From a virus: a DNA stretch of 64,000 bases. The translations under genes and the position numbers were made by a program. The notes beneath the pieces are model-generated. The model was not told where the DNA came from and made no database searches. It saw nothing but the letters and a program-made list of their open reading frames with translations. Of the stretch, positions 1 through 64,000 are shown piece by piece. The DNA is taken from the IMG/VR virus record IMGVR_UViG_3300045971_000344, positions 62,001 through 126,000 of that record. One strand, 5' to 3'. The stretch's first letter is position 1, and each line of letters begins with the position of its first letter.

Positions 1-2
1 CA

Positions 3-50
3 AAGGGTAAGGACTATCTCATGTCATTATTAACCGTACCACTGGTTTAA
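3..50 (+). CDS. C-terminal tail of an upstream gene (partial)
   Basis: One plus-strand frame is open from the window edge to a TAA at 48-50 (15 codons), just before the ribosome binding site of the next gene. It fits the end of a gene cut by the window, but it is too short to be certain. Confidence 0.3.
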   Translation, partial: KGKDYLMSLLTVPLV

Positions 51-72
51 CAAATAAATAAAGGAGAAACCG

Positions 73-354
73 ATGAGCACAGATAAACTTGAACTTTATA
101 TTTGTACAACCTGCAATCAAGGTTTCAACGCTAAACTAGATGCAGAAAGATGTCATAAAGCGATACCAGTAAAAGTTGAAGGTACGCTATACACTGAGTT
201 TAATACCGTTCAGGTAGAAATAGTTTCTGATGTTAAAGACTACTACTATAAAAATTCTCATGGAAACCTTAGGAGCGTACCACCAAGAGCAAAAATAGTA
301 GCAATTTGGGATGCACCAGTAGTTGACGGCGAAACCTTGATGGAGGTATACTAA
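73..354 (+). CDS. Hypothetical protein with zinc knuckle
   Basis: 93 residues; ATG preceded by AAGGAG. C11, C14, C27 and H28 could bind zinc. The rest is predicted beta-rich and I do not recognise it. First complete gene of a run of small plus-strand genes; the next gene starts 1 nt after its stop. Confidence 0.7.
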   Translation: MSTDKLELYICTTCNQGFNAKLDAERCHKAIPVKVEGTLYTEFNTVQVEIVSDVKDYYYKNSHGNLRSVPPRAKIVAIWDAPVVDGETLMEVY

Positions 355-355
355 A

Positions 356-997
356 ATGAGAGATGAAGAACTCTGTGCTTTCGACCGCAAGTATGGATCA
401 AAGCATCCAGACTTAATTCAGCGCATGGCCTTTCGCAAAGAGCCTAGAAAGACACCGTTTGACTTTGATGATTTGCTGTCAATGGATTACATGGGTTCAT
501 CAGAGTTTGAGTGGGGTGCAATGCCTAAGTCACTAAAGCGTATTGTCAGGACGATAAACTCAAGGTTTATCCACAAGTATCCTGCAGTTGACTTTCGTGG
601 TGACAACCTTTGCTTGCTGGCCCGAACACAAGAAGAAGCGGATAAGTACTATGGCTGGCTCGTCCAACTTTTGTCAGGTAAATCATATCAGGAAGTTGGT
701 TGGAAACCACGAGAGTTTACAAACTTGTGGGAACAACTTCCACATGAAAAACCGTATTTGAATGACCCTGTTATTCACCGACAGAAAATTGAGGTCTACC
801 GCTATGGTAGAGAGTCAACTAATGCTTGGTGGGACTTGGAATTCGATATAGTTTTCTGCTTCGGTCATAAAAAGTTGACAAAAATAAAACACTCTATTAT
901 ACAAATACTGAGGAATAAACAAGCCATTATATTTGAACCTACGACTATGCCGAATGAGCGTATGAAGGCAGAGGAATGGGTTAACGAACCTGAATAA
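356..997 (+). CDS. Phage hypothetical protein with DYMGSSEFEWGA motif
   Basis: 213 residues. The motif DYMGSSEFEWGA (about 44-55) resembles a conserved signature I associate with phage proteins of unknown function. Mixed alpha/beta, no membrane segment. The start lies inside the GGAGGTATACTAAAATG context at the end of the previous gene, suggesting translational coupling. No catalytic residues can be assigned. Confidence 0.7.
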   Translation: MRDEELCAFDRKYGSKHPDLIQRMAFRKEPRKTPFDFDDLLSMDYMGSSEFEWGAMPKSLKRIVRTINSRFIHKYPAVDFRGDNLCLLARTQEEADKYYGWLVQLLSGKSYQEVGWKPREFTNLWEQLPHEKPYLNDPVIHRQKIEVYRYGRESTNAWWDLEFDIVFCFGHKKLTKIKHSIIQILRNKQAIIFEPTTMPNERMKAEEWVNEPE

Positions 998-1007
998 GGA
1001 GTGAACT

Positions 1008-1250
1008 ATGGCACGGATGAAGTACATTGTTATTGACCGAGAGAAAGTTGCGGTGTTCAGCGATTTATTTACCCACTCGGAGTTTAAACCAATGGGTAAT
1101 ATCACCAGTGCAGGATTTGTTGTTATAGGTGAAGACCACGGTAAGTGCGATACCACTTGTACCATTTGGGGCGAGTCAGTTTCCTTGGGAGTTAAGTCAG
1201 ACCAAGAACTTGACGAAAAGTTGATAAACAGAATGTTGACCAGATACTAG
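1008..1250 (+). CDS. Hypothetical protein, 80 aa
   Basis: Strong AAGGAG ribosome site before the ATG. Small mixed alpha/beta protein without Cys pairs or membrane segments. Not recognised. Confidence 0.65.
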   Translation: MARMKYIVIDREKVAVFSDLFTHSEFKPMGNITSAGFVVIGEDHGKCDTTCTIWGESVSLGVKSDQELDEKLINRMLTRY

Positions 1251-1259
1251 GAGGTACTA

Positions 1260-1766
1260 ATGGAAAGAATAAAATGTCCTGTGTGCAATCGAAAAGTTGA
1301 CGTTATAAGGAATCGACTAAAGTCACATCCAGTCTATATTGGGAACAGCACAATGAGTGGCGGAATCTGCCAAGGAAGTATGTTAGATATAACAAGAGAA
1401 AAGGAGAAAGTTATGGGAGCAAAAGGTAAGAAGAAGATATATGTACCGACCAGAGCAGAGGGTATCGTGCTGTCCGTAATGGATATTATGGTGCTGACTA
1501 AAATACTATTAACTCCAGGTTGTTATTTCAGTATGAATGGAATACCTTTCATTGAAAAAGAATCAATTACTTATTTGGAAGAACACCAGTTGATTGATAC
1601 TACTGATGAATGGGTTGCACCGGAAGATTCAGATGAGGATGACGACTGTGATGACTCAGAAGGTGAATTCTACAAGGTAACAGAGAAGGGTGAAATATAT
1701 TTGGATGCACTGACTAAAGTTAAACTTCCAATCCCAACAACTGTGTGGGCTATACCAAAGGAGTGA
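1260..1766 (+). CDS. Zinc-finger plus winged-helix-like hypothetical protein
   Basis: 168 residues; AGGAGG ribosome site. N-terminus has C6-x2-C9 followed by H23 and C37, as in phage zinc fingers. A helical middle is followed by a very acidic run (about 123-136). The C-terminus (YKVTEKGEIYLDAL) looks like the wing strand and last helix of a winged helix-turn-helix. A DNA-binding role is inference only. Confidence 0.65.
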   Translation: MERIKCPVCNRKVDVIRNRLKSHPVYIGNSTMSGGICQGSMLDITREKEKVMGAKGKKKIYVPTRAEGIVLSVMDIMVLTKILLTPGCYFSMNGIPFIEKESITYLEEHQLIDTTDEWVAPEDSDEDDDCDDSEGEFYKVTEKGEIYLDALTKVKLPIPTTVWAIPKE

Positions 1767-1769
1767 ACC

Positions 1770-2066
1770 ATGCAAGGTAAACCAGTGGAAGTAATAAGAC
1801 ACATTGATACCGGAAGACTAGGTTTCTACGGAACTTATACGGGACGGTCAGTTGGAAGAATAATTCACTTCCTCTATGACATTTATAAACTGCATAATGC
1901 AGACCGATATACTATAGGCTCAGGTGAAGTTATGTATGCCAGAGATTTAGTGGCTACTTATAGTTGGCTTGAGGATACAGATGTACCTATATTTGATGAT
2001 AACTCGCTGGGTATACTCCACAAACAAACAGAATTTTTAACCGAGCATGGGCTTATAAAGGAGTAG
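1770..2066 (+). CDS. Hypothetical protein, 98 aa
   Basis: AAGGAG site; starts 3 nt after the previous stop. The C-terminal half (FLTEHGLIKE) resembles the end of the winged-helix segment of the preceding gene, so it may be a related small regulator. Not recognised. Confidence 0.6.
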   Translation: MQGKPVEVIRHIDTGRLGFYGTYTGRSVGRIIHFLYDIYKLHNADRYTIGSGEVMYARDLVATYSWLEDTDVPIFDDNSLGILHKQTEFLTEHGLIKE

Positions 2067-2069
2067 GTT

Positions 2070-2435
2070 ATGTCAGACCACATGGATGCATACTTAACAC
2101 ATATAAAGCAGATACCAGTCCGAAAACGTATTGACTGTCTTGAGGAGTTTGTTACTGGTTTAAACTTGGACCACATTTATTCGGTACTGGACAAGATGGA
2201 AACAATCGACCGTTCTGGTTACAGAATAATTATTGGACCAAAACCAGTACAGAGAAAGATTCATTTCAAGATAGTAACGGACATAGGTACTCAAGTTAAA
2301 TGCCCTGTAGCCAATGGGATGTCAACAAGAGCACTAAACCGATTGAAACTTACTGAGGATACGAAAAAAGTAACATGCAAAAAATGTTTGGCTATACTTG
2401 ATAGTCAAACTAAAGAGGAGAATCCAAATGAGTAA
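2070..2435 (+). CDS. Hypothetical protein with C-terminal zinc motif
   Basis: 121 residues; AAGGAG site. The C-terminal part carries a CP...TCKKC pattern, a common small phage zinc-binding module (here C...CxxC). The N-terminus is helical. Function unknown. Confidence 0.6.
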   Translation: MSDHMDAYLTHIKQIPVRKRIDCLEEFVTGLNLDHIYSVLDKMETIDRSGYRIIIGPKPVQRKIHFKIVTDIGTQVKCPVANGMSTRALNRLKLTEDTKKVTCKKCLAILDSQTKEENPNE

Positions 2436-2652
2436 TTGTCCAATGTGTGAGCACAATATTCCAGTAACACTTTATGTGTATCTTCCACTTGACCCACAAG
2501 ACTATCCCGGTGGCGGTAACTTAAAGATTACAAAGTCAACTATAGTCAGGTACAATGTTCCTACTGATAGAAAGTTGACCAAACAGGATATTGAAAAGTT
2601 GCAGCGTCAAATTGAAGAGTTTGAACACAGTTTAACGGTAGGTCACTTATGA
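2428..2652 (+). CDS. Small CxxC protein, 74 aa
   Basis: Start chosen at 2428 because GAGGAG lies just upstream; an in-frame codon further upstream has no ribosome site. C4-x2-C7 at the N-terminus, beta-rich centre, helical tail. Overlaps the previous gene by 8 nt. Confidence 0.6.
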   Translation: MSNCPMCEHNIPVTLYVYLPLDPQDYPGGGNLKITKSTIVRYNVPTDRKLTKQDIEKLQRQIEEFEHSLTVGHL

Positions 2653-2975
2653 TAAACCTAAATAAGAAAGAAGACCTGTTACGGTTATTGTTAAAGATTG
2701 AGTTTAGTCTTTACTCACCAATAGCAGAAAGAAAAGGAAAAAAGACTTGTCCTTACTGCGCTCAGTTTGAGATCCACGATAAAGAGTGTGAACTTAATAA
2801 TGGGATACTGAATATTATTGGTGATAACTTTACCTTTGAGACAAAGGAAGTAATCCAAGAAACCCTTGAAGAAATTGAGTGGTGTGGATTCAACAAAATT
2901 TGTCCGTGTTGTCAAAATCAAATTGGCGAAGGGCATGCCGAGGATTGTTGGATGAAAGGGGTGACTGACCTATGA
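2649..2975 (+). CDS. Hypothetical protein with two CPxC zinc motifs
   Basis: 108 residues, overlapping the previous gene by 4 nt. Two similar elements, CPYC...H...C and CPCC...H...C, sit on either side of a helical segment, giving two potential zinc sites. Function unknown. Confidence 0.6.
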   Translation: MINLNKKEDLLRLLLKIEFSLYSPIAERKGKKTCPYCAQFEIHDKECELNNGILNIIGDNFTFETKEVIQETLEEIEWCGFNKICPCCQNQIGEGHAEDCWMKGVTDL

Positions 2976-3199
2976 GAATAATAGAAGTAGTAGGTTGTAC
3001 TTGTTGTCCGTACTTTAAACAGACGGATGGGTATAATAGAGTTTATGTATGTACGCATCCAAAGTTTACCGGTGGATTCACCATGAGCCATAGATTGAAA
3101 AAGGACGGAACTTATCCATTAGCATTGAGGAAGAAGGTACATAAAAATTGTCCACTACAAATAAAGGAGCCTCGCTATGGTATCTACCCAAAAGGTTGA
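2972..3199 (+). CDS. Small Cys-rich protein, 75 aa
   Basis: Begins by 4-nt overlap. The pattern CTCCPY...VCTHP...CPL is a recurrent phage zinc-binding fold of unknown function. Confidence 0.6.
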   Translation: MRIIEVVGCTCCPYFKQTDGYNRVYVCTHPKFTGGFTMSHRLKKDGTYPLALRKKVHKNCPLQIKEPRYGIYPKG

Positions 3200-3506
3200 G
3201 AAACAGAAGTTGAAACTAACTAAAACTCAGTTTATCCAATTGAATGTGGACCGACTGCATAAGTATATTTGGGAAAAGACAATAATGGGCCAACGCTTCG
3301 GCTCATCAAGTTCTTATGACCTGGCACAGTTTATAATGAAGGATACACAGTTTATTATGCCTAATCTCTGGTGGGGTAAGTGGTCAGGTTCTTTTAAAGA
3401 AGACGGATTAAAAAAAGCAGCTACTAATCAGTATACAAGGGCTTTGAAAAAGTTTAAAGCGTTATATGACATTATAGGTCATGGTCCTGTTGGTACATTT
3501 CTATAA
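3177..3506 (+). CDS. Hypothetical helical protein, 109 aa
   Basis: AAGGAG site inside the end of the previous gene. Basic, Lys-rich N-terminus and helical body; no Cys pairs. Not recognised. Confidence 0.6.
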   Translation: MVSTQKVEKQKLKLTKTQFIQLNVDRLHKYIWEKTIMGQRFGSSSSYDLAQFIMKDTQFIMPNLWWGKWSGSFKEDGLKKAATNQYTRALKKFKALYDIIGHGPVGTFL

Positions 3507-3530
3507 AACTATCAGAAAAAGGAGAAACTA

Positions 3531-3746
3531 ATGGTAATATTCACTAAATGCCCAGAGTGCGGAGTACCGACTACAGCCAACATCCACCAAGACATTCAAC
3601 TGGTTGAACCAAAAGCAAAATTCGAGCAAAATATTGATTGCTTGAATTGTAAGACAAATTACCAGATAGTTATAAAGTTGAAAGCGCGGACCAAGAAAGA
3701 CAAAAAGGATATTGACGAAAAAATTGCAGAACACTATGGGAGGTAA
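3531..3746 (+). CDS. Zinc-ribbon protein, paralogue of the gene at 50.28 kb
   Basis: 71 residues; AAGGAG site. Begins MVIFTKCPEC and has a second Cys pair (CLNC), a classic zinc ribbon. The product at 50282-50509 starts MVIFSECPQC and aligns along its length (shared DI.LVE...KF and I.KAR), so the two are paralogues 47 kb apart. Confidence 0.7.
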   Translation: MVIFTKCPECGVPTTANIHQDIQLVEPKAKFEQNIDCLNCKTNYQIVIKLKARTKKDKKDIDEKIAEHYGR

Positions 3747-3748
3747 TC

Positions 3749-4093
3749 ATGGAAACAATTTCACAACCAATAACACTTAAACATCTGAACTATCAGGCTT
3801 GCCCACATTGTGGTTCTCGCTGTAAGAAAATTACGCAGGAATCCCGTCACACTAATGGACAGTGGAATGAGTATCAGTACTTTGAGTGTGGGTTTACCGT
3901 ACACTTTAGTCCTAACTATGGGAAAGAGCAGATTCTTATTGAGTGTGAAAAAACTGATGAGTACAAGGAAAAGAAACGGCTTAAAACTGAGAGCATGAAA
4001 AAAGTTATGAATTATATTTCTAAGCTAAATTGTGATGCTGCTTTTAAGGCCACGCTAAAAGATAAGGTGGAATCAGCAAAATATAGCATATAA
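3749..4093 (+). CDS. Zinc-ribbon-like hypothetical protein
   Basis: 114 residues, 2 nt after the previous stop, GGAGG site. CPHC at about 19-22 and a lone Cys in YFECG suggest a ribbon with one ligand missing or replaced by His. Helical basic C-terminus. Confidence 0.6.
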   Translation: METISQPITLKHLNYQACPHCGSRCKKITQESRHTNGQWNEYQYFECGFTVHFSPNYGKEQILIECEKTDEYKEKKRLKTESMKKVMNYISKLNCDAAFKATLKDKVESAKYSI

Positions 4094-4104
4094 GGAGATA
4101 CTAG

Positions 4105-4608
4105 ATGGAAAACCAAATAAGGACTAGACTTACCACTTGGAAAGAACAGGCACAACTGTGGCTCGTAACTAAGGCGAAGCCACTGACGGATGAGCAGATG
4201 CCTATTTATATCAAGCTGTCTATGAATGAGGACCAAATGGACAGTGATACAACTTTTAGACGAAAAATACAGAGCGATAGTATGGGCGCACTTGTATTTA
4301 GTCGCTCAAAGGCAATAGGGTTGGACATAAACCATGTAGTCCTGGCGTTCATAGCTGGATGGTTATGTGAAAATCCAGCACAGGCTGTAATGTACCTTTC
4401 TTACTTACGGTTAGTACAGATTGAACGAAAACAAGTAGTTAATATGCTGGAGTTTTCATCTATTTTTGCGGAAGGTTTCTTTGATAACGATACGTTATCG
4501 GATTTGTGGGACTTGCAGAAAGTTCGTGGAGAAGAATATGAATGGTTGAGAAACTCTGGTGCATACCAAACTGATAACTTACTTGACTACTTAGAGTTTT
4601 TCAAATAA
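4105..4608 (+). CDS. Hypothetical helical protein, 167 aa
   Basis: AAGGAG site. Largely alpha-helical and soluble, with no recognised motif. Confidence 0.6.
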   Translation: MENQIRTRLTTWKEQAQLWLVTKAKPLTDEQMPIYIKLSMNEDQMDSDTTFRRKIQSDSMGALVFSRSKAIGLDINHVVLAFIAGWLCENPAQAVMYLSYLRLVQIERKQVVNMLEFSSIFAEGFFDNDTLSDLWDLQKVRGEEYEWLRNSGAYQTDNLLDYLEFFK

Positions 4609-4626
4609 CTAAAGGTGGATTAAATA

Positions 4627-4899
4627 ATGGATAATAAAAAATTAGTTAAAAGAGAGTATACCGTCTGGCTTTTGGTCGATAAAAATCTTTCAATTTTAGA
4701 CGATGAGAATTTAAGGTACATTGGTAGTAGTATTATCCATACAGTCGAGATAGTTGAAGTGTTGGCACATTTATACAGCGTTCTTCAGGGACATAATACA
4801 ACTATACCTTTTAGTGAACGCAAGGTATATTTAGTAAAGCTAGATAGAGACTTGTGGTTCATGCCGGGTAATGGTAAATTCAAAAAGCTAACAGTATAG
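4627..4899 (+). CDS. Hypothetical protein, 90 aa
   Basis: Ribosome site AAAGGTGG. Mixed alpha/beta; nothing recognisable. Confidence 0.55.
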   Translation: MDNKKLVKREYTVWLLVDKNLSILDDENLRYIGSSIIHTVEIVEVLAHLYSVLQGHNTTIPFSERKVYLVKLDRDLWFMPGNGKFKKLTV

Positions 4900-4923
4900 T
4901 CTTATATACAAAAGGAGCGTTCT

Positions 4924-5253
4924 ATGAAGACCACCAAAATACCGATAGATGAATTCTTTAAAGCTGATTCTTTACGTCTGCCTACGAACTTCAAATCAAA
5001 AAATTTGAGGTCTCTTGCAAAAGGTAGGACTATAAAGAAAATAGTTATAAATCGACCTAAAAAGGATTCACCTTCTCCAATGCTAGACATACCTGTTCAG
5101 GGAATAAAGGTCTTATTTACTGATGGATCCTGTATGTTCATTGATGCTTGGCTCGGAGAATTTGACCAGCGTCCAGAGGTATCAAAGAATAAAAGATCCG
5201 GTGCATTCTTAACAGGTGCATTCCATGAACCACCAGCTCCTCTTGAAGATTAA
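4924..5253 (+). CDS. Hypothetical basic protein, 109 aa
   Basis: AAGGAG site. Lys/Arg-rich N-terminal half followed by a beta-rich part. Last gene before a short gap containing an ACTGTAAATA motif. Function unknown. Confidence 0.6.
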   Translation: MKTTKIPIDEFFKADSLRLPTNFKSKNLRSLAKGRTIKKIVINRPKKDSPSPMLDIPVQGIKVLFTDGSCMFIDAWLGEFDQRPEVSKNKRSGAFLTGAFHEPPAPLED

Positions 5254-5260
5254 GACTAAA

Positions 5261-5270
5261 ACTGTAAATA
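5261..5270 (+). promoter_or_regulatory. ACTGTAAATA candidate promoter element
   Basis: First of six intergenic copies of ACTGTWAATR (also 5613, 19653, 26493, 35838, 38215), each 18-80 nt upstream of a gene or RNA. It resembles AT-rich late-promoter -10 elements of large phages. Inferred from recurrence only. Confidence 0.35.
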
Positions 5271-5346
5271 TAGATATGGCAGTTAACTTTAATCTGATGA
5301 GGAACAAGCTTCATGAGAAAAATATCTGTAATAGAGTCTGAACACC

Positions 5347-5619
5347 ATGAATAAGATAACAGAGAAGCAAATAAAGAGATATGTGCTAAATCGAAGGTTG
5401 AAAGAGCTCCAAGTTAAAGATAATAATATAGTTCTAACGCTGACTGATAATAGACGGATATTGATAAATAGAAAAAGCGGAAGCATAAGGATCAAATCTG
5501 GGGATGAGTATATGTCGGAACGCGATCTGGAAAGGTTTAACGACCAAGTAGAAGCCGCAGTTAAAAGAGCACAGGCAAACATTCCTGCAGAGTGTAGGAA
5601 TTGTGGGCCTCAACTGTAA
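5347..5619 (+). CDS. Hypothetical protein, 90 aa
   Basis: Weak ribosome site. Highly charged; beta-rich middle (LTLTDNRRILINRKSG). C-terminal CRNC could be half a metal site. Precedes the topoisomerase genes. Confidence 0.5.
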   Translation: MNKITEKQIKRYVLNRRLKELQVKDNNIVLTLTDNRRILINRKSGSIRIKSGDEYMSERDLERFNDQVEAAVKRAQANIPAECRNCGPQL

Positions 5620-5622
5620 ATA
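5613..5622 (+). promoter_or_regulatory. ACTGTAAATA candidate promoter element
   Basis: Overlaps the stop codon of the preceding gene and lies about 70 nt before the topoisomerase start. See the 5261 copy. Confidence 0.35.
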
Positions 5623-5690
5623 TTTAGAGCTAGAGCTGGAGTTGTAATTTATATACAATGATTGAGATTGAAATTGAGCGGAGGTATCGC

Positions 5691-7808
5691 GTGGCAAAAA
5701 AAGAAAAAGAAGAGAAGAGTTATACTGAAAAACGAAGAGAAGCAGAAAAACCAGTTAAGATAAAAACAAAGAAAATAAAGGCTTATGATGAAGACAGCTT
5801 TAAATTTCATACACTAGACGTAGACAAAGTTAGAGCTCGTCCCTCCATGTATATGGGTTCGACACCAATCTTCCAATGTGTTAAAGAAGTTGTGGACAAT
5901 TCTATAGATGAGTACAATGAGACAGAGCAGAGTGCAAAACACTGGAATATTTATATTAGTTATACTTGTGATAAAAAATCTGGTAAGCACACCTTTACTG
6001 TAGCAGACAAAGGCAGAGGAATTCCGATAGGAATTAATAAAGATATAAAAGTAAGTACCTTAACAGGTGCCTTTACACAACTTCAAGGTGGAGGTAAATT
6101 TGATGCAAAAGCCTATGAAGCAGGTAAAGGTACAAATGGAACGGGTGTTTGTGCTACCAATGCTTTATCTGAGCAATTAGAAGTATGGACACACAGAGAT
6201 AAGCGCTGGTGGTATCAAAAGTTTGAATTTGGTAAGCCCGTTACGGAAGTAATAAGAAAAAAACCTGAAAAACAATTTATAAAAAATAGCTGTGGGACTG
6301 TTGTTTCGTTTACCGTAGATAATTCTATAGAACAAATCTCTGTGGATACTTTTGATTTATCTGGTTTTAAAACCTGGTTGAACGTTACCTCCATGATTGA
6401 TAGCCCTATCCGTATTCTTTTTGAATATGGATCAAGTAAAAAGGGATTGAAAACAATAGAGTACTTTAAACCCGATGGCGCAGTTGAATATTTAAAGATG
6501 AAACTTGAAGAGTATAAGCTTGAAACTTTTGGTAAAAAGCCGTTTGTGTTTACTCATAAATTTATGTCATGTATTTTTCAATGGGCCTCTACAGAGGAAA
6601 CACACTTTGATGCCTACACTAATGGTATTTACAACATAGACGGAGGTACGCATTTACAGGGTTTTTATTCTTCTCTTGTAAAGGCGTTTAATATAGTCGT
6701 AAATAATAAGAAAAAAGAATTAAAAGAATCTGACTTACGGGCAGGTCTAATTGGATTAGTAAACGTAAGAGTACCCGAGGCACAGTATAAAGATCAGGTT
6801 AAGAATGAGTTAAAATCACCTGTAAAGAAAAAAGTAGAAGAAACATTAATTGAACCCTTAACAGCGTGGTTTAATAGTCATAAATCCTTGGTTAAGGAAA
6901 TTCAAGAGCGAGCCACTGCTTTGAGGGATGCAAAAGAAAAAGCAAAAGAGCTTATGAAGGCCGCCTCTAAAGTTAAGACAAAAGGTCAGAGTTTGCCTTC
7001 TAAGCTGGTTATGTGTGATAGTAAAACACCTGTTGGAGAACGAGAGTTGTTTATTCTTGAAGGGGACTCTGCAGGTGGGCCAGCTAAACGAGCTAGAGAT
7101 CGTAGATACCAAATGGTTTTGCCTTTGAAAGGAAAGCCCATAAATGTCGCCCGCTGTTCAGTCGCAAAGGCATTAGGATCTGTTCCAGTAAAAGAAATAC
7201 TTACCACAATAGGTTTTGACGCCAAGAGTTATGCAAAAATAGGAAAAAGCTTAGTTCCTTTCAATGTAGGGCGTATCGTGTTAACTGCAGATGCCGATGA
7301 AGACGGTCGCCATATTGAGAACCTTATACTTACAGTATTGTATAAATTTGTACCAGATGTCTTTAAGAACAACATGGTATACCTAGTTGATTCACCTTTA
7401 TACATAGTTAGATCAAAAGGTAAAAAGAACTATGCTTATACTTATAAAGAAGCGGTTAAAAAATACGGTGATAAGGCTCAATTAAAACGTATGAAAGGCT
7501 GGGCAGAGGCTAATGATGACGAGCTAGAGTATATCGCTTTTAAAAAAGATACAAGAAAGCTATGGCTTGTCCGTCCAGTTCCTACCGCAGACGGAAAAGC
7601 TTTTCTTAAAATAGTAGGCGAGGATACTGCAGAAAGAAAAAGAATTCTTAAAATAGAATCTTATGCTGACCCTAAAAAGTTAAAAGATTCTTCTCCTAAA
7701 CCTAAGAAAGATAAAAAAGTAAAAGAGATAAAAGAAGAAACTAAGGTTAGTAAGAAACGGGGAACTAAAAATGATTATAGCAAAAAAGAAAGATTCAAAG
7801 AAAACTAA
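5691..7808 (+). CDS. Type II DNA topoisomerase, ATPase/TOPRIM subunit (GyrB/ParE/T4 gp39-like)
   Basis: Drives strand passage by ATP-gated dimerisation and holds the metal-binding TOPRIM domain. The GTG at 5691 is preferred over the upstream ATG (5658) because a GGAGG lies about 7 nt before it. From GTG it is 705 residues. GHKL ATPase: VVDNSIDEY around 67-75 (Mg-binding Asn) and DKGRGIP near 106. TOPRIM: EGDSAGG near 457 and DADEDG near 534, where Glu replaces the usual Val. GyrB insertions are absent, as in ParE and T4 enzymes. The Lys-rich tail (after about 650) overlaps the next gene by 38 nt. Forms a heterotetramer with the following subunit. Confidence 0.93.
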   Translation: MAKKEKEEKSYTEKRREAEKPVKIKTKKIKAYDEDSFKFHTLDVDKVRARPSMYMGSTPIFQCVKEVVDNSIDEYNETEQSAKHWNIYISYTCDKKSGKHTFTVADKGRGIPIGINKDIKVSTLTGAFTQLQGGGKFDAKAYEAGKGTNGTGVCATNALSEQLEVWTHRDKRWWYQKFEFGKPVTEVIRKKPEKQFIKNSCGTVVSFTVDNSIEQISVDTFDLSGFKTWLNVTSMIDSPIRILFEYGSSKKGLKTIEYFKPDGAVEYLKMKLEEYKLETFGKKPFVFTHKFMSCIFQWASTEETHFDAYTNGIYNIDGGTHLQGFYSSLVKAFNIVVNNKKKELKESDLRAGLIGLVNVRVPEAQYKDQVKNELKSPVKKKVEETLIEPLTAWFNSHKSLVKEIQERATALRDAKEKAKELMKAASKVKTKGQSLPSKLVMCDSKTPVGERELFILEGDSAGGPAKRARDRRYQMVLPLKGKPINVARCSVAKALGSVPVKEILTTIGFDAKSYAKIGKSLVPFNVGRIVLTADADEDGRHIENLILTVLYKFVPDVFKNNMVYLVDSPLYIVRSKGKKNYAYTYKEAVKKYGDKAQLKRMKGWAEANDDELEYIAFKKDTRKLWLVRPVPTADGKAFLKIVGEDTAERKRILKIESYADPKKLKDSSPKPKKDKKVKEIKEETKVSKKRGTKNDYSKKERFKEN

Positions 7809-9222
7809 AAAACGTTCAACTCTTGATCTTACTAGTAACATAAAAGAAGATATAAAAGAAAAAGACTTAGTAACCTTGGCTACAGAGAACACCGAACGCT
7901 ATGGTAAAGAAACAATTGAAGAGCGTGCGTTGGCCGCCCAAGACGGCTTTAAACCCGTTCATAGACGGATTTTGTATTCCATGTATACTATGGGTATGAC
8001 ACCTAAATCAAACTTCAAAAAAGCTGCAAGAGTTGCGGGCGATGTAATGGGCAGATTTCACCCACATGCGGATACCGGCATTGTTGGTGCAATGGTAACT
8101 ATGGCAAATTCTCCTGAACCTATTATAGACGGAGAAGGTAACTGGGGTGACCATACAGATGCCGCTGGAGCAATGCGTTATATCGAATGCCGAATAACAA
8201 AGTATGCAGAACAGTATTTGCTGGACCCAGATTATTTACATCCGTCTGTTACGGATATGGTTAAAAATTATGATGGTGAAGAGATGGAACCAGTATTACT
8301 TCCGGCTAAACTACCTAATATACTAATAAACGGTAGTGAAGGTATTGCGATGGGTGTATCCTCTTACATTCCTAGTTTTACCAAAGACAGTGTTGTAAAG
8401 CTCGTTAAAATAGCGTTAATCGGAAAAGAAGCTACATCTAAGCTCTGTAATAAATACCTTGAGTTTAATTTTAAATATGGAGGATTTTACGTAGGTACCG
8501 CTGAGGAATTACTTTCATATTATGAGACGGGTAAGGCTTCACTTAAATTTAGATCTACAACTGAGTATGAGCCAAATAAGCATTTTGTAATAACAGCACT
8601 ACCCCCTAGAATTAGAGTGGAAACTATGCTAGACTCTTATAGGGACTTACCAGAAGTGTCTAAGGCTGAAGAAACTACTGATAAGAACGGTATTAGTTTC
8701 ACCATAAAATTGAAGAAAAATGATAATCCCAAATTGCAAGATAAACTTTTATCCATCGTAACATCTACCTTACCTTTTCAGACCTACCTAACTGAAAGAT
8801 CATTAAATGAGAATAAAGAAGTTCAAGTAAAATTCAAGAAAACAACAGTTCCAGAAATTATAAATGACTGGGTTAAATGGAGAATAGCTTTAGAGCTAAA
8901 GGTAATAAAATACCTTTTGATAAAGACCGAGCGAGAATTAGAACGCTTAACCTTATTACAGCTCGCGGCAAAAAATATGGACGTAATGAAGTCCATGCTT
9001 GACCAAAAAGATCCAATAAAATTCCTTATATCTAAATTAAAATTCAATGGTGCGAAGCTCACAGAAGATCAAGCCAATTATTTGCTCGATATCCGGTTTC
9101 GCCAATTGACGAAGCTAAATATCCAGAAGTTATTGGACGATATAAAGAAAGTAAAACTTACTATTACGGAGCTGAATAAAGACCTAAAGGATCCTAATAC
9201 TAGAATACTTAAGAGTTTGTGA
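7771..9222 (+). CDS. Type II DNA topoisomerase, cleavage subunit (GyrA/ParC/T4 gp52-like)
   Basis: Breaks and rejoins the gate DNA. 483 residues, far shorter than GyrA/ParC because the C-terminal beta-pinwheel is absent, as in T4 gp52. Visible features: QDGFKPVHRRILY, the GDVMGRFHPHAD winged-helix segment, GAMRYIECRIT with the catalytic Tyr near 137, then tower and coiled-coil regions ending in LLDIRFRQLTKL. The start lies within the end of the upstream subunit, implying coupled translation. The missing wrapping domain predicts relaxing or decatenating rather than supercoiling activity. Confidence 0.93.
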   Translation: MIIAKKKDSKKTKKRSTLDLTSNIKEDIKEKDLVTLATENTERYGKETIEERALAAQDGFKPVHRRILYSMYTMGMTPKSNFKKAARVAGDVMGRFHPHADTGIVGAMVTMANSPEPIIDGEGNWGDHTDAAGAMRYIECRITKYAEQYLLDPDYLHPSVTDMVKNYDGEEMEPVLLPAKLPNILINGSEGIAMGVSSYIPSFTKDSVVKLVKIALIGKEATSKLCNKYLEFNFKYGGFYVGTAEELLSYYETGKASLKFRSTTEYEPNKHFVITALPPRIRVETMLDSYRDLPEVSKAEETTDKNGISFTIKLKKNDNPKLQDKLLSIVTSTLPFQTYLTERSLNENKEVQVKFKKTTVPEIINDWVKWRIALELKVIKYLLIKTERELERLTLLQLAAKNMDVMKSMLDQKDPIKFLISKLKFNGAKLTEDQANYLLDIRFRQLTKLNIQKLLDDIKKVKLTITELNKDLKDPNTRILKSL

Positions 9223-9266
9223 GTGACGTGGGTTGAAACTTATCTAACCTGAGGAGAATAATCACA

Positions 9267-10682
9267 ATGCCTACCGAAACTGAAGAAGTAATAAAGCCCA
9301 ACACCGCAGTCCCAGCAAAACCCAAGCCCCTTGGATCATTTACTAAAAAAGAAATTAGGCGACTGGACAACCTTTCTGACGGACGAATGAAATCATCACA
9401 GGGTAAGTATGAGCTTGAATCTGATTACCTAGATGACTACGCAGATCGGATCCGTAAAGAAGATAGGATGCAACACTTCGAGCAAGAGTTTTACGGAGAG
9501 TTGAATAAACAGCTCGATGAATACGCAAGACAAGTCATGCACTTAAAAACAGACGTACCGGGTATTTGTGTTGTTCAAAGAGGGCCCGTTATTCCTATTA
9601 GTCCTAACCTTTCTAAATTGGTGTCTGTCCGAGAAGGAGGTAAAAAAGAAGACCAATCAAAAGCAAAATCGTACTCAGGGTTGAAGATAACACAGTACGC
9701 AGGCATAAAGGTTGCCCACGTTGCTGGTTATTATATCTTTGAGGACCAAATATTACTGGGTGTGAAAATAACAGAGCTTGCTAAGCAAGATGCGGTTGTT
9801 AGCACTTATAGATCTACCTGTAAAATGTATTTGGACAAAATACATGAACTTCAAAACAAGTTACTTCCGTTAGAACTTTTGAGAAAACGCCTGAAAGAGA
9901 TTTATGAAGAAGTAGATGAGTTGTTAAACGCAAAAGAAGATCCTAATAGAGATCAAAGAGTAGATGCAAATGAAGCACGAACACAAAGAAAAGACTTCTT
10001 AATTGAAGAAGGATCTAAATTAACGGCAAAGATAAAAGAAGAAGAAGATGCTAATGTAGGACCCCTTGTAGAGCTCAATAATGTCCATGTAGAATATGAT
10101 AACTATAAGACGATGGAAAAACTAAAATTAAGTACCCAGCTAGAGAAGTCCATTAGTGGTCATAAGAGTTTGTCTGAGGCAATCTTAGAGAAGGCTATCG
10201 CAGGCGTTAGTCAACTAAATGAAAAGCTCGAAGGTGATGATAGCTTGGTCTTCGTAACCTCATTTGGATTTGACCCAACGGCTACCCTTGGAAAAGTACA
10301 AGCAAAAAGTATTGTTGTTAATCCCATTCTTCATGGTAATTTAGCTTATTTCTGGCTCATGAAGATCCGGACGGTAAATATCATAAAACGTTTCTTAGGT
10401 TCAGACGTCCATATAACAGGATATTCTTTCCCTAAGAAAGAGCGGTCTAAGATAATGAAGCGCGTAGATAATGAGGTTAAAGTAACGGGTGGGTTTACCG
10501 ATGAAATACTTAAACTTAGAAAATTCGGAACCTTAAGAGATAACGCCTTTAAGAAAATGCAAGTATTTTTGATAAAACAGCATAAAGAAATGGATGCGTA
10601 CTTTACAGAGTTGTTTGATAAAATCTGGGCAGAGTCAGAAGAGGTCTTAAAAGAAATGAAGAATAAAGGTGGCTCAAAATGA
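9267..10682 (+). CDS. Hypothetical protein, paralogue A of a tandem pair
   Basis: 471 residues; AGGAG site. Clearly related to the product at 11071-12681: both have FYG.L...Y near 90 residues in, a block G.K.AHVAGYYIFEDQI versus VFIAGFPIFENQI, a long central coiled coil with a conserved YLPIRKMEL-like stretch, and a C-terminal YFWLMK motif followed by S.SF. Soluble, charged, helical. Position after the topoisomerase suggests a DNA-linked or virion role, but nothing in the sequence proves it. Confidence 0.8.
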   Translation: MPTETEEVIKPNTAVPAKPKPLGSFTKKEIRRLDNLSDGRMKSSQGKYELESDYLDDYADRIRKEDRMQHFEQEFYGELNKQLDEYARQVMHLKTDVPGICVVQRGPVIPISPNLSKLVSVREGGKKEDQSKAKSYSGLKITQYAGIKVAHVAGYYIFEDQILLGVKITELAKQDAVVSTYRSTCKMYLDKIHELQNKLLPLELLRKRLKEIYEEVDELLNAKEDPNRDQRVDANEARTQRKDFLIEEGSKLTAKIKEEEDANVGPLVELNNVHVEYDNYKTMEKLKLSTQLEKSISGHKSLSEAILEKAIAGVSQLNEKLEGDDSLVFVTSFGFDPTATLGKVQAKSIVVNPILHGNLAYFWLMKIRTVNIIKRFLGSDVHITGYSFPKKERSKIMKRVDNEVKVTGGFTDEILKLRKFGTLRDNAFKKMQVFLIKQHKEMDAYFTELFDKIWAESEEVLKEMKNKGGSK

Positions 10683-10966
10683 CTAAGTTAATAGCTGGTG
10701 AAGAGGTTGTCTTTATAGGAATTATGGATCCAGTCTTAAAAGACTCCAGAGCAGTTGTAGTTGAGAAATTAAATAGGTTTGACTACAAGGTAGCAACTAA
10801 AGATGGATTTATGCTAACTGTTGCTGAAGTATTTCTAAAGAGGGCGACCTTACTAGATAATACCTTAATCCCAATTCCAAAAGAAGAACCTAAAGTAGAA
10901 GTTACACTTAGTGAAGGTACTCCTTATGTCCTTGTTGAAGGGGATGAATGTGAAGGGCGTAATTAA
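10679..10966 (+). CDS. Hypothetical protein, 95 aa
   Basis: ATGA overlap with the previous gene. The N-terminal half (AGEEVVFIGIMDPVLKDSRAVVVEKLNRFDYKVA, broken here as two beta hairpins) looks like a small SH3-like barrel; the C-terminus is Pro/Glu-rich. Function unknown. Confidence 0.6.
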   Translation: MTKLIAGEEVVFIGIMDPVLKDSRAVVVEKLNRFDYKVATKDGFMLTVAEVFLKRATLLDNTLIPIPKEEPKVEVTLSEGTPYVLVEGDECEGRN

Positions 10967-10987
10967 TTAAATTTAATATTAATGGCC

Positions 10988-11017
10988 TTGACAATACATA
11001 TAAGAATATGTTATAAT
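10988..11017 (+). promoter_or_regulatory. Near-consensus sigma70 promoter
   Basis: TTGACA at 10988-10993, 18-nt spacer, TATAAT at 11012-11017 with an upstream TG (extended -10). It sits in the only sizeable gap before the 11071-16631 gene run and would drive it with host RNA polymerase. Confidence 0.8.
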
Positions 11018-11070
11018 CAAATTAAGGAATATCCCGAGATACCTAGATTGTGAGCGAGAGGGGAAATACG

Positions 11071-12681
11071 ATGATACTGAGCAAAAATCTTGCTGGAATA
11101 ATTTCCAGCATTCCAGGGCTGTGCCAGAGGTTATCCAGCTTATCAGAGAAATGGAATACAGAAAGAGCAGAAAAGATAAAAGAAGAGATAGATAGCATAA
11201 TTCCGTTGTTAAGAAAAAAGGACTTTGGTCCCATAAAGAAAGGTCTGCAACATTGCAACTCTACTCTAGCTGGATGCATAGCAGGTAAGGTAGAGCAATT
11301 ACTAACTAAGTCTAAGTGTAAGTCATACATAAGAAAACTAGGGTTAACTATAACGCCCATCCTTGAGGCTATTCATGCTCTTGAAATAGATACGATACCA
11401 GAAAAAGAAGAATTACCTACGATTAGCTTTAAGCCCGGCGTTGACCTTTTAGACCAATCCATTCAAGAACGCTTATCCCTTCATACGTTAGACGATAACG
11501 GAAATCCTAGGCAAAGTGCTAATAAAGATCTTTCTACAATGGAACAGATTTGGGAAGAAGCAGAGTATAAAAATATATTACGCCAAGAGTCTTTAAATGC
11601 TTGGGATAAAAAGTTCTATGGACCCTTGGATATGGCTTATGAAAAATATAAATCCCAGATTGATAAAATACCTCGTTTCTTAAATAAACCTGCAGAGTTG
11701 TTTAGGGTGCCTATCGTTCCCTATTCCGCAAAAGAAGTAATTTTTAGAGATAAAGAACTTGCTAAGACAGATGTAGAATTGGTCTTTATAGCGGGCTTTC
11801 CTATATTTGAAAATCAAATTGTTTTGGCAATAAATACAAACAGATTTCAAGATGAGATGCTAGGGATACAGGCATACGAGTTTGAACGATCTAAGCACAG
11901 TTCTACTTTAGCTAATGCAAGAGATAAATATTTACCTATAAGAAAAATGGAACTCCAAATAAAAGAATATCAGGAAGAGCTTTCGTTCTTAACTGAACCT
12001 TTAGTAGAAGGTACCGGTATAAACAAAGAGGATGCACAAGCAGTAAGAACACTGAGATCTTCTTGGATTAACGCTGAGATTGAAAAATTGATTGTAAATA
12101 TAAACGCTAGAAAGGTCAAATATGCTGACCTGTTTAAGGAATTGGAAGTAGGTACAGCTAAGCTACGCGAGATATCAAAAGGTAAACCAAAAGATAGCGG
12201 AGACAGTGTAAAGCGCACGCTGGAAACAGCTGAAGAATACTTGAAGATAATAAATAGTAAGCTATCTTTTGAAGAACAGCTTGGACTTGTTACAAATACA
12301 CCATATCCTTATGGGTATGGAACAACGTATTTTTGGTTAATGAAGGATTCTAATCTAGCAAAGTGGAACGTAAATTTATCTTTCAACAGAGAAAAACTAA
12401 ATATATCTAGTTGGTCATTTGTAAATCCACCTGAAACAAAATCTGCTTTTGAGCACCTTCAAGCGTTTCAAACAGAGTTGCAAAACTTCGTACTGTCCTC
12501 AATTCGGAACGGTTTAACCATTGACCAATGTTGTTTGAAGTTAAAGGTGTATCTAAAGAAACGCCGTAAGACCTATGGCAATGAACATCGTGAGCTCGTA
12601 AAGAAAATTTATTCGGACTTTTCAGATAGTGGGATTAAGCGCGTTGACCTTAAGGCTCCAAAGGTGAGGTTTCTTGTATGA
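11071..12681 (+). CDS. Hypothetical protein, paralogue B of a tandem pair
   Basis: ATG at 11071 is favoured over the GTG at 11050 because GAGGGG precedes it by 6 nt; 536 residues. It shares with the 9267-10682 product FYGPLDMAYEKY versus FYGELNKQLDEY, the IAGFPIFENQI block, a central coiled coil and the YFWLMK motif. It also has an N-terminal helical extension of about 100 residues that paralogue A lacks. No enzyme motif seen. First gene after the sigma70 promoter. Confidence 0.8.
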   Translation: MILSKNLAGIISSIPGLCQRLSSLSEKWNTERAEKIKEEIDSIIPLLRKKDFGPIKKGLQHCNSTLAGCIAGKVEQLLTKSKCKSYIRKLGLTITPILEAIHALEIDTIPEKEELPTISFKPGVDLLDQSIQERLSLHTLDDNGNPRQSANKDLSTMEQIWEEAEYKNILRQESLNAWDKKFYGPLDMAYEKYKSQIDKIPRFLNKPAELFRVPIVPYSAKEVIFRDKELAKTDVELVFIAGFPIFENQIVLAINTNRFQDEMLGIQAYEFERSKHSSTLANARDKYLPIRKMELQIKEYQEELSFLTEPLVEGTGINKEDAQAVRTLRSSWINAEIEKLIVNINARKVKYADLFKELEVGTAKLREISKGKPKDSGDSVKRTLETAEEYLKIINSKLSFEEQLGLVTNTPYPYGYGTTYFWLMKDSNLAKWNVNLSFNREKLNISSWSFVNPPETKSAFEHLQAFQTELQNFVLSSIRNGLTIDQCCLKLKVYLKKRRKTYGNEHRELVKKIYSDFSDSGIKRVDLKAPKVRFLV

Positions 12682-13097
12682 TTTGCTACGTTTGTCACTG
12701 CACCCCAGAAGTTCCTCATGAACACCATCCAGAGTTGCAGGCGTACGGTGGGACAGATAAGGGTACAGTAATACTATGTAGTAACTGTCATAATTCTCTC
12801 CATAAAGAAATCTCAAGGTTGCATGCGCTTTATAAAAAAGGGAAAGGAGGTGAAGGCGTAAGGTGGAACACTGCACGACACAGTCAAGAAGTTGAAAACG
12901 CTAAAAATCTTGTTTTATGTGGCTTAAAAAGTATCGTAATGTTTGAAGGACAGAAAAAGACAAAAGTGAATATAAGTGTTGACCAACAAACCCACCAAAC
13001 TATCACGGCGTTAAAGGGAAAATTGGGTGCATCCAACATACAGGACACCATACTCCATTGTATAAAATACACCGCCAAAGTGCACGGTTTGGGATAA
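12678..13097 (+). CDS. HNH-type zinc protein, possible endonuclease
   Basis: 139 residues; ATGA overlap. C3-x2-C6, then HEHHPEL (14-20), then C34-x2-C37-H38...H42: the ligand and catalytic layout of a compact HNH nuclease domain. The C-terminal half (KVNISVDQQTHQTITALKG...) resembles a ribbon-helix-helix DNA-binding segment. Could nick DNA during replication or packaging, or be a homing-type nuclease; activity is inferred. Confidence 0.65.
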   Translation: MICYVCHCTPEVPHEHHPELQAYGGTDKGTVILCSNCHNSLHKEISRLHALYKKGKGGEGVRWNTARHSQEVENAKNLVLCGLKSIVMFEGQKKTKVNISVDQQTHQTITALKGKLGASNIQDTILHCIKYTAKVHGLG

Positions 13098-13106
13098 ACC
13101 CATCCT

Positions 13107-13149
13107 TTTATAAGGATTAGACATTTACCCTCTTGGGTATTAAATTTTG
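13107..13149 (+). promoter_or_regulatory. Tandem small hairpins in leader
   Basis: A 6-bp hairpin (ATCCTT...AAGGAT) is followed by TACCC-TCTT-GGGTA and an AT-rich tract just before the next ribosome site. It could be a weak attenuator or terminator, or an mRNA-stability element. Confidence 0.3.
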
Positions 13150-13164
13150 GGAGGCACGACCTTA

Positions 13165-13917
13165 ATGGCAAAACCCGGCATACCGAAACTTGTTAAATTC
13201 TGCGGAACCTGTCGTCATTATTGTTGGATAGTTGGACCAAATAGAAAAACAACCTGTAACAACTTAGGGTCAATAGATACAACCCCTGGGTGTCTTGATT
13301 ATGCAATTAATCCCTTTGTCTTAAAGGATTATATCTCGGTCCTAAAGCCCTTATCTGAAGTATTGAGAGTTATGCCTCTAACTGTCTTACCTATGTTTTA
13401 TGAAATCATAGCGCAAGAAAAGGTTTTACGCAGACGTGGTTTCTATTTCATGGAAAAAGTAGCAATTAAGTATTATGGTTCAGCTGCAGACAAGTATATA
13501 AGCAACTACGTAGTTGCTCATGTCTTTAGCTCGACTGATGAAGGTGTACTCGTAATAAGTAAAAGCGGTATAAGAATGTTTGTTCTAAAGGAAAACGTAA
13601 TTAAGTTTGCACTTTTTCTGGAGATGCGTAGGGACCTAAAAGAGGCAGGAAAGAATGTCGATCCTACAATAAAGATGCGTTCTGTAAAACAGAAGCTCGC
13701 ATTGACCGAAACCTTGGATGATATTTTAGACCGAGGTCTTTTAGACGATGAGGATCTTGACAAATCCTTGAAGTCAAAATTCAGTACGAGTAAAATAAAC
13801 AGGCGGATTACTGATCCAGAAGAAGGGTTGGGTATAAAAGAAAAGAAGAAAACTATGAAGTTTTCAGAGATGGAAATTTCTACTAGGTCTCCTATTAAGA
13901 AAGGAGGGTCCAAGTAG
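13165..13917 (+). CDS. Hypothetical protein with N-terminal Cys cluster
   Basis: ATG at 13165, about 11 nt after GGGAGG, is preferred to the in-frame TTG at 13147. 250 residues. N-terminal CGTCRHYCW...CNNLGSI...CLDY gives up to five Cys plus His, a likely metal site. A globular middle and a Lys/Asp-rich tail follow. Not recognised. Confidence 0.65.
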   Translation: MAKPGIPKLVKFCGTCRHYCWIVGPNRKTTCNNLGSIDTTPGCLDYAINPFVLKDYISVLKPLSEVLRVMPLTVLPMFYEIIAQEKVLRRRGFYFMEKVAIKYYGSAADKYISNYVVAHVFSSTDEGVLVISKSGIRMFVLKENVIKFALFLEMRRDLKEAGKNVDPTIKMRSVKQKLALTETLDDILDRGLLDDEDLDKSLKSKFSTSKINRRITDPEEGLGIKEKKKTMKFSEMEISTRSPIKKGGSK

Positions 13918-15045
13918 ATGAATAGATCTCTAGCTAAATACATACGCGAATATTTTGGTTTTATGTACGGTACAAAAGAGTTTATGGACATTTATTTGTA
14001 TAGCCTACAGTATATAACTAAGTCAATGTCGGCATCAAGATTCCATAAACTAGTTAAATGTATCTCCTCTAGGTCTATTAAAGATTTCAGACTTGGACTA
14101 ACCAATATCGGTTATTATATTCTAAATCTAAAAATGTATGTTCTGCATAGCATAGCGAAGACCGTAGATAAAACTTTATCAGATACAATCCGTAAGAAAG
14201 ATAAGCAATATGCAGTGTTCTTTTTTAAAGATAAAATGCTTAAGACTACAGTAAAAATGTTAAAAGCACAGTTCAAAGTTTTACCTTCATTGAACGAAAT
14301 AAAGGTTTTACTTGTCAAGGTGTCTGCAATGGCAGATGTAAAGCTCAAGCCCTTAATAAACAACATTGTATGGCGTCGCCTTAAATTTTTATCTTATAGT
14401 AATTCAATTGATTTAGAATCTATTAGAGCAGAGTTGAAGGCAAAACTTGTACAGTCATTCTATTGGCTAATGCCGTATAAAAAAGAAACGGTCTATCATT
14501 GGGTAATGACCATGATAAAGCCCCTAAAGAATCACGCTATAAACTTGGTTAATTTTTACACGACCAAAAAGAGAGTCCGGATGTATGAGGACCACGAAGG
14601 AAAGTATAAGGTTAAGGAAATAAGTATTGATGCAATTCTTTCAGATGAAAATAGAGAAGGTATGCAGTTAAGCGATGGAAACGAGTATAAAGTAAATGTA
14701 GAGAACAAGGTAGCATTAAAACAAGTATATGATAGGTTCGCAATAACTAGTAAGCGTATTTTAGCATTCAAACTATTGAGTGGAACCTTTGATGGTGAAT
14801 TTACACAGTGGTTAAGGGCGAATAAGTATATTAGTGGTCTATCCAATATGGATAATACGGATTATCAAGATAAAGAAGACCCAATGCTATTCTTGCGGCT
14901 CGTAGCGGCCTTTGTAGGAATACGATGGGACCATTTTTATCGCATGATAACCCGAATCCGTAGTTCCTTAGTTGAGCCTACATCTACAAAGGGGGTGTCG
15001 GATAATTATGTGCTCAATTCCGCTTACGCCTCATCAAGCCCCTGA
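13918..15045 (+). CDS. Hypothetical basic helical protein, 375 aa
   Basis: Starts directly after the previous TAG, with AAGGAGGG upstream. Lys-rich, strongly helical and Cys-poor; no membrane segment is certain. Not recognised. Its end overlaps the next gene by 38 nt. Confidence 0.65.
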   Translation: MNRSLAKYIREYFGFMYGTKEFMDIYLYSLQYITKSMSASRFHKLVKCISSRSIKDFRLGLTNIGYYILNLKMYVLHSIAKTVDKTLSDTIRKKDKQYAVFFFKDKMLKTTVKMLKAQFKVLPSLNEIKVLLVKVSAMADVKLKPLINNIVWRRLKFLSYSNSIDLESIRAELKAKLVQSFYWLMPYKKETVYHWVMTMIKPLKNHAINLVNFYTTKKRVRMYEDHEGKYKVKEISIDAILSDENREGMQLSDGNEYKVNVENKVALKQVYDRFAITSKRILAFKLLSGTFDGEFTQWLRANKYISGLSNMDNTDYQDKEDPMLFLRLVAAFVGIRWDHFYRMITRIRSSLVEPTSTKGVSDNYVLNSAYASSSP

Positions 15046-15421
15046 GACTAATATCTCAAGGTTGTTTGAATTAAACTTTGATCCAATCTTGTATAAAGAT
15101 AACCAAGAGTATCAGTCTTCTTATAGAGAGAAAGCGTGTTATTATTGCCTATCAGCAATTGGTTTAAATAAAGGCATTACGATAAATCAGCTTTCCTCAT
15201 TACTAAGAAATGTCTTAAATGTTCCTCTTGAACTGACTCAGTCAACAGTTGTCCTATTAGAGAACGCGGATCTAATAACCAGATATAAGTATAAAAAAGA
15301 TACAGATACTACAATAGTACATCTATCAATAAAACCCAGTGCAGAAGTCTTAATGGAACAGTTATGCACTAAGTATGTAGAGTTGCGTGAGTGGTGCGTG
15401 CCTAATTATAGGCATAAATAA
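15008..15421 (+). CDS. Hypothetical protein, possible winged helix
   Basis: ATG at 15008 follows AAAGGGGGTG; the open frame further upstream starts only with TTG. 137 residues. The region YYCLSAIGLNKGITINQLSSLLRNVLNVP...VVLLENADLITRYKYKKD reads like a winged helix-turn-helix with its wing. Confidence 0.6.
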   Translation: MCSIPLTPHQAPETNISRLFELNFDPILYKDNQEYQSSYREKACYYCLSAIGLNKGITINQLSSLLRNVLNVPLELTQSTVVLLENADLITRYKYKKDTDTTIVHLSIKPSAEVLMEQLCTKYVELREWCVPNYRHK

Positions 15422-15487
15422 TCTTGGTTTCACTAGCCAATAGGAGGTGAAGAGGTTCATAGTGAACTACGGAATTTCGGCACAATC

Positions 15488-15536
15488 TAGAGTAGTGTAA
15501 CTAAATACAAGTAATTCATAGCTACACTAAATTTTC
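15488..15536 (+). terminator. Weak hairpin upstream of the transglycosylase
   Basis: TAGTGTA (15494-15500) can pair with TACACTA further downstream, with extra pairs inside the loop, followed by AAATTTT. May be an attenuator or simply leader structure. Confidence 0.3.
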
Positions 15537-15570
15537 CTATGTGCTGGAGTGTTCTGTACAGGAGGAAATT

Positions 15571-16227
15571 GTGGAAAAGATATTACGACTGTATGAGGTT
15601 GTGGACTTTGGAATAACTAAAAAGCGTGTATTAGTTGAAATGTTTTTAACCGTGTGGGCGGTAGTAAAGTTATTAGTGATTTTGTCCTCTTGTTACTTGG
15701 TTGTACTAGGGGCAAGGACTTATCACAGCAGTTTACCCGTCCCTATGAAGTTAATTCAAAAGCCTACGATCTCTACAACAGTAGTAAAACCAATTGAGGT
15801 TCAAAAGCTTGAGATTGCTCTTAAGTATTTGAATTGTCCAAAGGAAAAGTGGAGTACACTTTCTGATGCGATCCTCAAAGCAGCGCAGGCCATTAGAGTG
15901 CAACCGGAGTTTGTTGCCGTCCTGATATTTACGGAATCTCGCTTCAATATGCGAGCCGTGAGCTCAAAAGGGTATAAGGGATTGTTACAAACTCCTATGG
16001 CGTCTAAAACCTATGCAGATGTAGACGTTCTTTATGGCTGTAGGATTCTGGAAGAAAAAATGAAAGATCCTAGAGCCAAAAGAAATGGACAGGTTGATAT
16101 GAGGACAGTATTGGCTCTGTATAAAGGTGGATATAACAAAATGGCCTTTAAGCAAGCAGACGAGGTATTAACAGTCTATAAACGACTACAACAAAAAATA
16201 AAGGAGAACATAGAAAATGCAGGATAA
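15571..16227 (+). CDS. Membrane-anchored SLT-type lytic transglycosylase
   Basis: Cleaves peptidoglycan glycan strands to anhydromuropeptides. GTG at 15571 is chosen because AGGAGG lies 6-7 nt upstream; 218 residues. An N-terminal hydrophobic segment (about 24-47) would anchor it in the inner membrane. SLT core: FTESRFNMRAVSSKGYKGLLQ with catalytic Glu near 122, then a YKGGYN block near 190. Followed by two one-TM proteins, which suggests a lysis cassette. A virion-associated DNA-entry enzyme is the alternative. Confidence 0.85.
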   Translation: MEKILRLYEVVDFGITKKRVLVEMFLTVWAVVKLLVILSSCYLVVLGARTYHSSLPVPMKLIQKPTISTTVVKPIEVQKLEIALKYLNCPKEKWSTLSDAILKAAQAIRVQPEFVAVLIFTESRFNMRAVSSKGYKGLLQTPMASKTYADVDVLYGCRILEEKMKDPRAKRNGQVDMRTVLALYKGGYNKMAFKQADEVLTVYKRLQQKIKENIENAG

Positions 16228-16516
16228 TAACAATAAAATACTGTCGGCGCTGGACACGGTTATTACCAAGGAACAGCAATTTTTGTTATTACGCCACAAA
16301 CTCCAGATCTTTGCATTTTGGGCAGTAATATTAATGGCAATAGGAGCCTTTTGTGGACTTCAATACTCTTCCCGAGAAAATAAAAAGTTTTTTAAGGTTG
16401 CTACGGTATCCGGCAGCTTCTACTATGTAGACGAAAAGGGGAAGGAAAGAGTATATGACATCACTGAGAGGATTATTAGCGCTCCTGCAGCACAGTCTAC
16501 AACACCCATTAAGTGA
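16217..16516 (+). CDS. Small membrane protein, possible holin or spanin component
   Basis: 99 residues, overlapping the transglycosylase gene by 11 nt. One clear membrane segment (IFAFWAVILMAIGAFCGL, about 31-48) flanked by a charged N-terminus and a soluble C-terminal domain. Its position suggests lysis. Confidence 0.6.
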   Translation: MQDNNNKILSALDTVITKEQQFLLLRHKLQIFAFWAVILMAIGAFCGLQYSSRENKKFFKVATVSGSFYYVDEKGKERVYDITERIISAPAAQSTTPIK

Positions 16517-16631
16517 GCTAACAGAGGACCAAGTTAATATTGTTTTACCTTATATCTGTAGAGCCTTTGCGGTAGGATCTTTAGTAGGGCTTGCCGTAGG
16601 CTTACTCTATGCATCTAAATATTTAGGTTAA
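16455..16631 (+). CDS. 58-residue one-TM protein overlapping the previous gene
   Basis: Starts inside 16217-16516 in another frame, with GGAAGGAA 8 nt upstream. Product MTSLRGLLALLQHS... has a C-terminal membrane segment (FAVGSLVGLAVGLLYASKYLG). Embedded, out-of-frame small membrane genes next to a lysin are typical of Rz/Rz1-like or holin/antiholin pairs. It ends 13 nt before a terminator. Confidence 0.6.
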   Translation: MTSLRGLLALLQHSLQHPLSELTEDQVNIVLPYICRAFAVGSLVGLAVGLLYASKYLG

Positions 16632-16644
16632 GTAGGCTTTAAAT

Positions 16645-16684
16645 AGACGCACACTTCTTAATCGGAGTTGTGCGTCTTTTTTTT
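16645..16684 (+). terminator. Rho-independent terminator
   Basis: AGACGCACA pairs with TGTGCGTCT around a short loop, followed by eight further T residues. Ends the unit begun by the promoter at 10988. Confidence 0.85.
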
Positions 16685-16729
16685 GTAATTTAAGGGTATA
16701 TATTCGATAACAAAGGAGGAATAGCATAT

Positions 16730-18709
16730 ATGAAGTTTTCAGATGTAGTAGCTGATCTAAAGAAAAGCGGATTATCCGAGGCTAAGGCTCTTGAAGTCGT
16801 AAAGACCAGACTTGCCGCAAAGGGGCACGAGCTCACCCCTGTAAAGATGCAACTGTTCCATAATACTTGGGAGACTACAGAAGCCCCGGTGGTTAATAAG
16901 CCCCAAAAGACTAAGAAAGAAAGGGCGGTTAAACCGTCAGGGCCTGTAGTAATTAATCCCTTGGTCGCCCCAAGCATAGATAACGCGGACGAACTTTTTA
17001 AAGCTCTTGCTACTTTTGGACTCGCAGTAATAGCCTGGACAAATGGGGTGAAGTTAGACCCAATTAGACAGCTCTTGTCAACTAATAAGCCCACCTTAGA
17101 TAGCTTCTTCAAAAACTCTAAGATGAATACAACCGCGTATAATGTAATATGCGGGTTAATTTTAGAGAAAAAAGCGTACAGCGCAGACAAAAGAAAGGCC
17201 GATGTTACCGCCTTTGGAAATGATTTAAAAGGAATACCTGATATTTTGTCTTCAAGGCAATATAAGTTATTACCAGCCAAAGTAACCTATCTAAAGAACA
17301 TAGCAGGATATTTGAAATCTAGTGCACCCACTGATAATGCTTATAAAAATATCGTAAATAAGGCCTCCTCTATTAGGGTCCCTCAAGCATCCGCCTTATT
17401 TACGTCCCACGTTGCCGAAAAGGTTAATCTTCCAGCTAACATAGGCGAAATGGTAACCAACTATAAAAAATTAAATAAAAAATTCGGTGGGAATGAAGGT
17501 TACACTATTCCAACAGACACTTTGAAAAAATATAGAGATACTCCTACAAAGGAATACACTAATTATTGTGCAATTGAAAAGGATTTGAATGCTCAACTTA
17601 AGTTGTTGACCCGGGTTGTAGTAGATAGTAGTGGGCAACAGACGATGGATGTGGAAGACTTTAAGAAACAGATAAAAGCAAAAGGTTTTGACTTTAATAA
17701 AGTTCCCGTTGGATTCATTGGTCGTATTGATGCTCAAGGAAAGTTCTATACAAAAGAAGGGTACTTGCTAAAGGACCAGCCTTCTGGTGTAATAAAAACA
17801 ATGAGTACAAAAGCGTATAATTCTAAAGATGGAACTGGTGCATACTGTGTGTACTTAAAAGCTGGTGGAAAGGCCCAACGTTGTTACACCATGATGCACC
17901 ATAGCGGTAAGCGAGAAGATAAGAAACAAGATATCGTAGACGATTTTATTAAGAATATGGTCGCCTATAGAAAACACTGGATGAAGGACTTAAAGGCTGG
18001 GTCCAAGATCTTAACAGACAAAGCAATAGCTGCATTGGTTATTGAAATAATGTTCCAGCTCTGTCCGAGACCGGGCTACGAAGAACATGGAAACAATAAG
18101 AAATTTGAAAATACAAAAGGGTTTATTTATCTTACCCGAGGAGAAGTTAAGCTCGAAGGTAACGATATTCACTTTAAATACACAGATAAGAACGGACCTC
18201 AGCATTTAATTTACACTAAGGGAGAAATGTACGGATCAGTTAGTGATGATACCCTTGTAGTTAACTGCTTAAAGAAATTAATGGAGAATAAAGATAAAGA
18301 TGAGTATTTATGGAAATACAGTGGAGATAACGTTGACTACGACCAGATTAAGAATTATGCAAGATCTGTAATACCCGGGTTTAACTTACATAAGTTTAGG
18401 AATTCTAAAGCGTCAATGATGGCAAAAGACATGCTAGGTGCGTGTAAACTCCCTAAAGGTTCTACCCCTAAAGAAGTATCAGATTACTACATGGATGTAA
18501 TGACAAAGGTAGGAGAAGAACTAGGTCATAGATCGGGTGAAGAAGCGAGTCCCTCAATGGCAATTTCTTCATATGTCTTAAAAAGCATCTCCAATGAGTT
18601 CTTTGATAGGTATGATGTTAGTCCTACTCAAAAAATAGCTGCTCAGATAAATACTGCAGAAGCTTCATCTTCGGGGTTGACGGTCCACATAGGCCGAAGA
18701 AAGTCATGA
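16730..18709 (+). CDS. Type IB DNA topoisomerase-like protein
   Basis: Relaxes supercoils through a 3'-phosphotyrosyl intermediate. 659 residues; AGGAGG site. The catalytic pentad of the tyrosine recombinase/TopIB fold can be read in order: R447 (CPRPGYEE, like RVGNEEY), K487 (KYTDKNGPQH, like F.GKSG..H), R557 (HKFRNS, like KDFRTW), H600 (EELGHRS, like LGN/LGH) and Y615 (AISSYV). The KGFIYLTRGEVKLEGN block matches the 'LT.LR..HV.V.G' strand. The N-terminal ~380 residues are unfamiliar and Lys-rich. The His-Tyr spacing is longer than usual. A tyrosine recombinase is the alternative, but the R-to-K block favours TopIB. Confidence 0.75.
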   Translation: MKFSDVVADLKKSGLSEAKALEVVKTRLAAKGHELTPVKMQLFHNTWETTEAPVVNKPQKTKKERAVKPSGPVVINPLVAPSIDNADELFKALATFGLAVIAWTNGVKLDPIRQLLSTNKPTLDSFFKNSKMNTTAYNVICGLILEKKAYSADKRKADVTAFGNDLKGIPDILSSRQYKLLPAKVTYLKNIAGYLKSSAPTDNAYKNIVNKASSIRVPQASALFTSHVAEKVNLPANIGEMVTNYKKLNKKFGGNEGYTIPTDTLKKYRDTPTKEYTNYCAIEKDLNAQLKLLTRVVVDSSGQQTMDVEDFKKQIKAKGFDFNKVPVGFIGRIDAQGKFYTKEGYLLKDQPSGVIKTMSTKAYNSKDGTGAYCVYLKAGGKAQRCYTMMHHSGKREDKKQDIVDDFIKNMVAYRKHWMKDLKAGSKILTDKAIAALVIEIMFQLCPRPGYEEHGNNKKFENTKGFIYLTRGEVKLEGNDIHFKYTDKNGPQHLIYTKGEMYGSVSDDTLVVNCLKKLMENKDKDEYLWKYSGDNVDYDQIKNYARSVIPGFNLHKFRNSKASMMAKDMLGACKLPKGSTPKEVSDYYMDVMTKVGEELGHRSGEEASPSMAISSYVLKSISNEFFDRYDVSPTQKIAAQINTAEASSSGLTVHIGRRKS

Positions 18710-19650
18710 TTACTAAATTATTACTCATAGGTCTACTACAGATTTTTCTTATAACATGCTTTGGTTGCAGTACAACTCATAAAGTTACTACTCCTACTTC
18801 TCTTGTAGTTAGTTCTACCTCAATAGAAAAAGTATTCTCCAATACTAGTAGCGTCACCGAGGATAAAGAATCTGTAACAATGCCTTTAATTGCTGTTAAG
18901 GCCTCCTCACCTGAGCCTTTGGAAGTAATACGACCAAAAGAGCTACTAATAAAAGATTCTTACTCGGTAAGAACATACTTTACATCTTTAGAGGATAACA
19001 CAACTACAACTAATGCTATTAAAGAAAGTAAAACTGTAAATAGCAATAAAGTAAAAGTAGCTTCCCCGTCAACCTATGTTAAAGAACTGGAGCAGCAGAA
19101 ACTAGAGTATGAATGGGGAACAATTGTTTATGAGGTCCCACTCCTCATGAAGGTAGGAAAGAAATTTGAGTTAACTGTATCTATAGATAAGGGTGTGAAG
19201 TTAATAACTGCCCAACAACAGCCTAATAAGGACAAAATAAAAGTGTATGCCTTAATGGCAGTCCATTTGTTTGCCACAGATGGAGAGTTTGATGTTATTC
19301 CTTTATCAGATGAACAGCAAGTTATTGATGGATCAGCTCAATGGAAGTTTGCAGTTATCCCTCGTAAACTTGGCTTAAAAAGATTGCATTTCAAAGTATG
19401 CGCCCGTTTGAAGCTCAATGATAAAGACTTGGAGACAATAAACTTTCCTATCGTAGATAAAGATATAACCGTTAGGATCTCTATTTGGTATTATGTCCTA
19501 AAGGTGTTAAGCTATTGGCAAACCTGGTTAGGTATAATAACAGGTAGTGGAATATTCAGTATACTTGTAAAGAAATTTTTTGATAGTACAACAACGCCGC
19601 CGCCGCCGCCAGCTCCTCTCGTCACTACTCCAGACCAAAAAGCAGAATGA
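18706..19650 (+). CDS. Predicted lipoprotein with C-terminal membrane segment
   Basis: 314 residues; ATGA overlap with the topoisomerase gene. An N-terminal signal ending LITCFGC-S resembles a lipobox with Cys near 21, followed by a Thr/Ser-rich linker. A soluble beta-rich domain (about 120-240) is followed by a membrane segment (WLGIITGSGIFSILV) and a Pro-rich tail with five prolines encoded by CCG-type repeats. It may span the envelope, for example in lysis or superinfection exclusion; the role is not shown. Confidence 0.65.
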   Translation: MITKLLLIGLLQIFLITCFGCSTTHKVTTPTSLVVSSTSIEKVFSNTSSVTEDKESVTMPLIAVKASSPEPLEVIRPKELLIKDSYSVRTYFTSLEDNTTTTNAIKESKTVNSNKVKVASPSTYVKELEQQKLEYEWGTIVYEVPLLMKVGKKFELTVSIDKGVKLITAQQQPNKDKIKVYALMAVHLFATDGEFDVIPLSDEQQVIDGSAQWKFAVIPRKLGLKRLHFKVCARLKLNDKDLETINFPIVDKDITVRISIWYYVLKVLSYWQTWLGIITGSGIFSILVKKFFDSTTTPPPPPAPLVTTPDQKAE

Positions 19651-19652
19651 TA

Positions 19653-19662
19653 ACTGTTAATA
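19653..19662 (+). promoter_or_regulatory. ACTGTTAATA candidate promoter element
   Basis: Member of the ACTGTWAATR set, 18 nt upstream of the next start and so possibly too close to be a classical -10 for it. See 5261. Confidence 0.3.
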
Positions 19663-19680
19663 TAAAAGGAGAAACGATTT

Positions 19681-19827
19681 ATGTTAGTAGAAGTCGAAAT
19701 TGCTAAGTTGTCCGCTAAGGTAGATCATCAGGAAAGAAAAATAGAAAAATTGGAAAATGAAATTCTTTCTCTAAAAGAAAGACTAATGATTCTTGATACA
19801 CATGTCTTTGACTTGCAGAAATCATAA
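19681..19827 (+). CDS. 48-residue coiled-coil protein
   Basis: ATG with AAAGGAGAAAC upstream. The whole protein is one amphipathic helix with heptads (AKLSAKVDHQERKIEKLENEIL, given in part), so it probably forms a small coiled coil. Function unknown. Confidence 0.6.
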   Translation: MLVEVEIAKLSAKVDHQERKIEKLENEILSLKERLMILDTHVFDLQKS

Positions 19828-19838
19828 TTTATATTTGA

Positions 19839-19981
19839 GTGGTGTATTACGGTGCATCACTAGCGACACCTGCCCAATGTTAGATACAGTTGTACCCTTA
19901 GTGTCTTGCACATCCAATAGGGAACTTCTCCAAACAAAGACATTTGGATACAAGTGGTGCGACAACCCGGAGAGACGGGTT
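19839..19981 (+). ncRNA. Structured RNA motif, copy A
   Basis: About 143 nt. A 5' hairpin (from GTGGTG at 19839) is followed by four blocks shared in order and spacing with copy B: GCGACACCTGCC (19863), CCCTTAGTG (19895), AAGTGGTGCGACA (19952) and a hairpin with invariant loop GAGAGA closed by AACCCG/CGGGTT. The closing stem differs completely from copy B yet still pairs, which is covariation. A TCCAAA/TTTGGA stem lies inside. It ends 28 nt before the glycosyltransferase start, so it may be a leader, a processing signal or an independent RNA. Confidence 0.7.
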
Positions 19982-20009
19982 AACTAAATGAGTGAGAGTG
20001 GGATGGGGT

Positions 20010-21386
20010 ATGCCAAAGATATTTGACTGTTTTACGTTCTTCAATGAGTTTGAACTTCTGGAAATTCGTTTGAACGAGTTAAAAGATGTTGTAGACACTT
20101 TTGTTATCTGCGAATCCAGTTATACCTTTACGGGCAAACCTAAGCAGTTGTTATTGGCAAATAACTTGGGCGCCCTTAAAGGGTTTAACGTAAAATTACT
20201 GGCGTACAGCCCACACACTCCAGCTGAAAATGCTTGGGATAATGAACGGGGGCAAAGGGCATATCTAAAGGTAGGTCTGGACGAACTGGCTATTGAAGAC
20301 AATGACTTGGTTATGCTTACAGACGTGGATGAGATACCATCTGCCGAGATCATAAGAAAGATTAATCCAATTCAGATAATTGATTTAGAAATGGAGACAT
20401 CTTATTACTATGTGAACAATAGGACTAGCGAAGTTTGTTACGCGCCTAAGCTATTTAAATCACACTGGTTAAAAAGCTTTAGCATTGACCAAATACGGAA
20501 CATGAATCCTGGGTATTTCGTAGCAAATTCAGGAAATCATTTTTCTTACTTAGGTGGGATTGAGCGTATTAAAGATAAAATTGAGTCGTTCTCCCACCAA
20601 GAGTTTAATAATGAGGCATTTAATACGACTGAGAAATTAGAGCAGAAATTGAGCTCTAACGTAGATCTGTTTAATCGTAAATTGGATTATCGGACAATAC
20701 CTTTGTCTGCAGTAAGGAACTGTCCACAGTATTTATTGGATAATCAAGAACGCTTTTCACACATGATAAAGGTTACCCTACCTCAGTTGGATCTACCTCA
20801 GGTTACGCTAATTGCTATTGATTGTGTTGACCCAGTTAGAGCAGAACGAGTCTTGGAGATTTGTAAGGGTCATTGTAACTTCGGGTCAATAAAGCTCTTA
20901 ACCTCTGGTTATACCTCTAGTGAGTACGCAGTAAAGATTTCTAATATAGGATCTCTTAAGGAGTATACTGAGTTTATACTAACGGAACTGTATAAGCACA
21001 TAGACACCGAATACGTTATGCTTGTCCAGCACGATGGGTACATCTTGGATTCGTCTAAGTGGGACCCGGAATTCTTAAAATATGACTATATTGGGGCACC
21101 TTGGGATTCAAGGTTATTAGACCAGAAGGTTTCAAATAACTACTTGGTCGGTAATGGGGGCTTTAGCTTAAGGTCCAAAAAGTTATGCAAGCTCACGGCT
21201 AAAATGAGTCATAGATTGTTGAGACATGAATTTGAAGATGTTTCGATATGTCAGCTCAATAGGTCATATCTAGAAACCTTCGGTATTAAGTACGCGCCCG
21301 TAGAGCTCGCAAGACAGTTTAGCTGGGAAACTGAGAGTAGACCACCTGGTGGTACTTTTGGGTTTCACGGTAAGGACAAACTTTAA
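20010..21386 (+). CDS. Two-domain glycosyltransferase (GT17 + DUF5672)
   Basis: ATG at 20010 starts the conserved KIFDCFTFFNEFELLEIRLNEL-type GT17 N-terminus; 458 residues. Residues about 3-240 match the GT17 family (beta-1,4-N-acetylglucosaminyltransferase relatives), with FVICES, FTGKPK and the acidic LTDVDEIPS motif (metal/nucleotide-sugar site). Residues about 255-458 match DUF5672: YVMLVQHDGYI, YDYIGAPW, VGNGGFSLRS, EDVSIC and the final FGFHG. The phage may decorate a host surface glycan, a virion protein or hypermodified DNA; the acceptor is unknown. The gene is flanked on both sides by RNA motif copies A and B. Confidence 0.85.
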   Translation: MPKIFDCFTFFNEFELLEIRLNELKDVVDTFVICESSYTFTGKPKQLLLANNLGALKGFNVKLLAYSPHTPAENAWDNERGQRAYLKVGLDELAIEDNDLVMLTDVDEIPSAEIIRKINPIQIIDLEMETSYYYVNNRTSEVCYAPKLFKSHWLKSFSIDQIRNMNPGYFVANSGNHFSYLGGIERIKDKIESFSHQEFNNEAFNTTEKLEQKLSSNVDLFNRKLDYRTIPLSAVRNCPQYLLDNQERFSHMIKVTLPQLDLPQVTLIAIDCVDPVRAERVLEICKGHCNFGSIKLLTSGYTSSEYAVKISNIGSLKEYTEFILTELYKHIDTEYVMLVQHDGYILDSSKWDPEFLKYDYIGAPWDSRLLDQKVSNNYLVGNGGFSLRSKKLCKLTAKMSHRLLRHEFEDVSICQLNRSYLETFGIKYAPVELARQFSWETESRPPGGTFGFHGKDKL

Positions 21387-21544
21387 GTACGTGCTGCATA
21401 AACCGCGGAGTTGCGTACTGCGACACCTGCCTGACACTAACGTAGTATAATGTTTTCCCTTAGTGCTCGTAGCACGTGCAGGGGCATTTATCCACCAATG
21501 AAAGTGTTTAGATAAAAGTGGTGTGACACGCTGGAGAGACAGCG
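21387..21544 (+). ncRNA. Structured RNA motif, copy B
   Basis: About 158 nt. 5' hairpin GTACG/CGTAC (21387-21418), then GCGACACCTGCC (21420), CACTAA/TTAGTG stem containing CCCTTAGTG (21457), AAGTGGTGTGACA (21516), and the terminal hairpin CGCTG-GAGAGA-CAGCG (21529-21544). The block order and the 18-nt distance from block 3 to the loop equal copy A. CACC in block 1 is complementary to GGTG in block 3 in both copies. Ends 25 nt before a tRNA. Confidence 0.7.
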
Positions 21545-21564
21545 ATAAGCATTTAGGCTATAAT
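21536..21564 (+). promoter_or_regulatory. Possible promoter before the tRNA pair
   Basis: GAGACA, 17-nt spacer, TATAAT at 21559-21564. The -35 is weak and overlaps the last hairpin of motif B, and the -10 is only 6 nt from the tRNA 5' end. Confidence 0.3.
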
Positions 21565-21569
21565 TATAC

Positions 21570-21642
21570 CACGGGTTACCTCAGTGGTAGAGGACATTCC
21601 TCATAGGGATAGAAGTCGCAGGTTCGATTCCTGCACCCGTAT
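21570..21642 (+). tRNA. tRNA-Met-like (anticodon CAT)
   Basis: D arm CCTC-AGTGGTA-GAGG, anticodon loop CTCATAG with CAT, T arm GCAGG-TTCGATT-CCTGC, acceptor pairing ACGGGT/ACCCGT. Position 1 is C opposite A72, the unpaired first pair typical of bacterial initiator tRNAs, but the three G-C pairs of an initiator anticodon stem are absent. The anticodon stem is weak (one G-U, one mismatch) and position 38 is G. CCA is not encoded. It may be degenerate; an Ile-CAT identity is also possible. Confidence 0.65.
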
Positions 21643-21648
21643 CAAGAT

Positions 21649-21803
21649 TTCCAAGTCACGGTTAAGTATGAGAACTATCAGACTTCACGCTAAGCGTTTT
21701 CTCTTGTTAGCTTGCACTGACTACTTTTTAAACGTATTCCTTACAAAAAACCGAGCCACTGTGGGTGGGAAGAATTATTCAGGGGAAGTTACGTGACTTG
21801 GAA
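21649..21803 (+). ncRNA. Stem-bounded RNA segment between the two tRNAs
   Basis: A perfect 12-bp inverted repeat (TTCCAAGTCACG at 21649 and CGTGACTTGGAA at 21792) encloses about 130 nt without a credible gene; the short frames here lack ribosome sites. It may be a processing stem or an independent RNA. Confidence 0.45.
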
Positions 21804-21814
21804 CAAAATTTTAT

Positions 21815-21889
21815 AGGGGATTCGCCAAGCGGTAAGGCAACTGGTTTTGATCCAGTCATTCACTCGTTCGATCCGAGTATCCTCTGCCA
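21815..21889 (+). tRNA. tRNA-Gln (anticodon TTG)
   Basis: Full cloverleaf: acceptor AGGGGAT/ATCCTCT (one G-U), D arm GCC-AAGCGGTAA-GGC, anticodon arm ACTGG-TTTTGAT-CCAGT, T arm with TTCGATC, and encoded CCA at the 3' end. It reads CAA codons, which are frequent in this AT-rich genome. Confidence 0.93.
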
Positions 21890-21897
21890 ATTACGAC

Positions 21898-21981
21898 TTG
21901 TGCTATATTCCAGGCGCATCAGGAGAAATCTTGACCTATGGAAGCGGCTAATAAACGTGCAGAAATAACCGTATAGCACAA
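21898..21981 (+). ncRNA. 84-nt stem-bounded segment after tRNA-Gln
   Basis: TTGTGCTATA (21898) and TATAGCACAA (21972) form a perfect 10-bp closing stem around 64 nt. It ends 18 nt before the next start codon, so it could be a leader structure, a tRNA-processing element or a small RNA. Confidence 0.4.
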
Positions 21982-21999
21982 AAGATTTGGAGCGCGTAG

Positions 22000-22854
22000 A
22001 TGAAATTAAAAGTATGCATAGAGGAATCTCTAGCTATAGATAAATATTGTTTCAACTTCCCTAAGGATGACCAAAAAGCTCAGTATGCAAAGGACTTCGC
22101 AAAACAGCTAAAAAGATATTTACTTGAAGGTTTTACTGAGCCAAACACTATAAACAAAATTGGATATTTAGCCCCTAAAGAACTTATTGAAAGTAAACCT
22201 TTAGTAGTATATAGAATATGGAAATTCACCCCAACAAGAGCTTTGAGACTAGCATGCGAAGATTCTTTTAAGATAAAACTCAAGGGTAGGCCCGCATATT
22301 CAGCTACGCTTGATAATATTCTTAAAATGAAGTCTCTAAAAGAGAACATTTTAGAGACTATCTTAGATTGTATTCACGATGGAACTATTGTAATAGTCTC
22401 TAAGGTTAAAACGCATAAGTATATAAACTTAGTTAAATCCGTAGAGTGGTTAATTTCTAACTATGGAGGAGATAAACCTGAAGTAGTACCCGTAAGTAAC
22501 GCACGAAAAACAAAAAAAGTAAACAGTACTCCAGACACTGTTTCTTTAGATGAAAGTGCAGTTAAAATACTGGAAAAAGAAAAAGAAGTTATAGTTCTAG
22601 ATAAAGTTGAATGGATGAAAAACTCTGTAGTAGCTATTGGCTGTTATAACTGTGACAACCAAAGCGCTAATCTTTTACCACCTAATTTAAACTCAGTAAA
22701 AATAAGTTTTGACTTAGCTGAAGACATAGATAAAAATATGATAAAGTCTGAACGAGAGTTTAGAAATAAAAATAACCCAGTTAAACTAATAAAAAGCTTA
22801 ACTCTAAGAGAGAAAAAAGAATTAGAGGAAATGCAAAGGCAAAGGGACTTCTAA
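22000..22854 (+). CDS. Hypothetical protein, 284 aa
   Basis: GGAG site upstream. Lys-rich, mixed alpha/beta; CYNC near residue 210 is its only Cys pair. The middle (VIVSKVKTHKYINLVKSVEWL) is helical. Not recognised. It sits between the tRNA pair and the 510-nt RNA. Confidence 0.65.
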   Translation: MKLKVCIEESLAIDKYCFNFPKDDQKAQYAKDFAKQLKRYLLEGFTEPNTINKIGYLAPKELIESKPLVVYRIWKFTPTRALRLACEDSFKIKLKGRPAYSATLDNILKMKSLKENILETILDCIHDGTIVIVSKVKTHKYINLVKSVEWLISNYGGDKPEVVPVSNARKTKKVNSTPDTVSLDESAVKILEKEKEVIVLDKVEWMKNSVVAIGCYNCDNQSANLLPPNLNSVKISFDLAEDIDKNMIKSEREFRNKNNPVKLIKSLTLREKKELEEMQRQRDF

Positions 22855-22877
22855 AAATTCTTAGATACCCTTAGAGT

Positions 22878-23387
22878 TTGATTTTAGTGAGTAAAGTCTG
22901 CACGATGGTAGTTATGTATCCTAGGGGAACATCGTGGTGAGTGAGGCCCTCTTATAAGTCCCACAAGGGCATAGAGGCGCAGGGGATTGCCGAAGTGGAG
23001 AAGCCCAGGAGCAGGCAAGGATGTATGCGTGAAGTAGTATAAGTACTTGAGACGTGGCTACAAAATGAGAAGCCGGAGTACTGAGAAAGCGTGTGCGAGG
23101 GTATCCAACTAGACAGGACTAACCGTAAAGTAAGGCCTAACGATAAGGCAGCGGCGAACAGTAACTATGCACAAAACCTGTACTCTATTTGTTTATGGGG
23201 AGCATAGCGAAGATAACGGGTACTTGAGAGTGTGCCGAAACTCTCCTTGATTCGGATGGGTGCATTATTAGCGTTTACAACTTCTAGCGAATTTAAGTCC
23301 TAGGATGGGACGTATATTCAAGTGCGTGTGCTTGCGCTCTGATGCACTGCTTGTGGTGGTTTGAGTCCACCAACTCACTAAAATCAA
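22878..23387 (+). ncRNA. Large (~510 nt) ornate structured RNA
   Basis: No gene is present. The ends form a perfect 15-bp stem (TTGATTTTAGTGAGT, 22878-22892, with 23373-23387). Inside are several hairpins: CACGATG/CATCGTG; a CTATGC/GCATAG stem; GAGAGT/ACTCTC at about 23225-23244, whose loop CCGAA can also pair with TTCGG downstream (an H-type pseudoknot); AAGTGC/GCACT; and a terminal GGTGG-TTTGAGT-CCACC arm (23355-23371) shaped like a tRNA T arm. Size, closing stem, T-loop and proximity to phage tRNAs recall GOLLD and ROOL RNAs, but membership is not established. The transcript probably runs on to the tmRNA. Confidence 0.75.
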
Positions 23388-23418
23388 GATCAAAAATAAC
23401 CTAAAAGGGAGAAACAAA

Positions 23419-23685
23419 ATGCCAGGTATTCCAACTTTAATCAAAGGTTCCGTAAAGAACGCAGCAGGTGTAGGTATTGATAGTGCGGCAGTTAAAGGTG
23501 TACTAGGTACTGGATCCTTTACTACTACAACAGCCGCAGATGGATCGTATTTTGCATCGTGGGTAGGAACAGGTACGATTATTATTACAGCTACAAAAAC
23601 GGGGTATCAAACTACATCGGTTAGCTGTCCTATAACTAAACAAGGTGGAACTGTTACTGCACCTACTATTGTAATGCCTGTATGA
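23419..23685 (+). CDS. Small Ig-like/carboxypeptidase-regulatory-like domain protein
   Basis: 88 residues; AAGGGAG site. A single beta-sandwich: G.V....G..I..A.V......T.TTAADGSY....GTGTIIITATKTGYQT, the pattern of CarboxypepD_reg/Big-type domains. No signal peptide. Such one-domain proteins often decorate capsids or bind carbohydrate; inferred role is virion decoration. Confidence 0.7.
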   Translation: MPGIPTLIKGSVKNAAGVGIDSAAVKGVLGTGSFTTTTAADGSYFASWVGTGTIIITATKTGYQTTSVSCPITKQGGTVTAPTIVMPV

Positions 23686-23840
23686 TAGAAGAACCTAAAG
23701 AAGAGATTAGTCAAGAAGAAATTGAGAAAAAGATGTGCCAGTGGAAAAAGTTTGAAATAGCTATGATTATTTTTATAGGTACGCTGTTTACTGGAGGTAT
23801 CTGGTTTCTAAGCCGGTTACACCATATAATAGCAAAATGA
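23682..23840 (+). CDS. 52-residue one-TM protein
   Basis: ATGA overlap with the Ig-like gene. Acidic N-terminus (about 1-20), then a membrane helix IAMIIFIGTLFTGGIWFL (about 26-43) and a short basic tail. Function unknown. Its stop is 4 nt before the tmRNA. Confidence 0.6.
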   Translation: MIEEPKEEISQEEIEKKMCQWKKFEIAMIIFIGTLFTGGIWFLSRLHHIIAK

Positions 23841-23844
23841 TTTA

Positions 23845-24257
23845 GGGGGCGTAAAGGTTTCGACTGGCGGTAATAGATATTAGTTGCGCTCGGAGGATGA
23901 TGGTTGGCCTCTTGAATAACCCATCACTTATTAATTGCCAACTTTGCAAATGCAGTAGCAGACAACTATGGTTTTGAGGCTCGCCTCGCTGCCTGAGTTG
24001 TAACAATCCCTACAGAAAATCGTAGGTACGGTAAGTAGTAGATAACATTTGTAGCTACTCGCCGCGTAACAGAAGATGTGGATGGTTAGCCGCCCACTGA
24101 CTAATGAACTCCAGGTGTTGGTCTGGCTAAACACCGACTAGGTGGGAAAGATTTGTCTATTTTGTTAATAGCCACCGAAATACTAAATAGACTATGAGCG
24201 TAGGGACTATATTGAAAAGCTGTTAGGACGTGGGTTCAACTCCCACCGCTTCCACCA
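23845..24257 (+). ncRNA. ssrA: tmRNA (transfer-messenger RNA)
   Basis: Rescues stalled ribosomes by trans-translation with SmpB. The 5' end GGGGGCGTAAAGGTTTCGACTGG and the 3' end GTGGG-TTCAACT-CCCAC-CGCTTCC-ACCA form the tRNA-like domain; the acceptor pairs GGGGGCG with CGCTTCC (two G-U). The internal frame at 23937-23996 encodes the tag ANFANAVADNYGFEARLAA then TGA; the LAA end is the classic ClpXP degron. The ~240 nt after the tag fit the pseudoknot region. 413 nt, normal for a one-piece tmRNA. Phage-borne ssrA is uncommon; no smpB is seen in this window. Confidence 0.95.
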
Positions 24258-24519
24258 ATTTGCTGACCTAGTAGTAACCCGCTGTGTACCTTAATGGGTC
24301 AAAAGTGACCTGGGAGTAGTCTGTAAATAAACCAGATGAAAACACCTATTTACATCTAGGCGATATAGGGCAGAATGAATGGTCGAACGGTCAGTAACAC
24401 TGTTTAACAATCCGTATACCAGGTAGCTAAGTATGGGCAACCTAAAGTGTTGCGCCGCAAAAGGTATACGGAGATATCCTATGGTATCGCTACCATGCCG
24501 GACGGAGCCAAAAAAAATT
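24258..24519 (+). promoter_or_regulatory. Structured spacer/leader downstream of tmRNA
   Basis: About 260 nt without a gene but with at least four stems: GGTCA-AAAG-TGACC; TGTAAATA/TATTTACA; CCGTATACC (24412) with GGTATACGG (24463), perfect 9 bp; and ATGGTA-TCGC-TACCAT (24481-24496), just upstream of the next ribosome site. It may be a leader controlling the next gene or another RNA. Confidence 0.5.
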
Positions 24520-24897
24520 ATGAGTAATGACCTTGTTATTATAGAAGAAGGCATAATGCGAGCCTACCCAAAGTTTGATTTGGCTCGCAATAGAGTGACT
24601 ATCTTCAAGGGTAAAGAGTTTGACATAAATGATTTTACTTGCCTTCAAATGCTGACTAATCATGACCCAGGCGCTGTGGCTATGGTAACTATTGATGGTC
24701 AAGACCTTTGGATCTATTATGATAATGGTGCTCCAAAACGAGTAGTTGGCATCGAAGAACGAAAAGTCTTGTGGGAGAAATATACTGAGTTTATGATAGC
24801 AGTTCGTAGGAAGATGTTACCTGTAACTAATCCAGAACATCCAGATTATGTTGAGCCAAAGCTAATAAAAGAGAGCAAGGTAATCGTTATTAGTTAG
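24520..24897 (+). CDS. Hypothetical protein, 125 aa
   Basis: ATG at 24520 is preferred; the frame stays open to 24433 but that part lies in the structured leader. GGAG lies about 12 nt upstream. Mixed alpha/beta (VTIDGQDLWIYYDNG). Not recognised. Confidence 0.6.
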   Translation: MSNDLVIIEEGIMRAYPKFDLARNRVTIFKGKEFDINDFTCLQMLTNHDPGAVAMVTIDGQDLWIYYDNGAPKRVVGIEERKVLWEKYTEFMIAVRRKMLPVTNPEHPDYVEPKLIKESKVIVIS

Positions 24898-24997
24898 TAG
24901 GGAAGTTAGCACTCTGAACATCTGCTGCCACGGCTAACGGCTTGTAATGTGGGGTAATGCAAAATAATTAGGGAGTGTTTTTGTCGGCGCCACCCTA

Positions 24998-25033
24998 GGC
25001 GAGTACATCTCGGGCTTGAGCTCTGTACTCGCC
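24998..25033 (+). terminator. 10-bp hairpin flanked by direct repeats
   Basis: GGCGAGTACA pairs perfectly with TGTACTCGCC. The hairpin is flanked by GCCACCCTA on both sides, and no T-run follows. A processing or stability element is as likely as a terminator. The 24898-24990 stretch also holds GTTAGC/GCTAAC and GGGAGTG followed by TTTTT. Confidence 0.35.
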
Positions 25034-25056
25034 ACCCTAAATAACTAGGAGGTCAA

Positions 25057-25224
25057 ATGAATAGTGCAGATACGTATAAGATTATTCGGGCCTTTGATAT
25101 TGATGAACTAGCTGAGAAGGTAAATGAAGCACTTTTATTAGGTTATAAAGCAATAGGCGGAATGGTAATAGAAAGTCACGCAAAGATGGGTAAGATATAC
25201 TATCAAAGTTTAGTTACTATCTAA
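25057..25224 (+). CDS. DUF1737-like protein, 55 aa
   Basis: AGGAGG site. YKIIRAFDIDELAEKVNEAL...GYKAIGGMVIES...YYQSLV matches the small DUF1737 pattern (VNE.L..GW...GG......YQALV). Common in phages and bacteria; function unknown. Confidence 0.7.
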   Translation: MNSADTYKIIRAFDIDELAEKVNEALLLGYKAIGGMVIESHAKMGKIYYQSLVTI

Positions 25225-25242
25225 ACAGGAGGATTTATCCAA

Positions 25243-25344
25243 ATGAAAAGCAAAAGAGTGTTGGGTGAGATCTGTGGGAAATGTAAATCTGTTGTTTACC
25301 TCAAAAACGGACATTTACAATGCGGGTGTGCTAAAATCCTATAA
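25243..25344 (+). CDS. 33-residue zinc-ribbon microprotein
   Basis: AGGAGG about 11 nt upstream. CGKC...LQCGC supplies four Cys in a minimal zinc ribbon. Function unknown. Confidence 0.5.
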   Translation: MKSKRVLGEICGKCKSVVYLKNGHLQCGCAKIL

Positions 25345-25363
25345 ATAATAGGAAACGTTTAGT

Positions 25364-25879
25364 ATGAAGATAAAAACTGTGGTTATAGAAACGTCCTCAA
25401 AGGATCTTCTTACTGCTGAAGAGCGCTTAGCCTTGTGGGATAAGAAAATGCGGACCTCGGGAAAGCCTTATGGTTCCGTCCGTGTAAAGCACACTCTTAA
25501 GAGGGTAGGACTTGATCCTAAAATGTTTAAGATCAGATCCTCAATGAGCCAAAGAAAAGGGTCTTCGACTAAGGTAAATTTTCTTGGGTATACAACAGAA
25601 CACAGACAGGATCTTAAAGAGAAAATACCAGCTCTTATAGAGAACGGAATGGACGTAACCATTATGGTTATGGATAATATCATTACGGCGATAATAGTTG
25701 ATTCCAATAACCCGTCTGCGGATCCTGAGCTCGAAGTACATGGAGTGTCGCCTGGAGAGTTTGCGTATTGGACTAGTGATGAAAAGAATAAATATGGAAG
25801 AGATTTATATCTTAAGTTTAATGGGTCTCAGGCGATTGAGAAGGCTAAGGAGTATTGCGCTAAGTTTAAAGTGAGGTAA
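25364..25879 (+). CDS. Hypothetical protein, 171 aa
   Basis: Ribosome site AGGAAA. Mixed alpha/beta with a central hydrophobic strand pair (MDVTIMVMDNIITAIIVD). Not recognised. Confidence 0.6.
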   Translation: MKIKTVVIETSSKDLLTAEERLALWDKKMRTSGKPYGSVRVKHTLKRVGLDPKMFKIRSSMSQRKGSSTKVNFLGYTTEHRQDLKEKIPALIENGMDVTIMVMDNIITAIIVDSNNPSADPELEVHGVSPGEFAYWTSDEKNKYGRDLYLKFNGSQAIEKAKEYCAKFKVR

Positions 25880-25933
25880 ATTGTGCGCTCGTGGGTAGTA
25901 TAATCCTTCTTAAGATGTAAAGGGTTGGAGCCT

Positions 25934-26167
25934 ATGGTGTCATATTTTGTATCAAAGTTTAAATTGTATAGTTTGGTCTATACAGAATACCTAAAGACCT
26001 CAACTATAGTTGAGGCAGGAAACAGAACAGACAATACCTTATCTTCTATACCCAGCGAACGCTGGGTTGAATTGACCAATGAGCTATTAGCTAGTCCTGA
26101 CCATAAAATGGAACATATCATAGAAAAGTACGTACCTAAGAGTACGGAGACTACTGAGTATCAGTAG
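25934..26167 (+). CDS. Hypothetical protein, 77 aa
   Basis: ATG at 25934, following GGTTGGAG; the frame's earlier codon is a TTG. Helical. Not recognised. Confidence 0.5.
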
Positions 26168-26216
26168 TAATAAAAGGCAATACCAAAGGGTTATTGCAAC
26201 AAAGGAGAGTAGTACA

Positions 26217-26417
26217 ATGGCAAAGGGAACGGTGAAATGGTTTAATCCAGAAAAAGGCTTTGGCTTTATCGCACAAGATGGAGGAGAAGACGTATTCGTA
26301 CATTTTTCTGCTATTCAGAGCGAGGGATTCAAGACCTTGAATGAAGGCGATTCTGTTAAGTTTGACGTAGTTAGCGGTCAAAAAGGAATGCAAGCGTCTA
26401 ACGTAGTAGTAGCCTAA
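26217..26417 (+). CDS. Cold-shock domain protein (CspA family)
   Basis: Single-stranded RNA/DNA-binding chaperone that melts mRNA structure. 66 residues, full length. KWFN near 7-10, RNP1 KGFGFI (13-18) and RNP2 VFVHF (26-30) are all present. Followed directly by a terminator, so probably a strongly expressed unit. Useful in a genome this rich in structured RNA. Confidence 0.97.
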
Positions 26418-26440
26418 AAAGAATTAGTAGAATGAAACAG

Positions 26441-26482
26441 TGGCCTTGAGCATTTGATTGTGCTCAAGGCCATTCTCTTTTT
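26441..26482 (+). terminator. Rho-independent terminator after the cold-shock gene
   Basis: TGGCCTTGAGCA (26441-26452) pairs with TGCTCAAGGCCA (26461-26472), followed by TTCTCTTTTTC. Confidence 0.85.
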
Positions 26483-26492
26483 CAGAACGAAA

Positions 26493-26502
26493 ACTGTTAA
26501 TA
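26493..26502 (+). promoter_or_regulatory. ACTGTTAATA candidate promoter element
   Basis: Lies directly after the terminator and 24-34 nt before the next gene, the expected place for a new transcription start. See 5261. Confidence 0.4.
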
Positions 26503-26526
26503 ACATAAAAATGAGGACAGGTGCTT

Positions 26527-26790
26527 ATGTTTCCTATTAAAGAAATTTGCTCAGCATTAGCGAATGGAACAATAATGGTGGCGACGTACTATCAAGTTAA
26601 AGGAAAATGGCACATTGCCTTTCCTCTTTACTTAGTAAGCTCTGTCCTATTTTTAATATATGGAATAATCCAGAACGATTATAGTTTTATTATTCTAAAT
26701 GCAGTATATTTTATTCCAATGAACATTATTGGAGTCCTGAAATGGAGGCGAAATGCTAGACTTTACGACAATCTTAACGAAGAACCTTAA
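26527..26790 (+). CDS. Small membrane protein with three helices
   Basis: 87 residues from ATG 26527; GTG at 26521 is the alternative, since GAGGAC precedes both. Hydrophobic helices near 3-20, 28-45 and 50-70 and a basic end. The pattern recalls half of a PnuC- or SemiSWEET-type transporter, but no family can be assigned. Confidence 0.6.
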   Translation: MFPIKEICSALANGTIMVATYYQVKGKWHIAFPLYLVSSVLFLIYGIIQNDYSFIILNAVYFIPMNIIGVLKWRRNARLYDNLNEEP

Positions 26791-27001
26791 AGGTGATCCT
26801 TATGCAGAATATTATAGAGGTATAAAAGATGAAGTAGGTGGTTCGACTAAAAAGATCGAGTGTAAAAGTACTCGCTTATCTAATTGTCCTCATTGCTCTA
26901 CCGTAGGTCGCCATTTAGTTATAGAGAAAAAGAGTAGAGACTCAATTATAGAATGTTTGTTCTGTTATAAGACATTCGGTTCAGTTGGTAACTGTAGATA
27001 G
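26753..27001 (+). CDS. Zinc-ribbon hypothetical protein, 82 aa
   Basis: Begins inside the end of the membrane-protein gene with GGAGG upstream. C-terminal CPHC...CLFC zinc ribbon. Function unknown. Confidence 0.6.
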   Translation: MLDFTTILTKNLKGDPYAEYYRGIKDEVGGSTKKIECKSTRLSNCPHCSTVGRHLVIEKKSRDSIIECLFCYKTFGSVGNCR

Positions 27002-27019
27002 AGATAAAGAGGGAACCTT

Positions 27020-27325
27020 ATGGAGATTACACTTTTAAAGAAGATAATTAAAAAGAGAACTACGGCTAATCCTAATGAAGTATTTCATGTAGACCATAGC
27101 ATACCGCGTAACCATGAGCGAGGTCTAAGTATAAATTGTGAAGGATGTCCTCATGTAAGATCAGGTCTATGTATATATGTAGAGACCCCAAAGAAGAAAA
27201 GGTTCCCTTGTTTCTTCAAAGTCTACGTTGAGCCCGGGGGCTTTGATGGTCAATATACTGCTACTATTCCCCGAATAAGTCATAAAGGGAGTACCGCCAT
27301 AAAAGTAGATGGAGCAACAGAGTAA
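27020..27325 (+). CDS. Cys-rich hypothetical protein, 101 aa
   Basis: AGAGGG site. CEGCPH...LCIY...FPCFF gives four Cys in a metal-binding arrangement, followed by a beta-rich tail. Function unknown. Confidence 0.6.
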   Translation: MEITLLKKIIKKRTTANPNEVFHVDHSIPRNHERGLSINCEGCPHVRSGLCIYVETPKKKRFPCFFKVYVEPGGFDGQYTATIPRISHKGSTAIKVDGATE

Positions 27326-27353
27326 TAAAATTATAGATAGGAGGAACTAGCAC

Positions 27354-28442
27354 ATGACAATGATAGCAACCTCAGCCTGGACCGGCAGTATGAGCAACAA
27401 TCAGTACATAATTTACACGAGTCCTGCGGGGACGGAATTGACCTCACAGTACCAGACGCAACAGGAAGTTCCACAGGAGATACCGGAACTGGTGGGACCT
27501 CTGCCAAAAGAAGAGGCAGACAGAAGAAAGAACCGCCAGAAACAGATTCAACAGATAGCGAAGTTAAAGAAGAAGGGTAAAGTAACAGCGGGGTCTAATA
27601 TACCACCTAAGGTATTCTTTAAATTTGTGAAGTCCAAACTGGACTCGATTGACCAAGACCAGTTACAGAGAAATCTTGATAAGCTGGTTAAGTTAGTGGT
27701 TGTCACTGAGGAAATCGGACAGCAGGCTTTGTTTGAAGAATTCTCTACCCAGCTTGCCATAGCAGTCAGGGAACAAGAAGCATCAGCAGCAGGTTACAAC
27801 AAGCGAATTGAACTCCGTCATATCCAGCGTTTTATCAAATCCGTAACAGATAGACTGGTTAAGTTCAAACCGCTGGAGGAATTCCCTAGGGTAATACCTT
27901 CCAATATCATGAAGGAAATTAAACATTGTCAGGATCTTTGTATCTTCGATGAGTTTCATGTACTGTTCATCGACCATGTAGAGTCGTCTAAGGAAAATGA
28001 AGAGTTGAAGACCAATAAGCAGAAGGTAAAAGAAAAAGACCCTATCTTATTCGGGGCCTTCAAATTTCAACCAGACGTGCTGTACTATATAGTGGATTGG
28101 ATAGATGAATACTGCGATTTGTCTTTTAGAGAACTTTTGAAGGCCCTTACTCTTGATGACCCTACATTTGAGCTTAGTCTTGTACAAACTGTAAATAAAG
28201 AGTATGTGGATTCGATTGTAAAGGAAGTCCATGATAGAGTTGAACGGTTGAAGAAAACACGACCATCTAATTTTAAAGATCTAATGGCACAAGAAGAGCA
28301 GGTAAAAGAACAGAGAAAGAAACAAAGAGCAACAACAAGCTCTAATACTCCTACTAAGAAAGAAGATCAGTCATTAGGCGATAAGATAGTTGATGCACTA
28401 AAAATCCCCTTTGGACGAAAGAAAGGAAAAGCTAATGTTTAA
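27354..28442 (+). CDS. Hypothetical charged helical protein, 362 aa
   Basis: AGGAGG site. A flexible Gln/Pro-rich N-terminus (1-60), a long helical body and a Lys-rich tail (about 315-362). No catalytic motif. It heads the nucleotide-metabolism run, but its role is unknown. Confidence 0.65.
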   Translation: MTMIATSAWTGSMSNNQYIIYTSPAGTELTSQYQTQQEVPQEIPELVGPLPKEEADRRKNRQKQIQQIAKLKKKGKVTAGSNIPPKVFFKFVKSKLDSIDQDQLQRNLDKLVKLVVVTEEIGQQALFEEFSTQLAIAVREQEASAAGYNKRIELRHIQRFIKSVTDRLVKFKPLEEFPRVIPSNIMKEIKHCQDLCIFDEFHVLFIDHVESSKENEELKTNKQKVKEKDPILFGAFKFQPDVLYYIVDWIDEYCDLSFRELLKALTLDDPTFELSLVQTVNKEYVDSIVKEVHDRVERLKKTRPSNFKDLMAQEEQVKEQRKKQRATTSSNTPTKKEDQSLGDKIVDALKIPFGRKKGKANV

Positions 28443-28641
28443 GAAAAATGACAGAGTGAGTCACATTAAATTTGGACCAGCTATAGTAGTTGGGCGATAC
28501 AAGAGTAGTTGGGCTGAAATTCCAGATGAAACTATCTTGATAAAACCAGATGTACAAAGAGAAAACCACGCGGCAGTTCTTATGGTTGATGAGTGTGCTT
28601 GTAAATTAATAGAAAAAGAAGGAGTAACAGCGAATGATTGA
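28435..28641 (+). CDS. Small SH3-like protein, 68 aa
   Basis: ATG at 28435 overlaps the previous stop, with AAAGGAAA upstream. FKKNDRVSHIKFGPAIVVGRY matches the start of the small beta-barrel seen in UvrD/CarD-like tails (V.H..FG.G.V). Binding function inferred. Confidence 0.6.
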   Translation: MFKKNDRVSHIKFGPAIVVGRYKSSWAEIPDETILIKPDVQRENHAAVLMVDECACKLIEKEGVTAND

Positions 28642-29113
28642 AAACCTTATTTATGATTATGCTCGTACAACCCGGGGCTTGCAGGTAGTGGCAACCAAAG
28701 AGTATTCCTTCGAGTTTAAGTCGCTAGTTGCAGAATACAGAGGTCTTTATGGAGGTCAAAGAGCCCACCCTAAGAATACCTTTGAGTTCATTATCAGAGA
28801 GACCAAAGGTGCTCCACTAGTTACATTCTGCGCGGGTGTAGACAAAGAGACTCGAATGTTCTACATTGGGTACTCTGCGTGTAAAACAACAGAGGATACC
28901 TTCAATAAAGAAGAGGGTAGGGCAGGAGCAGAACTTAGAATGATGATTGATGACGGGGTAGAATTACAGGCCCTTTTTAGTACTTTCCCTGTGAGTCAAA
29001 AGACGGCATTACAGAATTTTTTGGTACGCTGTGAAAAATATTACCAAGGGTGTACCGTAGGGTACCCATATCTCAATTGGATAGAAAAAGGAGAGTCTGA
29101 AAATGAGCATTGA
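28634..29113 (+). CDS. Hypothetical protein, 159 aa
   Basis: Overlaps both neighbours. Mixed alpha/beta, soluble. Not recognised. Directly upstream of thyX. Confidence 0.6.
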   Translation: MIENLIYDYARTTRGLQVVATKEYSFEFKSLVAEYRGLYGGQRAHPKNTFEFIIRETKGAPLVTFCAGVDKETRMFYIGYSACKTTEDTFNKEEGRAGAELRMMIDDGVELQALFSTFPVSQKTALQNFLVRCEKYYQGCTVGYPYLNWIEKGESENEH

Positions 29114-29933
29114 AATCGTTAAGGCAAATGTAGTACCTATTGTTACGCCTTCAACCTTTAAGAACATGAGAGTTTCGGGAATCGCCGCAAAGACCTGTAC
29201 CAGTGCAGATAGTTTTGCCGAGATATTAGATGCAGATACTGACTATTTGGATGTCCTTAAAAGAGTAATAAATTATGGGCATTTATCTGTAACTGAATTT
29301 GACACTTGGGTTTTTGGTGTTGAAAACGTGAGTCGGACAATGACACACCAACTGGTTAGGAAGCGCATCGGGGTGGCTTACGGGCAAGAGTCTATGCGAT
29401 ATGCTTCACAGGCCGGAGTGTATAAGATTATTGTTCCTGATACTCTGAAAGATAAAAGGTATGATATTGACTTACCAAATCTAGGTGGGAAAATAAATCT
29501 ATCTCTTGAGGACTTAGCAACAATTTCGCATAACTGGTATGAAGCCGCTCAGGTAGAAGGCGTGCCCAACGAAGATGCACGCTTCGGACTTCTTGAGGCC
29601 TCAAAAACAAAGATACTGGTCGGTATGAATACTCATGCTCTTCTTGATTTCTTTAAAGAACGAACCTGTAATACCGCACAATGGGAGATCCGAGATGTAG
29701 CTAAAAAGATGCTTATGATCTGTAAAGAATATGACCCTGAAGTATTTGAAGGCGCAGGTCCAAAATGTAACTATACCAACGTATGCAATGAACCAAAAGT
29801 AAAATGGAAAACCTGCCAAAGGGTTCCACATAAGTCAAATTCCGCGCTTATAGGTGATGTAGCGAGCTTTATTGAGCAGCTTAACCTTACCGAAGCACAA
29901 ATAGAGACCGCGCTTAAGATCCTAAAAGGGTGA
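29103..29933 (+). CDS. thyX: Flavin-dependent thymidylate synthase ThyX
   Basis: Makes dTMP from dUMP using FAD, methylene-tetrahydrofolate and NADPH. 276 residues, a normal length. INYGHLSVTEF (near 58-68) is the substrate-binding block, and the ThyX signature R-[H/K]-R...S.R reads RKRIGVAYGQESMRY (about 86-100), with K replacing the usual His. AAGGAGAG site. Works upstream of the thymidylate kinase at 35.1 kb to supply dTTP. Confidence 0.92.
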   Translation: MSIEIVKANVVPIVTPSTFKNMRVSGIAAKTCTSADSFAEILDADTDYLDVLKRVINYGHLSVTEFDTWVFGVENVSRTMTHQLVRKRIGVAYGQESMRYASQAGVYKIIVPDTLKDKRYDIDLPNLGGKINLSLEDLATISHNWYEAAQVEGVPNEDARFGLLEASKTKILVGMNTHALLDFFKERTCNTAQWEIRDVAKKMLMICKEYDPEVFEGAGPKCNYTNVCNEPKVKWKTCQRVPHKSNSALIGDVASFIEQLNLTEAQIETALKILKG

Positions 29934-29942
29934 GTGTAAGGT

Positions 29943-30149
29943 ATGTCAGCTCAAAGAACAACTCTCAACTATCTTGAAGGTTCCGTCCTCATAGCTCCTG
30001 TTAGGTCTATGCCTGGATTAAAAGAGGCTAGTCCTAGTAGTTTTATTGATGCTGAAATAGATCCTGAGTGTACGGTATTAGTAATTATTGCCAGCTGGAG
30101 AAATAAACTTATAAAAACGTCTATATCACTGAAAGGATTATTCATATGA
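29943..30149 (+). CDS. Hypothetical protein, 68 aa
   Basis: Ribosome site TAAGG. Short beta-rich protein with a hydrophobic strand (CTVLVIIASW). Not recognised. Confidence 0.5.
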   Translation: MSAQRTTLNYLEGSVLIAPVRSMPGLKEASPSSFIDAEIDPECTVLVIIASWRNKLIKTSISLKGLFI

Positions 30150-30472
30150 TGAATATAGCTCCAAATACGCCTGTATTGGCAAAACTTGTAGATGGAACCT
30201 TTGTTATTGGGACAAAAGGAGAGGACTCAATAACGGATTGCTATACACTTATGCTGCGCCAAGGGCCTGATGGAAACGTAGGCGTTGCTATAACGGACTT
30301 TCACGCACCTTTTATTCAGGATGGTAAGGGCATAGCTATTTCCTACAAAGATATTCTTGGCCCTTTATCGGTAATGCCTGAGAGTTTGCAATCAGAGTAT
30401 TTGAGTAGAAAGACCGGCATTGTCTTGGCCACGTCTATGCCTACTAATAATCCTATGGGTAGACGAGGTTGA
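30146..30472 (+). CDS. Hypothetical beta-barrel-like protein, 108 aa
   Basis: Two adjacent ATGs; the first overlaps the previous stop. PVLAKLVDGTFVIGTKGEDSITDCYTLML looks like an Sm/LSm-type small barrel, a fold used by several phage regulators. Fold assignment is by eye. Confidence 0.55.
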   Translation: MMNIAPNTPVLAKLVDGTFVIGTKGEDSITDCYTLMLRQGPDGNVGVAITDFHAPFIQDGKGIAISYKDILGPLSVMPESLQSEYLSRKTGIVLATSMPTNNPMGRRG

Positions 30473-30475
30473 TCC

Positions 30476-31003
30476 ATGACAAATAAAGTCCTTTTAGATG
30501 AAGATAACATAGCCCGTCTAGTTAGATCATTAAGCGTTAGTGTAGATACCTTTGTTACAGACAAATATGACCCTAAAGACGTTGTCTTAATAGGTATAAT
30601 GGACGGTGCCTTATTCTTTTTATCCGACTTCTTAAGGTCGAGCATTTATGATTACTCGTACACTATAGTTTCATCTAGTTCCTACATAGGAAATATTTCT
30701 ACTAAAATAGTGTCTATGGATAATCTAAATGATCTTCAAAAGAGAGTTAAGGATAAAGTTGTGTTTTTGCTAGATGAAATCTGCGATACTGGACATACCT
30801 TGATTGCTACTAAAAAACGAATGTTGGATTTTGGGGCAAAAGGGGTCTATACTGTTTGTCTATTGAATAAGAAAGAGAAAAGAGAGGTAAGCATAACACC
30901 AGATTTTATTGGACTCGAGATCGAAGACCATTTTGTAATTGGCTATGGTCTTGACTTAGACGGGTCTCATAGAACAACTTCATTCATTTACTATAAAGAG
31001 TAG
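30476..31003 (+). CDS. Purine phosphoribosyltransferase (HPRT-like)
   Basis: Salvages hypoxanthine/guanine with PRPP. 175 residues, normal for the family. The PRPP loop VVFLLDEICDTGHTL is near 95-109, and the C-terminal DFIGLEIEDHFVIGYGLDLDG block is the family's base/metal-binding hood. In a phage it may recycle purines from degraded host nucleic acid. Confidence 0.88.
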   Translation: MTNKVLLDEDNIARLVRSLSVSVDTFVTDKYDPKDVVLIGIMDGALFFLSDFLRSSIYDYSYTIVSSSSYIGNISTKIVSMDNLNDLQKRVKDKVVFLLDEICDTGHTLIATKKRMLDFGAKGVYTVCLLNKKEKREVSITPDFIGLEIEDHFVIGYGLDLDGSHRTTSFIYYKE

Positions 31004-31017
31004 TAGGTATATACTAA

Positions 31018-31365
31018 ATGATAGTCACTCTACCTAAATTGGACAATATAAAAAATGCTACAGGCGGATCAGCCAATGAGGTCTATATTGGTCGGGCAGG
31101 TCACGGTTATGATGGGTATTTCGGCAACCCTGTAAGAAAAAATGAGAAGTGTATGGTGTGCAACAAAGTTCACACTAGGACCAAAGAAGTTATTAAATGC
31201 TTTGAGGTCTATGCAAGACGAAGGATTAACACTGACCCTGTGTTCAAAAGTAAAGTAAAAGAACTAACTGGTAAGACCTTGTTGTGCTTTTGCTGGCCAA
31301 AGCATTGTCATGGAGAAGTTTTGATAACTCTCTGTAAGGAATTAAATTCAAATACACTATTCTAA
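31018..31365 (+). CDS. DUF4326 protein
   Basis: 115 residues. VYIGRAGHGYDGYFGNPV, then CMVC...C in an insert, then LTGKTLLCFCWPKHCHGEVL: the conserved DUF4326 signature (Y.GR....GNP...L.GK.L.C.C.P..CH...L). Widespread in phages; biochemical function not established. Confidence 0.85.
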   Translation: MIVTLPKLDNIKNATGGSANEVYIGRAGHGYDGYFGNPVRKNEKCMVCNKVHTRTKEVIKCFEVYARRRINTDPVFKSKVKELTGKTLLCFCWPKHCHGEVLITLCKELNSNTLF

Positions 31366-31384
31366 ACTAAAGGAGAAACAACAA

Positions 31385-32143
31385 ATGAAGACAAAATCTC
31401 TGAACAACTCCGATGCAAATGGAGCGCGTAAGAATGTTAAAGACATAAAGTTTTATGGTGATGGTGATACCTTTAGATTGATCTGTAAAGCTTCTTCTGA
31501 GGCTGAGAGTTGGATGAAAAGTACAAAGGCAATGGATATTCCTGGTGCGGGTTGCGTGGTCCAGATAACTACACAGCAACGAAACCCGGATAATTCTTAT
31601 GCGATTGCCGAAGCAGTTACTTTTGTTCCCAATGTCCGAATTTCAGAAATTACTGTTCCTTCAGAGACAGGTGAGATTCAAGTAATCAGAAAATTGGTTG
31701 CTATCGAGCACGCGTTTATCGGTGCGGTTCTTGAAGAACAGAAACATGAGGGTGAGAATATTCGGATCGAAAACTTGATTATAAATATGAAGGACGTGTT
31801 TAAAGAAGAACCTGAATGTGAATATGAAGACGATTCTGAAGGTGGCTGTGGAGGTGACTGTTACTGTGAAGATGAAGATGGATATGAAGATGAAGATGAG
31901 GATGAAGACCTGCAATTAGCTAGCGATTGCATACGCCAAGTTCCGTTAAGAGAAGTCCGCTTCTTTGACAATGCAGATGGTGTACGTGGTCATTACTGTA
32001 TTGGATTTGTGGATAACAACGTATCCTGGTTTTGGAATGAACGCAACGAGGATTGGGCATCAGCAGGGACTCTTTATGTGGGCGTAATTGCCCTTCTAAA
32101 GGCAATGGAAACCTTGAAAAGAATGGACATTATTTACGAATAA
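31385..32143 (+). CDS. Hypothetical protein with acidic linker, 252 aa
   Basis: AAGGAG site. An alpha/beta N-terminal domain, a Cys-containing highly acidic linker (about 140-178, mostly Glu/Asp) and a small C-terminal domain with a Trp-rich patch (WFWNERNEDW). Acidic stretches can mimic DNA, but no such role is shown. Confidence 0.6.
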   Translation: MKTKSLNNSDANGARKNVKDIKFYGDGDTFRLICKASSEAESWMKSTKAMDIPGAGCVVQITTQQRNPDNSYAIAEAVTFVPNVRISEITVPSETGEIQVIRKLVAIEHAFIGAVLEEQKHEGENIRIENLIINMKDVFKEEPECEYEDDSEGGCGGDCYCEDEDGYEDEDEDEDLQLASDCIRQVPLREVRFFDNADGVRGHYCIGFVDNNVSWFWNERNEDWASAGTLYVGVIALLKAMETLKRMDIIYE

Positions 32144-32160
32144 AAAAGGAAGGTCAAGGT

Positions 32161-32505
32161 ATGATAAAAAAGTATATATCTAAGTCAGGGCTAAATAGGT
32201 ATAGCTCTTATCATACCTATAGAGAGTGTCCAAAGTTAAATTCACCCAGGTCTAATCAAGACAGTATTATTGAACTCACACCAGACGAATCTTTCGTAGA
32301 CCTAAAGAAATGCAGTTGGTGTAAGCAACGTTCAGAAAAGACATCACCAGAGGTTGTTTTAAATACCTTGAGTGCACTAAACAGATACAAACTAGGGGTG
32401 GTTCAGTCCACCCCTAGTGGTTTCACTATATCCGTAAAGTCACAACCCACGCTCCATATAAGTCATGAGGGCTCATGGAGGTTTGAATCAAATGACCCAG
32501 ATTGA
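32161..32505 (+). CDS. Small protein with Ada-like Cys/His motif
   Basis: ATG at 32161 has GGAAGG upstream. 114 residues. YHTYRECPKL...KKCSWCK is the H...C...CxxC arrangement found in many phage proteins that resembles the Ada metal-binding domain. Confidence 0.6.
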   Translation: MIKKYISKSGLNRYSSYHTYRECPKLNSPRSNQDSIIELTPDESFVDLKKCSWCKQRSEKTSPEVVLNTLSALNRYKLGVVQSTPSGFTISVKSQPTLHISHEGSWRFESNDPD

Positions 32506-32782
32506 AGAGTTTGAGAAATTAGTAGATGAAACTAAAGGTGCAACAATAACAATACAAAGAAATAAGAAAAGAAAAATATGGATATTGAGATTTGCAGCGG
32601 TAATGGTAGGTACAAAACAACAATCTATTGAAGATAACTCACTTGATGCACTTATTGTTAAGGGTACTAAGTGGTTGAAGGATAATACAGTTGACGGTGT
32701 AGTAAAAGTGGCAAGATGCAAAGGTGGAGCCTGGACTTCTGGTCCCCAGAGGAAAAAGAAATCTAGAATTGAGGAGTACTAG
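32492..32782 (+). CDS. Hypothetical protein, 96 aa
   Basis: ATG at 32492 lies 10 nt after GGAGG, inside the end of the previous gene. Beta-alpha-beta layout with basic tail. Not recognised. Confidence 0.55.
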   Translation: MTQIEEFEKLVDETKGATITIQRNKKRKIWILRFAAVMVGTKQQSIEDNSLDALIVKGTKWLKDNTVDGVVKVARCKGGAWTSGPQRKKKSRIEEY

Positions 32783-33256
32783 ATGAAACTTAGAATATAT
32801 AGAACGTGGACTTGGGAATTAGATTGTAGTCCACTAGACGTAGTATTAGGTGGAAGAAATACAATGAAATTGGTTAGTCATGATAAACTCCAGTATCTGG
32901 ATTCTAACATACCGTATTCTAAACATATAGAAACACCAGAGGGTACTTGGGTAGACGTACCTATAGTTGAGGAACCAAAACCTGAACACCCAAGGGATAA
33001 AGAAGAAAGAGAAAAGTACGAACGTATGCACGCCGATATGAAACCTTTTATTGAAAAAATAAAGTCATCGAATGTTTTTACAAATCTCGGGGAATCAATT
33101 TCTGAGCTAAAGATGAACCGTGAAGATAAATCAGTTTGTCCTTTTAACTGTTTGGATGGAAAGCATGAGTATGAAACTATAAGGAACAGCGATTCCGAAG
33201 GAGCTTTAATAGCAAAAATATATAAGTGTAAACACTGTGGAAAGGAGAAATTATGA
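32783..33256 (+). CDS. Hypothetical protein with C-terminal zinc ribbon
   Basis: 157 residues starting directly at the previous stop. The C-terminal CPFNCLDGKH...YKCKHCGKEKL is a zinc ribbon. The N-terminal half is charged and helical. Function unknown. Confidence 0.6.
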   Translation: MKLRIYRTWTWELDCSPLDVVLGGRNTMKLVSHDKLQYLDSNIPYSKHIETPEGTWVDVPIVEEPKPEHPRDKEEREKYERMHADMKPFIEKIKSSNVFTNLGESISELKMNREDKSVCPFNCLDGKHEYETIRNSDSEGALIAKIYKCKHCGKEKL

Positions 33257-34230
33257 CGGACATTACAGGTTACTTTCATCGGATTGACTATGACGGAAAG
33301 AACAGCGCGTATTGGATTAAGAAATGGGCAGACCTTAACAGTTTAAGCGTTAAGTTAATTGGTATTAACTACGGGGAAACCTTCGACCCAGAAGATGTTA
33401 AGAATAAGACAGTAATAATATCGGACTTTACATTCTTGCCAGGAGAAATGTTTAATATTCTAGCACTAGCAAAAGAAGTAATTTGGCTCGACCATCACAA
33501 GACCTCTATAAATGATATGACTGTCTATATGAAAGAGCACAATATAGATAATCCATTTAGAGGAATCCAGAAACTTGGATTTGGAGGGTGCGCTCTGACT
33601 TGGTTATATTTCTTCGGGTGTAACCATATCGAACGAAAGCCTGCAGGAAGTGACTACTGTGAACTTGCGAGTATTTCAATGGAGTTTATTACGCATGAGT
33701 CCGAAGAATACTTAGATCGCGCGCCTATGCTTGTTCAGTTACTGTCTACCTATGATACCTGGGACCTAAGATCAAATCTTTGGGCTGATGCACTTGATCT
33801 TCAATATGCGTTAAAACAATTTGACCTACAGCCAGATAGTTCTCGTTGGAACGTTATTGTAGAGGACGCACTTTATCTTCGACAGTTAGTAGAAGAAGGA
33901 CCAAAATTTAGAGAATATACCAATCAACAGCAACTCTGGTATATGGATGAGTATGGATACCAAGCAATTTTCAGCAAAGGACCTTTTGCACATCTTAAAG
34001 TCTATGCTATGAATACCGGTTTCAAAGGCTCAAATAACTTTGTAGACCGCATGGAAAAATATGATGTTCTCTTAGCGTATGTTCACAAGGCAGACGGGAC
34101 TTTTACCTGTTCGGTGTACTCCGCAACTGGAACTGATGTATCGGTAATTGCAAAGTTCTTCGGAGGTGGTGGACACCCAGGTGCTGCTGGGTTTACTGTA
34201 AGCGAGTTGCCGGTACGGAGGTCCCAATGA
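33253..34230 (+). CDS. DHH-DHHA1 family phosphoesterase (NrnA/oligonucleotidase-like)
   Basis: Probably hydrolyses short oligonucleotides or cyclic dinucleotide products using Mn. 325 residues, typical of NrnA/GdpP cores. N-terminal HRIDYDG metal motif (about 8-14), SDFTF near 56, LDHHKT (79-84, the DHH signature) and the DHHA1 motif GGGGHPGAAGF (about 304-314). Substrate unknown; could recycle nanoRNA or remove host signalling nucleotides. Confidence 0.85.
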   Translation: MTDITGYFHRIDYDGKNSAYWIKKWADLNSLSVKLIGINYGETFDPEDVKNKTVIISDFTFLPGEMFNILALAKEVIWLDHHKTSINDMTVYMKEHNIDNPFRGIQKLGFGGCALTWLYFFGCNHIERKPAGSDYCELASISMEFITHESEEYLDRAPMLVQLLSTYDTWDLRSNLWADALDLQYALKQFDLQPDSSRWNVIVEDALYLRQLVEEGPKFREYTNQQQLWYMDEYGYQAIFSKGPFAHLKVYAMNTGFKGSNNFVDRMEKYDVLLAYVHKADGTFTCSVYSATGTDVSVIAKFFGGGGHPGAAGFTVSELPVRRSQ

Positions 34231-34454
34231 AAACAATAGAACTTGTTAGCGAAAAGTTATCTCACTATGATTCAGATAATGATCCAAATACTCGCCGAAT
34301 ACTAAAACCATCAGATAAGTTAAAAGATGGGCAAGCCTTTGGGCACATTTCCGGTAGTTCCTATTTACATGATACCCTAAGTAATAGACATTTATTGGAA
34401 ACTCTAGGAAGGATGCACCAAATTGAGTTTATGATAAAGAGGAGTAACAACTAA
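34227..34454 (+). CDS. Hypothetical protein, 75 aa
   Basis: GGAGG site, ATGA overlap. Helical and hydrophilic. Not recognised. Confidence 0.5.
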
Positions 34455-35098
34455 TGGAACCCGTAAAAGTTACACAAGCATTTGACCTTACGCTAATGAT
34501 GCAGAATCAGATTTCTGTAATTCAGGAAATGCAGGATAAACACCTAAGCACTATAAGTACAATAGTAGATATTATGGTCACAGCGTTTAAATCCGAGAAT
34601 AAAGTTTTGATTTGTGGCAACGGAGGGTCAGCAGGGGACGCCCAGCACTTCGCGGCGGAACTAGTAGCAAGGTTCAAACTTAACCGACCGGCATTACCTG
34701 CATTGGCACTTACCACAGATACTTCCTTGATTACCGCTATAAGTAATGACTTTGGATTTGACCGAGTATTTGACCGCCAAGTCTGGGCATTCGGGAAACC
34801 TGGAGATGTACTAATAGGGATATCTACAAGTGGTAACTCAGAAAACGTATATCTAGCAATGGATGCGGCTAAAGATATTGGACTGTGTACTATAGGACTC
34901 TTAGGAAAAGATGGTGGAACTATAAAAGGTCTGTGTGATGTTGATCTTACAATCGGTGAAGAAACTGCTAGAACTCAAGAGGCGCATATACTTGTAATCC
35001 ATTGTATCTGTGAATTAGTAGAACGGATAATGGCAAACTGGTATGGGTCAAAAGAAATGGTTGAAAATCTTGTGGCACTAGGAGTATTAGATGAGTAA
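34454..35098 (+). CDS. gmhA: Sedoheptulose-7-phosphate isomerase, GmhA-like (SIS domain)
   Basis: Converts sedoheptulose 7-phosphate to D-glycero-D-manno-heptose 7-phosphate, the first step to ADP-heptose. 214 residues, close to the family. [21 protein letters not shown] (about 54-74, broken after 20) is the phosphosugar loop and helix; [11 protein letters not shown] near 122; a C-terminal [13 protein letters not shown] helix carries the catalytic His/Glu region. No other heptose gene is in the window, so the product may feed a host LPS pathway, phage glycosylation or interference with heptose signalling. Confidence 0.88.
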
Positions 35099-35783
35099 AG
35101 GATTATTTATTACTCTTGAGGGCGGAGAAGGCAGTGGTAAGACCACTCAAATAAAGCTCTTACGATCCGCATTAGAAGCAATTGGTAAGACCGTTGTGGT
35201 AACCCGTGAGCCCGGAGGTTCGCCTTTGGCAGAAAAAATACGACAGTTATTACTGAATCCGGATTTTTCAGAGATTAATTACAAGACTGAATTTCTTTTA
35301 TTTTTGGCGGCCCGAGCACAGCACATAAAGGATACAATTGCGCCGGCCCTTAAAGAAGGGTCCACTGTAATTTGTGACCGTTATCTAGATAGTTCTTTTG
35401 TATACCAGCATTACGCTAGAGGTATTGTATCAAATAAAGAATTTGTAGAAATGAATACTTGGACAATAACTCATGAGCATAAAGAGTATTATCCAGATAT
35501 TACACTTATGTTGGATATAGACGTAGAGGTTGGACATCAAAGAGCGCTTAATAGAAACAACCACTTAAAAGATCAGTCTGAAGCACGCTTTGATAACGAA
35601 GAACGAGCGTTCCATGAAAAGGTAAACCAAGGCTATAGAGAACGCGCGGCAATAAATCCAATAAGAATTAGGGTTGTTAACGCCAATCAAGACCTAAGGA
35701 TGGTCCACGAAGATATTTGTAAGACAATAAATGAAGTAGTTAGATCGTGGAAGATTCATCCTTTGGATGGGCATGAAATTTAG
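35091..35783 (+). CDS. tmk: Thymidylate kinase
   Basis: Phosphorylates dTMP to dTDP. 230 residues. P-loop GGEGSGKTT (11-19), [26 protein letters not shown] (from 95) and a lid containing SEARFD. ATG overlaps gmhA by 8 nt. Acts after ThyX; last gene before a terminator. Confidence 0.95.
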
Positions 35784-35793
35784 AACAGGACTA

Positions 35794-35832
35794 TGGGTGT
35801 GGTGGATATTCTCTGTCACACCCATTATTTTT
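35794..35832 (+). terminator. Rho-independent terminator after tmk
   Basis: GGGTGTG pairs with CACACCC across a 15-nt loop, followed by ATTATTTTTATT. Separates the metabolic genes from the small-gene region. Confidence 0.75.
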
Positions 35833-35837
35833 ATTAT

Positions 35838-35847
35838 ACTGTAAATA
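35838..35847 (+). promoter_or_regulatory. ACTGTAAATA candidate promoter element
   Basis: Directly downstream of the terminator and about 46 nt before the next start, the clearest positional support for this motif as a promoter. See 5261. Confidence 0.45.
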
Positions 35848-35892
35848 TTTATCAGTACGTAAATCTAGAGTGAGTGAGTTAGGGAACAAATC

Positions 35893-36060
35893 ATGGAAAG
35901 TATTCAGAGTAATATCCAAAGAGGAGCCGTAAGAGTATCTGACACATTAATCATTGGTGGTCATGCTGAAACCTGCAACCTATGCAACTCTTATGTGTCT
36001 TCAGAGGGTGTACAAATTTTAATTGTTTGGAATTCCGAGGAGAACCTATACTTCAGATGA
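35893..36060 (+). CDS. 55-residue hypothetical protein
   Basis: ATG with AGGGA upstream. CNLC in the middle; beta-rich end. First gene of the long run of tiny genes. Positions 36061-36128 hold no gene. Confidence 0.5.
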   Translation: MESIQSNIQRGAVRVSDTLIIGGHAETCNLCNSYVSSEGVQILIVWNSEENLYFR

Positions 36061-36128
36061 TCTTGCGGGCCCGTAATAATCTAAATCTTAGCTTAACCTC
36101 TAAAGATCTGGCATAAAGGAGAAATAAA

Positions 36129-36641
36129 ATGAAGAATAATACTGAAGTGCAAGTAATAATCACAATGGATAACGTTGACCACGCAGATGCCTTAATTAAG
36201 GCATTGAACTCATTCTTTTCAATCTCGGATGCAGGCGGTGACTCTTATTTAGTTCATTCAGAAGATTGGAACTGTGCTATTCCTAATACCGATATATCTA
36301 GTTGTGGATTTATTGGGCATGACGTAAGAAAACCAAAGAGTATCAGATTAATGCCAGCAGATGAACCGATTGAAATGCAAGTAGGTAAGGTAGAAATTGA
36401 GTACCAGTCCTACTACGTCTGGAGAAAACAAGGTGGAACTTTTAGCACTCCGCATACAAGTTTAGAATCGGCTAAGACCGAGGCAACTAGGTTGGCAATC
36501 AAGCACAATGATGAGGTCTTTATTTTGGCAACCATTGGTTCCGTGGCCCCAGTAACACCACAGGTAGCATTTAAGAGTCTGGAGAAAGGTTTTGTAGAAA
36601 AGTTATTTGAAGAGTGTAAGAGGAGTTCTTATGACGACTAA
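36129..36641 (+). CDS. Hypothetical protein, 170 aa
   Basis: AAGGAG site. N-terminal ferredoxin-like alpha/beta region (VQVIITMDNVDHADALIKAL) and a beta-rich centre. Not recognised. Confidence 0.6.
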   Translation: MKNNTEVQVIITMDNVDHADALIKALNSFFSISDAGGDSYLVHSEDWNCAIPNTDISSCGFIGHDVRKPKSIRLMPADEPIEMQVGKVEIEYQSYYVWRKQGGTFSTPHTSLESAKTEATRLAIKHNDEVFILATIGSVAPVTPQVAFKSLEKGFVEKLFEECKRSSYDD

Positions 36642-36906
36642 TACTCCAACTTGTATACTTTGCCTAATGCCTATGACTCCAAAGTATCAGGACCATATGA
36701 TAGTCGGTGATAAAAAACCACATAAAATATTAATGGGATATGAATGTCCACCCTGTAGAGAGATATTAGAAAACAGGCTTGAGGAAACAAATTGGCATAG
36801 TTGCGAGGATATAGCTAGAAATGAGTACAGATTGAAAATCCTTATTCGTTATAAGGAATTATCAGATGGCAATGAAAAATTACCAGAAGGATATAGTTAT
36901 CCATAG
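36631..36906 (+). CDS. Cys-rich hypothetical protein, 91 aa
   Basis: ATG at 36631 follows AGGAG within the previous gene. CILC near the start and CPPC in the middle suggest a zinc fold; the C-terminal half is helical. Confidence 0.55.
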   Translation: MTTNTPTCILCLMPMTPKYQDHMIVGDKKPHKILMGYECPPCREILENRLEETNWHSCEDIARNEYRLKILIRYKELSDGNEKLPEGYSYP

Positions 36907-36914
36907 GAGAGATT

Positions 36915-37220
36915 ATGAAGTACAAAGCTAATACTACCTATACAAAAGAAGATGCAAAGTCAGCAATACTTGAAATGCTTGATACCCATGAGTGTATTAG
37001 AGGAGATGTTATTGTCCGTTGGATGAACCTACAGTTGCAACTAGCTCTAGTCCCTACCCACCTTCATGCCAATTATGACATTAAACAATGCCTAGATGAA
37101 TTATCCAATGAAGGCAAGGTTATTGAAATGATTTATAGAAAAAATAATGCCATTGAGTTTAAATCTGTTTATTTCCGAAAAGACTTAACTGTTATACCAC
37201 TTTTTAAAAATAAACCTTAG
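36915..37220 (+). CDS. Hypothetical protein, winged-helix-like
   Basis: AGGAGAG site. 101 residues. AKSAILEMLDTHECIRGDVIVRWMNL...IKQCLDELSNEGKVIEM reads like a winged helix with its recognition helix and wing. DNA binding is inferred. Confidence 0.55.
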   Translation: MKYKANTTYTKEDAKSAILEMLDTHECIRGDVIVRWMNLQLQLALVPTHLHANYDIKQCLDELSNEGKVIEMIYRKNNAIEFKSVYFRKDLTVIPLFKNKP

Positions 37221-37228
37221 GAGTTGAA

Positions 37229-37426
37229 ATGAATCCTGAGCATCCTTATTTAAAATATCAGGCGGATAGACCTGATAAGAATGGAGTGTACTGGGTGGAT
37301 ATGTCAAAAGTACCATGGTGGCGGAAAGACGGATTAGGTTGGCCTATTGAGACCGTTAAAGGAAAACCTATTTCAAACTTTATACGTTTGGTGGTTCAAA
37401 ACATAAGGAAATGGTGCGGTAAATGA
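37229..37426 (+). CDS. Hypothetical protein, 65 aa
   Basis: AGGAG site. Pro- and Trp-rich (VPWWRKDGLGWP). Not recognised. Confidence 0.5.
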   Translation: MNPEHPYLKYQADRPDKNGVYWVDMSKVPWWRKDGLGWPIETVKGKPISNFIRLVVQNIRKWCGK

Positions 37427-37719
37427 AATACGTTATGTTTAGAAACAAGGTATCATATATTCCAATTATCTTTCCGGACACAGTTCCACATATTTGCGTT
37501 GCCGAGGCTTTCAAGGAACATCCTGACTTATGCAAGTTAGAGTTGATAAGCGCAGGATTTATAGAATTAGAGTGTGGTACAACCTATGGAGAATCAGAAA
37601 CTTTGCAGATAAAAAGTAGAGAATTGGATGCAAAGATTATCGACCTGTATTCTATTACTCATGGTATAATCGGACTTCATCCAGACGACCCGGAGGAGAT
37701 TAAAGATGGAAGCACCTAA
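37423..37719 (+). CDS. Hypothetical protein, 98 aa
   Basis: ATGA overlap. Contains a family-like block ICVAEAFKEHPDLCKLELISAG...SRELDAKIIDL, helical-beta. Not recognised. Confidence 0.55.
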   Translation: MKYVMFRNKVSYIPIIFPDTVPHICVAEAFKEHPDLCKLELISAGFIELECGTTYGESETLQIKSRELDAKIIDLYSITHGIIGLHPDDPEEIKDGST

Positions 37720-37888
37720 GCTTGCGGAATTAGAATCAAGACCCTGTAGTTTGGAAGAACTACAAGCAGCATTAGTTCAGTTAATTAAGTTGCATAACGG
37801 GATGCACGAAGATATAAATAATATGATTAGACAGGGACGTATCCGCTCTAGTGCAGAAGCAAACATGGATAGGCCGTATACTATTTAA
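37706..37888 (+). CDS. Hypothetical helical protein, 60 aa
   Basis: GGAG site within the previous gene. Single long helix (SLEELQAALVQLIKLHNGM). Not recognised. Confidence 0.5.
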   Translation: MEAPKLAELESRPCSLEELQAALVQLIKLHNGMHEDINNMIRQGRIRSSAEANMDRPYTI

Positions 37889-37898
37889 AGGAAAGCCT

Positions 37899-38210
37899 AT
37901 GAAAAAGATATTTGAAGTAGAATACCCAGACTATTGTTCATATAACGCTTCGGATATTCAGGAAGCTTTACAGGATGCAACTGGTTGGGCAGTCGCTTTT
38001 ATCGTTAAAGAGATAATAGTTGAGGTGGGAAAATCTGAGTATAAGGAGAATTTGATGAACGCACAGGAATTTAAAGACTGGTCGGATTCATACAGAAAGA
38101 AAAGTTCGTACCACATGATGTGCAAAGTAGATAAAAGAATGATAGACCTACTTATGTCTCAAAGACAAAAGGAACTAAATGAAGAAGAAAAGAGTTTTGA
38201 CAGAAATTAA
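37899..38210 (+). CDS. Hypothetical protein, 103 aa
   Basis: ATG at 37899 follows AAAGGAAAG; the upstream open part overlaps another gene. Begins MKKIFEVEYPDYCSYNASDIQEAL, with a helical C-terminus. Resembles a recurrent phage small protein of unknown function. Confidence 0.55.
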   Translation: MKKIFEVEYPDYCSYNASDIQEALQDATGWAVAFIVKEIIVEVGKSEYKENLMNAQEFKDWSDSYRKKSSYHMMCKVDKRMIDLLMSQRQKELNEEEKSFDRN

Positions 38211-38214
38211 CTAA

Positions 38215-38224
38215 ACTGTAAATG
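38215..38224 (+). promoter_or_regulatory. ACTGTAAATG candidate promoter element
   Basis: Copy of the recurring motif with G in the last place, 23-32 nt upstream of the first stem of the 38.25-38.66 kb RNA. Confidence 0.35.
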
Positions 38225-38246
38225 ATATGTAAATAATAGAGTTGTG

Positions 38247-38662
38247 GACTGTTTACTCCCAAGGACACAGATTGCCAGACGCAGGATTAGATACCCTTCG
38301 ACTAGAGCGGTGTTGGCATAAGAGTAGGCAGTCTGCAAATAGTTGGGTAATTATGGGCGGTCGCCCCGTTCGGTACAGTTAGGAAATAATGAGGAGGGCG
38401 TACTCTGAGAATGTTCAACCCTGTACTAATTACCCATTAGTTGGTGGTTAGTCTAAGTCAAGGACACTAAGAGAACAAGACCAGCGGGGTATAATGGTAC
38501 GTGGGTTAATAACCTGTGGTGCAGTAGTACTCTATGCGGATAGTGTAGAGAAGCGCATAATCTATCCTGACGTATGAATTAGGGGCGCAATGTTCTTATC
38601 AGGTCTTTCCTGCAACACTTACCTTCTCCGAAGATGTTGGTATAACTTAGGCTAACCACCAA
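38247..38662 (+). ncRNA. Second large structured RNA (~416 nt)
   Basis: No gene lies here. Three long-range stems: GACTGTTTACTC (38247) with GAGTAGGCAGTC (38322), 12 bp with two G-U; TGGGTAATTA (38344) with TAATTACCCA (38427), perfect 10 bp; TTGGTGGTTAGTCTAAG (38441) with CTTAGGCTAACCACCAA (38646), 17 bp with one G-U. In the last domain ATGCG (38534)/CGCAT (38554) and GATAG (38539)/CTATC (38562) form an H-type pseudoknot. The first domain contains CAGGATTAGATACCCT (38282-38297), identical to the 790-loop segment of 16S rRNA. It ends just before the ribosome site of the next gene. Confidence 0.7.
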
Positions 38663-38675
38663 ACAAAGGAAATTT

Positions 38676-38990
38676 ATGTTTTTCCATGATATGAACTACA
38701 CAATACCTCAAGAATTTAGACTTCCATGGTTGTTATTTCTTTTGATGTATATTCCATTTCTTTACTGGTTTATTATTCGCGATGGATACAGGAAGTTTAA
38801 ATGGTTGAGGGAAATTCATGAGGTAGGATTTTATAATTGGGTATGGTTTGTACTATATCTAAAACGCAATGAATTTCATCCATCACTGGATAGGATAAAA
38901 ATAGTTGATGGTAGGTATTTATTGGAGGAACGACAGGGCAGAAGACAACTCGCGCATAAAATAGCTTTAAAGTTTGAGGAGCTAAAATGA
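38676..38990 (+). CDS. Small membrane-associated protein, 104 aa
   Basis: AAAGGAAA site directly after the RNA. N-terminal membrane helix (PWLLFLLMYIPFLYWFI, about 13-29), then a charged cytoplasmic part. Function unknown. Confidence 0.6.
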   Translation: MFFHDMNYTIPQEFRLPWLLFLLMYIPFLYWFIIRDGYRKFKWLREIHEVGFYNWVWFVLYLKRNEFHPSLDRIKIVDGRYLLEERQGRRQLAHKIALKFEELK

Positions 38991-38997
38991 GGACTAT

Positions 38998-39216
38998 ATG
39001 GGGTGTATAAGAATAGAACATGGCTACATCTGTGGACCTGATGCATTTGTTAATCTTGAACAATTCGGTGCAAATGTATGGGTCTCATGGCATAACTATA
39101 TGGGACCTACTTTCTATAGGAGTAAGAACATGATAAAACCAATAGAAGTTCCAAGTAAAAAGACTTGGGACGCTTTCACTAAATGGAGGACTTATGAATC
39201 TACAAGCAACAAATGA
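38998..39216 (+). CDS. Hypothetical protein, 72 aa
   Basis: GAGG site. Beta-rich with several Trp. Not recognised. Confidence 0.5.
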   Translation: MGCIRIEHGYICGPDAFVNLEQFGANVWVSWHNYMGPTFYRSKNMIKPIEVPSKKTWDAFTKWRTYESTSNK

Positions 39217-39889
39217 AATTAAACCTCATCACTACTCAGCAGAAATTATTTTTCACTTCACTTGCCAAACCTGTAGGAAATGGTGGTCAATAGCAGACTG
39301 GACCCCAGTTGAAACTTTAACCTGCCCACATTGTTCTACTACCTCAAGCGTAGAAGAGTCTCCAAATTTAATAGAGGAGCAGGAAAATATGGTATCAATA
39401 ATTTCTGGTACTGTAGCTGTAGCGGATGTTCCTAATGCAAATGGAGTAGTGTACCCAAAAGAGGTACTAGAAGACCTTGTGAAAAACAACAAAAATTTTA
39501 GTATGGAAGAGGACAATCTCACGGTTAAGATTGAAACCGCTTACTCAGAACTAAAGGAACTTCATAATAAATATGATATAATAGGTTTTGATATGGAAAA
39601 GGTAGAGTCACTTAAAAGTGAGTTAGAACAGGAAATTGATATTTCACCTATTAGCAGCGAGACAATAGAACAACTAACACGAGAAGGTTATTTGGGAAAG
39701 CTAGTTAATATGGACATACCGGAATTTACTGAACAGGAAAAACAAGATGAAGCGTATTTGTTAAAAGGTCCGTGCAATACCTGTGGTTGTAGGGATACCA
39801 CATCAACTACTGCATCAGGTTATATCTGTCTTTCAGGTTCGCCAATGCCTAGAGAGAAATTTTGTAAAGACTGGAGGAGAAAAGGCTAA
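39194..39889 (+). CDS. Hypothetical protein with two zinc motifs and a protease-like segment
   Basis: 231 residues; GGAGG site. N-terminal zinc ribbon (CQTCRKWW...CPHC). The middle reads GTVAVADVPNANGVVYPKEVLEDLV, resembling the N-terminal strand of phage prohead proteases (DTPNRNGRIYP..vL), but no catalytic domain follows. A coiled section and a C-terminal CNTCGCRDT...C...C cluster end it. Role unknown. Confidence 0.55.
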   Translation: MNLQATNEIKPHHYSAEIIFHFTCQTCRKWWSIADWTPVETLTCPHCSTTSSVEESPNLIEEQENMVSIISGTVAVADVPNANGVVYPKEVLEDLVKNNKNFSMEEDNLTVKIETAYSELKELHNKYDIIGFDMEKVESLKSELEQEIDISPISSETIEQLTREGYLGKLVNMDIPEFTEQEKQDEAYLLKGPCNTCGCRDTTSTTASGYICLSGSPMPREKFCKDWRRKG

Positions 39890-40254
39890 TGGATATCCTT
39901 ATTTCATTGCTAGGAACATTTTTCAAAACAATAGGGTTGGTTTTATTTACTATTCTAACTTATTTTATACTCCAGCATTGGTTTATCTGTCGCAGAAACA
40001 GACTTGCACTTGATAAATACTTGGAGTTGAAGGCCTGGGCAGAGAACTATGGGTATATTATAGAAACTGGAAGTACAGAGTTGAGTAAGAAATGGCTGGC
40101 CTTAAAAGGCGATATTTATTTCTTCACTTCCGAATACAATCGAGCCTTACGCTGTACTAGGTTGCAGGATGCAGAGAGCGTTGCCCGTTATTGTGAACTA
40201 TGTAGTTATAAAATAGAGAAGTACTCTAATTCACCGGAAGACCACTATGTTTAG
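39889..40254 (+). CDS. Hypothetical protein with N-terminal membrane helix
   Basis: 121 residues. Hydrophobic segment at about 2-27, then a soluble helical domain with several Cys (CTRL...YCELCSY). Function unknown. Confidence 0.55.
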   Translation: MDILISLLGTFFKTIGLVLFTILTYFILQHWFICRRNRLALDKYLELKAWAENYGYIIETGSTELSKKWLALKGDIYFFTSEYNRALRCTRLQDAESVARYCELCSYKIEKYSNSPEDHYV

Positions 40255-40447
40255 TAAACGTGAAGTAGGACCTTGGCATGTTAGGGCCTGCCACAAGTCA
40301 CGGGCATTCTATGCACCGAAAAATTGGCGACAGAAATTGTGGTTGCTGATAATGGGTTGGAGACCTTATCATGGTGGACTAAAAGGATGGTGGAGTAAAT
40401 CCTCGGATGACTTACGAACAAAATGGAAAAACAAGGGGAAGCGATGA
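40247..40447 (+). CDS. Basic Trp-rich protein, 66 aa
   Basis: Overlaps the previous gene by 8 nt. Very basic, with repeated Trp (KNWRQKLWLLIMGWRPYHGG). Possibly membrane-surface or nucleic-acid binding. Confidence 0.5.
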   Translation: MFSKREVGPWHVRACHKSRAFYAPKNWRQKLWLLIMGWRPYHGGLKGWWSKSSDDLRTKWKNKGKR

Positions 40448-40683
40448 AAAGTGAAAAAATGACAGAACAGTTTAACAAGTTAGAGCGGGATATAAATGAA
40501 GCACTGGATAAACCAAATGCAAGGCTCTTTACAAGGGAATTTACCCTAACAGACGGAACTAGAGTTCGAGATGAGTTCAATATCCAAACAGGTGCTCTTG
40601 ACCGGTATGTTATGCCAGTGATTCCAATAGAAATGATTAGGGTTAAGGTAACAATAGACAAGGAAGGAGCAAAAATCGAATGA
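40444..40683 (+). CDS. Hypothetical protein, 79 aa
   Basis: ATG at 40444 follows AAGGGGAAG. Charged helix then beta strands. Not recognised. Confidence 0.5.
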   Translation: MKSEKMTEQFNKLERDINEALDKPNARLFTREFTLTDGTRVRDEFNIQTGALDRYVMPVIPIEMIRVKVTIDKEGAKIE

Positions 40684-40853
40684 TGATAAGACGAATTAGG
40701 GTTCATATAAATGGTCAATATGATGATGATAAATATATTGACCAGGCAGTAAATGAGAAACTTAAAGAAAACGAAATAAGAGTTGAAGAAGTAATAAGTA
40801 TAAACTGCCTTGAAAGGGCAAAACTGTACGAGATATTCTACAGAGGTGTGTAA
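40680..40853 (+). CDS. 57-residue hypothetical protein
   Basis: ATGA overlap; AAGGAG in the end of the previous gene. Basic start (MMIRRIRVHI), helical middle. Not recognised. Confidence 0.5.
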   Translation: MMIRRIRVHINGQYDDDKYIDQAVNEKLKENEIRVEEVISINCLERAKLYEIFYRGV

Positions 40854-41017
40854 TGAGTGAGAACCGTAATTGGGATGTAATATATAAAATTACTGGTCAT
40901 GTAATAGGTCATCTTATGCGACCTGTTTGGATGAAAAGATTTTGGAATCTAACCAATTTCAAGAATACAGATTTTACACTAAAGTATAAAGGGAGGTCCA
41001 ATGGATGTATGGGTTAA
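40853..41017 (+). CDS. 54-residue hypothetical protein
   Basis: TAATG junction with the previous gene. Basic and aromatic-rich (VWMKRFWNLTNF); may associate with membranes. Ends 17 nt inside the next gene. Confidence 0.45.
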   Translation: MSENRNWDVIYKITGHVIGHLMRPVWMKRFWNLTNFKNTDFTLKYKGRSNGCMG

Positions 41018-41357
41018 GATTACTGTACCACAGTACGCACAGTTACCTGAGCAAGCTATTCAGGAGGCATTAGACAGATATTTCCAAGGCATAGAAATCA
41101 GAGTCCAAGAAATTGATGACCCGTCAGAGATACTGAGAAAATACCGGAATAGACACATAGTACAGAAGGTTTCAACTATGGATGATTTTAATAACAGAGG
41201 ACTACAGTATGAACTGATACATAAACATGGGTCAGGTAATGATAATGATGCGTTGCTTTGCCAGAGTCCAGACTTGGGTGCCATAATGACTCAGATTAAA
41301 CTTAGCGCAGAGTGTGGATTCAATAATCAACTTTATGAGTTCAACACGAAGAGGTAA
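41001..41357 (+). CDS. Hypothetical protein, 118 aa
   Basis: GGGAGG site. N-terminal strand-helix-strand (VWVKITVPQYAQLPEQAIQEALDRY, shown broken) resembles the 40680 product's layout. Not recognised. Confidence 0.5.
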   Translation: MDVWVKITVPQYAQLPEQAIQEALDRYFQGIEIRVQEIDDPSEILRKYRNRHIVQKVSTMDDFNNRGLQYELIHKHGSGNDNDALLCQSPDLGAIMTQIKLSAECGFNNQLYEFNTKR

Positions 41358-41360
41358 CCT

Positions 41361-41609
41361 ATGATAGTAAAATTTCTGGACTTCAAAACAAAAGAATTCG
41401 TTTTTGAGATGAATTGCGTAGTAGTACCTAGACGTGGTGAGAACATTCAATATCACTATTTTTCTGAGGAACAGAATAAGGTAGTGTTCTCAGAGCATAG
41501 AGTGTTAAATGTAAACCACGTACTTATGGGTGTAAATCATACTATTGTCTGTCTAGTAACTGACCCACAAAGCTGGTTAGACTATGAGTATGGACCAAAA
41601 AAGGAGTGA
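41361..41609 (+). CDS. Hypothetical protein, 82 aa
   Basis: GAGG site. Beta-rich, with spaced V.R.GE..... and V.H pattern typical of a small barrel. Not recognised. Confidence 0.5.
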   Translation: MIVKFLDFKTKEFVFEMNCVVVPRRGENIQYHYFSEEQNKVVFSEHRVLNVNHVLMGVNHTIVCLVTDPQSWLDYEYGPKKE

Positions 41610-41612
41610 CTA

Positions 41613-41921
41613 ATGTATATCTTAACACCACTAATGTCAAGGGGAGAAATTCATATCGCTTCTTGTAAGGTATTCTCATCCATTCTCGAAATTCAAGACT
41701 TTCTGGATTCTGTGGCAAACACATGGGATAAATTTTCTGTATGCCCGGAAGTTATTAAGATAGCCCCAGGAGTAGGGTTAGTAAAAGAGAGTGAGGAGTT
41801 TCATAAAGAATATATCTGGTCGCATAGTTATAACTCAAGAAAGAATAAAAAGCTGGAAGAGCTTAAACAGTACGGTGAGTTTAAACCTCAGGTATTAAAT
41901 ACTTTTGTAGCAAAGGAGTGA
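41613..41921 (+). CDS. Hypothetical protein, 102 aa
   Basis: AAGGAG site. Alpha/beta; the stretch YIWSHSYNSRKNKKLEELKQYGEF is helical. Not recognised. Confidence 0.5.
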   Translation: MYILTPLMSRGEIHIASCKVFSSILEIQDFLDSVANTWDKFSVCPEVIKIAPGVGLVKESEEFHKEYIWSHSYNSRKNKKLEELKQYGEFKPQVLNTFVAKE

Positions 41922-41923
41922 GT

Positions 41924-42430
41924 ATGCCAAGTAAAATAAAAAGAAGACTGGCCTTGAAGGAAGCAATACTTCTATACAACCCCGAAATAGAAGCTACTTT
42001 GGACTCAGAAGAAAGAATAATTGTAGAGGCTACTTCAATTCTTCATCTTTTGAAAAAGAGTAGTCAGCATAATGTAGTAACCTGTGTTTACTGTGGGCAT
42101 GAATATCGAGAAGGTACACCAGCGTGTAAAGCCCAAGAGTTGACGGCTCATATAAAAATCTGTACTGAACATCCAATGAGAGCCTTAGAAGAAGAGAATG
42201 AAAGGTTGAGAGAGGTAATTGATAAGCAGATAATTCTTCCACCTTGTGATTTCTGTGACCGTAAGGACCTGATGCCAAATGACCAAGAAGAAGTAAAACT
42301 TAATTCACATAAAATGATAGCATGTCCTACATGCTACTCCAAGATATGCGATATAATAACCAACCTGGAACTTGAACGTAACATTGAAGGTTATGATTTT
42401 GTTAAACGCGACAGTAAGGCAGGTAAATAG
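41924..42430 (+). CDS. Hypothetical protein with two zinc fingers and coiled coil
   Basis: ATG at 41924 is preferred; the GTG at 41918 overlaps the ribosome site. 168 residues. CVYCGHEYREGTPACKAQ...HIKIC is a phage-type zinc finger (CxxC...C...H..C); a coiled stretch is followed by CDFC...CPTC, a second ribbon. Confidence 0.6.
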   Translation: MPSKIKRRLALKEAILLYNPEIEATLDSEERIIVEATSILHLLKKSSQHNVVTCVYCGHEYREGTPACKAQELTAHIKICTEHPMRALEEENERLREVIDKQIILPPCDFCDRKDLMPNDQEEVKLNSHKMIACPTCYSKICDIITNLELERNIEGYDFVKRDSKAGK

Positions 42431-42432
42431 CT

Positions 42433-42693
42433 ATGAGCAAAGTTACTGTTAAGTGTGATGACTGTGGTCTAGTTTTAAATGCAGAAAATGCGTTCTTTGA
42501 TAGTAGTGAAGGCTTGGACTTATGTGAATTCCATCATATAGAGAGGAGATTAACTAAGGCCCTTAGAGAAAGGGATGAAAAGCAAAAATGGTTAGAAGAT
42601 ACGCACTTGAGAGATATTAAAACTATGAATGAAAAGATATCTGAACTTCGGACAAGATACGCAGAATTGTCACCTGAAAAGGAGAAGGTATGA
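42433..42693 (+). CDS. Zinc-ribbon/coiled-coil protein, 86 aa
   Basis: CDDCG near the start pairs with C...H further on, then a long helix rich in heptads. Function unknown. Confidence 0.5.
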   Translation: MSKVTVKCDDCGLVLNAENAFFDSSEGLDLCEFHHIERRLTKALRERDEKQKWLEDTHLRDIKTMNEKISELRTRYAELSPEKEKV

Positions 42694-42947
42694 TTGATGG
42701 AAATATAAGTAGAGCCTCTGAGATAACTGACCAGACAGAAGAACAAATGGCAGAACTAGGAGATATTTTTAAGTCAACAAAAGGGCCAATTTTCTGTTGG
42801 GAATGTGGGCGTAAATTACGCTGGCCTCACTACGTAGAAATTGAGATTGATGGGCACATGAGAAGGATACACAAAGAGTGCAAGAATCCAAAAATGGCTG
42901 AATTGAAAACCAAGTATCCACTTGGAGGTAATTTTGAAATGGAGTGA
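42690..42947 (+). CDS. Zinc-binding hypothetical protein, 85 aa
   Basis: GGAGAAGG site, ATGA overlap. CWECGRKL...H...HKEC forms a treble-clef-like site. Function unknown. Confidence 0.5.
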   Translation: MIDGNISRASEITDQTEEQMAELGDIFKSTKGPIFCWECGRKLRWPHYVEIEIDGHMRRIHKECKNPKMAELKTKYPLGGNFEME

Positions 42948-43176
42948 TGTAAAACAAGATACTAATAAAGATATACAAAAGCCATACGATGGAAGCATAA
43001 GGTATCGGTGTAAATTTCTTATCCTACCAAAGAAAATAGGGCATGTAACTCGTTGGCTTGAATATGCAACATGGTCAGAAGAGTATAGGTGGTTTCGCAA
43101 GGAATGGCTACCCGAAATGAAAATATGGACTAATATACGGGTGTTCAAATGGGAACCTATCCAGTGGGAAGATTAA
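42934..43176 (+). CDS. Basic Trp-rich protein, TTG start
   Basis: No ATG fits; the TTG at 42934 is 5 nt after GGAGG. About 80 residues with seven or more Trp, many beside Arg/Lys. Not recognised. The unusual start lowers certainty. Confidence 0.45.
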   Translation: MKWSDVKQDTNKDIQKPYDGSIRYRCKFLILPKKIGHVTRWLEYATWSEEYRWFRKEWLPEMKIWTNIRVFKWEPIQWED

Positions 43177-43206
43177 TAATTACTATAAACAAAAGGAATA
43201 GATATT

Positions 43207-43881
43207 ATGTCTGATGAAATAAGTTCAAGTACAGTTGTAAGTATTTCGGAACATCGAATACTCAAGGATATTGCAGAACAAACAGGGTTGACAAAAGACA
43301 ATAGCAATATAGTACAGGCATTACAGGATGCCAAAGAACGGGCAGATGCCTATGAGCAGCTTGACTTACAGAAGGCACGTAAGTTGGCAGAAGCTGGACT
43401 GGAACCTTGTCCATGCTTTAACATAGTTTGTAAGCATTATCATCAAGATTCTATAGAAACTAATCGTATGAATTGGTGTGATAGAGAAATCGCTTGCCAT
43501 TCATGTTTGTTTCAGATGCTTGAAGAACCGCCTAATAGTCTTAATTATGATGAACCTATGCCTAGCCATAAAGCGGCCTTGACCAAATTGGAAGAACTTG
43601 GCCAGTTGAAAGGGCAGTTTCTGGAACACCAAACAGAAAACTCCAGGTATGAGAGGGTTACTAGAACAGAAAGAAATGAACACATGATAAGTGGTATAAC
43701 TATGGACTGTTTGTCAATTGTCATTGAGACAGCAATTCAGGATTTAATTGATAATCCTTACGTACCGGATGAAGAAAAAATTGGACTCGACCAAAACAAA
43801 CAGGTTATTGCAAGGAACGCAACAGTAGAAGTAGAAAAGGCCATGGGGATATTTCCAAATCTGAGGAGAGTAAAACTGTGA
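43207..43881 (+). CDS. Hypothetical protein, 224 aa
   Basis: AAGGA site. Helical, with a central Cys/His cluster (CPCFNIVCKHYH...CDREIACHSC) that could bind two metals. Function unknown. Confidence 0.55.
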   Translation: MSDEISSSTVVSISEHRILKDIAEQTGLTKDNSNIVQALQDAKERADAYEQLDLQKARKLAEAGLEPCPCFNIVCKHYHQDSIETNRMNWCDREIACHSCLFQMLEEPPNSLNYDEPMPSHKAALTKLEELGQLKGQFLEHQTENSRYERVTRTERNEHMISGITMDCLSIVIETAIQDLIDNPYVPDEEKIGLDQNKQVIARNATVEVEKAMGIFPNLRRVKL

Positions 43882-44042
43882 ATATACTATATAAAGTAGC
43901 AGAAGAAGATAAAGAAGACTTTGGGTGTGAAGTGTGTGACTGTCCAAACAGAGCAGATTTATACGTAGAAGACTTTGACGGGGATTCAGGTTACATCTGC
44001 CAAAAGTGTTACGATGAGGATTTAGCGGAGAGTCAAAAATGA
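43878..44042 (+). CDS. 54-residue zinc protein, GTG start
   Basis: GTG at 43878 overlaps the previous stop; GAGGAG upstream. CEVCDC...ICQKC is a zinc ribbon. Acidic. Confidence 0.5.
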   Translation: MNILYKVAEEDKEDFGCEVCDCPNRADLYVEDFDGDSGYICQKCYDEDLAESQK

Positions 44043-44296
44043 AAATCAAATATATAAATGCAATTAATGGGCATGAAGTAACTTCTAGTATACCTGATTT
44101 AGTTGAGGCAATCGTATCTGACACCTCATACTACGCAGGTGAAATTGAGTCTCTACAAGAAAAGATAAGCAATTTGACCAAGCTAACTGGAAATATACTT
44201 GATGCTCTTGTAACTAAGGGTACGCTAAAGGATAATGCCGTCCGTGAGATTCTTAATTCATACCAAGTTGAAAAGTTGTCAATAATAGAGGAGTGA
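44039..44296 (+). CDS. Hypothetical protein, 85 aa
   Basis: ATGA overlap. Coiled middle (EIESLQEKISNLTKL). Not recognised. Confidence 0.5.
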   Translation: MKIKYINAINGHEVTSSIPDLVEAIVSDTSYYAGEIESLQEKISNLTKLTGNILDALVTKGTLKDNAVREILNSYQVEKLSIIEE

Positions 44297-44298
44297 AT

Positions 44299-44583
44299 AT
44301 GACCGGGGATAAGATAGAAAAATTTGAAGACTGCGCCATGAACTATCTGTCCGATTTAGAGATGGCATTTAAGGTCCGTATGCTTATGAGGAATGATTTA
44401 GACCATGAGGCGGTATGTACTGCTGCTAGGGATAGAATTATGTGGCTATCCCAACAGCTTGAAGAACAACGGACAAAGATAATTGAGGACTGTGCTACAA
44501 TCGCTGAACGCCTGACCGACCGTTATGATAGACAACCGGATATCGCAGGTTCAATCAGAGAACAAATGGGTATAGCCTCATGA
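44299..44583 (+). CDS. Hypothetical helical protein, 94 aa
   Basis: ATG at 44299 follows GAGGAG; an in-frame GTG at 44293 is too close to it. All helical. Not recognised. Confidence 0.5.
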   Translation: MTGDKIEKFEDCAMNYLSDLEMAFKVRMLMRNDLDHEAVCTAARDRIMWLSQQLEEQRTKIIEDCATIAERLTDRYDRQPDIAGSIREQMGIAS

Positions 44584-44849
44584 ACAATACAAAAGAAATT
44601 GAAAAATTAAATCTTGAGATTATAGACTTAAACAGAATCATTGGAATGTTAAGAAACCAGCGAGGTCTTGAGCAGTTACGGTTAGATAACTTAAATACGG
44701 AATTACAGCTAGAAAAGAAAAAGTACTCAGACCTTGAGGATGATTATGACCTCCAGTGTCAATGTCGTGATGGGTACCGTTCTGAGGTTATGGCATTGAA
44801 GAAACAAATGCAGAAAAAAGAAGATTACTTAAATTCTATTTTGACGTGA
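44580..44849 (+). CDS. Coiled-coil protein, 89 aa
   Basis: ATGA overlap. Nearly the whole protein is heptad-repeat helix. Structural or adaptor role possible. Confidence 0.5.
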   Translation: MNNTKEIEKLNLEIIDLNRIIGMLRNQRGLEQLRLDNLNTELQLEKKKYSDLEDDYDLQCQCRDGYRSEVMALKKQMQKKEDYLNSILT

Positions 44850-44856
44850 GGTATTT

Positions 44857-45234
44857 ATGGAATGTCCATACTGTAAAGGTACTGACTTTTATGAAGGTCC
44901 AACTGGTGGAATGATGATGAACGTAATCTGTGCTGATGAAGAGTGCAGACACAAGTTTAATCTTAATACTTTGACCGGAGAGCTTGAGGACCTTAAGTCA
45001 GTACAGCCCAAAGAAAAGACTATTCAGGAACGTGAGGCAGAGCGAGCAAAAGAAGTGTCAGATGCAAAGACTGCTGCATATTTAGAGGGTGTGGAGCTAT
45101 TTAAAACCAAAGGTTCTGCTGTTGACTGTATTCAGCAATCTGGAGTTGGCTGGCACTATTTTTGTGGCGCAGATTTATTTAGACTAGCTGGATACATGGA
45201 CCAATTTCACGGACGAGTTAAGGAAAGTCTATGA
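44857..45234 (+). CDS. Zinc-ribbon hypothetical protein, 125 aa
   Basis: CPYCKG...C...CRHKF at the start is a zinc ribbon with CxxC...C....C; the rest is helical. Function unknown. Confidence 0.55.
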   Translation: MECPYCKGTDFYEGPTGGMMMNVICADEECRHKFNLNTLTGELEDLKSVQPKEKTIQEREAERAKEVSDAKTAAYLEGVELFKTKGSAVDCIQQSGVGWHYFCGADLFRLAGYMDQFHGRVKESL

Positions 45235-45494
45235 AAATGTCGGAGTCAATAGAAACAACTAGAAAAAGTCACCCATATTATGGAATGACCGAATCTAATT
45301 TTCCAGAGGACTTTACAGAATATAAAATACTCGAGGTTATAAAACATGAGGATTCAAAGACATTCGGTAATAGGGCTTACACTCATTCCTCTTATATGTT
45401 TTGTAAGGCCTGTAAAAGAATTGTTTTTACTCATAGTTATTATGGAAATAAAAATAAAGGATGCGATATTTGTACTCCAATGGAGGTAATATGA
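45231..45494 (+). CDS. Zinc-binding hypothetical protein, 87 aa
   Basis: ATGA overlap. C-terminal MFCKACKR...GCDIC forms a four-Cys site. Function unknown. Confidence 0.5.
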   Translation: MKMSESIETTRKSHPYYGMTESNFPEDFTEYKILEVIKHEDSKTFGNRAYTHSSYMFCKACKRIVFTHSYYGNKNKGCDICTPMEVI

Positions 45495-45679
45495 AAATCA
45501 AGATAACTAGAAGGTTATTTGACTCTGACACTGACTTAGTTTTAGTTCCAAAGGATACAGAGATAGAAGCAGTTCCAGTAGACCCAAAGATTATTGATGT
45601 TGTGGATAATGCGGTAGTAATAAAGTACAACGGTCAAGACGTTTTGGTTTTTGAAGATGAATACGAGGAGATAATATGA
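45491..45679 (+). CDS. Hypothetical protein, 62 aa
   Basis: ATG at 45491 with GGAGG upstream. Small beta-rich acidic protein (LVLVPKDTEIEAVPVD). Not recognised. Confidence 0.5.
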   Translation: MKIKITRRLFDSDTDLVLVPKDTEIEAVPVDPKIIDVVDNAVVIKYNGQDVLVFEDEYEEII

Positions 45680-45885
45680 TAGTATGGAAATCATTGAAGG
45701 AGTCTATTCCACCAAGGCATAGGCATGTACTAACGGTAAATGCTAATATCGAGGCCCCAACCATTTTCCACAATATACACTTGGAGGAAGGTAGGTTTAT
45801 ACTAACAGCTCAAGAGAATAATCAAGATGGACGAATGGTTCATTTTCCAACGCACTGGGCATTTATGAATTTCCCGAAAGGATAA
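45676..45885 (+). CDS. DUF551-like protein, 69 aa
   Basis: GAGGAG site. WKSLKESIPPRHRHVLTV at the start and FPTHWAFMNFPKG at the end match the DUF551 pattern (W.S..E.LP.....VL... and THW.PLP). Common in phages, function unknown. Confidence 0.55.
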   Translation: MIVWKSLKESIPPRHRHVLTVNANIEAPTIFHNIHLEEGRFILTAQENNQDGRMVHFPTHWAFMNFPKG

Positions 45886-45889
45886 ACTG

Positions 45890-46180
45890 ATGAATAAAAC
45901 AGAACACTTGTTCCAATGTTTGGCAGAGGAATCCGGAGAAGTAATACAGGCGGCAATGAAGTGCACAAGATTTGCAGTTGAAGGTCACTATCCTGACGGA
46001 ACTCCAAATATGGTTAAGCTAATAATGGAGTTGAATGATTTGACTGCCGTTGTGGAACTAATGGTTGAGCACGGAATTCCTATACTGGTAGGTTTAGGTG
46101 ATAGAGAACAGATAAATACAAAGAAAATTAAGGTCATTCAAATGATGGAAGTTGCTAAAGAGCGAGGAGCACTACAATGA
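45890..46180 (+). CDS. MazG-like nucleotide pyrophosphohydrolase (small)
   Basis: 96 residues. LAEESGEVIQAAMKCTRF...MVKLIMELNDLTAVVELM carries the all-alpha NTP-PPase helices with EESGEV and the ELND metal ligands. May cleanse the dNTP pool or lower (p)ppGpp. A second family member lies at 47585. Confidence 0.75.
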   Translation: MNKTEHLFQCLAEESGEVIQAAMKCTRFAVEGHYPDGTPNMVKLIMELNDLTAVVELMVEHGIPILVGLGDREQINTKKIKVIQMMEVAKERGALQ

Positions 46181-46653
46181 TACTGAGCGATAAAGCTATT
46201 CAGGAGATACTTGATAAAGCTGTACCTGCTAGTGAGTATGGTGTGTACCCAAGTTACTTTGAAGTTGAGACTATAAATCCAGAAATTATTGCTTGGTTCG
46301 AGGCCATGCACCGAGAACTACACGAAAAGGTAAAAAACTTTTCGGTTCTGAAGAACAATTTTGGTGGCTTAATGGGTATTATTCCTGTTGACTACAATTT
46401 AGTAAAAGATGTAGTAGTGTTTAGCGCAGATTACTGGTTAGAAAATTCAATGGGTTCTAGTTGGACCTTTAAACGAATGGATGTAAGTTTTATCCAAGAA
46501 CAGGTAGATCTAGAAGTTGCAAAGGGCAATGTACCACTATTCATACCCACTGCTTTCCTACCTGCAAGACTTAAAGAAACGATAAAAATACCAGGATTAA
46601 GAAAAATGTATTTTATCAAAAAGGATTTGAATGATGCGAATAACTGTAAATAA
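46177..46653 (+). CDS. Hypothetical protein, 158 aa
   Basis: ATGA overlap. Alpha/beta, no known motif. Confidence 0.5.
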   Translation: MILSDKAIQEILDKAVPASEYGVYPSYFEVETINPEIIAWFEAMHRELHEKVKNFSVLKNNFGGLMGIIPVDYNLVKDVVVFSADYWLENSMGSSWTFKRMDVSFIQEQVDLEVAKGNVPLFIPTAFLPARLKETIKIPGLRKMYFIKKDLNDANNCK

Positions 46654-47017
46654 GTTGTATGATGAACAATATTTAAAAGAGAACTATAAAAGATTAGACC
46701 TAGACCAGTTTAAGGCGATGTGCAAAAGAAGGATCGGGCGTTCTACTGGAATTGCCCTGCAGTTAGTAGGAAAGGCTATGGTTAATCCAGATAAGAAAAT
46801 TTGGTTATTTGACCATTATGAGGAACCAACTGCCTCAGTGCAGGGCAGAAACATTGCAGAAATAGTTACTAACATAATAGATGAATTAAATATTAGGTTT
46901 ATCAGTTTAAACTATGATGAACACCCAGAAGGAAAAATACCTACATACTATATAATATACGAGCCCTTCACTGATATGGAGTTTTCAGATGAATCAGAAG
47001 CAAACTCAGGACCATAA
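46631..47017 (+). CDS. Hypothetical protein, 128 aa
   Basis: AAGGA site within the previous gene; two adjacent ATGs. Helical N-terminus, beta C-terminus. Not recognised. Confidence 0.5.
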   Translation: MMRITVNKLYDEQYLKENYKRLDLDQFKAMCKRRIGRSTGIALQLVGKAMVNPDKKIWLFDHYEEPTASVQGRNIAEIVTNIIDELNIRFISLNYDEHPEGKIPTYYIIYEPFTDMEFSDESEANSGP

Positions 47018-47321
47018 ATTTCAGGTACTAACAGAAGCCATTGGTAAATGTTACCATGACTGGCACGTTCCACCAACTAATTCCTTGAGTCCATACCAAT
47101 GCACTAAATGTGGATTGAAGGTTCCAAATATAAGAGATACCGAAATTGACTTCAATGACTGGACTGGATTCGGCTTATTACTAGCTTGGTGTAGGTCTCA
47201 ATATAAGTTTCACGGGTTACTTAACGATATAACCTTATTGGAACTAAGTACAAAAGAGTTTTCAGACCGAGTATATAGAATAGTATTGGAGGAACGTATT
47301 TATGCGAGTAATAGAGAGTGA
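46989..47321 (+). CDS. Hypothetical protein with CxxC motif, 110 aa
   Basis: Overlaps both neighbours. C..DWHVPPTNSLSPYQCTKCG is a C/H...CxxC zinc motif seen in many small phage proteins; the rest is helical. Confidence 0.55.
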   Translation: MNQKQTQDHKFQVLTEAIGKCYHDWHVPPTNSLSPYQCTKCGLKVPNIRDTEIDFNDWTGFGLLLAWCRSQYKFHGLLNDITLLELSTKEFSDRVYRIVLEERIYASNRE

Positions 47322-47601
47322 ACGGACAGTCCATATAGAAGATGGTGGGCAATATTCTGACAGTTATCGACAGACCCTGACCACTGTGCTACTCCAGCTT
47401 TTGAGTTTAAAACGGTACACCAAGGTTCAGCTTGCGGAACTCATGAAGTACGACCCAAAGGTAGTTGATAACTTGGTAGAGGAAGGATTCCGTGGCTTTA
47501 GTTCGCCACAGATTGTTCGAGTCCTCCACATTCTTGGATATGAAGTACAGGTCAAGATAACTGCGATAGAAAAGGAGTCAAAAAATGAAAGTAAATCTTG
47601 A
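47302..47601 (+). CDS. XRE-like helix-turn-helix protein
   Basis: 99 residues. LLSLKRYTKVQLAELMKYDPKVVDNLVEEGFRGFSSPQIVRVLHILGYEVQVKI fits an XRE/HigA2-type HTH: Q.ELA turn, second helix, FS...I..L...LG.EV strand (quoted in pieces). Likely transcription regulator. Confidence 0.65.
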   Translation: MRVIESERTVHIEDGGQYSDSYRQTLTTVLLQLLSLKRYTKVQLAELMKYDPKVVDNLVEEGFRGFSSPQIVRVLHILGYEVQVKITAIEKESKNESKS

Positions 47602-48145
47602 CAACTACGTTGAACTAGCAACAGCCACAGAGGCACCAGTTACCGAGGAAATGAAAGAACGATTTGTTGGCTCTCTATCAATATTGGAGTCCTTACTCTA
47701 TGACCAAATTACCTTGAGTACAAAACTGGATGTGCTGAAAAAACATTTGTTTTATGGAGCACCGAGACCAGAAGTAGAAGAACATGCAGTAGAATATCTC
47801 CAAGCCGCAAATAGGATTCAGGACGAGCAAGTAATAAGGTTGCTCCATTGTGCAATAGGTCTTGCCACAGAAACAGGTGAGCTTATGGAAGCACTCTATG
47901 AGCATATCTATGGTGGACAGCCATTGGATACAACTAATTGCGGTGAAGAACTTGGTGATGCAGGTTGGTACATAGGGATTGGCTGTTCAGCTTTGAGACT
48001 TCCTCTGATCCAGATGTTACAGACCAACCATGATAAACTAGCACTGAGATTTCCTCAGAGATTCACACAATTTCACGCTGAGGAAGTAAACAGAAATCGG
48101 GAGGCAGAGCGTAAGCTTTTGGAGGACTCGAATGTTACTCCATAA
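47585..48145 (+). CDS. MazG-like nucleotide pyrophosphohydrolase
   Basis: 186 residues. IGLATETGELMEAL (E..E metal motif) and CGEELGDAGWYIGIG (EELGD motif), then NHDKLALRFPQRF, a signature seen in phage MazG-like proteins. Hydrolyses NTP/dNTP to NMP and PPi. N-terminal 70 residues are an extra helical part. Confidence 0.85.
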   Translation: MKVNLDNYVELATATEAPVTEEMKERFVGSLSILESLLYDQITLSTKLDVLKKHLFYGAPRPEVEEHAVEYLQAANRIQDEQVIRLLHCAIGLATETGELMEALYEHIYGGQPLDTTNCGEELGDAGWYIGIGCSALRLPLIQMLQTNHDKLALRFPQRFTQFHAEEVNRNREAERKLLEDSNVTP

Positions 48146-48401
48146 TTTGATAATACCATCCCTAGTTTGCTTATCCTTGTTAATAGGATTTTGTTGCGCC
48201 TTAATCATCTTTGCTGAAAAGAGAGTGACTGTAGGTATCCTCCTAGTTTCAGTTCTTGGCTTTTTATTTACTGTGCCTATGTTAATTGCTACCTTGCTAT
48301 CACTAGCTGTGGTCCAGGTATACTACATGATAAAGGAAAGGCAGCCTCCAGGTATATGTAGAATCTTGAGTAGGGAAATATTTTCTTGGAGACATTTATG
48401 A
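48132..48401 (+). CDS. Small two-helix membrane protein
   Basis: 89 residues, overlapping the MazG gene by 14 nt. Two membrane helices at about 5-27 and 35-62, then a basic tail. Function unknown. Confidence 0.6.
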   Translation: MLLHNLIIPSLVCLSLLIGFCCALIIFAEKRVTVGILLVSVLGFLFTVPMLIATLLSLAVVQVYYMIKERQPPGICRILSREIFSWRHL

Positions 48402-49120
48402 ATCTTATAAACCTTCATGCTCATTCAAAGTTTTCGGATGGACATTCTACAGTCAAGGAAATGGCAGAGACTTGTAGGTCACTCAAACATTCTGCCTGTG
48501 TCTTGACCGACCACTTGTATTCCAAACGAGAACCAAAGGTATACACAAACGCAGGAACAAGTCCAGATTTTTCACTTAACCTCCAAACATGGGCCGCACA
48601 AAAGTTTGAAGCCGCAGATGTTGAGCAAGAACTAGGATATCCAGTTATTTGTGGAGTAGAAGTAGCAGTAGCAGAAACTGGAGAAGAGGTGGTAGTAATC
48701 GGGACTTCTGCTATAGATATGCTGTTTAAAATCAGAGAGCGAAAATTTAGAATTGACATAGAGAACTTAAAGGGTTTGAGAAAAAACTTTGAGTGTGTTA
48801 TCAACTTGTGTCATCCAGGTGACGGCGAAAAGTTCAGGACCGAGGGTGGGGTCTCTATACTTTCGGCTTATGAGTTTATACACACGGGTAGCCCAATGTT
48901 TACTCACCGTGAAGACCCCTACGAAAGCTCTGGACTTGTTCAACTCTGCAACAGTGATGCCCACCATGCTCGACTCCTATATCGCTGTGCCAATCGAACA
49001 GAGATCCCACTTACTACAGAGACCGATATTATTCGGTATATAAAGGCTAAACTTCCTATAGGTTTTCATATTGAACCACATCGACCAACAAAAGAAATAT
49101 TTGCAAACGAGGTGTTCTAA
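48398..49120 (+). CDS. PHP-domain metal-dependent phosphoesterase
   Basis: ATG at 48398 after GGAG; 240 residues. PHP motifs in order: NLHAHSKFSDG, LTDH, CGVEV, NLCHPG and CNSDAH, giving the complete trinuclear metal set. Family members act on nucleotides, histidinol phosphate or DNA 3' ends. Substrate unknown. Confidence 0.88.
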   Translation: MNLINLHAHSKFSDGHSTVKEMAETCRSLKHSACVLTDHLYSKREPKVYTNAGTSPDFSLNLQTWAAQKFEAADVEQELGYPVICGVEVAVAETGEEVVVIGTSAIDMLFKIRERKFRIDIENLKGLRKNFECVINLCHPGDGEKFRTEGGVSILSAYEFIHTGSPMFTHREDPYESSGLVQLCNSDAHHARLLYRCANRTEIPLTTETDIIRYIKAKLPIGFHIEPHRPTKEIFANEVF

Positions 49121-49308
49121 TGGCTAACGAAACTACTCACGAATTTAGGATATACCAGGGCCAGACGCAGGTAACGGTCAAGCTAGATAACAAAAGAACC
49201 TGGGTATTCAGACATAATAGAGGTAAGGTAAGACGTAAAATGGTACGGAAGTTTTTTAAATCTGTACAAGGACATTTTGAGGAGTTTGTCAATGGAACTA
49301 ACGGATGA
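49120..49308 (+). CDS. Basic hypothetical protein, 62 aa
   Basis: TAATG-type junction. Beta N-terminus and an Arg/Lys-rich helix (RGKVRRKMVRKFFKSV). May bind nucleic acid. Confidence 0.5.
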   Translation: MANETTHEFRIYQGQTQVTVKLDNKRTWVFRHNRGKVRRKMVRKFFKSVQGHFEEFVNGTNG

Positions 49309-49426
49309 CCAAAGAGGTATATTGGATAAAATAAAATTTTGTGCTGGAGAAACGTCAACAAACGAGGTATTGATTTTAAACTGGTACTTGGTACTACCTT
49401 TTGGAGAATTTAGGAGGATCCAATGA
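49292..49426 (+). CDS. 44-residue hypothetical protein
   Basis: GAGGAG site inside the previous gene; stop overlaps the next start. Not recognised. Confidence 0.45.
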   Translation: MELTDDQRGILDKIKFCAGETSTNEVLILNWYLVLPFGEFRRIQ

Positions 49427-49821
49427 TTAGAGCAACCTGTACTTGGGGCGAAGGCACGGATGTACTATTGGTCATAGAAGACCATATAGTAGTAGCGCAT
49501 GAGGAACAAATTTTAAGAGATAAGTTTACTCACGGTGCTATTAAGCGTGGGTCAGCTGATTTAACAGTAGACCAAGCAGAGTCCTTGGGCCATCAGTTAT
49601 TAAACGCAGTTCAAGCATGTAGGGAACTTGATAAATCCGCCGAAGAGTATTTTAAAATGAATCAGGGTCAAGACCCTCAACAGATTGAACTCATAGAAGT
49701 ACCGAGTAATCCAGAGGTAAAAGAACTTAATGAGGCTGTAAGTTACTTCGAGACCAAAGTAAAAGAAGCATTTGAACTACCTAAACCAAGACCAAAGAAT
49801 AGCTGGGAGCCACTCCAATGA
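49423..49821 (+). CDS. Hypothetical protein, 132 aa
   Basis: AGGAGG site. Acidic alpha/beta protein with a Pro-rich end. Not recognised. Confidence 0.55.
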   Translation: MIRATCTWGEGTDVLLVIEDHIVVAHEEQILRDKFTHGAIKRGSADLTVDQAESLGHQLLNAVQACRELDKSAEEYFKMNQGQDPQQIELIEVPSNPEVKELNEAVSYFETKVKEAFELPKPRPKNSWEPLQ

Positions 49822-50270
49822 CATGGTCCGAGGGTGATATAAATCCAAAGCACTTTGAGTTCATTATCCGAATACTTTTAACGGTTTTGATTATAGTAAT
49901 ATCGGCAGGGCTTCTTGCAGGTATAGTTTATACTGCATACGATTTGAGATTAATCTGGACAAAAAATTTCTATGTAGGTTTTAAAACGGTCATGGTAAAT
50001 GTCCTGACTCTTTTGGGGGTATTAGAAGCATTAAGAACTGTCTTGGCATATTATTCAGAAGGGCGGGTCCGAATAACTTTATTAGTAGATGCAGTACTTG
50101 TAACTATTCTTTCGGAACTACTTGCGTTCTGGTACAAGGAAATGGATTGGGAACGAATACTGATGATGATATGTTTGGCCTTAACACTTTCGGTAATAAG
50201 AGTACTAGCAGTTAGATTTAGTCCTCGACCAGTAGACCATAAACATCCCCATCCACATAACGGAAATTAA
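49818..50270 (+). CDS. PsiE-like membrane protein
   Basis: 150 residues, four membrane helices (about 15-40, 55-75, 85-105, 112-132). LLGVLEALRTVLAYYSEGRVRITLLVDA (quoted as LLGVLEALRTVLAY and EGRVRITLLVDA) matches the PsiE (phosphate-starvation-inducible E) family. His/Pro-rich tail (KHPHPHNGN). Role in phage biology unknown. Confidence 0.7.
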   Translation: MTWSEGDINPKHFEFIIRILLTVLIIVISAGLLAGIVYTAYDLRLIWTKNFYVGFKTVMVNVLTLLGVLEALRTVLAYYSEGRVRITLLVDAVLVTILSELLAFWYKEMDWERILMMICLALTLSVIRVLAVRFSPRPVDHKHPHPHNGN

Positions 50271-50281
50271 AGGAGGAACAA

Positions 50282-50509
50282 ATGGTAATATTTAGTGAGT
50301 GTCCACAATGTAAGGGAAGTCACACCGTAAAAATTAACAAGGATATCTCCCTAGTAGAGAGAAAGACAAAGTTCAAGCGTGAAGTGGTTTGTAATACAGA
50401 AGGTTGCGGTGCTATGTATTTAATATCGGTCAGAATAAAGGCGAGGTTGATTATTCCAGATTCAGAAGCAGTAGAAGAAACTGGGGATGACAATGGGAAT
50501 GACGCATAG
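50282..50509 (+). CDS. Zinc-ribbon protein, paralogue of the gene at 3.53 kb
   Basis: AGGAGG site. MVIFSECPQC...CNTEGC zinc ribbon with acidic tail; see 3531-3746. Confidence 0.65.
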   Translation: MVIFSECPQCKGSHTVKINKDISLVERKTKFKREVVCNTEGCGAMYLISVRIKARLIIPDSEAVEETGDDNGNDA

Positions 50510-50669
50510 TGATATAGCACTGGCTTTAAGTATTTCAATAGATCAAGTGTATAGACTTGAGGAACGGGCCTTGAGAAAACTCAAGGCCAGTGGTGACTAT
50601 AAGAAATTACAGGAATTTTTGGTCCGTGAGAAATCAGAAGATAACGTTGACCCATCAATTTACGACTAA
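50493..50669 (+). CDS. Sigma70 region 4-like mini-protein
   Basis: 58 residues from ATG 50493. MTHSDIALALSISIDQVYRLEERALRKLKA follows sigma region 4.2 (MT..EIA..L..S...V...E.RALRKL) very closely (quoted in part). No other sigma domain is present, so it may redirect host RNA polymerase like an anti-sigma or appropriator, or be a free-standing HTH. Confidence 0.7.
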   Translation: MGMTHSDIALALSISIDQVYRLEERALRKLKASGDYKKLQEFLVREKSEDNVDPSIYD

Positions 50670-50681
50670 CAGGAGCTACAG

Positions 50682-50858
50682 ATGAAGACCGGAATAATAA
50701 CGATAGAACTTGAGCTATATGGATCTGATGAAGAACTAGGTCCAACGGAAATAGATGCCAAGTTAAAGGAACTTCTTAATAAGTTTGAAGACCAATGTAG
50801 GCAGCAATCTTGGGTTAAAGATATTTACGACAGCTCTTACGAAACACAGGAGGACTGA
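50682..50858 (+). CDS. 58-residue hypothetical protein
   Basis: AGGAG site 10 nt upstream. Acidic helix-rich (LGPTEIDAKLKELLNKFEDQ). Not recognised. Confidence 0.5.
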   Translation: MKTGIITIELELYGSDEELGPTEIDAKLKELLNKFEDQCRQQSWVKDIYDSSYETQED

Positions 50859-50860
50859 CC

Positions 50861-51151
50861 GTGAAAGAAATAACTATGGTAATGGTAAAGCAACCTAAGC
50901 TACTAAAAACCTTTTGTGATCTTTGTGGCACAGAGCAAATTGGAGGTACTTGGACTAATGATGGAATAGTTAAGGCTAACCTTGAACGAGAGGTCAAAAT
51001 AAAATATAAGGAACTAATTTCTGACCCAGATGGCGGCGGTGAATCTCATACTTATGAACTTGATATTTGCCCCACTTGTTTCTTGACCAAGGTCAAGCCA
51101 ATGCTAGAACAATTAGGTGCAAAGGTTGAAGTAAAGACCGTAATATTTTAG
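50861..51151 (+). CDS. Zinc-ribbon hypothetical protein, GTG start
   Basis: GTG at 50861 with AGGAGG 8 nt upstream. CDLCG...DICPTC ribbon (CxxC...CxxC); 96 residues. Confidence 0.55.
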   Translation: MKEITMVMVKQPKLLKTFCDLCGTEQIGGTWTNDGIVKANLEREVKIKYKELISDPDGGGESHTYELDICPTCFLTKVKPMLEQLGAKVEVKTVIF

Positions 51152-51163
51152 ATGGAGACCGTG

Positions 51164-51334
51164 ATGCCAAAAACTGATTTGTCCGATAGTGAAATCGCTA
51201 CCTTAATCCTGATCCGGCTTGAAGCTATACGGGATAAGAAATATGCGTCTAACCGAATGGCAGCCCAGGCATTACTTGACGCAATCAAAGACTGTAAAAT
51301 AATAAAGAACAGAGACCGAGGACAAAATGAGTGA
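51164..51334 (+). CDS. Hypothetical helical protein, 56 aa
   Basis: The second ATG (51164) has GGAG at the right distance, the first (51152) does not. All helical. Not recognised. Confidence 0.45.
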   Translation: MPKTDLSDSEIATLILIRLEAIRDKKYASNRMAAQALLDAIKDCKIIKNRDRGQNE

Positions 51335-51503
51335 TAGTCAAAATCCGTTTCACGACCATTTAGATATATGCGAACAGTGTAGAAACCATCCATTTGGTCT
51401 ATGTAAGGTAGGTATGAATATAATACAGAATATGGTGCTCAGTAAAGGGGCATCAGCTACTATCAACCTTGACCCTAATAAAATTCCAAGGAGTTTCAAA
51501 TGA
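51327..51503 (+). CDS. 58-residue Cys-rich protein
   Basis: Overlaps both neighbours; ribosome site CGAGGA. DICEQCRNHPFGLC is a compact three-Cys/His site. Function unknown. Confidence 0.5.
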   Translation: MSDSQNPFHDHLDICEQCRNHPFGLCKVGMNIIQNMVLSKGASATINLDPNKIPRSFK

Positions 51504-52039
51504 GTAATTTAAGTTTAATAGGCATGGCACAGTTGATGGAAGTAATCAGACTTGCTAGGACAACACCAGTAGAGGGTATAATTGTAGAAGTAGGAGTTTA
51601 TAAAGGTGGATCAGCAATAGAGTTGTTAAAGGTTGCAAAAGAACGCGGTCAAGAGCTCTGGCTATTCGATACTTTTAGTGGTATGCCAGAATCAACAGCA
51701 GGTTTAGACCACCACAGGATAGGGGAGTTCTCTGACTGTAGTGTAGAAGCAGTAAGGGCATTAGTACCAGAAGCCAGAATTTTTAAAGGATTCTTTCCTG
51801 ATACTTGGAACTCCGAGGTAACAGAACTACCTAAAATTAGTTTTGCCCACATTGACTGTGACCAGTATGTTTCTATTTCAAACTGCATAAAGATTTTTAA
51901 ACCGCTTATGCTTAAGGGAGGAATAATGTGGTTTGATGATTACGGTCAACCTTGGTTGCCAGGGGCTACTAAAGCAGTAGAAGAACAGTTACCTGAAAGA
52001 ATTGTCCACCCTATGGGCAGAGCGTATTATATTTTCTGA
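51500..52039 (+). CDS. TylF-like SAM-dependent methyltransferase
   Basis: 179 residues. IIVEVGVYKGGSAIELL is the SAM-binding loop; LFDTFSGMPEST and the metal-binding HIDCDQY...GGIMWFDDY are TylF/macrocin O-methyltransferase hallmarks. Likely Mg-dependent O-methylation of a sugar or small molecule; could work with the 20-kb glycosyltransferase. Confidence 0.8.
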   Translation: MSNLSLIGMAQLMEVIRLARTTPVEGIIVEVGVYKGGSAIELLKVAKERGQELWLFDTFSGMPESTAGLDHHRIGEFSDCSVEAVRALVPEARIFKGFFPDTWNSEVTELPKISFAHIDCDQYVSISNCIKIFKPLMLKGGIMWFDDYGQPWLPGATKAVEEQLPERIVHPMGRAYYIF

Positions 52040-52049
52040 GGAGTTTCAA

Positions 52050-52166
52050 ATGAGTATGGTCCAAATATTGTATGCTCTTGGAATAACTATCGGGCTTGTA
52101 TTAGGATTTGCAGCAATAATAGCATTGATTCTTACATATGTGCTAAGTAATAAAAAGGAGGATTAG
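52050..52166 (+). CDS. 38-residue one-TM protein
   Basis: GAGGAG site. ILYALGITIGLVLGFAAIIA... forms a single membrane helix with a basic-acidic tail. Function unknown. Confidence 0.5.
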   Translation: MSMVQILYALGITIGLVLGFAAIIALILTYVLSNKKED

Positions 52167-52167
52167 G

Positions 52168-52380
52168 ATGAAAATATATTACGATGGACATACAGATGAT
52201 GAGGTAGTAGCATATCTTAAATCAATGGGAATCCCGCCAAATATAGTGGTCGAAGTTAATGAACAGCAGTTGTATGAGATAATTGAAAAGTCAAAAGTCA
52301 TCTTGACCTTCGGCTATGAGTATGGACGTAGTAGTGAACTAAAAGATGTAGTAGTTATTGGGCACCCTTATGACTTTTAG
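52168..52380 (+). CDS. Hypothetical protein, 70 aa
   Basis: AGGAGG site. Small alpha/beta fold. Not recognised. Confidence 0.5.
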   Translation: MKIYYDGHTDDEVVAYLKSMGIPPNIVVEVNEQQLYEIIEKSKVILTFGYEYGRSSELKDVVVIGHPYDF

Positions 52381-52404
52381 TCCTGATCCTGACAAGGAGA
52401 AATT

Positions 52405-52614
52405 ATGAGTAGGAAAACCGGGACCAAATGGAAGACCAGTGAGTGTGGACGTTGCGGAGAACCGCATGAAGGTTATAGTGGTAAACTAAATGCGGAGAAC
52501 GTAGAATACGTTGTCTGTGGTATAACTGGTAAGCCGATGGTAGTCAATACTGAGTTAGCCTATGGAAATAGTTTTGCATTTCCAACCTACTGGACAAAAG
52601 AAGAACCAGAATGA
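52405..52614 (+). CDS. Zinc-knuckle hypothetical protein, 69 aa
   Basis: AAGGAG site. CGRCGEPH near 15-22 and a later lone Cys. Function unknown. Confidence 0.5.
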   Translation: MSRKTGTKWKTSECGRCGEPHEGYSGKLNAENVEYVVCGITGKPMVVNTELAYGNSFAFPTYWTKEEPE

Positions 52615-52778
52615 ATACCCTCTTGTACTTCATAACGCTTTGTGTATGGACCATATTTTGTCTAGTTCTATGGGCCACCATAAAAGATTTAATATATCAG
52701 GAGTTTGAGGAAAATGCAAGGTCACATATAACGGCAATCATTATTTGCTGTCTGTGGCTTATAAGCTATTACTACTGA
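52611..52778 (+). CDS. 55-residue two-helix membrane protein
   Basis: ATGA overlap. Helices at about 3-24 and 39-54 separated by a charged loop. Function unknown; holin-like size. Confidence 0.5.
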   Translation: MNTLLYFITLCVWTIFCLVLWATIKDLIYQEFEENARSHITAIIICCLWLISYYY

Positions 52779-52788
52779 GGAGAATCCG

Positions 52789-53310
52789 ATGAAAATAAAA
52801 GTAAGTATAGAGACCTCAGCAGGAGGTAAAAAAGGAATTAAATTTTTATTATCAAACGGTGGTAAACAGGTACAATTCAAGAAATTACCTACCAATCATA
52901 AACTAGCTATTTTGGTCTATATGATAGAGTCCGATATGGAAGTTCCAACTGGATTTAAATATGGATCTTCAATAAAAACCTATCTAAATTCCTGTAAAGC
53001 TAATATGGAATTTTTTGACTCTACTTACGGTTATAAAAAGTTTATTATCGCTGATGTTCCTATAAAGGTAATAGAAAAGGTTTTGCTTCCAACTATTGAT
53101 GACCGTCTTAATTCAATTGAAGACTACTATAAATTTTATACTGGAGGTAAAAAATTAGGATCTGAGTATAAAGAACTTGACTGGCCTTGCATAATAAGTG
53201 GGTTTTTCCCTGAAGAAGTTTTTGAAGATGGATGGCATAGGTTTAGCTATTATTTGAGTAAGAAACTTCAAAAAATTCCTTGCATAGATTTTGTAGAACC
53301 GTTTTTATGA
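52789..53310 (+). CDS. Hypothetical protein, 173 aa
   Basis: GGAG site. Lys- and aromatic-rich alpha/beta protein. Not recognised. Confidence 0.55.
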   Translation: MKIKVSIETSAGGKKGIKFLLSNGGKQVQFKKLPTNHKLAILVYMIESDMEVPTGFKYGSSIKTYLNSCKANMEFFDSTYGYKKFIIADVPIKVIEKVLLPTIDDRLNSIEDYYKFYTGGKKLGSEYKELDWPCIISGFFPEEVFEDGWHRFSYYLSKKLQKIPCIDFVEPFL

Positions 53311-53334
53311 TCTAAACTAAAACTGGAGAACCCA

Positions 53335-54123
53335 ATGATATACTATTGTGAAAGCTGTCAGACTGTAAGCAAGGTCAAATTGCTGACCCAACATAAACTT
53401 ACTTGCACTGATAATACGGTAATTGAATTCCAGGATATTCATGATTATACCTCGTACTGGATTGAAGAAGAACAGAAACTAAGATATGAAATTAGTATGC
53501 ACTCGACCATGAGAAAACAGGCAGAGCTTCAATTAGAACGTGCGATTAAGAAAATCCGAAAGACAATGAAGAGTCAAGCACTCAATCTGGAGCAATATTT
53601 ATCAAGGGTCGTAATAAAAGATGAGATTAAGGTCCAATTCGACCAAGAGGATGAAGATATAGAATACAGTCTAGGAGTTAAACCCATAAACTGTCAGGAC
53701 CAAGGTGGTATTCCTATTTATGAGGAGGCTAGTATTGGAGTACCAACATACCTTCCTCCTACCGGACACTGGACGAAGGATATCCAAAACCGAAGCCAAT
53801 ATGAAGGACAAACAGTAGACTCTCGCTGGGTAGAACCTAGACTTCCGGACTTTGATACCATTATGAAAATCGGTAGATCGTGCGGTTACTCAATTGCAAT
53901 ACACGGGTCACTTAAGCGTGATGTAGACCTTATTGCAGTTCCTTGGGTTGATGAAGCAAAAGGTGCTTTGAGTCTTATTCATGCTTTATGTGAAGGCCTA
54001 AATGCTAAACAAATAGGAACTGTTGAAGAAAAGCCGTGGGGACGCATGGCTGTAGTCATACAAATAGATGGTTATTATAAACCTATTGACTTGTCTATTA
54101 TACGAAAAGGAGTACCAGGATGA
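53335..54123 (+). CDS. Zinc finger plus nucleotidyltransferase-like protein
   Basis: 262 residues. N-terminal YYCESCQTV...C zinc motif and coiled segment. The C-terminal part GRSCGYSIAIHGSLKRDVDLIAVPW carries the G-S-x-x-R-D-x-D-L pattern of the minimal nucleotidyltransferase fold and ends with YKPIDLSII supplying a further Asp. Seen in other phages as an uncharacterised protein. Activity unproven. Confidence 0.6.
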   Translation: MIYYCESCQTVSKVKLLTQHKLTCTDNTVIEFQDIHDYTSYWIEEEQKLRYEISMHSTMRKQAELQLERAIKKIRKTMKSQALNLEQYLSRVVIKDEIKVQFDQEDEDIEYSLGVKPINCQDQGGIPIYEEASIGVPTYLPPTGHWTKDIQNRSQYEGQTVDSRWVEPRLPDFDTIMKIGRSCGYSIAIHGSLKRDVDLIAVPWVDEAKGALSLIHALCEGLNAKQIGTVEEKPWGRMAVVIQIDGYYKPIDLSIIRKGVPG

Positions 54124-54320
54124 AAGCATTAAGCAATATTCTTATTTATGGCGGATTGCTCTTAGGGTTTTCCTCGATTATTGCCCTAATAAGTTTTTAT
54201 GTAAAAGACATACGGTGTATCGTAGGTTTGCACTTATGGACATTGAGAGGAGACTTTTGGCTAATAGACTCACCTCCACCATCTGCAAAATGTAAGCGAT
54301 GCGGAGTTACCCATGGATAG
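54120..54320 (+). CDS. Membrane protein with C-terminal zinc motif
   Basis: 66 residues, ATGA overlap. Membrane helix at about 5-28 followed by a short soluble part ending CKRCGVTHG. Function unknown. Confidence 0.55.
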   Translation: MKALSNILIYGGLLLGFSSIIALISFYVKDIRCIVGLHLWTLRGDFWLIDSPPPSAKCKRCGVTHG

Positions 54321-54395
54321 ATCTAGGAAGTTACGGTGCTCAAGATATTGCGTCTTGACTGTGATATGGATGGTAATAAAACGAAAGGAAATTTT

Positions 54396-54572
54396 ATGAA
54401 TACGAGCAACGCTCTGGATAGATTTAATCCTCTACTTGGCACAGACGAAGAACCGATCTTATGCCTCAGATGTAAAGCATTTTTGAAAAAATGCACCTGT
54501 CTAACACCTGAACTTCGATGTGATCCATTAAAACATAAACTAAATTGCGCGTGTAAGTCACTAATAAATTAA
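54396..54572 (+). CDS. Cys-rich hypothetical protein, 58 aa
   Basis: ATG at 54396 follows AAAGGAAA; the open frame upstream has no site. Six Cys: CLRC...CTC...C...CAC. Function unknown. Confidence 0.5.
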   Translation: MNTSNALDRFNPLLGTDEEPILCLRCKAFLKKCTCLTPELRCDPLKHKLNCACKSLIN

Positions 54573-54597
54573 AAGGAGAATAAATTGGAGGTGTATA

Positions 54598-55050
54598 ATG
54601 AGTACTAATTTCAATGCGGAACGCTTATTCGCTGAACCTTGTGCTAACTGTGGTCATCCTGCTGATGCACACTCAGGAACTTGCAGGTATCCAATGTGGG
54701 ATACTGAACCAGGGCCAAGAGAAACTGAAATCAGTATCGATGGGACAGATAGGGAATGTGGCTGCCCTGAGTTCAAGGGTATCGGGTATGGTATCCCAGA
54801 CCTTTACGTTCTTAACGCAGAAGTAGTGCCGTTTGACCCAACACAAGACCAGTCAGTGGTACTTACCCAAAATGGTCCTGATATACAAGAGCAGTCAGTA
54901 ATATTTACGTTCGAGGGTTCAGGTGAAATGCTGAAAATCACACCCAATGGTTTTTATGTCAGAGGCTCTAAAGTACTACTTGATGAGAATGAAGCCCTAA
55001 CAGTGTATACCGCGTTCAAGGAGTGGATGGACAGAGTGAGGACTTTATGA
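54598..55050 (+). CDS. Zinc-motif hypothetical protein, 150 aa
   Basis: GGAGG site. CANCGHPADAH...C...CGCPEF is a recurrent actinophage-type motif; the C-terminal half is beta-rich and ends in a helix. Function unknown. Confidence 0.55.
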   Translation: MSTNFNAERLFAEPCANCGHPADAHSGTCRYPMWDTEPGPRETEISIDGTDRECGCPEFKGIGYGIPDLYVLNAEVVPFDPTQDQSVVLTQNGPDIQEQSVIFTFEGSGEMLKITPNGFYVRGSKVLLDENEALTVYTAFKEWMDRVRTL

Positions 55051-55289
55051 AGTCTGAGGATACAATTTCGGGATTTACAAGTCCTACAGATTACCAGTTT
55101 ACACTCTCAGGTTTACTTGGACGAATAGAAACTCATAGGTTACTGCAGGACATACGTGTAGAACCTTTTGAAGACCCTGACCCGAAGAAGGAAGCAAAGT
55201 CGAAAAAGATTTCAGTTCCTAAATTGATTAAGACCAAGATTCCAACTAGAGAAGGATATAAAGCGCGTAAAGAATACTGGAGGTCTTAG
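55047..55289 (+). CDS. Basic hypothetical protein, 80 aa
   Basis: ATG at 55047 after GAGG, overlapping the previous gene. Lys-rich second half (KKEAKSKKISVPKLIKTK). Not recognised. Confidence 0.5.
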   Translation: MKSEDTISGFTSPTDYQFTLSGLLGRIETHRLLQDIRVEPFEDPDPKKEAKSKKISVPKLIKTKIPTREGYKARKEYWRS

Positions 55290-55462
55290 TGGTTAGTTAT
55301 ACAATTTCTGGCCCACAAGTAAAGTTAGTAGAGGATTCTGTAAATAGAATACGAAAGGCCCTTGGTAATAGGCCACAGTCCAAGACCGAGGTTTCAGAAA
55401 TTCATTCTATGTGTAATATGATAATGAGTCAGTTGTTGGTGGTCAAGGGAGAACACGAATGA
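55289..55462 (+). CDS. 57-residue hypothetical protein, GTG start
   Basis: GTG overlaps the previous TAG; GGAGG upstream. Helical. Not recognised. Confidence 0.45.
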   Translation: MVSYTISGPQVKLVEDSVNRIRKALGNRPQSKTEVSEIHSMCNMIMSQLLVVKGEHE

Positions 55463-55677
55463 AATTTAAGACCGCAGTAAAGACGTGGCCTAGTTTTATT
55501 ACCAAGACCGGACGAATACATTTTGTTCGTTCATTTTATCGAACACTTGATAATAAGGTAAAGGGGAGCGGTATTTGCGGAACCCAGGTATACGGGTCCT
55601 TCAATCTAGAAAACAAACTGACTGGTATAAGTGCATATTGCCCACACTGTTTGGAAACAATGGAGGCAACTAAATGA
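55459..55677 (+). CDS. Zinc-binding hypothetical protein, 72 aa
   Basis: ATGA overlap. Basic beta-rich N-terminus; C...CPHC at the end. Function unknown. Confidence 0.5.
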   Translation: MKFKTAVKTWPSFITKTGRIHFVRSFYRTLDNKVKGSGICGTQVYGSFNLENKLTGISAYCPHCLETMEATK

Positions 55678-56183
55678 ATGATAACTTCATAAATGTTAAT
55701 AGTCCCACTGAGAGTAGATATTGTGATATCTGTGGGCACACTGGATGGGTCAACACGCCATTTTACAAGGAAGGTATTATGAACCGGCAGCGATGTGAGT
55801 GTAACCCTATTATGCAGGTCACTAAACAGCAACTGGATAAGGTTAGGGAGGAGTCAGAAGTAGACCTAGAGCCCGAGTGTAATCCATGTACCTGTGATGC
55901 TGGTCTTTCTCGTTGTGTATGCACCACTACATTTGACGAGGATCTAGATTTACTCCGGAATAAGGTCCGACTTGAGTATTCAAAGATCTGTGAGGAACAA
56001 ATAACACCAGACTGGTATTCAGTTCTCTGCGTAAAAGCCGATGTGATTCAGAAAATGGGACTCTCTGAGTTCAAGCAGTTAATAGAAGACTGGGAATTAG
56101 GACAAGCAGTAAGGACCCATTTTAAACAGGGTTCGACACAAATGTTGTTACGGTCTGATGTAGACCGATATTTAAGAGAATAG
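55674..56183 (+). CDS. Cys-rich hypothetical protein, 169 aa
   Basis: GGAGG site, ATGA overlap. About a dozen Cys in the first 85 residues (CDICGHTGW, CECN, CNPCTC, CVC), enough for two or three metal sites; helical C-terminal domain. Function unknown. Confidence 0.55.
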   Translation: MNDNFINVNSPTESRYCDICGHTGWVNTPFYKEGIMNRQRCECNPIMQVTKQQLDKVREESEVDLEPECNPCTCDAGLSRCVCTTTFDEDLDLLRNKVRLEYSKICEEQITPDWYSVLCVKADVIQKMGLSEFKQLIEDWELGQAVRTHFKQGSTQMLLRSDVDRYLRE

Positions 56184-56204
56184 GGAAAGGGAGGTCAGAC
56201 CAGT

Positions 56205-56444
56205 ATGAGAACAAAGGATATAGATAAAATTAGGCAGACCATAGATTACGTTAGACAAGTATGCGCCCAAGAGTTGCCGACCATGAAAACATTAAAAAGG
56301 GATGGACATATTATTGCTATAAAAACAGCGATGAATGACATAGAATCCATCGTATCTCAGTTAAAACGCAGGGAACCCAGAGAACTTAAAATAGGGACTC
56401 GATCCTATGATATAAATTCTGAGTCAGAAGAGGAATACGAATGA
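56205..56444 (+). CDS. Hypothetical helical protein, 79 aa
   Basis: GGGAGG site. Two amphipathic helices. Not recognised. Confidence 0.5.
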   Translation: MRTKDIDKIRQTIDYVRQVCAQELPTMKTLKRDGHIIAIKTAMNDIESIVSQLKRREPRELKIGTRSYDINSESEEEYE

Positions 56445-56770
56445 ATCCTATTTTAGCGCATTTCGTAGGCGATTATCTACTTCAGAATGATTGGATGGCA
56501 CAAAATAAGAAACTAAACTCCTGGGTATGTTTGATCCATGTGTTGGCTTATTTAGCTCCTTTTTGGTTTTGCAATCTAAGCTATTGGCAGATAGTCTTAA
56601 TAGGGATCCAGCATTTTCTACAGGATAGAACAAATTTTATACTGTGGCTCATGAAGATTAAAGGAAGTGAAGTCTTTGCAACAGGTCCGTGTAGTCCATG
56701 GTCAATAATTGTAACCGATAATATTGTCCATATTATCTTTATAGCCATTATAACACAAATAAAAATATAA
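56441..56770 (+). CDS. DUF3307 membrane protein
   Basis: 109 residues, ATGA overlap. LAHFVGDYLLQNDWMAQNKKL then a HVLAYL helix matches DUF3307 (H...D..LQ..W.A..K...H...Y). Three or four membrane helices. Function unknown. Confidence 0.7.
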   Translation: MNPILAHFVGDYLLQNDWMAQNKKLNSWVCLIHVLAYLAPFWFCNLSYWQIVLIGIQHFLQDRTNFILWLMKIKGSEVFATGPCSPWSIIVTDNIVHIIFIAIITQIKI

Positions 56771-56782
56771 AAGGGGAAGCGC

Positions 56783-57142
56783 ATGACAAGTAAAAATGAG
56801 AAAAACAAAGTTAAATCTATTTTGGAAGGTCGTAAGAAAAAGTCTAACAAAAGATTTGAAAGAGGCATACTAGTAGAGGCGGACCATATAGTAAACACAG
56901 ATCGACCAGATAGGTATGGGGATGTAGGAGAATCTTTTGATAGGGCTGCTAAGATTGCTACCTTAATGATGACACCCAAGCAACTTGAAGGTGGAGAAAT
57001 TACGCCCCAAATGGTATGTATAATCGTTAGAGCCCTTAAGGCGACCCGTGATGTCTATAGCCCAGAAAATCCTGACCACATGAGAGACCAATGTGGATAC
57101 GCAGAGTTGCAGGACCAACTACGCCAATTGGGGTACGAATAA
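56783..57142 (+). CDS. DUF6378-like protein
   Basis: 119 residues; AAGGGGAAG site. VEADHIVNTDRPDRYGDVGESFDRAAKIATLMM...ITPQMVCIIVRALKATRDVYSPENPDHMRDQCGYAELQ (quoted in part) fits the phage DUF6378 pattern of YG...F, K..R and D..GY. Function unknown. Confidence 0.65.
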   Translation: MTSKNEKNKVKSILEGRKKKSNKRFERGILVEADHIVNTDRPDRYGDVGESFDRAAKIATLMMTPKQLEGGEITPQMVCIIVRALKATRDVYSPENPDHMRDQCGYAELQDQLRQLGYE

Positions 57143-57570
57143 TGAGTACAATACCTTATCCATACTTTTACTTAGGCTTAGAAATTAATATAGAACAAAT
57201 CTCACAAGAAACCTTAACCGATCCAACTGTATGGAGAACATTTACTAAAGAAGAAATAACTGTTCCGTGTGATCCCAATATGCTTAGAATTGTTCAGGCA
57301 ATAGGAGGGACGCCAATTCCAGATAAACCTTCGGTTGAGTACACGCATATAGGTCTTAAAGAATTTATTAGCACAGGCGGAGTAATTCCAGAAGAGTGCG
57401 ACTTAACAGATATACAAAATATAAGGATTTATTTTAATGGTAAGCCTGCTGAGGAAGGAGAGGACTACGAATTGGTCCATAAAGAACATAAAATAAAGAT
57501 CCTTTGGGATAAAATAGAAGACACTGATATATTTTCTTTTAGTCTCCCTTTAAAGGTTGACTTATGGTAA
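57142..57570 (+). CDS. Hypothetical protein, 142 aa
   Basis: TAATG junction with the previous gene. Alpha/beta, acidic C-terminal domain. Not recognised. Confidence 0.55.
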   Translation: MSTIPYPYFYLGLEINIEQISQETLTDPTVWRTFTKEEITVPCDPNMLRIVQAIGGTPIPDKPSVEYTHIGLKEFISTGGVIPEECDLTDIQNIRIYFNGKPAEEGEDYELVHKEHKIKILWDKIEDTDIFSFSLPLKVDLW

Positions 57571-57767
57571 TAAAGAAATATGAAGTTAGAACCTTTAAAG
57601 AAGTATACGAATGTACGGATTGTAGAATAGGAGAATCTAATTTTGACTCTACAGTTATAAGCGAAGGAAAAGTCTTTTATGAGCATCGCTGCTCACATTG
57701 TGGATCAATGGTAGTACTGGATAAAAAATTTCCTAATCTAATCTACATACCTATGAAGAACATTTAA
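57564..57767 (+). CDS. Zinc-ribbon protein, 67 aa
   Basis: YECTDC...RCSHCG gives a regular two-knuckle zinc ribbon. Basic start. Function unknown. Confidence 0.55.
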   Translation: MVIKKYEVRTFKEVYECTDCRIGESNFDSTVISEGKVFYEHRCSHCGSMVVLDKKFPNLIYIPMKNI

Positions 57768-57829
57768 TGTTTTGTTCATAATTTATATGTATGAAGGCAT
57801 TAATAACGACTAGGAAAGGTAGACCAAAA

Positions 57830-58156
57830 ATGCTTAAAAAGAATCGACCAAAAGTTGTTTCCTCAGTAACGTACCAAAACCGCTGTGGTTGCGGTGATAT
57901 CTTTGTAACTTGTTCAGACCACCAAGGTTCACTCTTTGAGGTATTTGCTGTTTTGGGTAAGGCTGGAGGATGTGGGCAGGCAAACAAAACGTCTGTAGGC
58001 AAGCTAATTTCAGTTGCATTGAGATCAGGCACAGAGCCAAAGTCAATAATAAAGGCAATTGAAGGCGTGAGCTGTCATAAGGCTTCTACAACAACTCCGT
58101 CTTGTATTGATGCAATCGCCCTTGCTATAAAAGAACACGTAGGTAAAGCGAGTTAA
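57830..58156 (+). CDS. TSCPD-domain protein
   Basis: ATG at 57830 follows AGGAAAGG; the earlier ATG (57791) has no site. 108 residues. CGCGDIFVTCSDHQGSLFEVF...GGCGQANKTSVGKLISVALRSG matches the TSCPD domain found at the C-terminus of some ribonucleotide reductases and alone in phages. May modulate or complete a reductase encoded elsewhere. Confidence 0.75.
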   Translation: MLKKNRPKVVSSVTYQNRCGCGDIFVTCSDHQGSLFEVFAVLGKAGGCGQANKTSVGKLISVALRSGTEPKSIIKAIEGVSCHKASTTTPSCIDAIALAIKEHVGKAS

Positions 58157-58158
58157 AC

Positions 58159-58536
58159 ATGAAACCCATCTACCTAATCCAGGAACATCATGCAACTAAA
58201 TTGCACTATGATCTCCGTCTTCAAGTTAATTCTGTACTGTTTAGCTGGGCAGTACCTAAAAATATTTCAGATGAAGTAGGGGTTAAAAGACTTGCGATCC
58301 GTACGGATGACCACGCACTTAGCTGGGCAACATTTGAAGGACGAATAACCGAAGGGTACGGAAAAGGTACTGTAAAGATCTGGGATAAAGGCCATTATAT
58401 ACCTCTTGAGATAAAAAGCGGTAAAATGGTCTTTAAGATCAAAGGGAAGAAGAGGAAGGGTATTTGGAGCCTAAGTAAGATGAAGGGTGAAGAATCAAAA
58501 TGGATTCTGGAAAAGATAGGGGGATTAAGTGATTGA
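58159..58536 (+). CDS. LigD-type 3'-phosphoesterase domain protein
   Basis: Heals DNA ends by removing 3' phosphates or ribonucleotides. 125 residues, the bare PE domain. Signature QEHHATKLHYDLRLQ (8-22) with H10/H11, H16, D18 and R20; SWAVPK (29-34); DDH with H52; EG.I.EGYGKGTVKIWDKG (60-78). The last block lacks the usual EY before G (E-G-x-Y-G becomes E-G-Y-G). No ligase or polymerase domain is fused, unlike bacterial LigD. Confidence 0.88.
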   Translation: MKPIYLIQEHHATKLHYDLRLQVNSVLFSWAVPKNISDEVGVKRLAIRTDDHALSWATFEGRITEGYGKGTVKIWDKGHYIPLEIKSGKMVFKIKGKKRKGIWSLSKMKGEESKWILEKIGGLSD

Positions 58537-59023
58537 TAAATATGGATTATCCAAGGTAGGTGAAGGTCTTTCAGACGAAGCTAAAGAACTGGTAAGTATC
58601 GCCCTTAAAAACGCAGAGAACAAAATAACGATTACTACAGTGGGTTCACATTGGAAAGAAATTGCTATCTTTATCCTTATTATTCTTGCATCCCTTTTTT
58701 ACTATCAGGGTCTTAAGGCTAAAAATGAATTGAAGACAAAGCAAGAAACCTTCAATAGGCTTGAAAAAATAGAGAACATTGACAAGACATTGAAGACCGT
58801 AGAAGAAAACCAGAAAATTTTGTACCCTAAAATAGACTCAGATTTAGCTGAGATCGCGCGCACCCGAGCGTCCTTAGAGGAGTTATCAAAGAAGATAAAG
58901 ATACTACCCAAAGAGTCTTTTAGAAAAGAAGTAGCTAAATTACCTATTGAGACCATTTCAGAAGAACTGAATAAACTAGGGTACTCTAATACTATTGTAA
59001 CCGAAGAGGGAACTCAAAAATGA
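58529..59023 (+). CDS. Membrane-anchored coiled-coil protein
   Basis: GTG start after AGGGGG; 164 residues. Membrane helix at about 52-69 (IAIFILIILASLFYY), then a long coiled coil. Resembles an inner-membrane spanin or tether. Partnered with the next gene. Confidence 0.6.
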   Translation: MIDKYGLSKVGEGLSDEAKELVSIALKNAENKITITTVGSHWKEIAIFILIILASLFYYQGLKAKNELKTKQETFNRLEKIENIDKTLKTVEENQKILYPKIDSDLAEIARTRASLEELSKKIKILPKESFRKEVAKLPIETISEELNKLGYSNTIVTEEGTQK

Positions 59024-59448
59024 AGATCAAGATCTTGTCTTATATAACCATACTTTCTATGCTTTTTAACTTAATACCAAGCTCAGCACTTGCAGTCGAA
59101 GATGTAGTAAAGATCAGAATAGACAAAGAGAATTCTGCAAAGCTTTTGGGAGATATAAAGTATTATAAAGACACTATAACCAAGATGCAAGAGATGGTTA
59201 CAGTTAGAGATAATACAATTACCGTATCAGATAAAGAAATTGCACTTTTGAAACAGAAAACAGACCTACAGAAGACTGATATTGATTTACTCATAAAAGC
59301 AAAAGACGATTATAAGGATTTGTATACTAAAGAGAATATTGCACGATTAAAAGCCGAAGAAGAAAAACCTAGTCGGACCCTGTGGTTTACAGGTGGGGTT
59401 CTTACGGCGGTCGTTATTGGGGTATTAGGAATACTTGTTACTAAATAG
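59020..59448 (+). CDS. Exported coiled-coil protein with signal and C-terminal TM
   Basis: 142 residues, ATGA overlap. Signal peptide (ILSYITILSMLFNLIPSSALA), a coiled coil (about 40-115) and a C-terminal membrane helix (LWFTGGVLTAVVIGVLGILV). With the previous gene it could bridge or remodel the envelope. Confidence 0.65.
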   Translation: MKIKILSYITILSMLFNLIPSSALAVEDVVKIRIDKENSAKLLGDIKYYKDTITKMQEMVTVRDNTITVSDKEIALLKQKTDLQKTDIDLLIKAKDDYKDLYTKENIARLKAEEEKPSRTLWFTGGVLTAVVIGVLGILVTK

Positions 59449-59460
59449 TAAGCTAGTATA

Positions 59461-59493
59461 GTGGGCCTGTAGAGTTGCTATCTACAGGCCCAC
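59461..59493. terminator. Bidirectional terminator between convergent genes
   Basis: GTGGGCCTGTAGA (59461-59473) pairs perfectly with TCTACAGGCCCAC (59481-59493). It lies between convergent plus- and minus-strand genes and can act on both, though the T-runs are short. Confidence 0.75.
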
Positions 59494-59500
59494 TCTTACT

Positions 59501-62335
59501 TTAAATGTCAATTAGATCTAAATTACTATTTGCGGACTCTACTTTCTTCTTTGCTTTTGCCGCAAGCTTAGGATACTTTTTCTCAAAATAGGATGCGAGC
59601 TTTACTGGATCTTGCTTTAAATAGTATGAAACTAATTCTTCAACAACCGCCGTTATATATTCCTCTTTATTCTTATCATCATCTTCGGATTTTTCCTCAG
59701 GTGCATCTGCGTCTTCATCGCTATTAACCCCTTCACTCTTATCCTCACCTTTATCCTCTTCAGTCTGATCTTCCTTTTTAGTATCAGCAGGAACTTTATC
59801 GTCTTTTAAGTCCTTAGTGGTTTTTTCTACTTCATCAAAATCAATCTTATTTTCTTCATCAATATCTTCATCCGCTTCTTTCACGGTTGGAACTTTATCA
59901 TCCTTTAAATCCTTCGTAACTTTTGTAACCGCGTCAAAATCAATCTTACCTGTTTCTTCGGGTTCATCTTCAACTTCAGCCTCAACTTCGCTTTCCTTTA
60001 CTTCCAAATCATTGTTTACTTTAGTATCCTCGTCCTTACGGTCCAATTCAGGAACAGAAACTTGTTTGACCTCTCCTGATTGTTTCTCTTGTTTATCTTC
60101 TTCCTCTAATTCCTCAGGTTTAGGGTCAGGTGCTTCCTTATGGACTTCTTTTAACTTTTGTTGGACATGATGAGGCAATACCTTTAAGGTATTTTCATTT
60201 AGAATATTCCTTATTTCAGCCGCAGATTGCGCGATAAATAATACTGAAGATGTAACCTCGTTCTTTTTGCCACCATTACTACCACTACTTGGAATTATGT
60301 GAGTATTTTTCTCTATTTTCTTCTTAAGAGCCTGGATTATGGTCTCTCTAGAATCGTAAACCTTATCCTCTAATTCTTCATAATCATCATAGGGTCCAAA
60401 TTTCTTTTTCCCTATTTCAACTTCATACTCACCCGACTTACTTCCATTTTCTTTGGCCTTTCTAAGACGCTTTTTTATATATTCATCAGGTTGCAACTCC
60501 GAAATATCTTTATCATTCAGCATAGGATATTTTTTCTTTATCTTAACTGTATCCATAGTTGTCAAATCAATATCTACCTGATCTTCTGTATGGCCCAGCT
60601 TTTCAAATTTCCTTTTCTTTTTAGAGCCCTTACCTTTATAGCTAAAGTCTTCTTCATCGTACTCATAGTCCTGTCCCTCAGATCGATCCTTCAAGACCTT
60701 TAGTTGTTCTTTCAACTCATCTTGATTACCCTTAAATACTACGTCACCATAGAGAGGAACTTCATACATTCCATTTTTATCCGGAACAGCCGAGGTTAAG
60801 GTTCTGATCTGTTCATCATAATCTTTGTAATCAAAAAACAGTTTGTCGATTTCTTCATCCATCTTATCTAAAGTATCCGCTTCTACCTCTGGGTATTTAG
60901 ACAGATACTGTTTTTGTGAAATCGCGTTTTTATCTACGTTTGTAAAGCGAAGATCATCGAAACGATCTTTATCTACAAATGGGTATTTCTTTAAGAAATC
61001 TTCGCGCTCAAATTTTTCGTCTTCATTACCTATAGTGTTGAAATCCTCTATAAATTTATTGTACTCGTCTTCAGTATAACCAGATGGTACTAGAGATTTT
61101 AGTTTCTGACAATCATTGGCCGCACCGTCATTTATTTTCTTTAGATTTTGGATAATTTCATGTTTTCGGTCCTCACTAACCTTACCCTTTAAATGCTTTT
61201 CCAGTATAGGATAATGAAAGACGAACCTATATTTATCTAAGTATTCATCTTTGGGCAATACACAAAAATCACGCTTTATTTCCATACGCTGAGCATACGT
61301 CAAGTTTTTAGGTAAATGAGATTCTAAGTATTTACCTTGTGCTGTGAGGTTAGTCTCTTCACGCTTTTGTTTATTTTTCTCGTCCAAATCCTTTAACTTG
61401 TCATCTATGTCTGCTACGAGCTGTACCCCTTCATGGGCGATTACAAGTGCAAAAGGTCCTAAAATAATGAAGGCGGCACTATACAATGCGAGCTTTGCAT
61501 AGATAGACTCACCTAAAATCTTTGCGGCCTTCGAGACAACTGTCCTACCATTTACTTCTACTGTAGTTACACCCTTTTTAACTAATTCATATAACTCAGT
61601 TGCACCTATTTTAGTCAACGCTGTTGTAACCACGTCTTTAGAGATTGGACCTGTATCACGCTTTGCTATTTCATTGGTTACATTATCTTGTGAATCAGGC
61701 CCTTTCTTTTTAGGGTCATTTTGCTTTTTCATCTCTACATAAAGATTTCTATTATCTTCATTATCTTCTAACCCGTATTTCTTAAAGAGCTCTGACCTAG
61801 TCATTTTAAACAAGTCATTTTTTATCTGTTCTAATTCATCCTCGCTTGTAACATCAGAGTCTGAGTCTTCATTCTCTCCTTTGTTATCTGTAGAATCTCC
61901 GGAACCGTTATTTTTGTCTTTCCATTCCTTTACATAAGTATATTCTTCATAGTCATCTAAGCCCTGTTTCTTACGTTCAGCATTGTCTTCAGATAAGAGT
62001 TTGTCGTACTCAGCTACGTACTGTTTTCTTTGATCCTCATCAGCCTTATCCCAATCTGACTTGTTAAACAGGGTCTGACTATTTTTCTTAGTAGTAGTAC
62101 CAGAATCTGAAGGGGAAGTAGATGGCTTAGACGCAGGTGTATCTGGCTTTTTAGGCGCTTCTGCAGGTTTAGTCGCCTCAGGTTTTTTAGGGGCCTCCGC
62201 GGTCTTAGCAGTGGGCTTAATATTTTTCTTATGTTTAGGTGATTGTCCACCAGTCTTTTTGGATTGTCGTTTATTCGACAATTCGGTATTAAGGACATTT
62301 CCTTTTATCTTAACAGCAGATAGATTCAATTTCAT
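59501..62335 (-). CDS. Large low-complexity repeat protein, 944 aa
   Basis: Minus strand. N-terminal Lys/Pro/Ala/Ser-rich linker (about 35-85), one hydrophobic segment (about 277-300), a central region with recurring '(L)KKYP/KYP...L' elements (ELFKKYG, EDFLKKYPFVDKD, KQYLSKYPEVEAD, KIKKKYPML), and an extremely acidic C-terminal third with a duplicated block IDFD.V.K.TKDLKDDKVP (about 794-812 and 829-847). No enzyme motif. Probably a virion or ejected internal protein; this is inference. Confidence 0.7.
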   Translation of the reverse strand: MKLNLSAVKIKGNVLNTELSNKRQSKKTGGQSPKHKKNIKPTAKTAEAPKKPEATKPAEAPKKPDTPASKPSTSPSDSGTTTKKNSQTLFNKSDWDKADEDQRKQYVAEYDKLLSEDNAERKKQGLDDYEEYTYVKEWKDKNNGSGDSTDNKGENEDSDSDVTSEDELEQIKNDLFKMTRSELFKKYGLEDNEDNRNLYVEMKKQNDPKKKGPDSQDNVTNEIAKRDTGPISKDVVTTALTKIGATELYELVKKGVTTVEVNGRTVVSKAAKILGESIYAKLALYSAAFIILGPFALVIAHEGVQLVADIDDKLKDLDEKNKQKREETNLTAQGKYLESHLPKNLTYAQRMEIKRDFCVLPKDEYLDKYRFVFHYPILEKHLKGKVSEDRKHEIIQNLKKINDGAANDCQKLKSLVPSGYTEDEYNKFIEDFNTIGNEDEKFEREDFLKKYPFVDKDRFDDLRFTNVDKNAISQKQYLSKYPEVEADTLDKMDEEIDKLFFDYKDYDEQIRTLTSAVPDKNGMYEVPLYGDVVFKGNQDELKEQLKVLKDRSEGQDYEYDEEDFSYKGKGSKKKRKFEKLGHTEDQVDIDLTTMDTVKIKKKYPMLNDKDISELQPDEYIKKRLRKAKENGSKSGEYEVEIGKKKFGPYDDYEELEDKVYDSRETIIQALKKKIEKNTHIIPSSGSNGGKKNEVTSSVLFIAQSAAEIRNILNENTLKVLPHHVQQKLKEVHKEAPDPKPEELEEEDKQEKQSGEVKQVSVPELDRKDEDTKVNNDLEVKESEVEAEVEDEPEETGKIDFDAVTKVTKDLKDDKVPTVKEADEDIDEENKIDFDEVEKTTKDLKDDKVPADTKKEDQTEEDKGEDKSEGVNSDEDADAPEEKSEDDDKNKEEYITAVVEELVSYYLKQDPVKLASYFEKKYPKLAAKAKKKVESANSNLDLIDI

Positions 62336-62338
62336 AGA

Positions 62339-63265
62339 CTAATCCTTTAGCGACTCATATTTTTCTTTTAGAAATTCTAACACTGTAGAAGCGTCTCGTA
62401 ACTTATGTCGGCGCATATTAGCGATAAAGTCATCCACAATCATTTTTTCTGCCTTAGACCCAGAACGAGAATTGTGTATATTGTTCTCTATAGAGATTTG
62501 AATATCTCTTCTATCAGATCCGTAGTATAATCTTGACCTCAAATCATCTGCGTCTTCTGAAAGAACATCTCCACAGTTTTTCTTAAAAAGCTCATTTATT
62601 AGGTCCACGTATCCTCTAGATGAAGTAAATCCTTTTGTTGCCTTGTTTTTGTTCTGCACCATATAAGCGTTGTAATCCTTATAGAAATAAATAGGGATAC
62701 CATAGGCGGTTCCATATTCACCTATCTTTCTATACATCTTAGCAAAGTCATAATACTTATCGAATTCTTTGCTTGTCAATTCTCTCTTTTTGTCAATACT
62801 TATAACTGCGTACTCACAAAGGTTTATGTGGACCTCAGTTATATACTTATTTAGGGGCTTTATAGTTGGTTCTGTAGAGTAAATGCGATCCTCATTCTCT
62901 TGATACCTAAGTGGTGCCTCATCATCTGAAGATCCATTTCGGAATTCTCTACCCCAGTAATCTACGGATTCACCTGAGTATTTCTCTGCGAGCTTATGTC
63001 CGTTAATTACCAAGCAACAAGCCCAATCCGGACTTGCCTGTCGTGCGTATCCTCCAAACTTAACCCTAGACATAGACAAAAAGTAAGGTTTAAACTTCTT
63101 GGACTTATTTGTTCTATCTGAAGATGTACCTAGGTTATTGGTCAAGTGTATGTTATTGTCTTCCATTATATTTACAAGTTTATCCACAGTAGTATTATGG
63201 TACACGATAGGAGATATACCTGCCAGTTCTGTATTAGTGTTAACATGTACTTTATTTATCTTCAT
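62339..63265 (-). CDS. Putative ADP-ribosyltransferase-fold protein
   Basis: 308 residues, 3 nt upstream of the 944-aa gene in the same direction. VYHNTTVDKLVNIMEDNNIHLT, then YFLSMSRVKFGGYA, CLVINGHKLAEKYSGESVDYWG, and NEDRIYS recall phage proteins with an ART-like H-T / S-S / E pattern. Catalysis is unproven; it may be a structural or ejected protein. The basic helical C-terminus (about 255-308) is unfamiliar. Confidence 0.5.
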   Translation of the reverse strand: MKINKVHVNTNTELAGISPIVYHNTTVDKLVNIMEDNNIHLTNNLGTSSDRTNKSKKFKPYFLSMSRVKFGGYARQASPDWACCLVINGHKLAEKYSGESVDYWGREFRNGSSDDEAPLRYQENEDRIYSTEPTIKPLNKYITEVHINLCEYAVISIDKKRELTSKEFDKYYDFAKMYRKIGEYGTAYGIPIYFYKDYNAYMVQNKNKATKGFTSSRGYVDLINELFKKNCGDVLSEDADDLRSRLYYGSDRRDIQISIENNIHNSRSGSKAEKMIVDDFIANMRRHKLRDASTVLEFLKEKYESLKD

Positions 63266-63531
63266 AAGTTATCCCTAAATTCCCTATCATTTTTGACCCA
63301 CCTGTCTACTTCCTCTTTAGTTACATCTGCAGGTTTGTGTTTACTACATCTAAAACAGAGTAGTTTCTTCCCTGCCTTTGCTTCAGCTTTTTTAACTTCC
63401 TCGTAGTGGTAACACTCTAAAACAACTATATAGAGCGTACCTTTTGGTACTAATTTACTTACTACGTGTATTATTTTTCTTTTTGGAGTGACTGTAGGTT
63501 TCTCATCTACAGCGATAACTGTCTTTCTCAT
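63262..63531 (-). CDS. Small Cys-motif protein, 89 aa
   Basis: ATG at 63531 has AAAGG 8 nt upstream; a GTG at 63540 is the alternative. C...H and LCFRCSKHKP give a zinc site. 4-nt overlap with the next gene downstream. Confidence 0.55.
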   Translation of the reverse strand: MRKTVIAVDEKPTVTPKRKIIHVVSKLVPKGTLYIVVLECYHYEEVKKAEAKAGKKLLCFRCSKHKPADVTKEEVDRWVKNDREFRDNL

Positions 63532-63532
63532 C

Positions 63533-63637
63533 TTAATCACCTTTATTTTTGTATCGGTCCAAACCCCAAGCTATAACTGCACAAATTGCTAGGGCTACAA
63601 GGACCACCCCTATCATTCCATTTTCTGAGAGTGTCAT
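63533..63637 (-). CDS. 34-residue one-TM protein
   Basis: Minus-strand ATG at 63637 with AAGGGAG upstream. MIGVVLVALAICAVIAWGL is a single membrane helix followed by DRYKNKGD. Its stop lies next to the following ATG. Confidence 0.5.
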   Translation of the reverse strand: MTLSENGMIGVVLVALAICAVIAWGLDRYKNKGD

Positions 63638-63666
63638 AGTTGTTCTCCCTTATATAAATTATTGGC

Positions 63667-64000
63667 TTAGTCTAGATGTAATGGAGAGATGTCCTTTGCA
63701 TTTTTAAGGTCCTCTTCAGTAAGGTGCTTACGTTTTAGTCCGATTAAGAACTTGCCTAAACTTTGTTTAACCGGAGGAAGTATACCCACTATTTGGTCAG
63801 GGCTAACAGTACCTTCTTTCATGAGCCATCGACCTAAGCCGTTAGAAGACTCATGGTGTTTGTCTTGAACGTACTGACTTTTATCGTCTTTGAACTTAAT
63901 TATGGACAATACTGTATAGTCCTTTTCTTGATTTATGGCCCAACACGCCTTCATTACCCACGCTACCGCGTCTACCAAGTCTTCAAAGGCATAGACATAC
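63667..64000 (-). CDS. Hypothetical protein, 5' end outside the window (partial)
   Basis: The minus-strand frame stays open to the window edge (reading YVYAFEDLVDAVAWVMK at the edge), so the true start is outside. Central conserved-looking stretch WLMKEGTVSPDQIVGILPP. Not recognised. Confidence 0.6.
   Translation of the reverse strand, partial: YVYAFEDLVDAVAWVMKACWAINQEKDYTVLSIIKFKDDKSQYVQDKHHESSNGLGRWLMKEGTVSPDQIVGILPPVKQSLGKFLIGLKRKHLTEEDLKNAKDISPLHLD

Follow-up and report, generated by a model that had tools for sequence, protein, structure and literature searches.

The locus and its neighbours

What does a phage keep in a stretch of some 500 nt that carries no gene and has tRNA and tmRNA genes for neighbours? 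The locus that raises this question, here called candidate RNA A, belongs to a viral record of 294,944 bases (about 295 kb), of which bases 62001-126000 form the window, the 64,000-nucleotide stretch that was analysed and to which positions refer unless another source is named. The terminase and portal proteins fall into jumbo-phage families (E of 4e-215 and 3e-178), and the nearest isolates are phage NCTB, with a terminase identity of 46%, PaBG and similar phages; two IMG/VR contigs are nearer than the isolates, with terminase identities of 67-68%. Since one near-relative IMG/VR contig spans the ends of the record, the genome is circular or circularly permuted. Like other jumbo phages, this one encodes a eukaryotic-type topoisomerase I (window 16730-18709).

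The features that define the locus are the following.

21570-21643, + strand: tRNA-Met (CAT)
21815-21889, + strand: tRNA-Gln (TTG)
22000-22854, + strand: upstream gene, 284 aa, of no family, with its stop 23 nt 5' of helix P1
22878-23387, + strand: candidate RNA A, large and putatively structured, in a gap without ORFs that is rich in GC and G and has a perfect 15-bp closing stem
22878-22892, + strand: 5' strand of closing helix P1, TTGATTTTAGTGAGT, perfect complement of 23373-23387
23373-23387, + strand: 3' strand of closing helix P1, ACTCACTAAAATCAA, pairing with 22878-22892
23419-23685, + strand: downstream gene, 88 aa, with a carboxypeptidase-regulatory-like fold (Pfam match slightly under the cut-off)
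23845-24257, + strand: tmRNA, tag ADNYGFEARLAA

A first-pass annotation made from the letters of the sequence had placed A beside phage tRNAs and a tmRNA, and all three genes were indeed detected: tRNA-Met and tRNA-Gln lie 5' of A and the tmRNA 3' of it, all within 1.3 kb, with the tmRNA gene beginning about 460 nt downstream of A. The 88-aa gene starts 31 nt past P1 and is served by a ribosome site, AAGGGAG, at 23405-23411. Around A itself, no notable promoter or terminator was found. The annotation had also held that the region contains no gene, and this stands: the longest ORFs are 58, 44 and 38 aa, each frame is interrupted by 6-14 stops, and searches of A against Pfam and PHROG gave no protein-family match. 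A is single-copy in the genome. Its GC content (0.47, 96th percentile of genome windows) and its GC skew (0.225, 94th percentile) are both high.

The closing helix

The ends of A pair perfectly over 15 nt (TTGATTTTAGTGAGT with ACTCACTAAAATCAA), just as had been claimed, and the resulting helix P1 has an ensemble pairing probability of 0.95 in single-sequence folding. Over the 294,944 bases of the genome, P1 is the longest perfect inverted repeat at a spacing of 60-700 nt. A shuffled genome has on average about 0.33 inverted repeats of at least 15 bp, and by our own estimate the chance of such a repeat within the 564-nt gap that holds A is about 6e-4; none of 60 dinucleotide shuffles of the A region reached 15 bp.

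Predicted fold

The structural elements of A, with probabilities taken from a single-sequence ensemble, are listed below.

22864-22872, + strand: leader strand GATACCCTT, which can form 9 pairs with 23097-23105
22901-22936, + strand: predicted hairpin CACGATG/CATCGTG, 7 bp, probability 0.13 in the full-length ensemble
23043-23081, + strand: predicted hairpin GTACT/AGTAC, pairing probability 0.78
23097-23105, + strand: partner strand GAGGGTATC, which can pair with 22864-22872
23135-23149, + strand: predicted hairpin GCCT-AACGATA-AGGC at the central junction, pairing probability 0.97
23226-23255, + strand: possible H-type pseudoknot, a GAGAGT/ACTCTC stem whose CCGAA loop can pair with TTCGG
23289-23319, + strand: predicted hairpin GAATTTAAGTCC/GGACGTATATTC, pairing probability 0.63
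23354-23372, + strand: tRNA T-arm-like hairpin TGGTGG-TTTGAGT-CCACCA, pairing probability 0.88

P1, the T-arm-like hairpin and the hairpins at 23135-23149, 23043-23081 and 23289-23319 are robust in the ensemble, while several others, the pseudoknot stem included, compete with alternative pairings. The leader pairing would link the 5' flank to the centre of A in a pseudoknot with P1, and if it is real the 5' end of A may extend to 22861.

Three structural claims of the first-pass annotation fared less evenly. Its mimic of a tRNA T-arm is present and unusually placed, directly abutting the 3' strand of P1 as a T-arm abuts an acceptor stem, but position 56 of its loop is a U. In T-loops this position is a near-invariant C. 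The + strand has 7 such hairpins, comprising two tRNA T-arms, one tmRNA T-arm, the one in A and other hairpins, where shuffles give 1-5. The elements of the H-type pseudoknot are likewise in place (GAGAGT 23226-23231, CCGAA 23235-23239, ACTCTC 23240-23245 and TTCGG 23251-23255), but such motifs are common (54 on the genome strand that carries A, about 31 in shuffles), so that their presence argues only weakly for a pseudoknot; the stem has a probability of 0.15, in an ensemble that is unable to credit pseudoknots. Many hairpins had been noted, and several are predicted, but by energy they do not rise above chance: the minimum free energy (MFE) of A has a z-score of -1.35 or -1.38, equalled by 10 of 100 shuffles, and 8 of 56 background windows have a z-score of -1.35 or lower. 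The phage's own tmRNA (-1.47) and the ROOL RNA of L. salivarius (-1.09), both true RNAs, score no better, so folding energy is uninformative for A.

Comparison with known RNA families

Rfam gave no match to A at threshold and three chance-level matches at E <= 10. No model of group I or group II introns, RNase P, riboswitches or ribosomal-protein leaders matched A, and nothing convincing in Rfam ties it to a known intron or other family; a sub-threshold match to the freshwater-2 cis-regulatory motif (20 bits and E 1.4, for a gathering score of 49.9) spans the junction between A and the downstream gene.

The large ornate phage RNAs ROOL and GOLLD assemble into cages made of RNA alone, whose function is not known, ROOL being a highly abundant homo-octameric nanocage. 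It had been suggested that A might be a member of one of these families, a distant relative or a new class, and membership found no support, as neither Rfam model matches. The ROOL model (RF03087) has no match at E <= 10 in A or anywhere in the genome. Given the ROOL RNA of L. salivarius pMP118, a known example of 520 nt (PMC5643018), the same model recovers it over its full length (130.4 bits, E 7e-28), so A is not a ROOL RNA within the reach of the model. Local alignment of A with ROOL revealed no similarity, and neither approach found a match in A to the conserved ROOL helices P2-P19 with their pseudoknots. ROOL RNAs are noncoding, about 520-660 nt long, associated with phages or prophages, often near tRNAs, and have a long terminal stem (PMC5643018 and the cryo-EM study PMC12286853). 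A is thus like them in size, in its long terminal stem (the 15-bp P1 around 510 nt) and in genomic setting, but not in sequence. The GOLLD model (RF02032, 416 positions) gave no match in A or elsewhere in the genome, none of 47 first-look candidates scoring at E <= 10; the positive control covered the ROOL model only. GOLLD, like A, is a large phage RNA found near tRNAs, although many of its members exceed 800 nt (PMC12286853) and A is shorter.

Two components of the translation machinery also invite comparison. In tmRNA (RF00023), as in A, a T-arm lies beside the terminal helix. Unlike tmRNA, A has a U at the position of C56, and no tag reading frame or tRNA-Ala-like acceptor end was seen in it; ARAGORN and Rfam, which detected the neighbouring tRNAs and tmRNA, detected no tRNA or tmRNA fold in A. 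With 16S and 23S rRNA, A has in common a G-rich, purine-rich composition and a long processing-like stem, and it has no significant similarity to either in a profile search or by alignment score, where the best score was matched by 2 of 60 shuffles. A resemblance to the 16S 5' domain that is apparent by eye (AGAGTTTGAT and GTGCGAGGGTATCC...GTAAAG) was supported neither by the profile search nor by the shuffles, and different 16S sequences align A to differing parts of 16S, so homology to 16S was rejected.

Search for relatives

There do not appear to be any homologues of A within the collections searched. A blastn search of 50,697 phage records and 72,556 plasmid records found none, and neither did DNA searches of about 50 records from related phages, which had been reached by alignments of topoisomerase I and terminase, or covariance models built from two pieces of A and run on these relatives. 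Routes through single proteins and a GTDB scan by terminase also yielded nothing. Searches of IMG/VR with DNA patterns (a 24-mer, a 17-mer and the loop) gave no homologue among the matches listed, exact-base patterns of this kind being apt to miss diverged homologues. A few weak DNA matches proved to be chance matches in coding sequence. The closest relative (terminase 67%, 170 kb covered) has no counterpart of A near its tmRNA and other tRNAs; its contig stops near the site where A would be expected, so that absence there is not fully proven. A may therefore not be conserved even in its closest relative, and as far as these sequence searches reach it is an orphan at present.

The contig of this closest relative, G026, carries at about 162570-163015 a tmRNA-like gene that ARAGORN did not report, with a readable tag, ADNYGFDQLAAA.

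Companion candidate RNAs with rRNA-like segments

Two further noncoding gaps of the same phage bear on how A is to be read.

38211-38675, + strand: second large RNA candidate, B, an ORF-free gap with strong helices, MFE z-score -2.47
G000 53155-53629 (L045:13155-13629), outside the window: candidate C, a noncoding gap near tRNA-Leu, MFE z-score -3.47

B contains an 18-nt closing helix (38441-38458 with 38645-38662) and a 17-bp helix (38242-38258 with 38322-38338), and ends immediately 5' of the ribosome site of a gene. Sixteen nucleotides of it, CAGGATTAGATACCCT, are identical to 16S positions 783-798, a universal stretch, and against the 16S profile this short match is weak (E 21 genome-wide). 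In both A and B a shared 12-mer, TTAGATACCCTT, is followed some 200 nt further on by a GGGTAT partner. Their alignment as paralogues was not significant, being reached by 14 of 200 shuffles, and the 12-mer remains a lead.

A segment of 70 nt in C is homologous to the L1 stalk of 23S rRNA. An nhmmer search of the whole genome with a 23S profile detects it at E = 1e-9 and has no rival match, and blastn of C against the phage collection independently retrieves bacterial 23S entries. The Rfam LSU model did not report this segment, so the evidence for it consists of the profile and blastn matches and of pairing: in an alignment of C with eight bacterial 23S sequences, two helices, H76 and H77 by our own assignment, are kept, and compensatory change has altered both partners in four pairs, in two of these only in the phage. 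The L1-stalk homologue of C is better supported than A itself. No gene for protein L1 was found in the phage, so an RNA that binds L1 would meet the host protein. By its sequence, C is possibly a phage-encoded L1-stalk mimic, and the titles and abstracts of the literature searched describe no comparable one. B and C together hint that the rRNA-like RNAs of the phage may form a wider set.

Interpretation

A is noncoding, has an improbable closing helix, lies in a tRNA/tmRNA cluster and matches no Rfam family. The DNA can fairly be read as encoding a large, closed noncoding RNA next to the tRNA and tmRNA genes of the phage. A is a promising candidate for a large phage RNA that would be new, outside GOLLD and ROOL as judged by their models. 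With somewhat better than even confidence, we take A to be a large noncoding RNA of the jumbo phage, structured and free-standing, that is probably cut from a tRNA/tmRNA transcript at P1 and acts as RNA; its transcription, processing, fold and function we infer as follows. A would probably be transcribed within a co-directional transcript that bears the tRNAs and tmRNA, and its precursor would be cut out at P1. Precursors of rRNA, tRNA and tmRNA are trimmed at their terminal stems, and it is by analogy with these that cutting at P1 is proposed. Once mature, the RNA would form a closed molecule in which the T-arm-like hairpin stacks on P1, and would serve either as a self-contained, possibly multimeric particle of the ROOL/GOLLD kind or as a mimic that engages the translation machinery. 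Its size and architecture favour a ROOL-like particle, its genomic company tRNA or ribosome mimicry. A stand-alone RNA is consistent with a gap between two tightly packed co-directional genes with RNA genes on both sides, and the L1-stalk homologue of C, together with the strong helices in the ORF-free gaps B and C, suggests that this phage does keep structured noncoding RNAs. The failure to find a homologue in the collections searched, the ordinary folding energy, the want of a notable promoter or terminator and the failure to see a counterpart near the tmRNA of the closest relative count against it.

The mimicry branch of this reading can be sharpened into an explanation that overlaps with it in probability: A would be a mimic of tRNA or rRNA, divergent or chimeric, with ribosomal proteins, the ribosome or enzymes that handle tRNA as its binding partners, and would form one set with B and C. 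The stacking of the T-arm-like hairpin on the closing helix, the true 23S L1-stalk homologue in C, the universal 16S stretch in B and the 12-mer with its GGGTAT partner common to A and B all point this way. That said, A itself lacks significant rRNA similarity, 14 of 200 shuffles attain the A-B match and the T-loop has a U for C56, so we consider this more specific version possible at best, and doubtful. It is unlikely, too, that A is a long structured 5' leader acting in cis on the downstream 88-aa gene within the transcript. P1 does stop 31 nt short of the start codon and a good ribosome site lies in that interval, B likewise ends just 5' of a ribosome site, and the weak freshwater-2 match crosses the same junction; however, that match scores far under the gathering score, 500 nt far exceeds the usual length of a leader, and the 88-aa product, a small extracellular-type domain, has no evident need for control.

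That A is merely unstructured or decayed DNA with chance hairpins would agree with its unexceptional energy z-score and with the failure to detect conservation, but phage genomes rarely keep an idle 500 nt, the closing helix has the low chance probability given above, and the GC content and G skew of A differ from those of the flanking genes; we hold this to be clearly improbable. A mobile insertion, such as an intron or a transposable element, would account for perfect terminal inverted repeats and for the failure to find A in the nearest relative. This is very improbable, as no Rfam intron family matches at E <= 10, A sits between genes and not inside one, is single-copy and has no apparent flanking direct repeat.

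A further large phage RNA outside ROOL and GOLLD would suggest that phages have invented such molecules repeatedly, and if the rRNA-like modules of this genome belong to one programme with A, phages would possess RNAs that mimic the ribosome. A bolder extension seems to us quite unlikely, namely that at least three large RNAs (A with its T-arm-like, B with its 16S 790-loop-like and C with its L1-stalk module) copy pieces of the translation machinery and, in concert with the tRNAs and tmRNA, take over or shield the ribosome of the host.

Other noncoding elements near the locus

The spacer between tRNA-Met and tRNA-Gln is bracketed by a perfect 12-bp inverted repeat (21649-21660 with 21792-21803), and 3' of the tmRNA a GC-rich noncoding segment at 24898-25060 contains a long hairpin, GGCGAGTACA...TGTACTCGCC. 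A small RNA-like motif of the form GCGACACCTGCC ... CCCTTAGTG ... AAGTGGTGYGACA..GGAGAGAC is repeated, with two long copies in the window, at 19843-19995 and 21387-21560, and its 3' part at G000 51281. One copy also occurs in the relative contig G026 near 164278 (L134), where it adjoins a tRNA-Gly.

Follow-up and report, generated by a model that had tools for sequence, protein, structure and literature searches.

A probable structured non-coding RNA of three domains, preceded by a promoter-like motif, in the accessory gene region of a large phage

Why does a phage in which spare DNA is scarce (5% of the genome is intergenic) carry 416 nt without a gene at 38247..38662, and is this stretch an RNA in its own right or a part of the gene that follows it? 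The viral record is 294,944 bases long, with 39% G+C, and the window is the whole stretch of 64,000 nucleotides analysed here, that is, record bases 62001-126000; positions below are those of the window unless the record or another contig is named. The terminase, portal and other genes of the record are distantly like those of the jumbo phages NCTB and PaBG. Structural genes lie on the - strand, in the right part of the record, and the + strand of the window carries the replication and nucleotide genes along with small accessory ones. The stretch itself (hereafter the 38-kb RNA) sits within a block of small genes, most of them unrecognised. On its upstream side, a small + strand gene (37899..38210; 103 aa, no Pfam match at cut-off) stops 36 nt before it, and on its downstream side lies another + strand gene (38676..38990), which encodes 104 aa with a hydrophobic N-terminal part and for which we found neither a family nor a relative.

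That the stretch contains no gene had already been claimed in a preliminary description, and the claim holds: the longest open reading frame (ORF) within 38247-38662 is 46 aa, the three ORFs tested against Pfam gave no family match, and the six-frame pieces of at least 20 aa are similar to nothing in five phage records. The longest stop-free run is 44 codons, against a shuffled mean of 65. Additionally, the G+C content (45.9%) is above the local mean of 38.4% and also above the maximum of 45.4% found among 743 other windows of the surrounding 38 kb; the tmRNA, tRNA and 22.9-kb stretches of the same genome have 44-45%.

The + strand of this non-coding stretch is predicted to fold into three consecutive domains. 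Domain 1 (38247..38333, +) is closed by stem A, 12 bp in which 38247-38258 (GACUGUUUACUC) pairs with 38322-38333 (GAGUAGGCAGUC). Domain 2 (38344..38436, +) has stem B, 10 bp between 38344-38353 (UGGGUAAUUA) and 38427-38436 (UAAUUACCCA), around a short G+C-rich hairpin and a long irregular stem, and domain 3 (38441..38662, +) has stem C, 18 contiguous bp with one G-U between 38441-38458 (UUGGUGGUUAGUCUAAGU) and 38645-38662 (ACUUAGGCUAACCACCAA), around a multi-branch junction. In a fold of 38240-38760, the predicted probabilities for one central pair of stems A, B and C are 0.98, 1.0 and 1.0. According to a strict helix score (a score with lenient gap costs gave no information), the best helix, stem C, is stronger than the best helix of 1000 out of 1000 dinucleotide shuffles and of 706 out of 706 genome windows of this length; for the three best helices summed, one of the 1000 shuffles and none of the 706 windows reaches the same value. 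The three long stems first described at these positions are thus beyond chance; two of the lengths given for them (12 and 10 bp) are right, and the third, given as 17 bp, is 18 bp.

The + strand also folds better than its complement (-136 vs -114 kcal/mol, with 20 vs 8 G-U pairs). The folding energy of the whole region (z = -2.4, or more exactly -2.36) is weak evidence for structure, 17 of 196 mostly coding genome windows being equally low, and such z values do not separate the real RNAs of this phage, since its undoubted tmRNA scores only -1.3. Domain 3 by itself reaches z = -3.0, and one of 200 shuffles is as stable. For domain 1 there is an alternative fold of near-equal energy (-28.8 vs -27.3 kcal/mol), in which 38268-38276 pairs with 38327-38335. 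The H-type pseudoknot that had been proposed does no better than shuffled sequence, since the best candidate in our search was equalled or beaten by 77 of 300 shuffles; a pairing of 38291-38297 with 38486-38492 (7 pairs) was set aside as too short to count as a pseudoknot. What stands of the preliminary description is a large, structured, promoter-driven non-coding stretch, and what falls is its pseudoknot. We conclude that this is a real feature and probably a structured RNA, with folds that are computed from one sequence.

Might the stretch instead be a decayed gene or neutral filler, with stems that arose by chance or through a palindromic insertion? Having no homologue, and having a folding-energy z inside the range of coding windows, it fits such an origin; the strength of stem C, which exceeds all shuffles and windows, speaks against it, as do a G+C content above and not at the local level, six-frame pieces that resemble no gene in the five phage records, a promoter motif at the 5' edge and the little spare DNA that this phage has. 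Taking these points together, we consider decay or filler improbable.

The promoter motif is also what bears most directly on the relation between the stretch and the gene downstream. A phage promoter-like motif, ACTGTAAAT, lies on the + strand at 38215..38223, 32 nt before stem A, in the genome context (T)AAAACTGTAAAT(A)nTA, further examples of which are found in the + strand arm at record positions 12512, 49242, 67261, 276139 and 283294. Genome-wide, there are 19 copies of ACTGTAAAT on the + strand and 2 on the - strand, and 7 of the 19 are intergenic, in a genome of which 5% is intergenic (odds ratio 10, p = 4e-5). In two related records that are dealt with below, G002 and G003, genes are preceded by the motif AAACTGTAAA too. 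The promoter-like sequence noted earlier just upstream of the stretch is therefore backed both by its genome-wide intergenic enrichment and by its recurrence in relatives. The other intergenic copies, together with one copy of a shorter motif, stand 13-93 nt ahead of a start codon, and the distance from the copy at 38215 to the next ATG is 461 nt. A transcript beginning at the 38-kb RNA is favoured by this arrangement, in which the motif is 32 nt from stem A but 461 nt from the start codon.

The chief rival to a free RNA is that the 104-aa membrane-type gene at 38676 is driven from 38215 and has an unusually long, structured 5' leader, the fold of which would set its translation. Stretch and gene are on the same strand with the promoter upstream of both, no intrinsic terminator was found between them, and the Shine-Dalgarno sequence of the gene (AAAGGAAA at 38665) is only 2 nt 3' of stem C; control might perhaps be exerted by the two domain 1 folds of near-equal energy, or by UUUCCU (38606-38611) opposite AGGAAA in the ribosome site. 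Nevertheless, such a leader would be far outside the 13-93 nt seen behind the other motif copies, and this difference favours a free RNA. Moreover, the prediction shows no pairing between the ribosome site and the RNA (probability 0.0), the site folding locally with its own coding sequence, and by our estimate about one in ten stretches of this kind would contain a 6-nt match to a ribosome site by chance. In our judgement a leader is rather unlikely.

Based on the promoter distance, the strand preference, the helices and the lack of coding capacity, we read 38247-38662 as the gene for a free structured non-coding RNA of ~420-430 nt that would be confined to this phage lineage. We further take it to be an accessory RNA that would act in trans, and give this reading as a whole a probability of about one half. 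A further point in favour of a free RNA is that, in G003 too, the motif is followed by long non-coding stretches. The points against a free RNA are that a single sequence provides no covariation, that the folding-energy z is ordinary, that there is no terminator and that the nearest relative is without the RNA.

The transcription, processing and action in trans that we infer would proceed as follows. Transcription would start just behind the motif at 38215, placing the 5' end of the transcript at stem A or a few bases before it, and the RNA would be made alongside the early/middle accessory genes. The transcript would then fold into three domains lying next to one another, each closed by its own helix (12, 10 and 18 bp). 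Since no terminator lies downstream, the 3' end probably comes from processing, which would take place next to stem C; comparable processing is presumed for the tmRNA and tRNAs of this phage, which are squeezed between genes in the same way. Finally, the RNA might be an accessory directed at the host and acting in trans; it might, for instance, bind a host protein or ribonucleoprotein and keep it occupied. This last role we infer from location alone, because the RNA lies in a block of small genes that has no counterpart in the nearest relative.

Is this RNA found anywhere else? Compared with the 4227 models of Rfam 15, the 38-kb RNA gave no match at the gathering cut-off and nothing but partial matches at chance level when E was relaxed to 10, and blastn against GenBank phages at E 10 revealed no homologue. 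In IMG/VR, a scan for a two-part motif found nothing, a scan for GGATTAGATACCCTT gave 92 matches, which is near chance and contains no homologue (of 80 matches inspected, 79 are within long open frames and none aligns past a short stretch), and look-ups with the neighbouring genes and the topoisomerase yielded no homologue either. A Bacteroides contig with the 3'-end pattern of another RNA turned out to be a chance match inside a sugar-dehydratase-like gene. The terminase search led to the records G001 (44.6 kb) and G002 (170 kb), with 67-68% identity, and to two more distant ones; neither blastn nor single-sequence covariance models detected a homologue of the 38-kb RNA in these relatives (G001-G004). 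The relatives found through thymidylate synthase belong to the same lineage again, and no GTDB contig with the terminase was found. G002 is largely collinear with record bases 87-262 kb, with roughly 50% protein identity, and keeps the tmRNA as well as a large RNA at the place where the 221-kb RNA (see below) sits in this phage. Within this otherwise largely collinear arrangement, the genes at record 98-110 kb, around the 38-kb RNA, have no homologue in G002, and the sequenced part of G002 contains no 38-kb RNA by blastn, by reading of its non-coding gaps or by covariance models of domains 1 and 3. As the nearest relative is without it, the RNA is not essential to this phage group. The 38-kb RNA is an orphan, close relatives being absent from the collections searched.

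A mark of GOLLD and ROOL RNAs is assembly into homo-oligomeric cages. Both are large ornate RNAs of phages and prophages, frequently located near a tRNA island, and GOLLD is over 800 nt long (PMC12286853). The 38-kb RNA resembles them in being large, multi-domain, phage-encoded and non-coding, but it matches neither covariance model, even at E 10, is shorter than GOLLD and is not beside a tRNA island (the nearest tRNA is 16 kb off, and the nearest tRNA and tmRNA are at 14-16 kb). In size, G+C content and intergenic position it is like the phage tmRNA (RF00023, 413 nt, window 23845-24257, tag ADNYGFEARLAA), which, unlike the 38-kb RNA, belongs to a recognised family with a tag peptide. No tmRNA model matches the 38-kb RNA, and a tmRNA identity was set aside for lack of a tRNA-like domain with a tag reading frame. 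A group I or II intron was likewise rejected, given the absence of an Rfam match and the position between intact ORFs, and the stretch matches no recognised riboswitch in Rfam. Close parallels in arrangement are the G003 stretches 51132-50778 and 164754-163296 (-), which have the same motif and belong to the same length class; the former also folds better on the strand of its motif, as the 38-kb RNA does. In contrast with this similar arrangement, they show no sequence or covariance-model similarity to the 38-kb RNA.

Within the window there is one more candidate for comparison, the 22.9-kb RNA (22855..23400, +), which is closed by a 15-bp stem. Both RNAs are non-coding, have raised G+C and lie between a stop codon and a ribosome site, and both contain the 12-mer TTAGATACCCTT, which in the 38-kb RNA is at 38287..38298 (+) in domain 1 and whose sole other copy in the genome is at 22861-22872. 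In both of them AGTCTGCA follows 22-31 nt 3' of TTAGATACCCTT, and a 12-mer with a collinear 8-mer occurs in 2 of 4000 shuffled pairs. Read from the sequence, the 22.9-kb copy of TTAGATACCCTT can pair at 11 of 12 positions with GAGGGTATCCAA (23097-23108), some 235 nt downstream, and a T-arm-like hairpin, GGTGGTTTGAGTCCACC, is seen near the 3' end of the same RNA. These two shared motifs, together with a possible downstream partner, GGGUAU, in both RNAs, would suit a divergent sister relationship, that is, one new class with two copies in this genome. Nevertheless, the domain architectures differ (the 22.9-kb RNA has one long closing stem, and no promoter motif was seen for it), blastn between the two gives nothing past a 15-nt match, and the domain 1 covariance model hits the 22.9-kb RNA with 7.4 bits (E 0.19 over 651 bases), in a register that leaves the two copies of the shared motif unaligned. 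With the model out of register and the blastn match so short, the earlier presentation of our stretch as a second RNA akin to the 22.9-kb one is not borne out; we hold a sister relationship to be quite improbable, and a possible element common to both RNAs to be a lead, not a finding.

The same part of domain 1 invites another comparison, since the 16-mer CAGGATTAGATACCCT (window 38282-38297), which overlaps TTAGATACCCTT, is identical to E. coli 16S rRNA 783-798. It could be supposed that domain 1 mimics the 790 loop of 16S rRNA and titrates away a ligand of that loop, for instance initiation factor 3, and the 22.9-kb RNA does carry 11 nt of the same loop. However, two other exact 16-mers to 16S rRNA occur elsewhere in the genome, as do 14- and 15-mers, so that this match is not beyond chance, and by eye the flanking 16S stem is not preserved. 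We have therefore set aside mimicry as anything more than chance and consider it highly improbable.

A broader proposal can be made tentatively: the free, promoter-driven, three-domain RNA may represent a new class of phage RNA that acts in trans in host takeover, and may be one of several unrelated large RNAs of this lineage. No function has been assigned to GOLLD and ROOL, large phage RNAs too, in the years since they became known. If the 38-kb RNA is a true transcript, jumbo phages carry more large structured RNAs than family searches show, and such RNAs can be lineage-specific and located in accessory gene blocks, with a host effect that expression or deletion could test. The phage promoter motif would offer an easy way to look for others.

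Other structured RNA candidates were observed in this phage and its relatives. The 221-kb RNA candidate (record 221370-222420, L013:16370-17420, -; possibly extending to 222700) is non-coding, 1.0-1.3 kb long and folds at z -5.8; its G002 counterpart (L031:3915-5180, +; z -4.5) is in the same gene neighbourhood. Both end in an EGFOA-like module (RF02955) that remains below cut-off (E 1.7e-4 and 0.006), and it may be that a much larger RNA has EGFOA as its 3' end. Structured-looking non-coding stretches with 44-47% G+C and no family match are also found at window 24258-24520, by the tmRNA, and at record 53155-53660 (L007:13155-13660), just upstream of tRNA-Leu; the tmRNA of G002 is at L038:2572-3011 (-). 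In G003 (L042-L054), long non-coding stretches occur at 163296-164775, 41614-42328, 37992-38498 and 50778-51135, some of them behind the same promoter motif, and one G003 non-coding stretch of ~1 kb folds at z -6. Finally, a small RNA family without an Rfam match at E 5 is located near tRNA genes (window 19862-19985 and 21419-21545; G002 L038:4240-4353, -), its core pattern occurring in only three places in the five records. The two phage copies are 69% identical, ACACC pairs with GGTGT, and in the 3' hairpin the loop side GGAGAGAC is fixed while the stem changes on both sides, with 7 double changes between the two copies.
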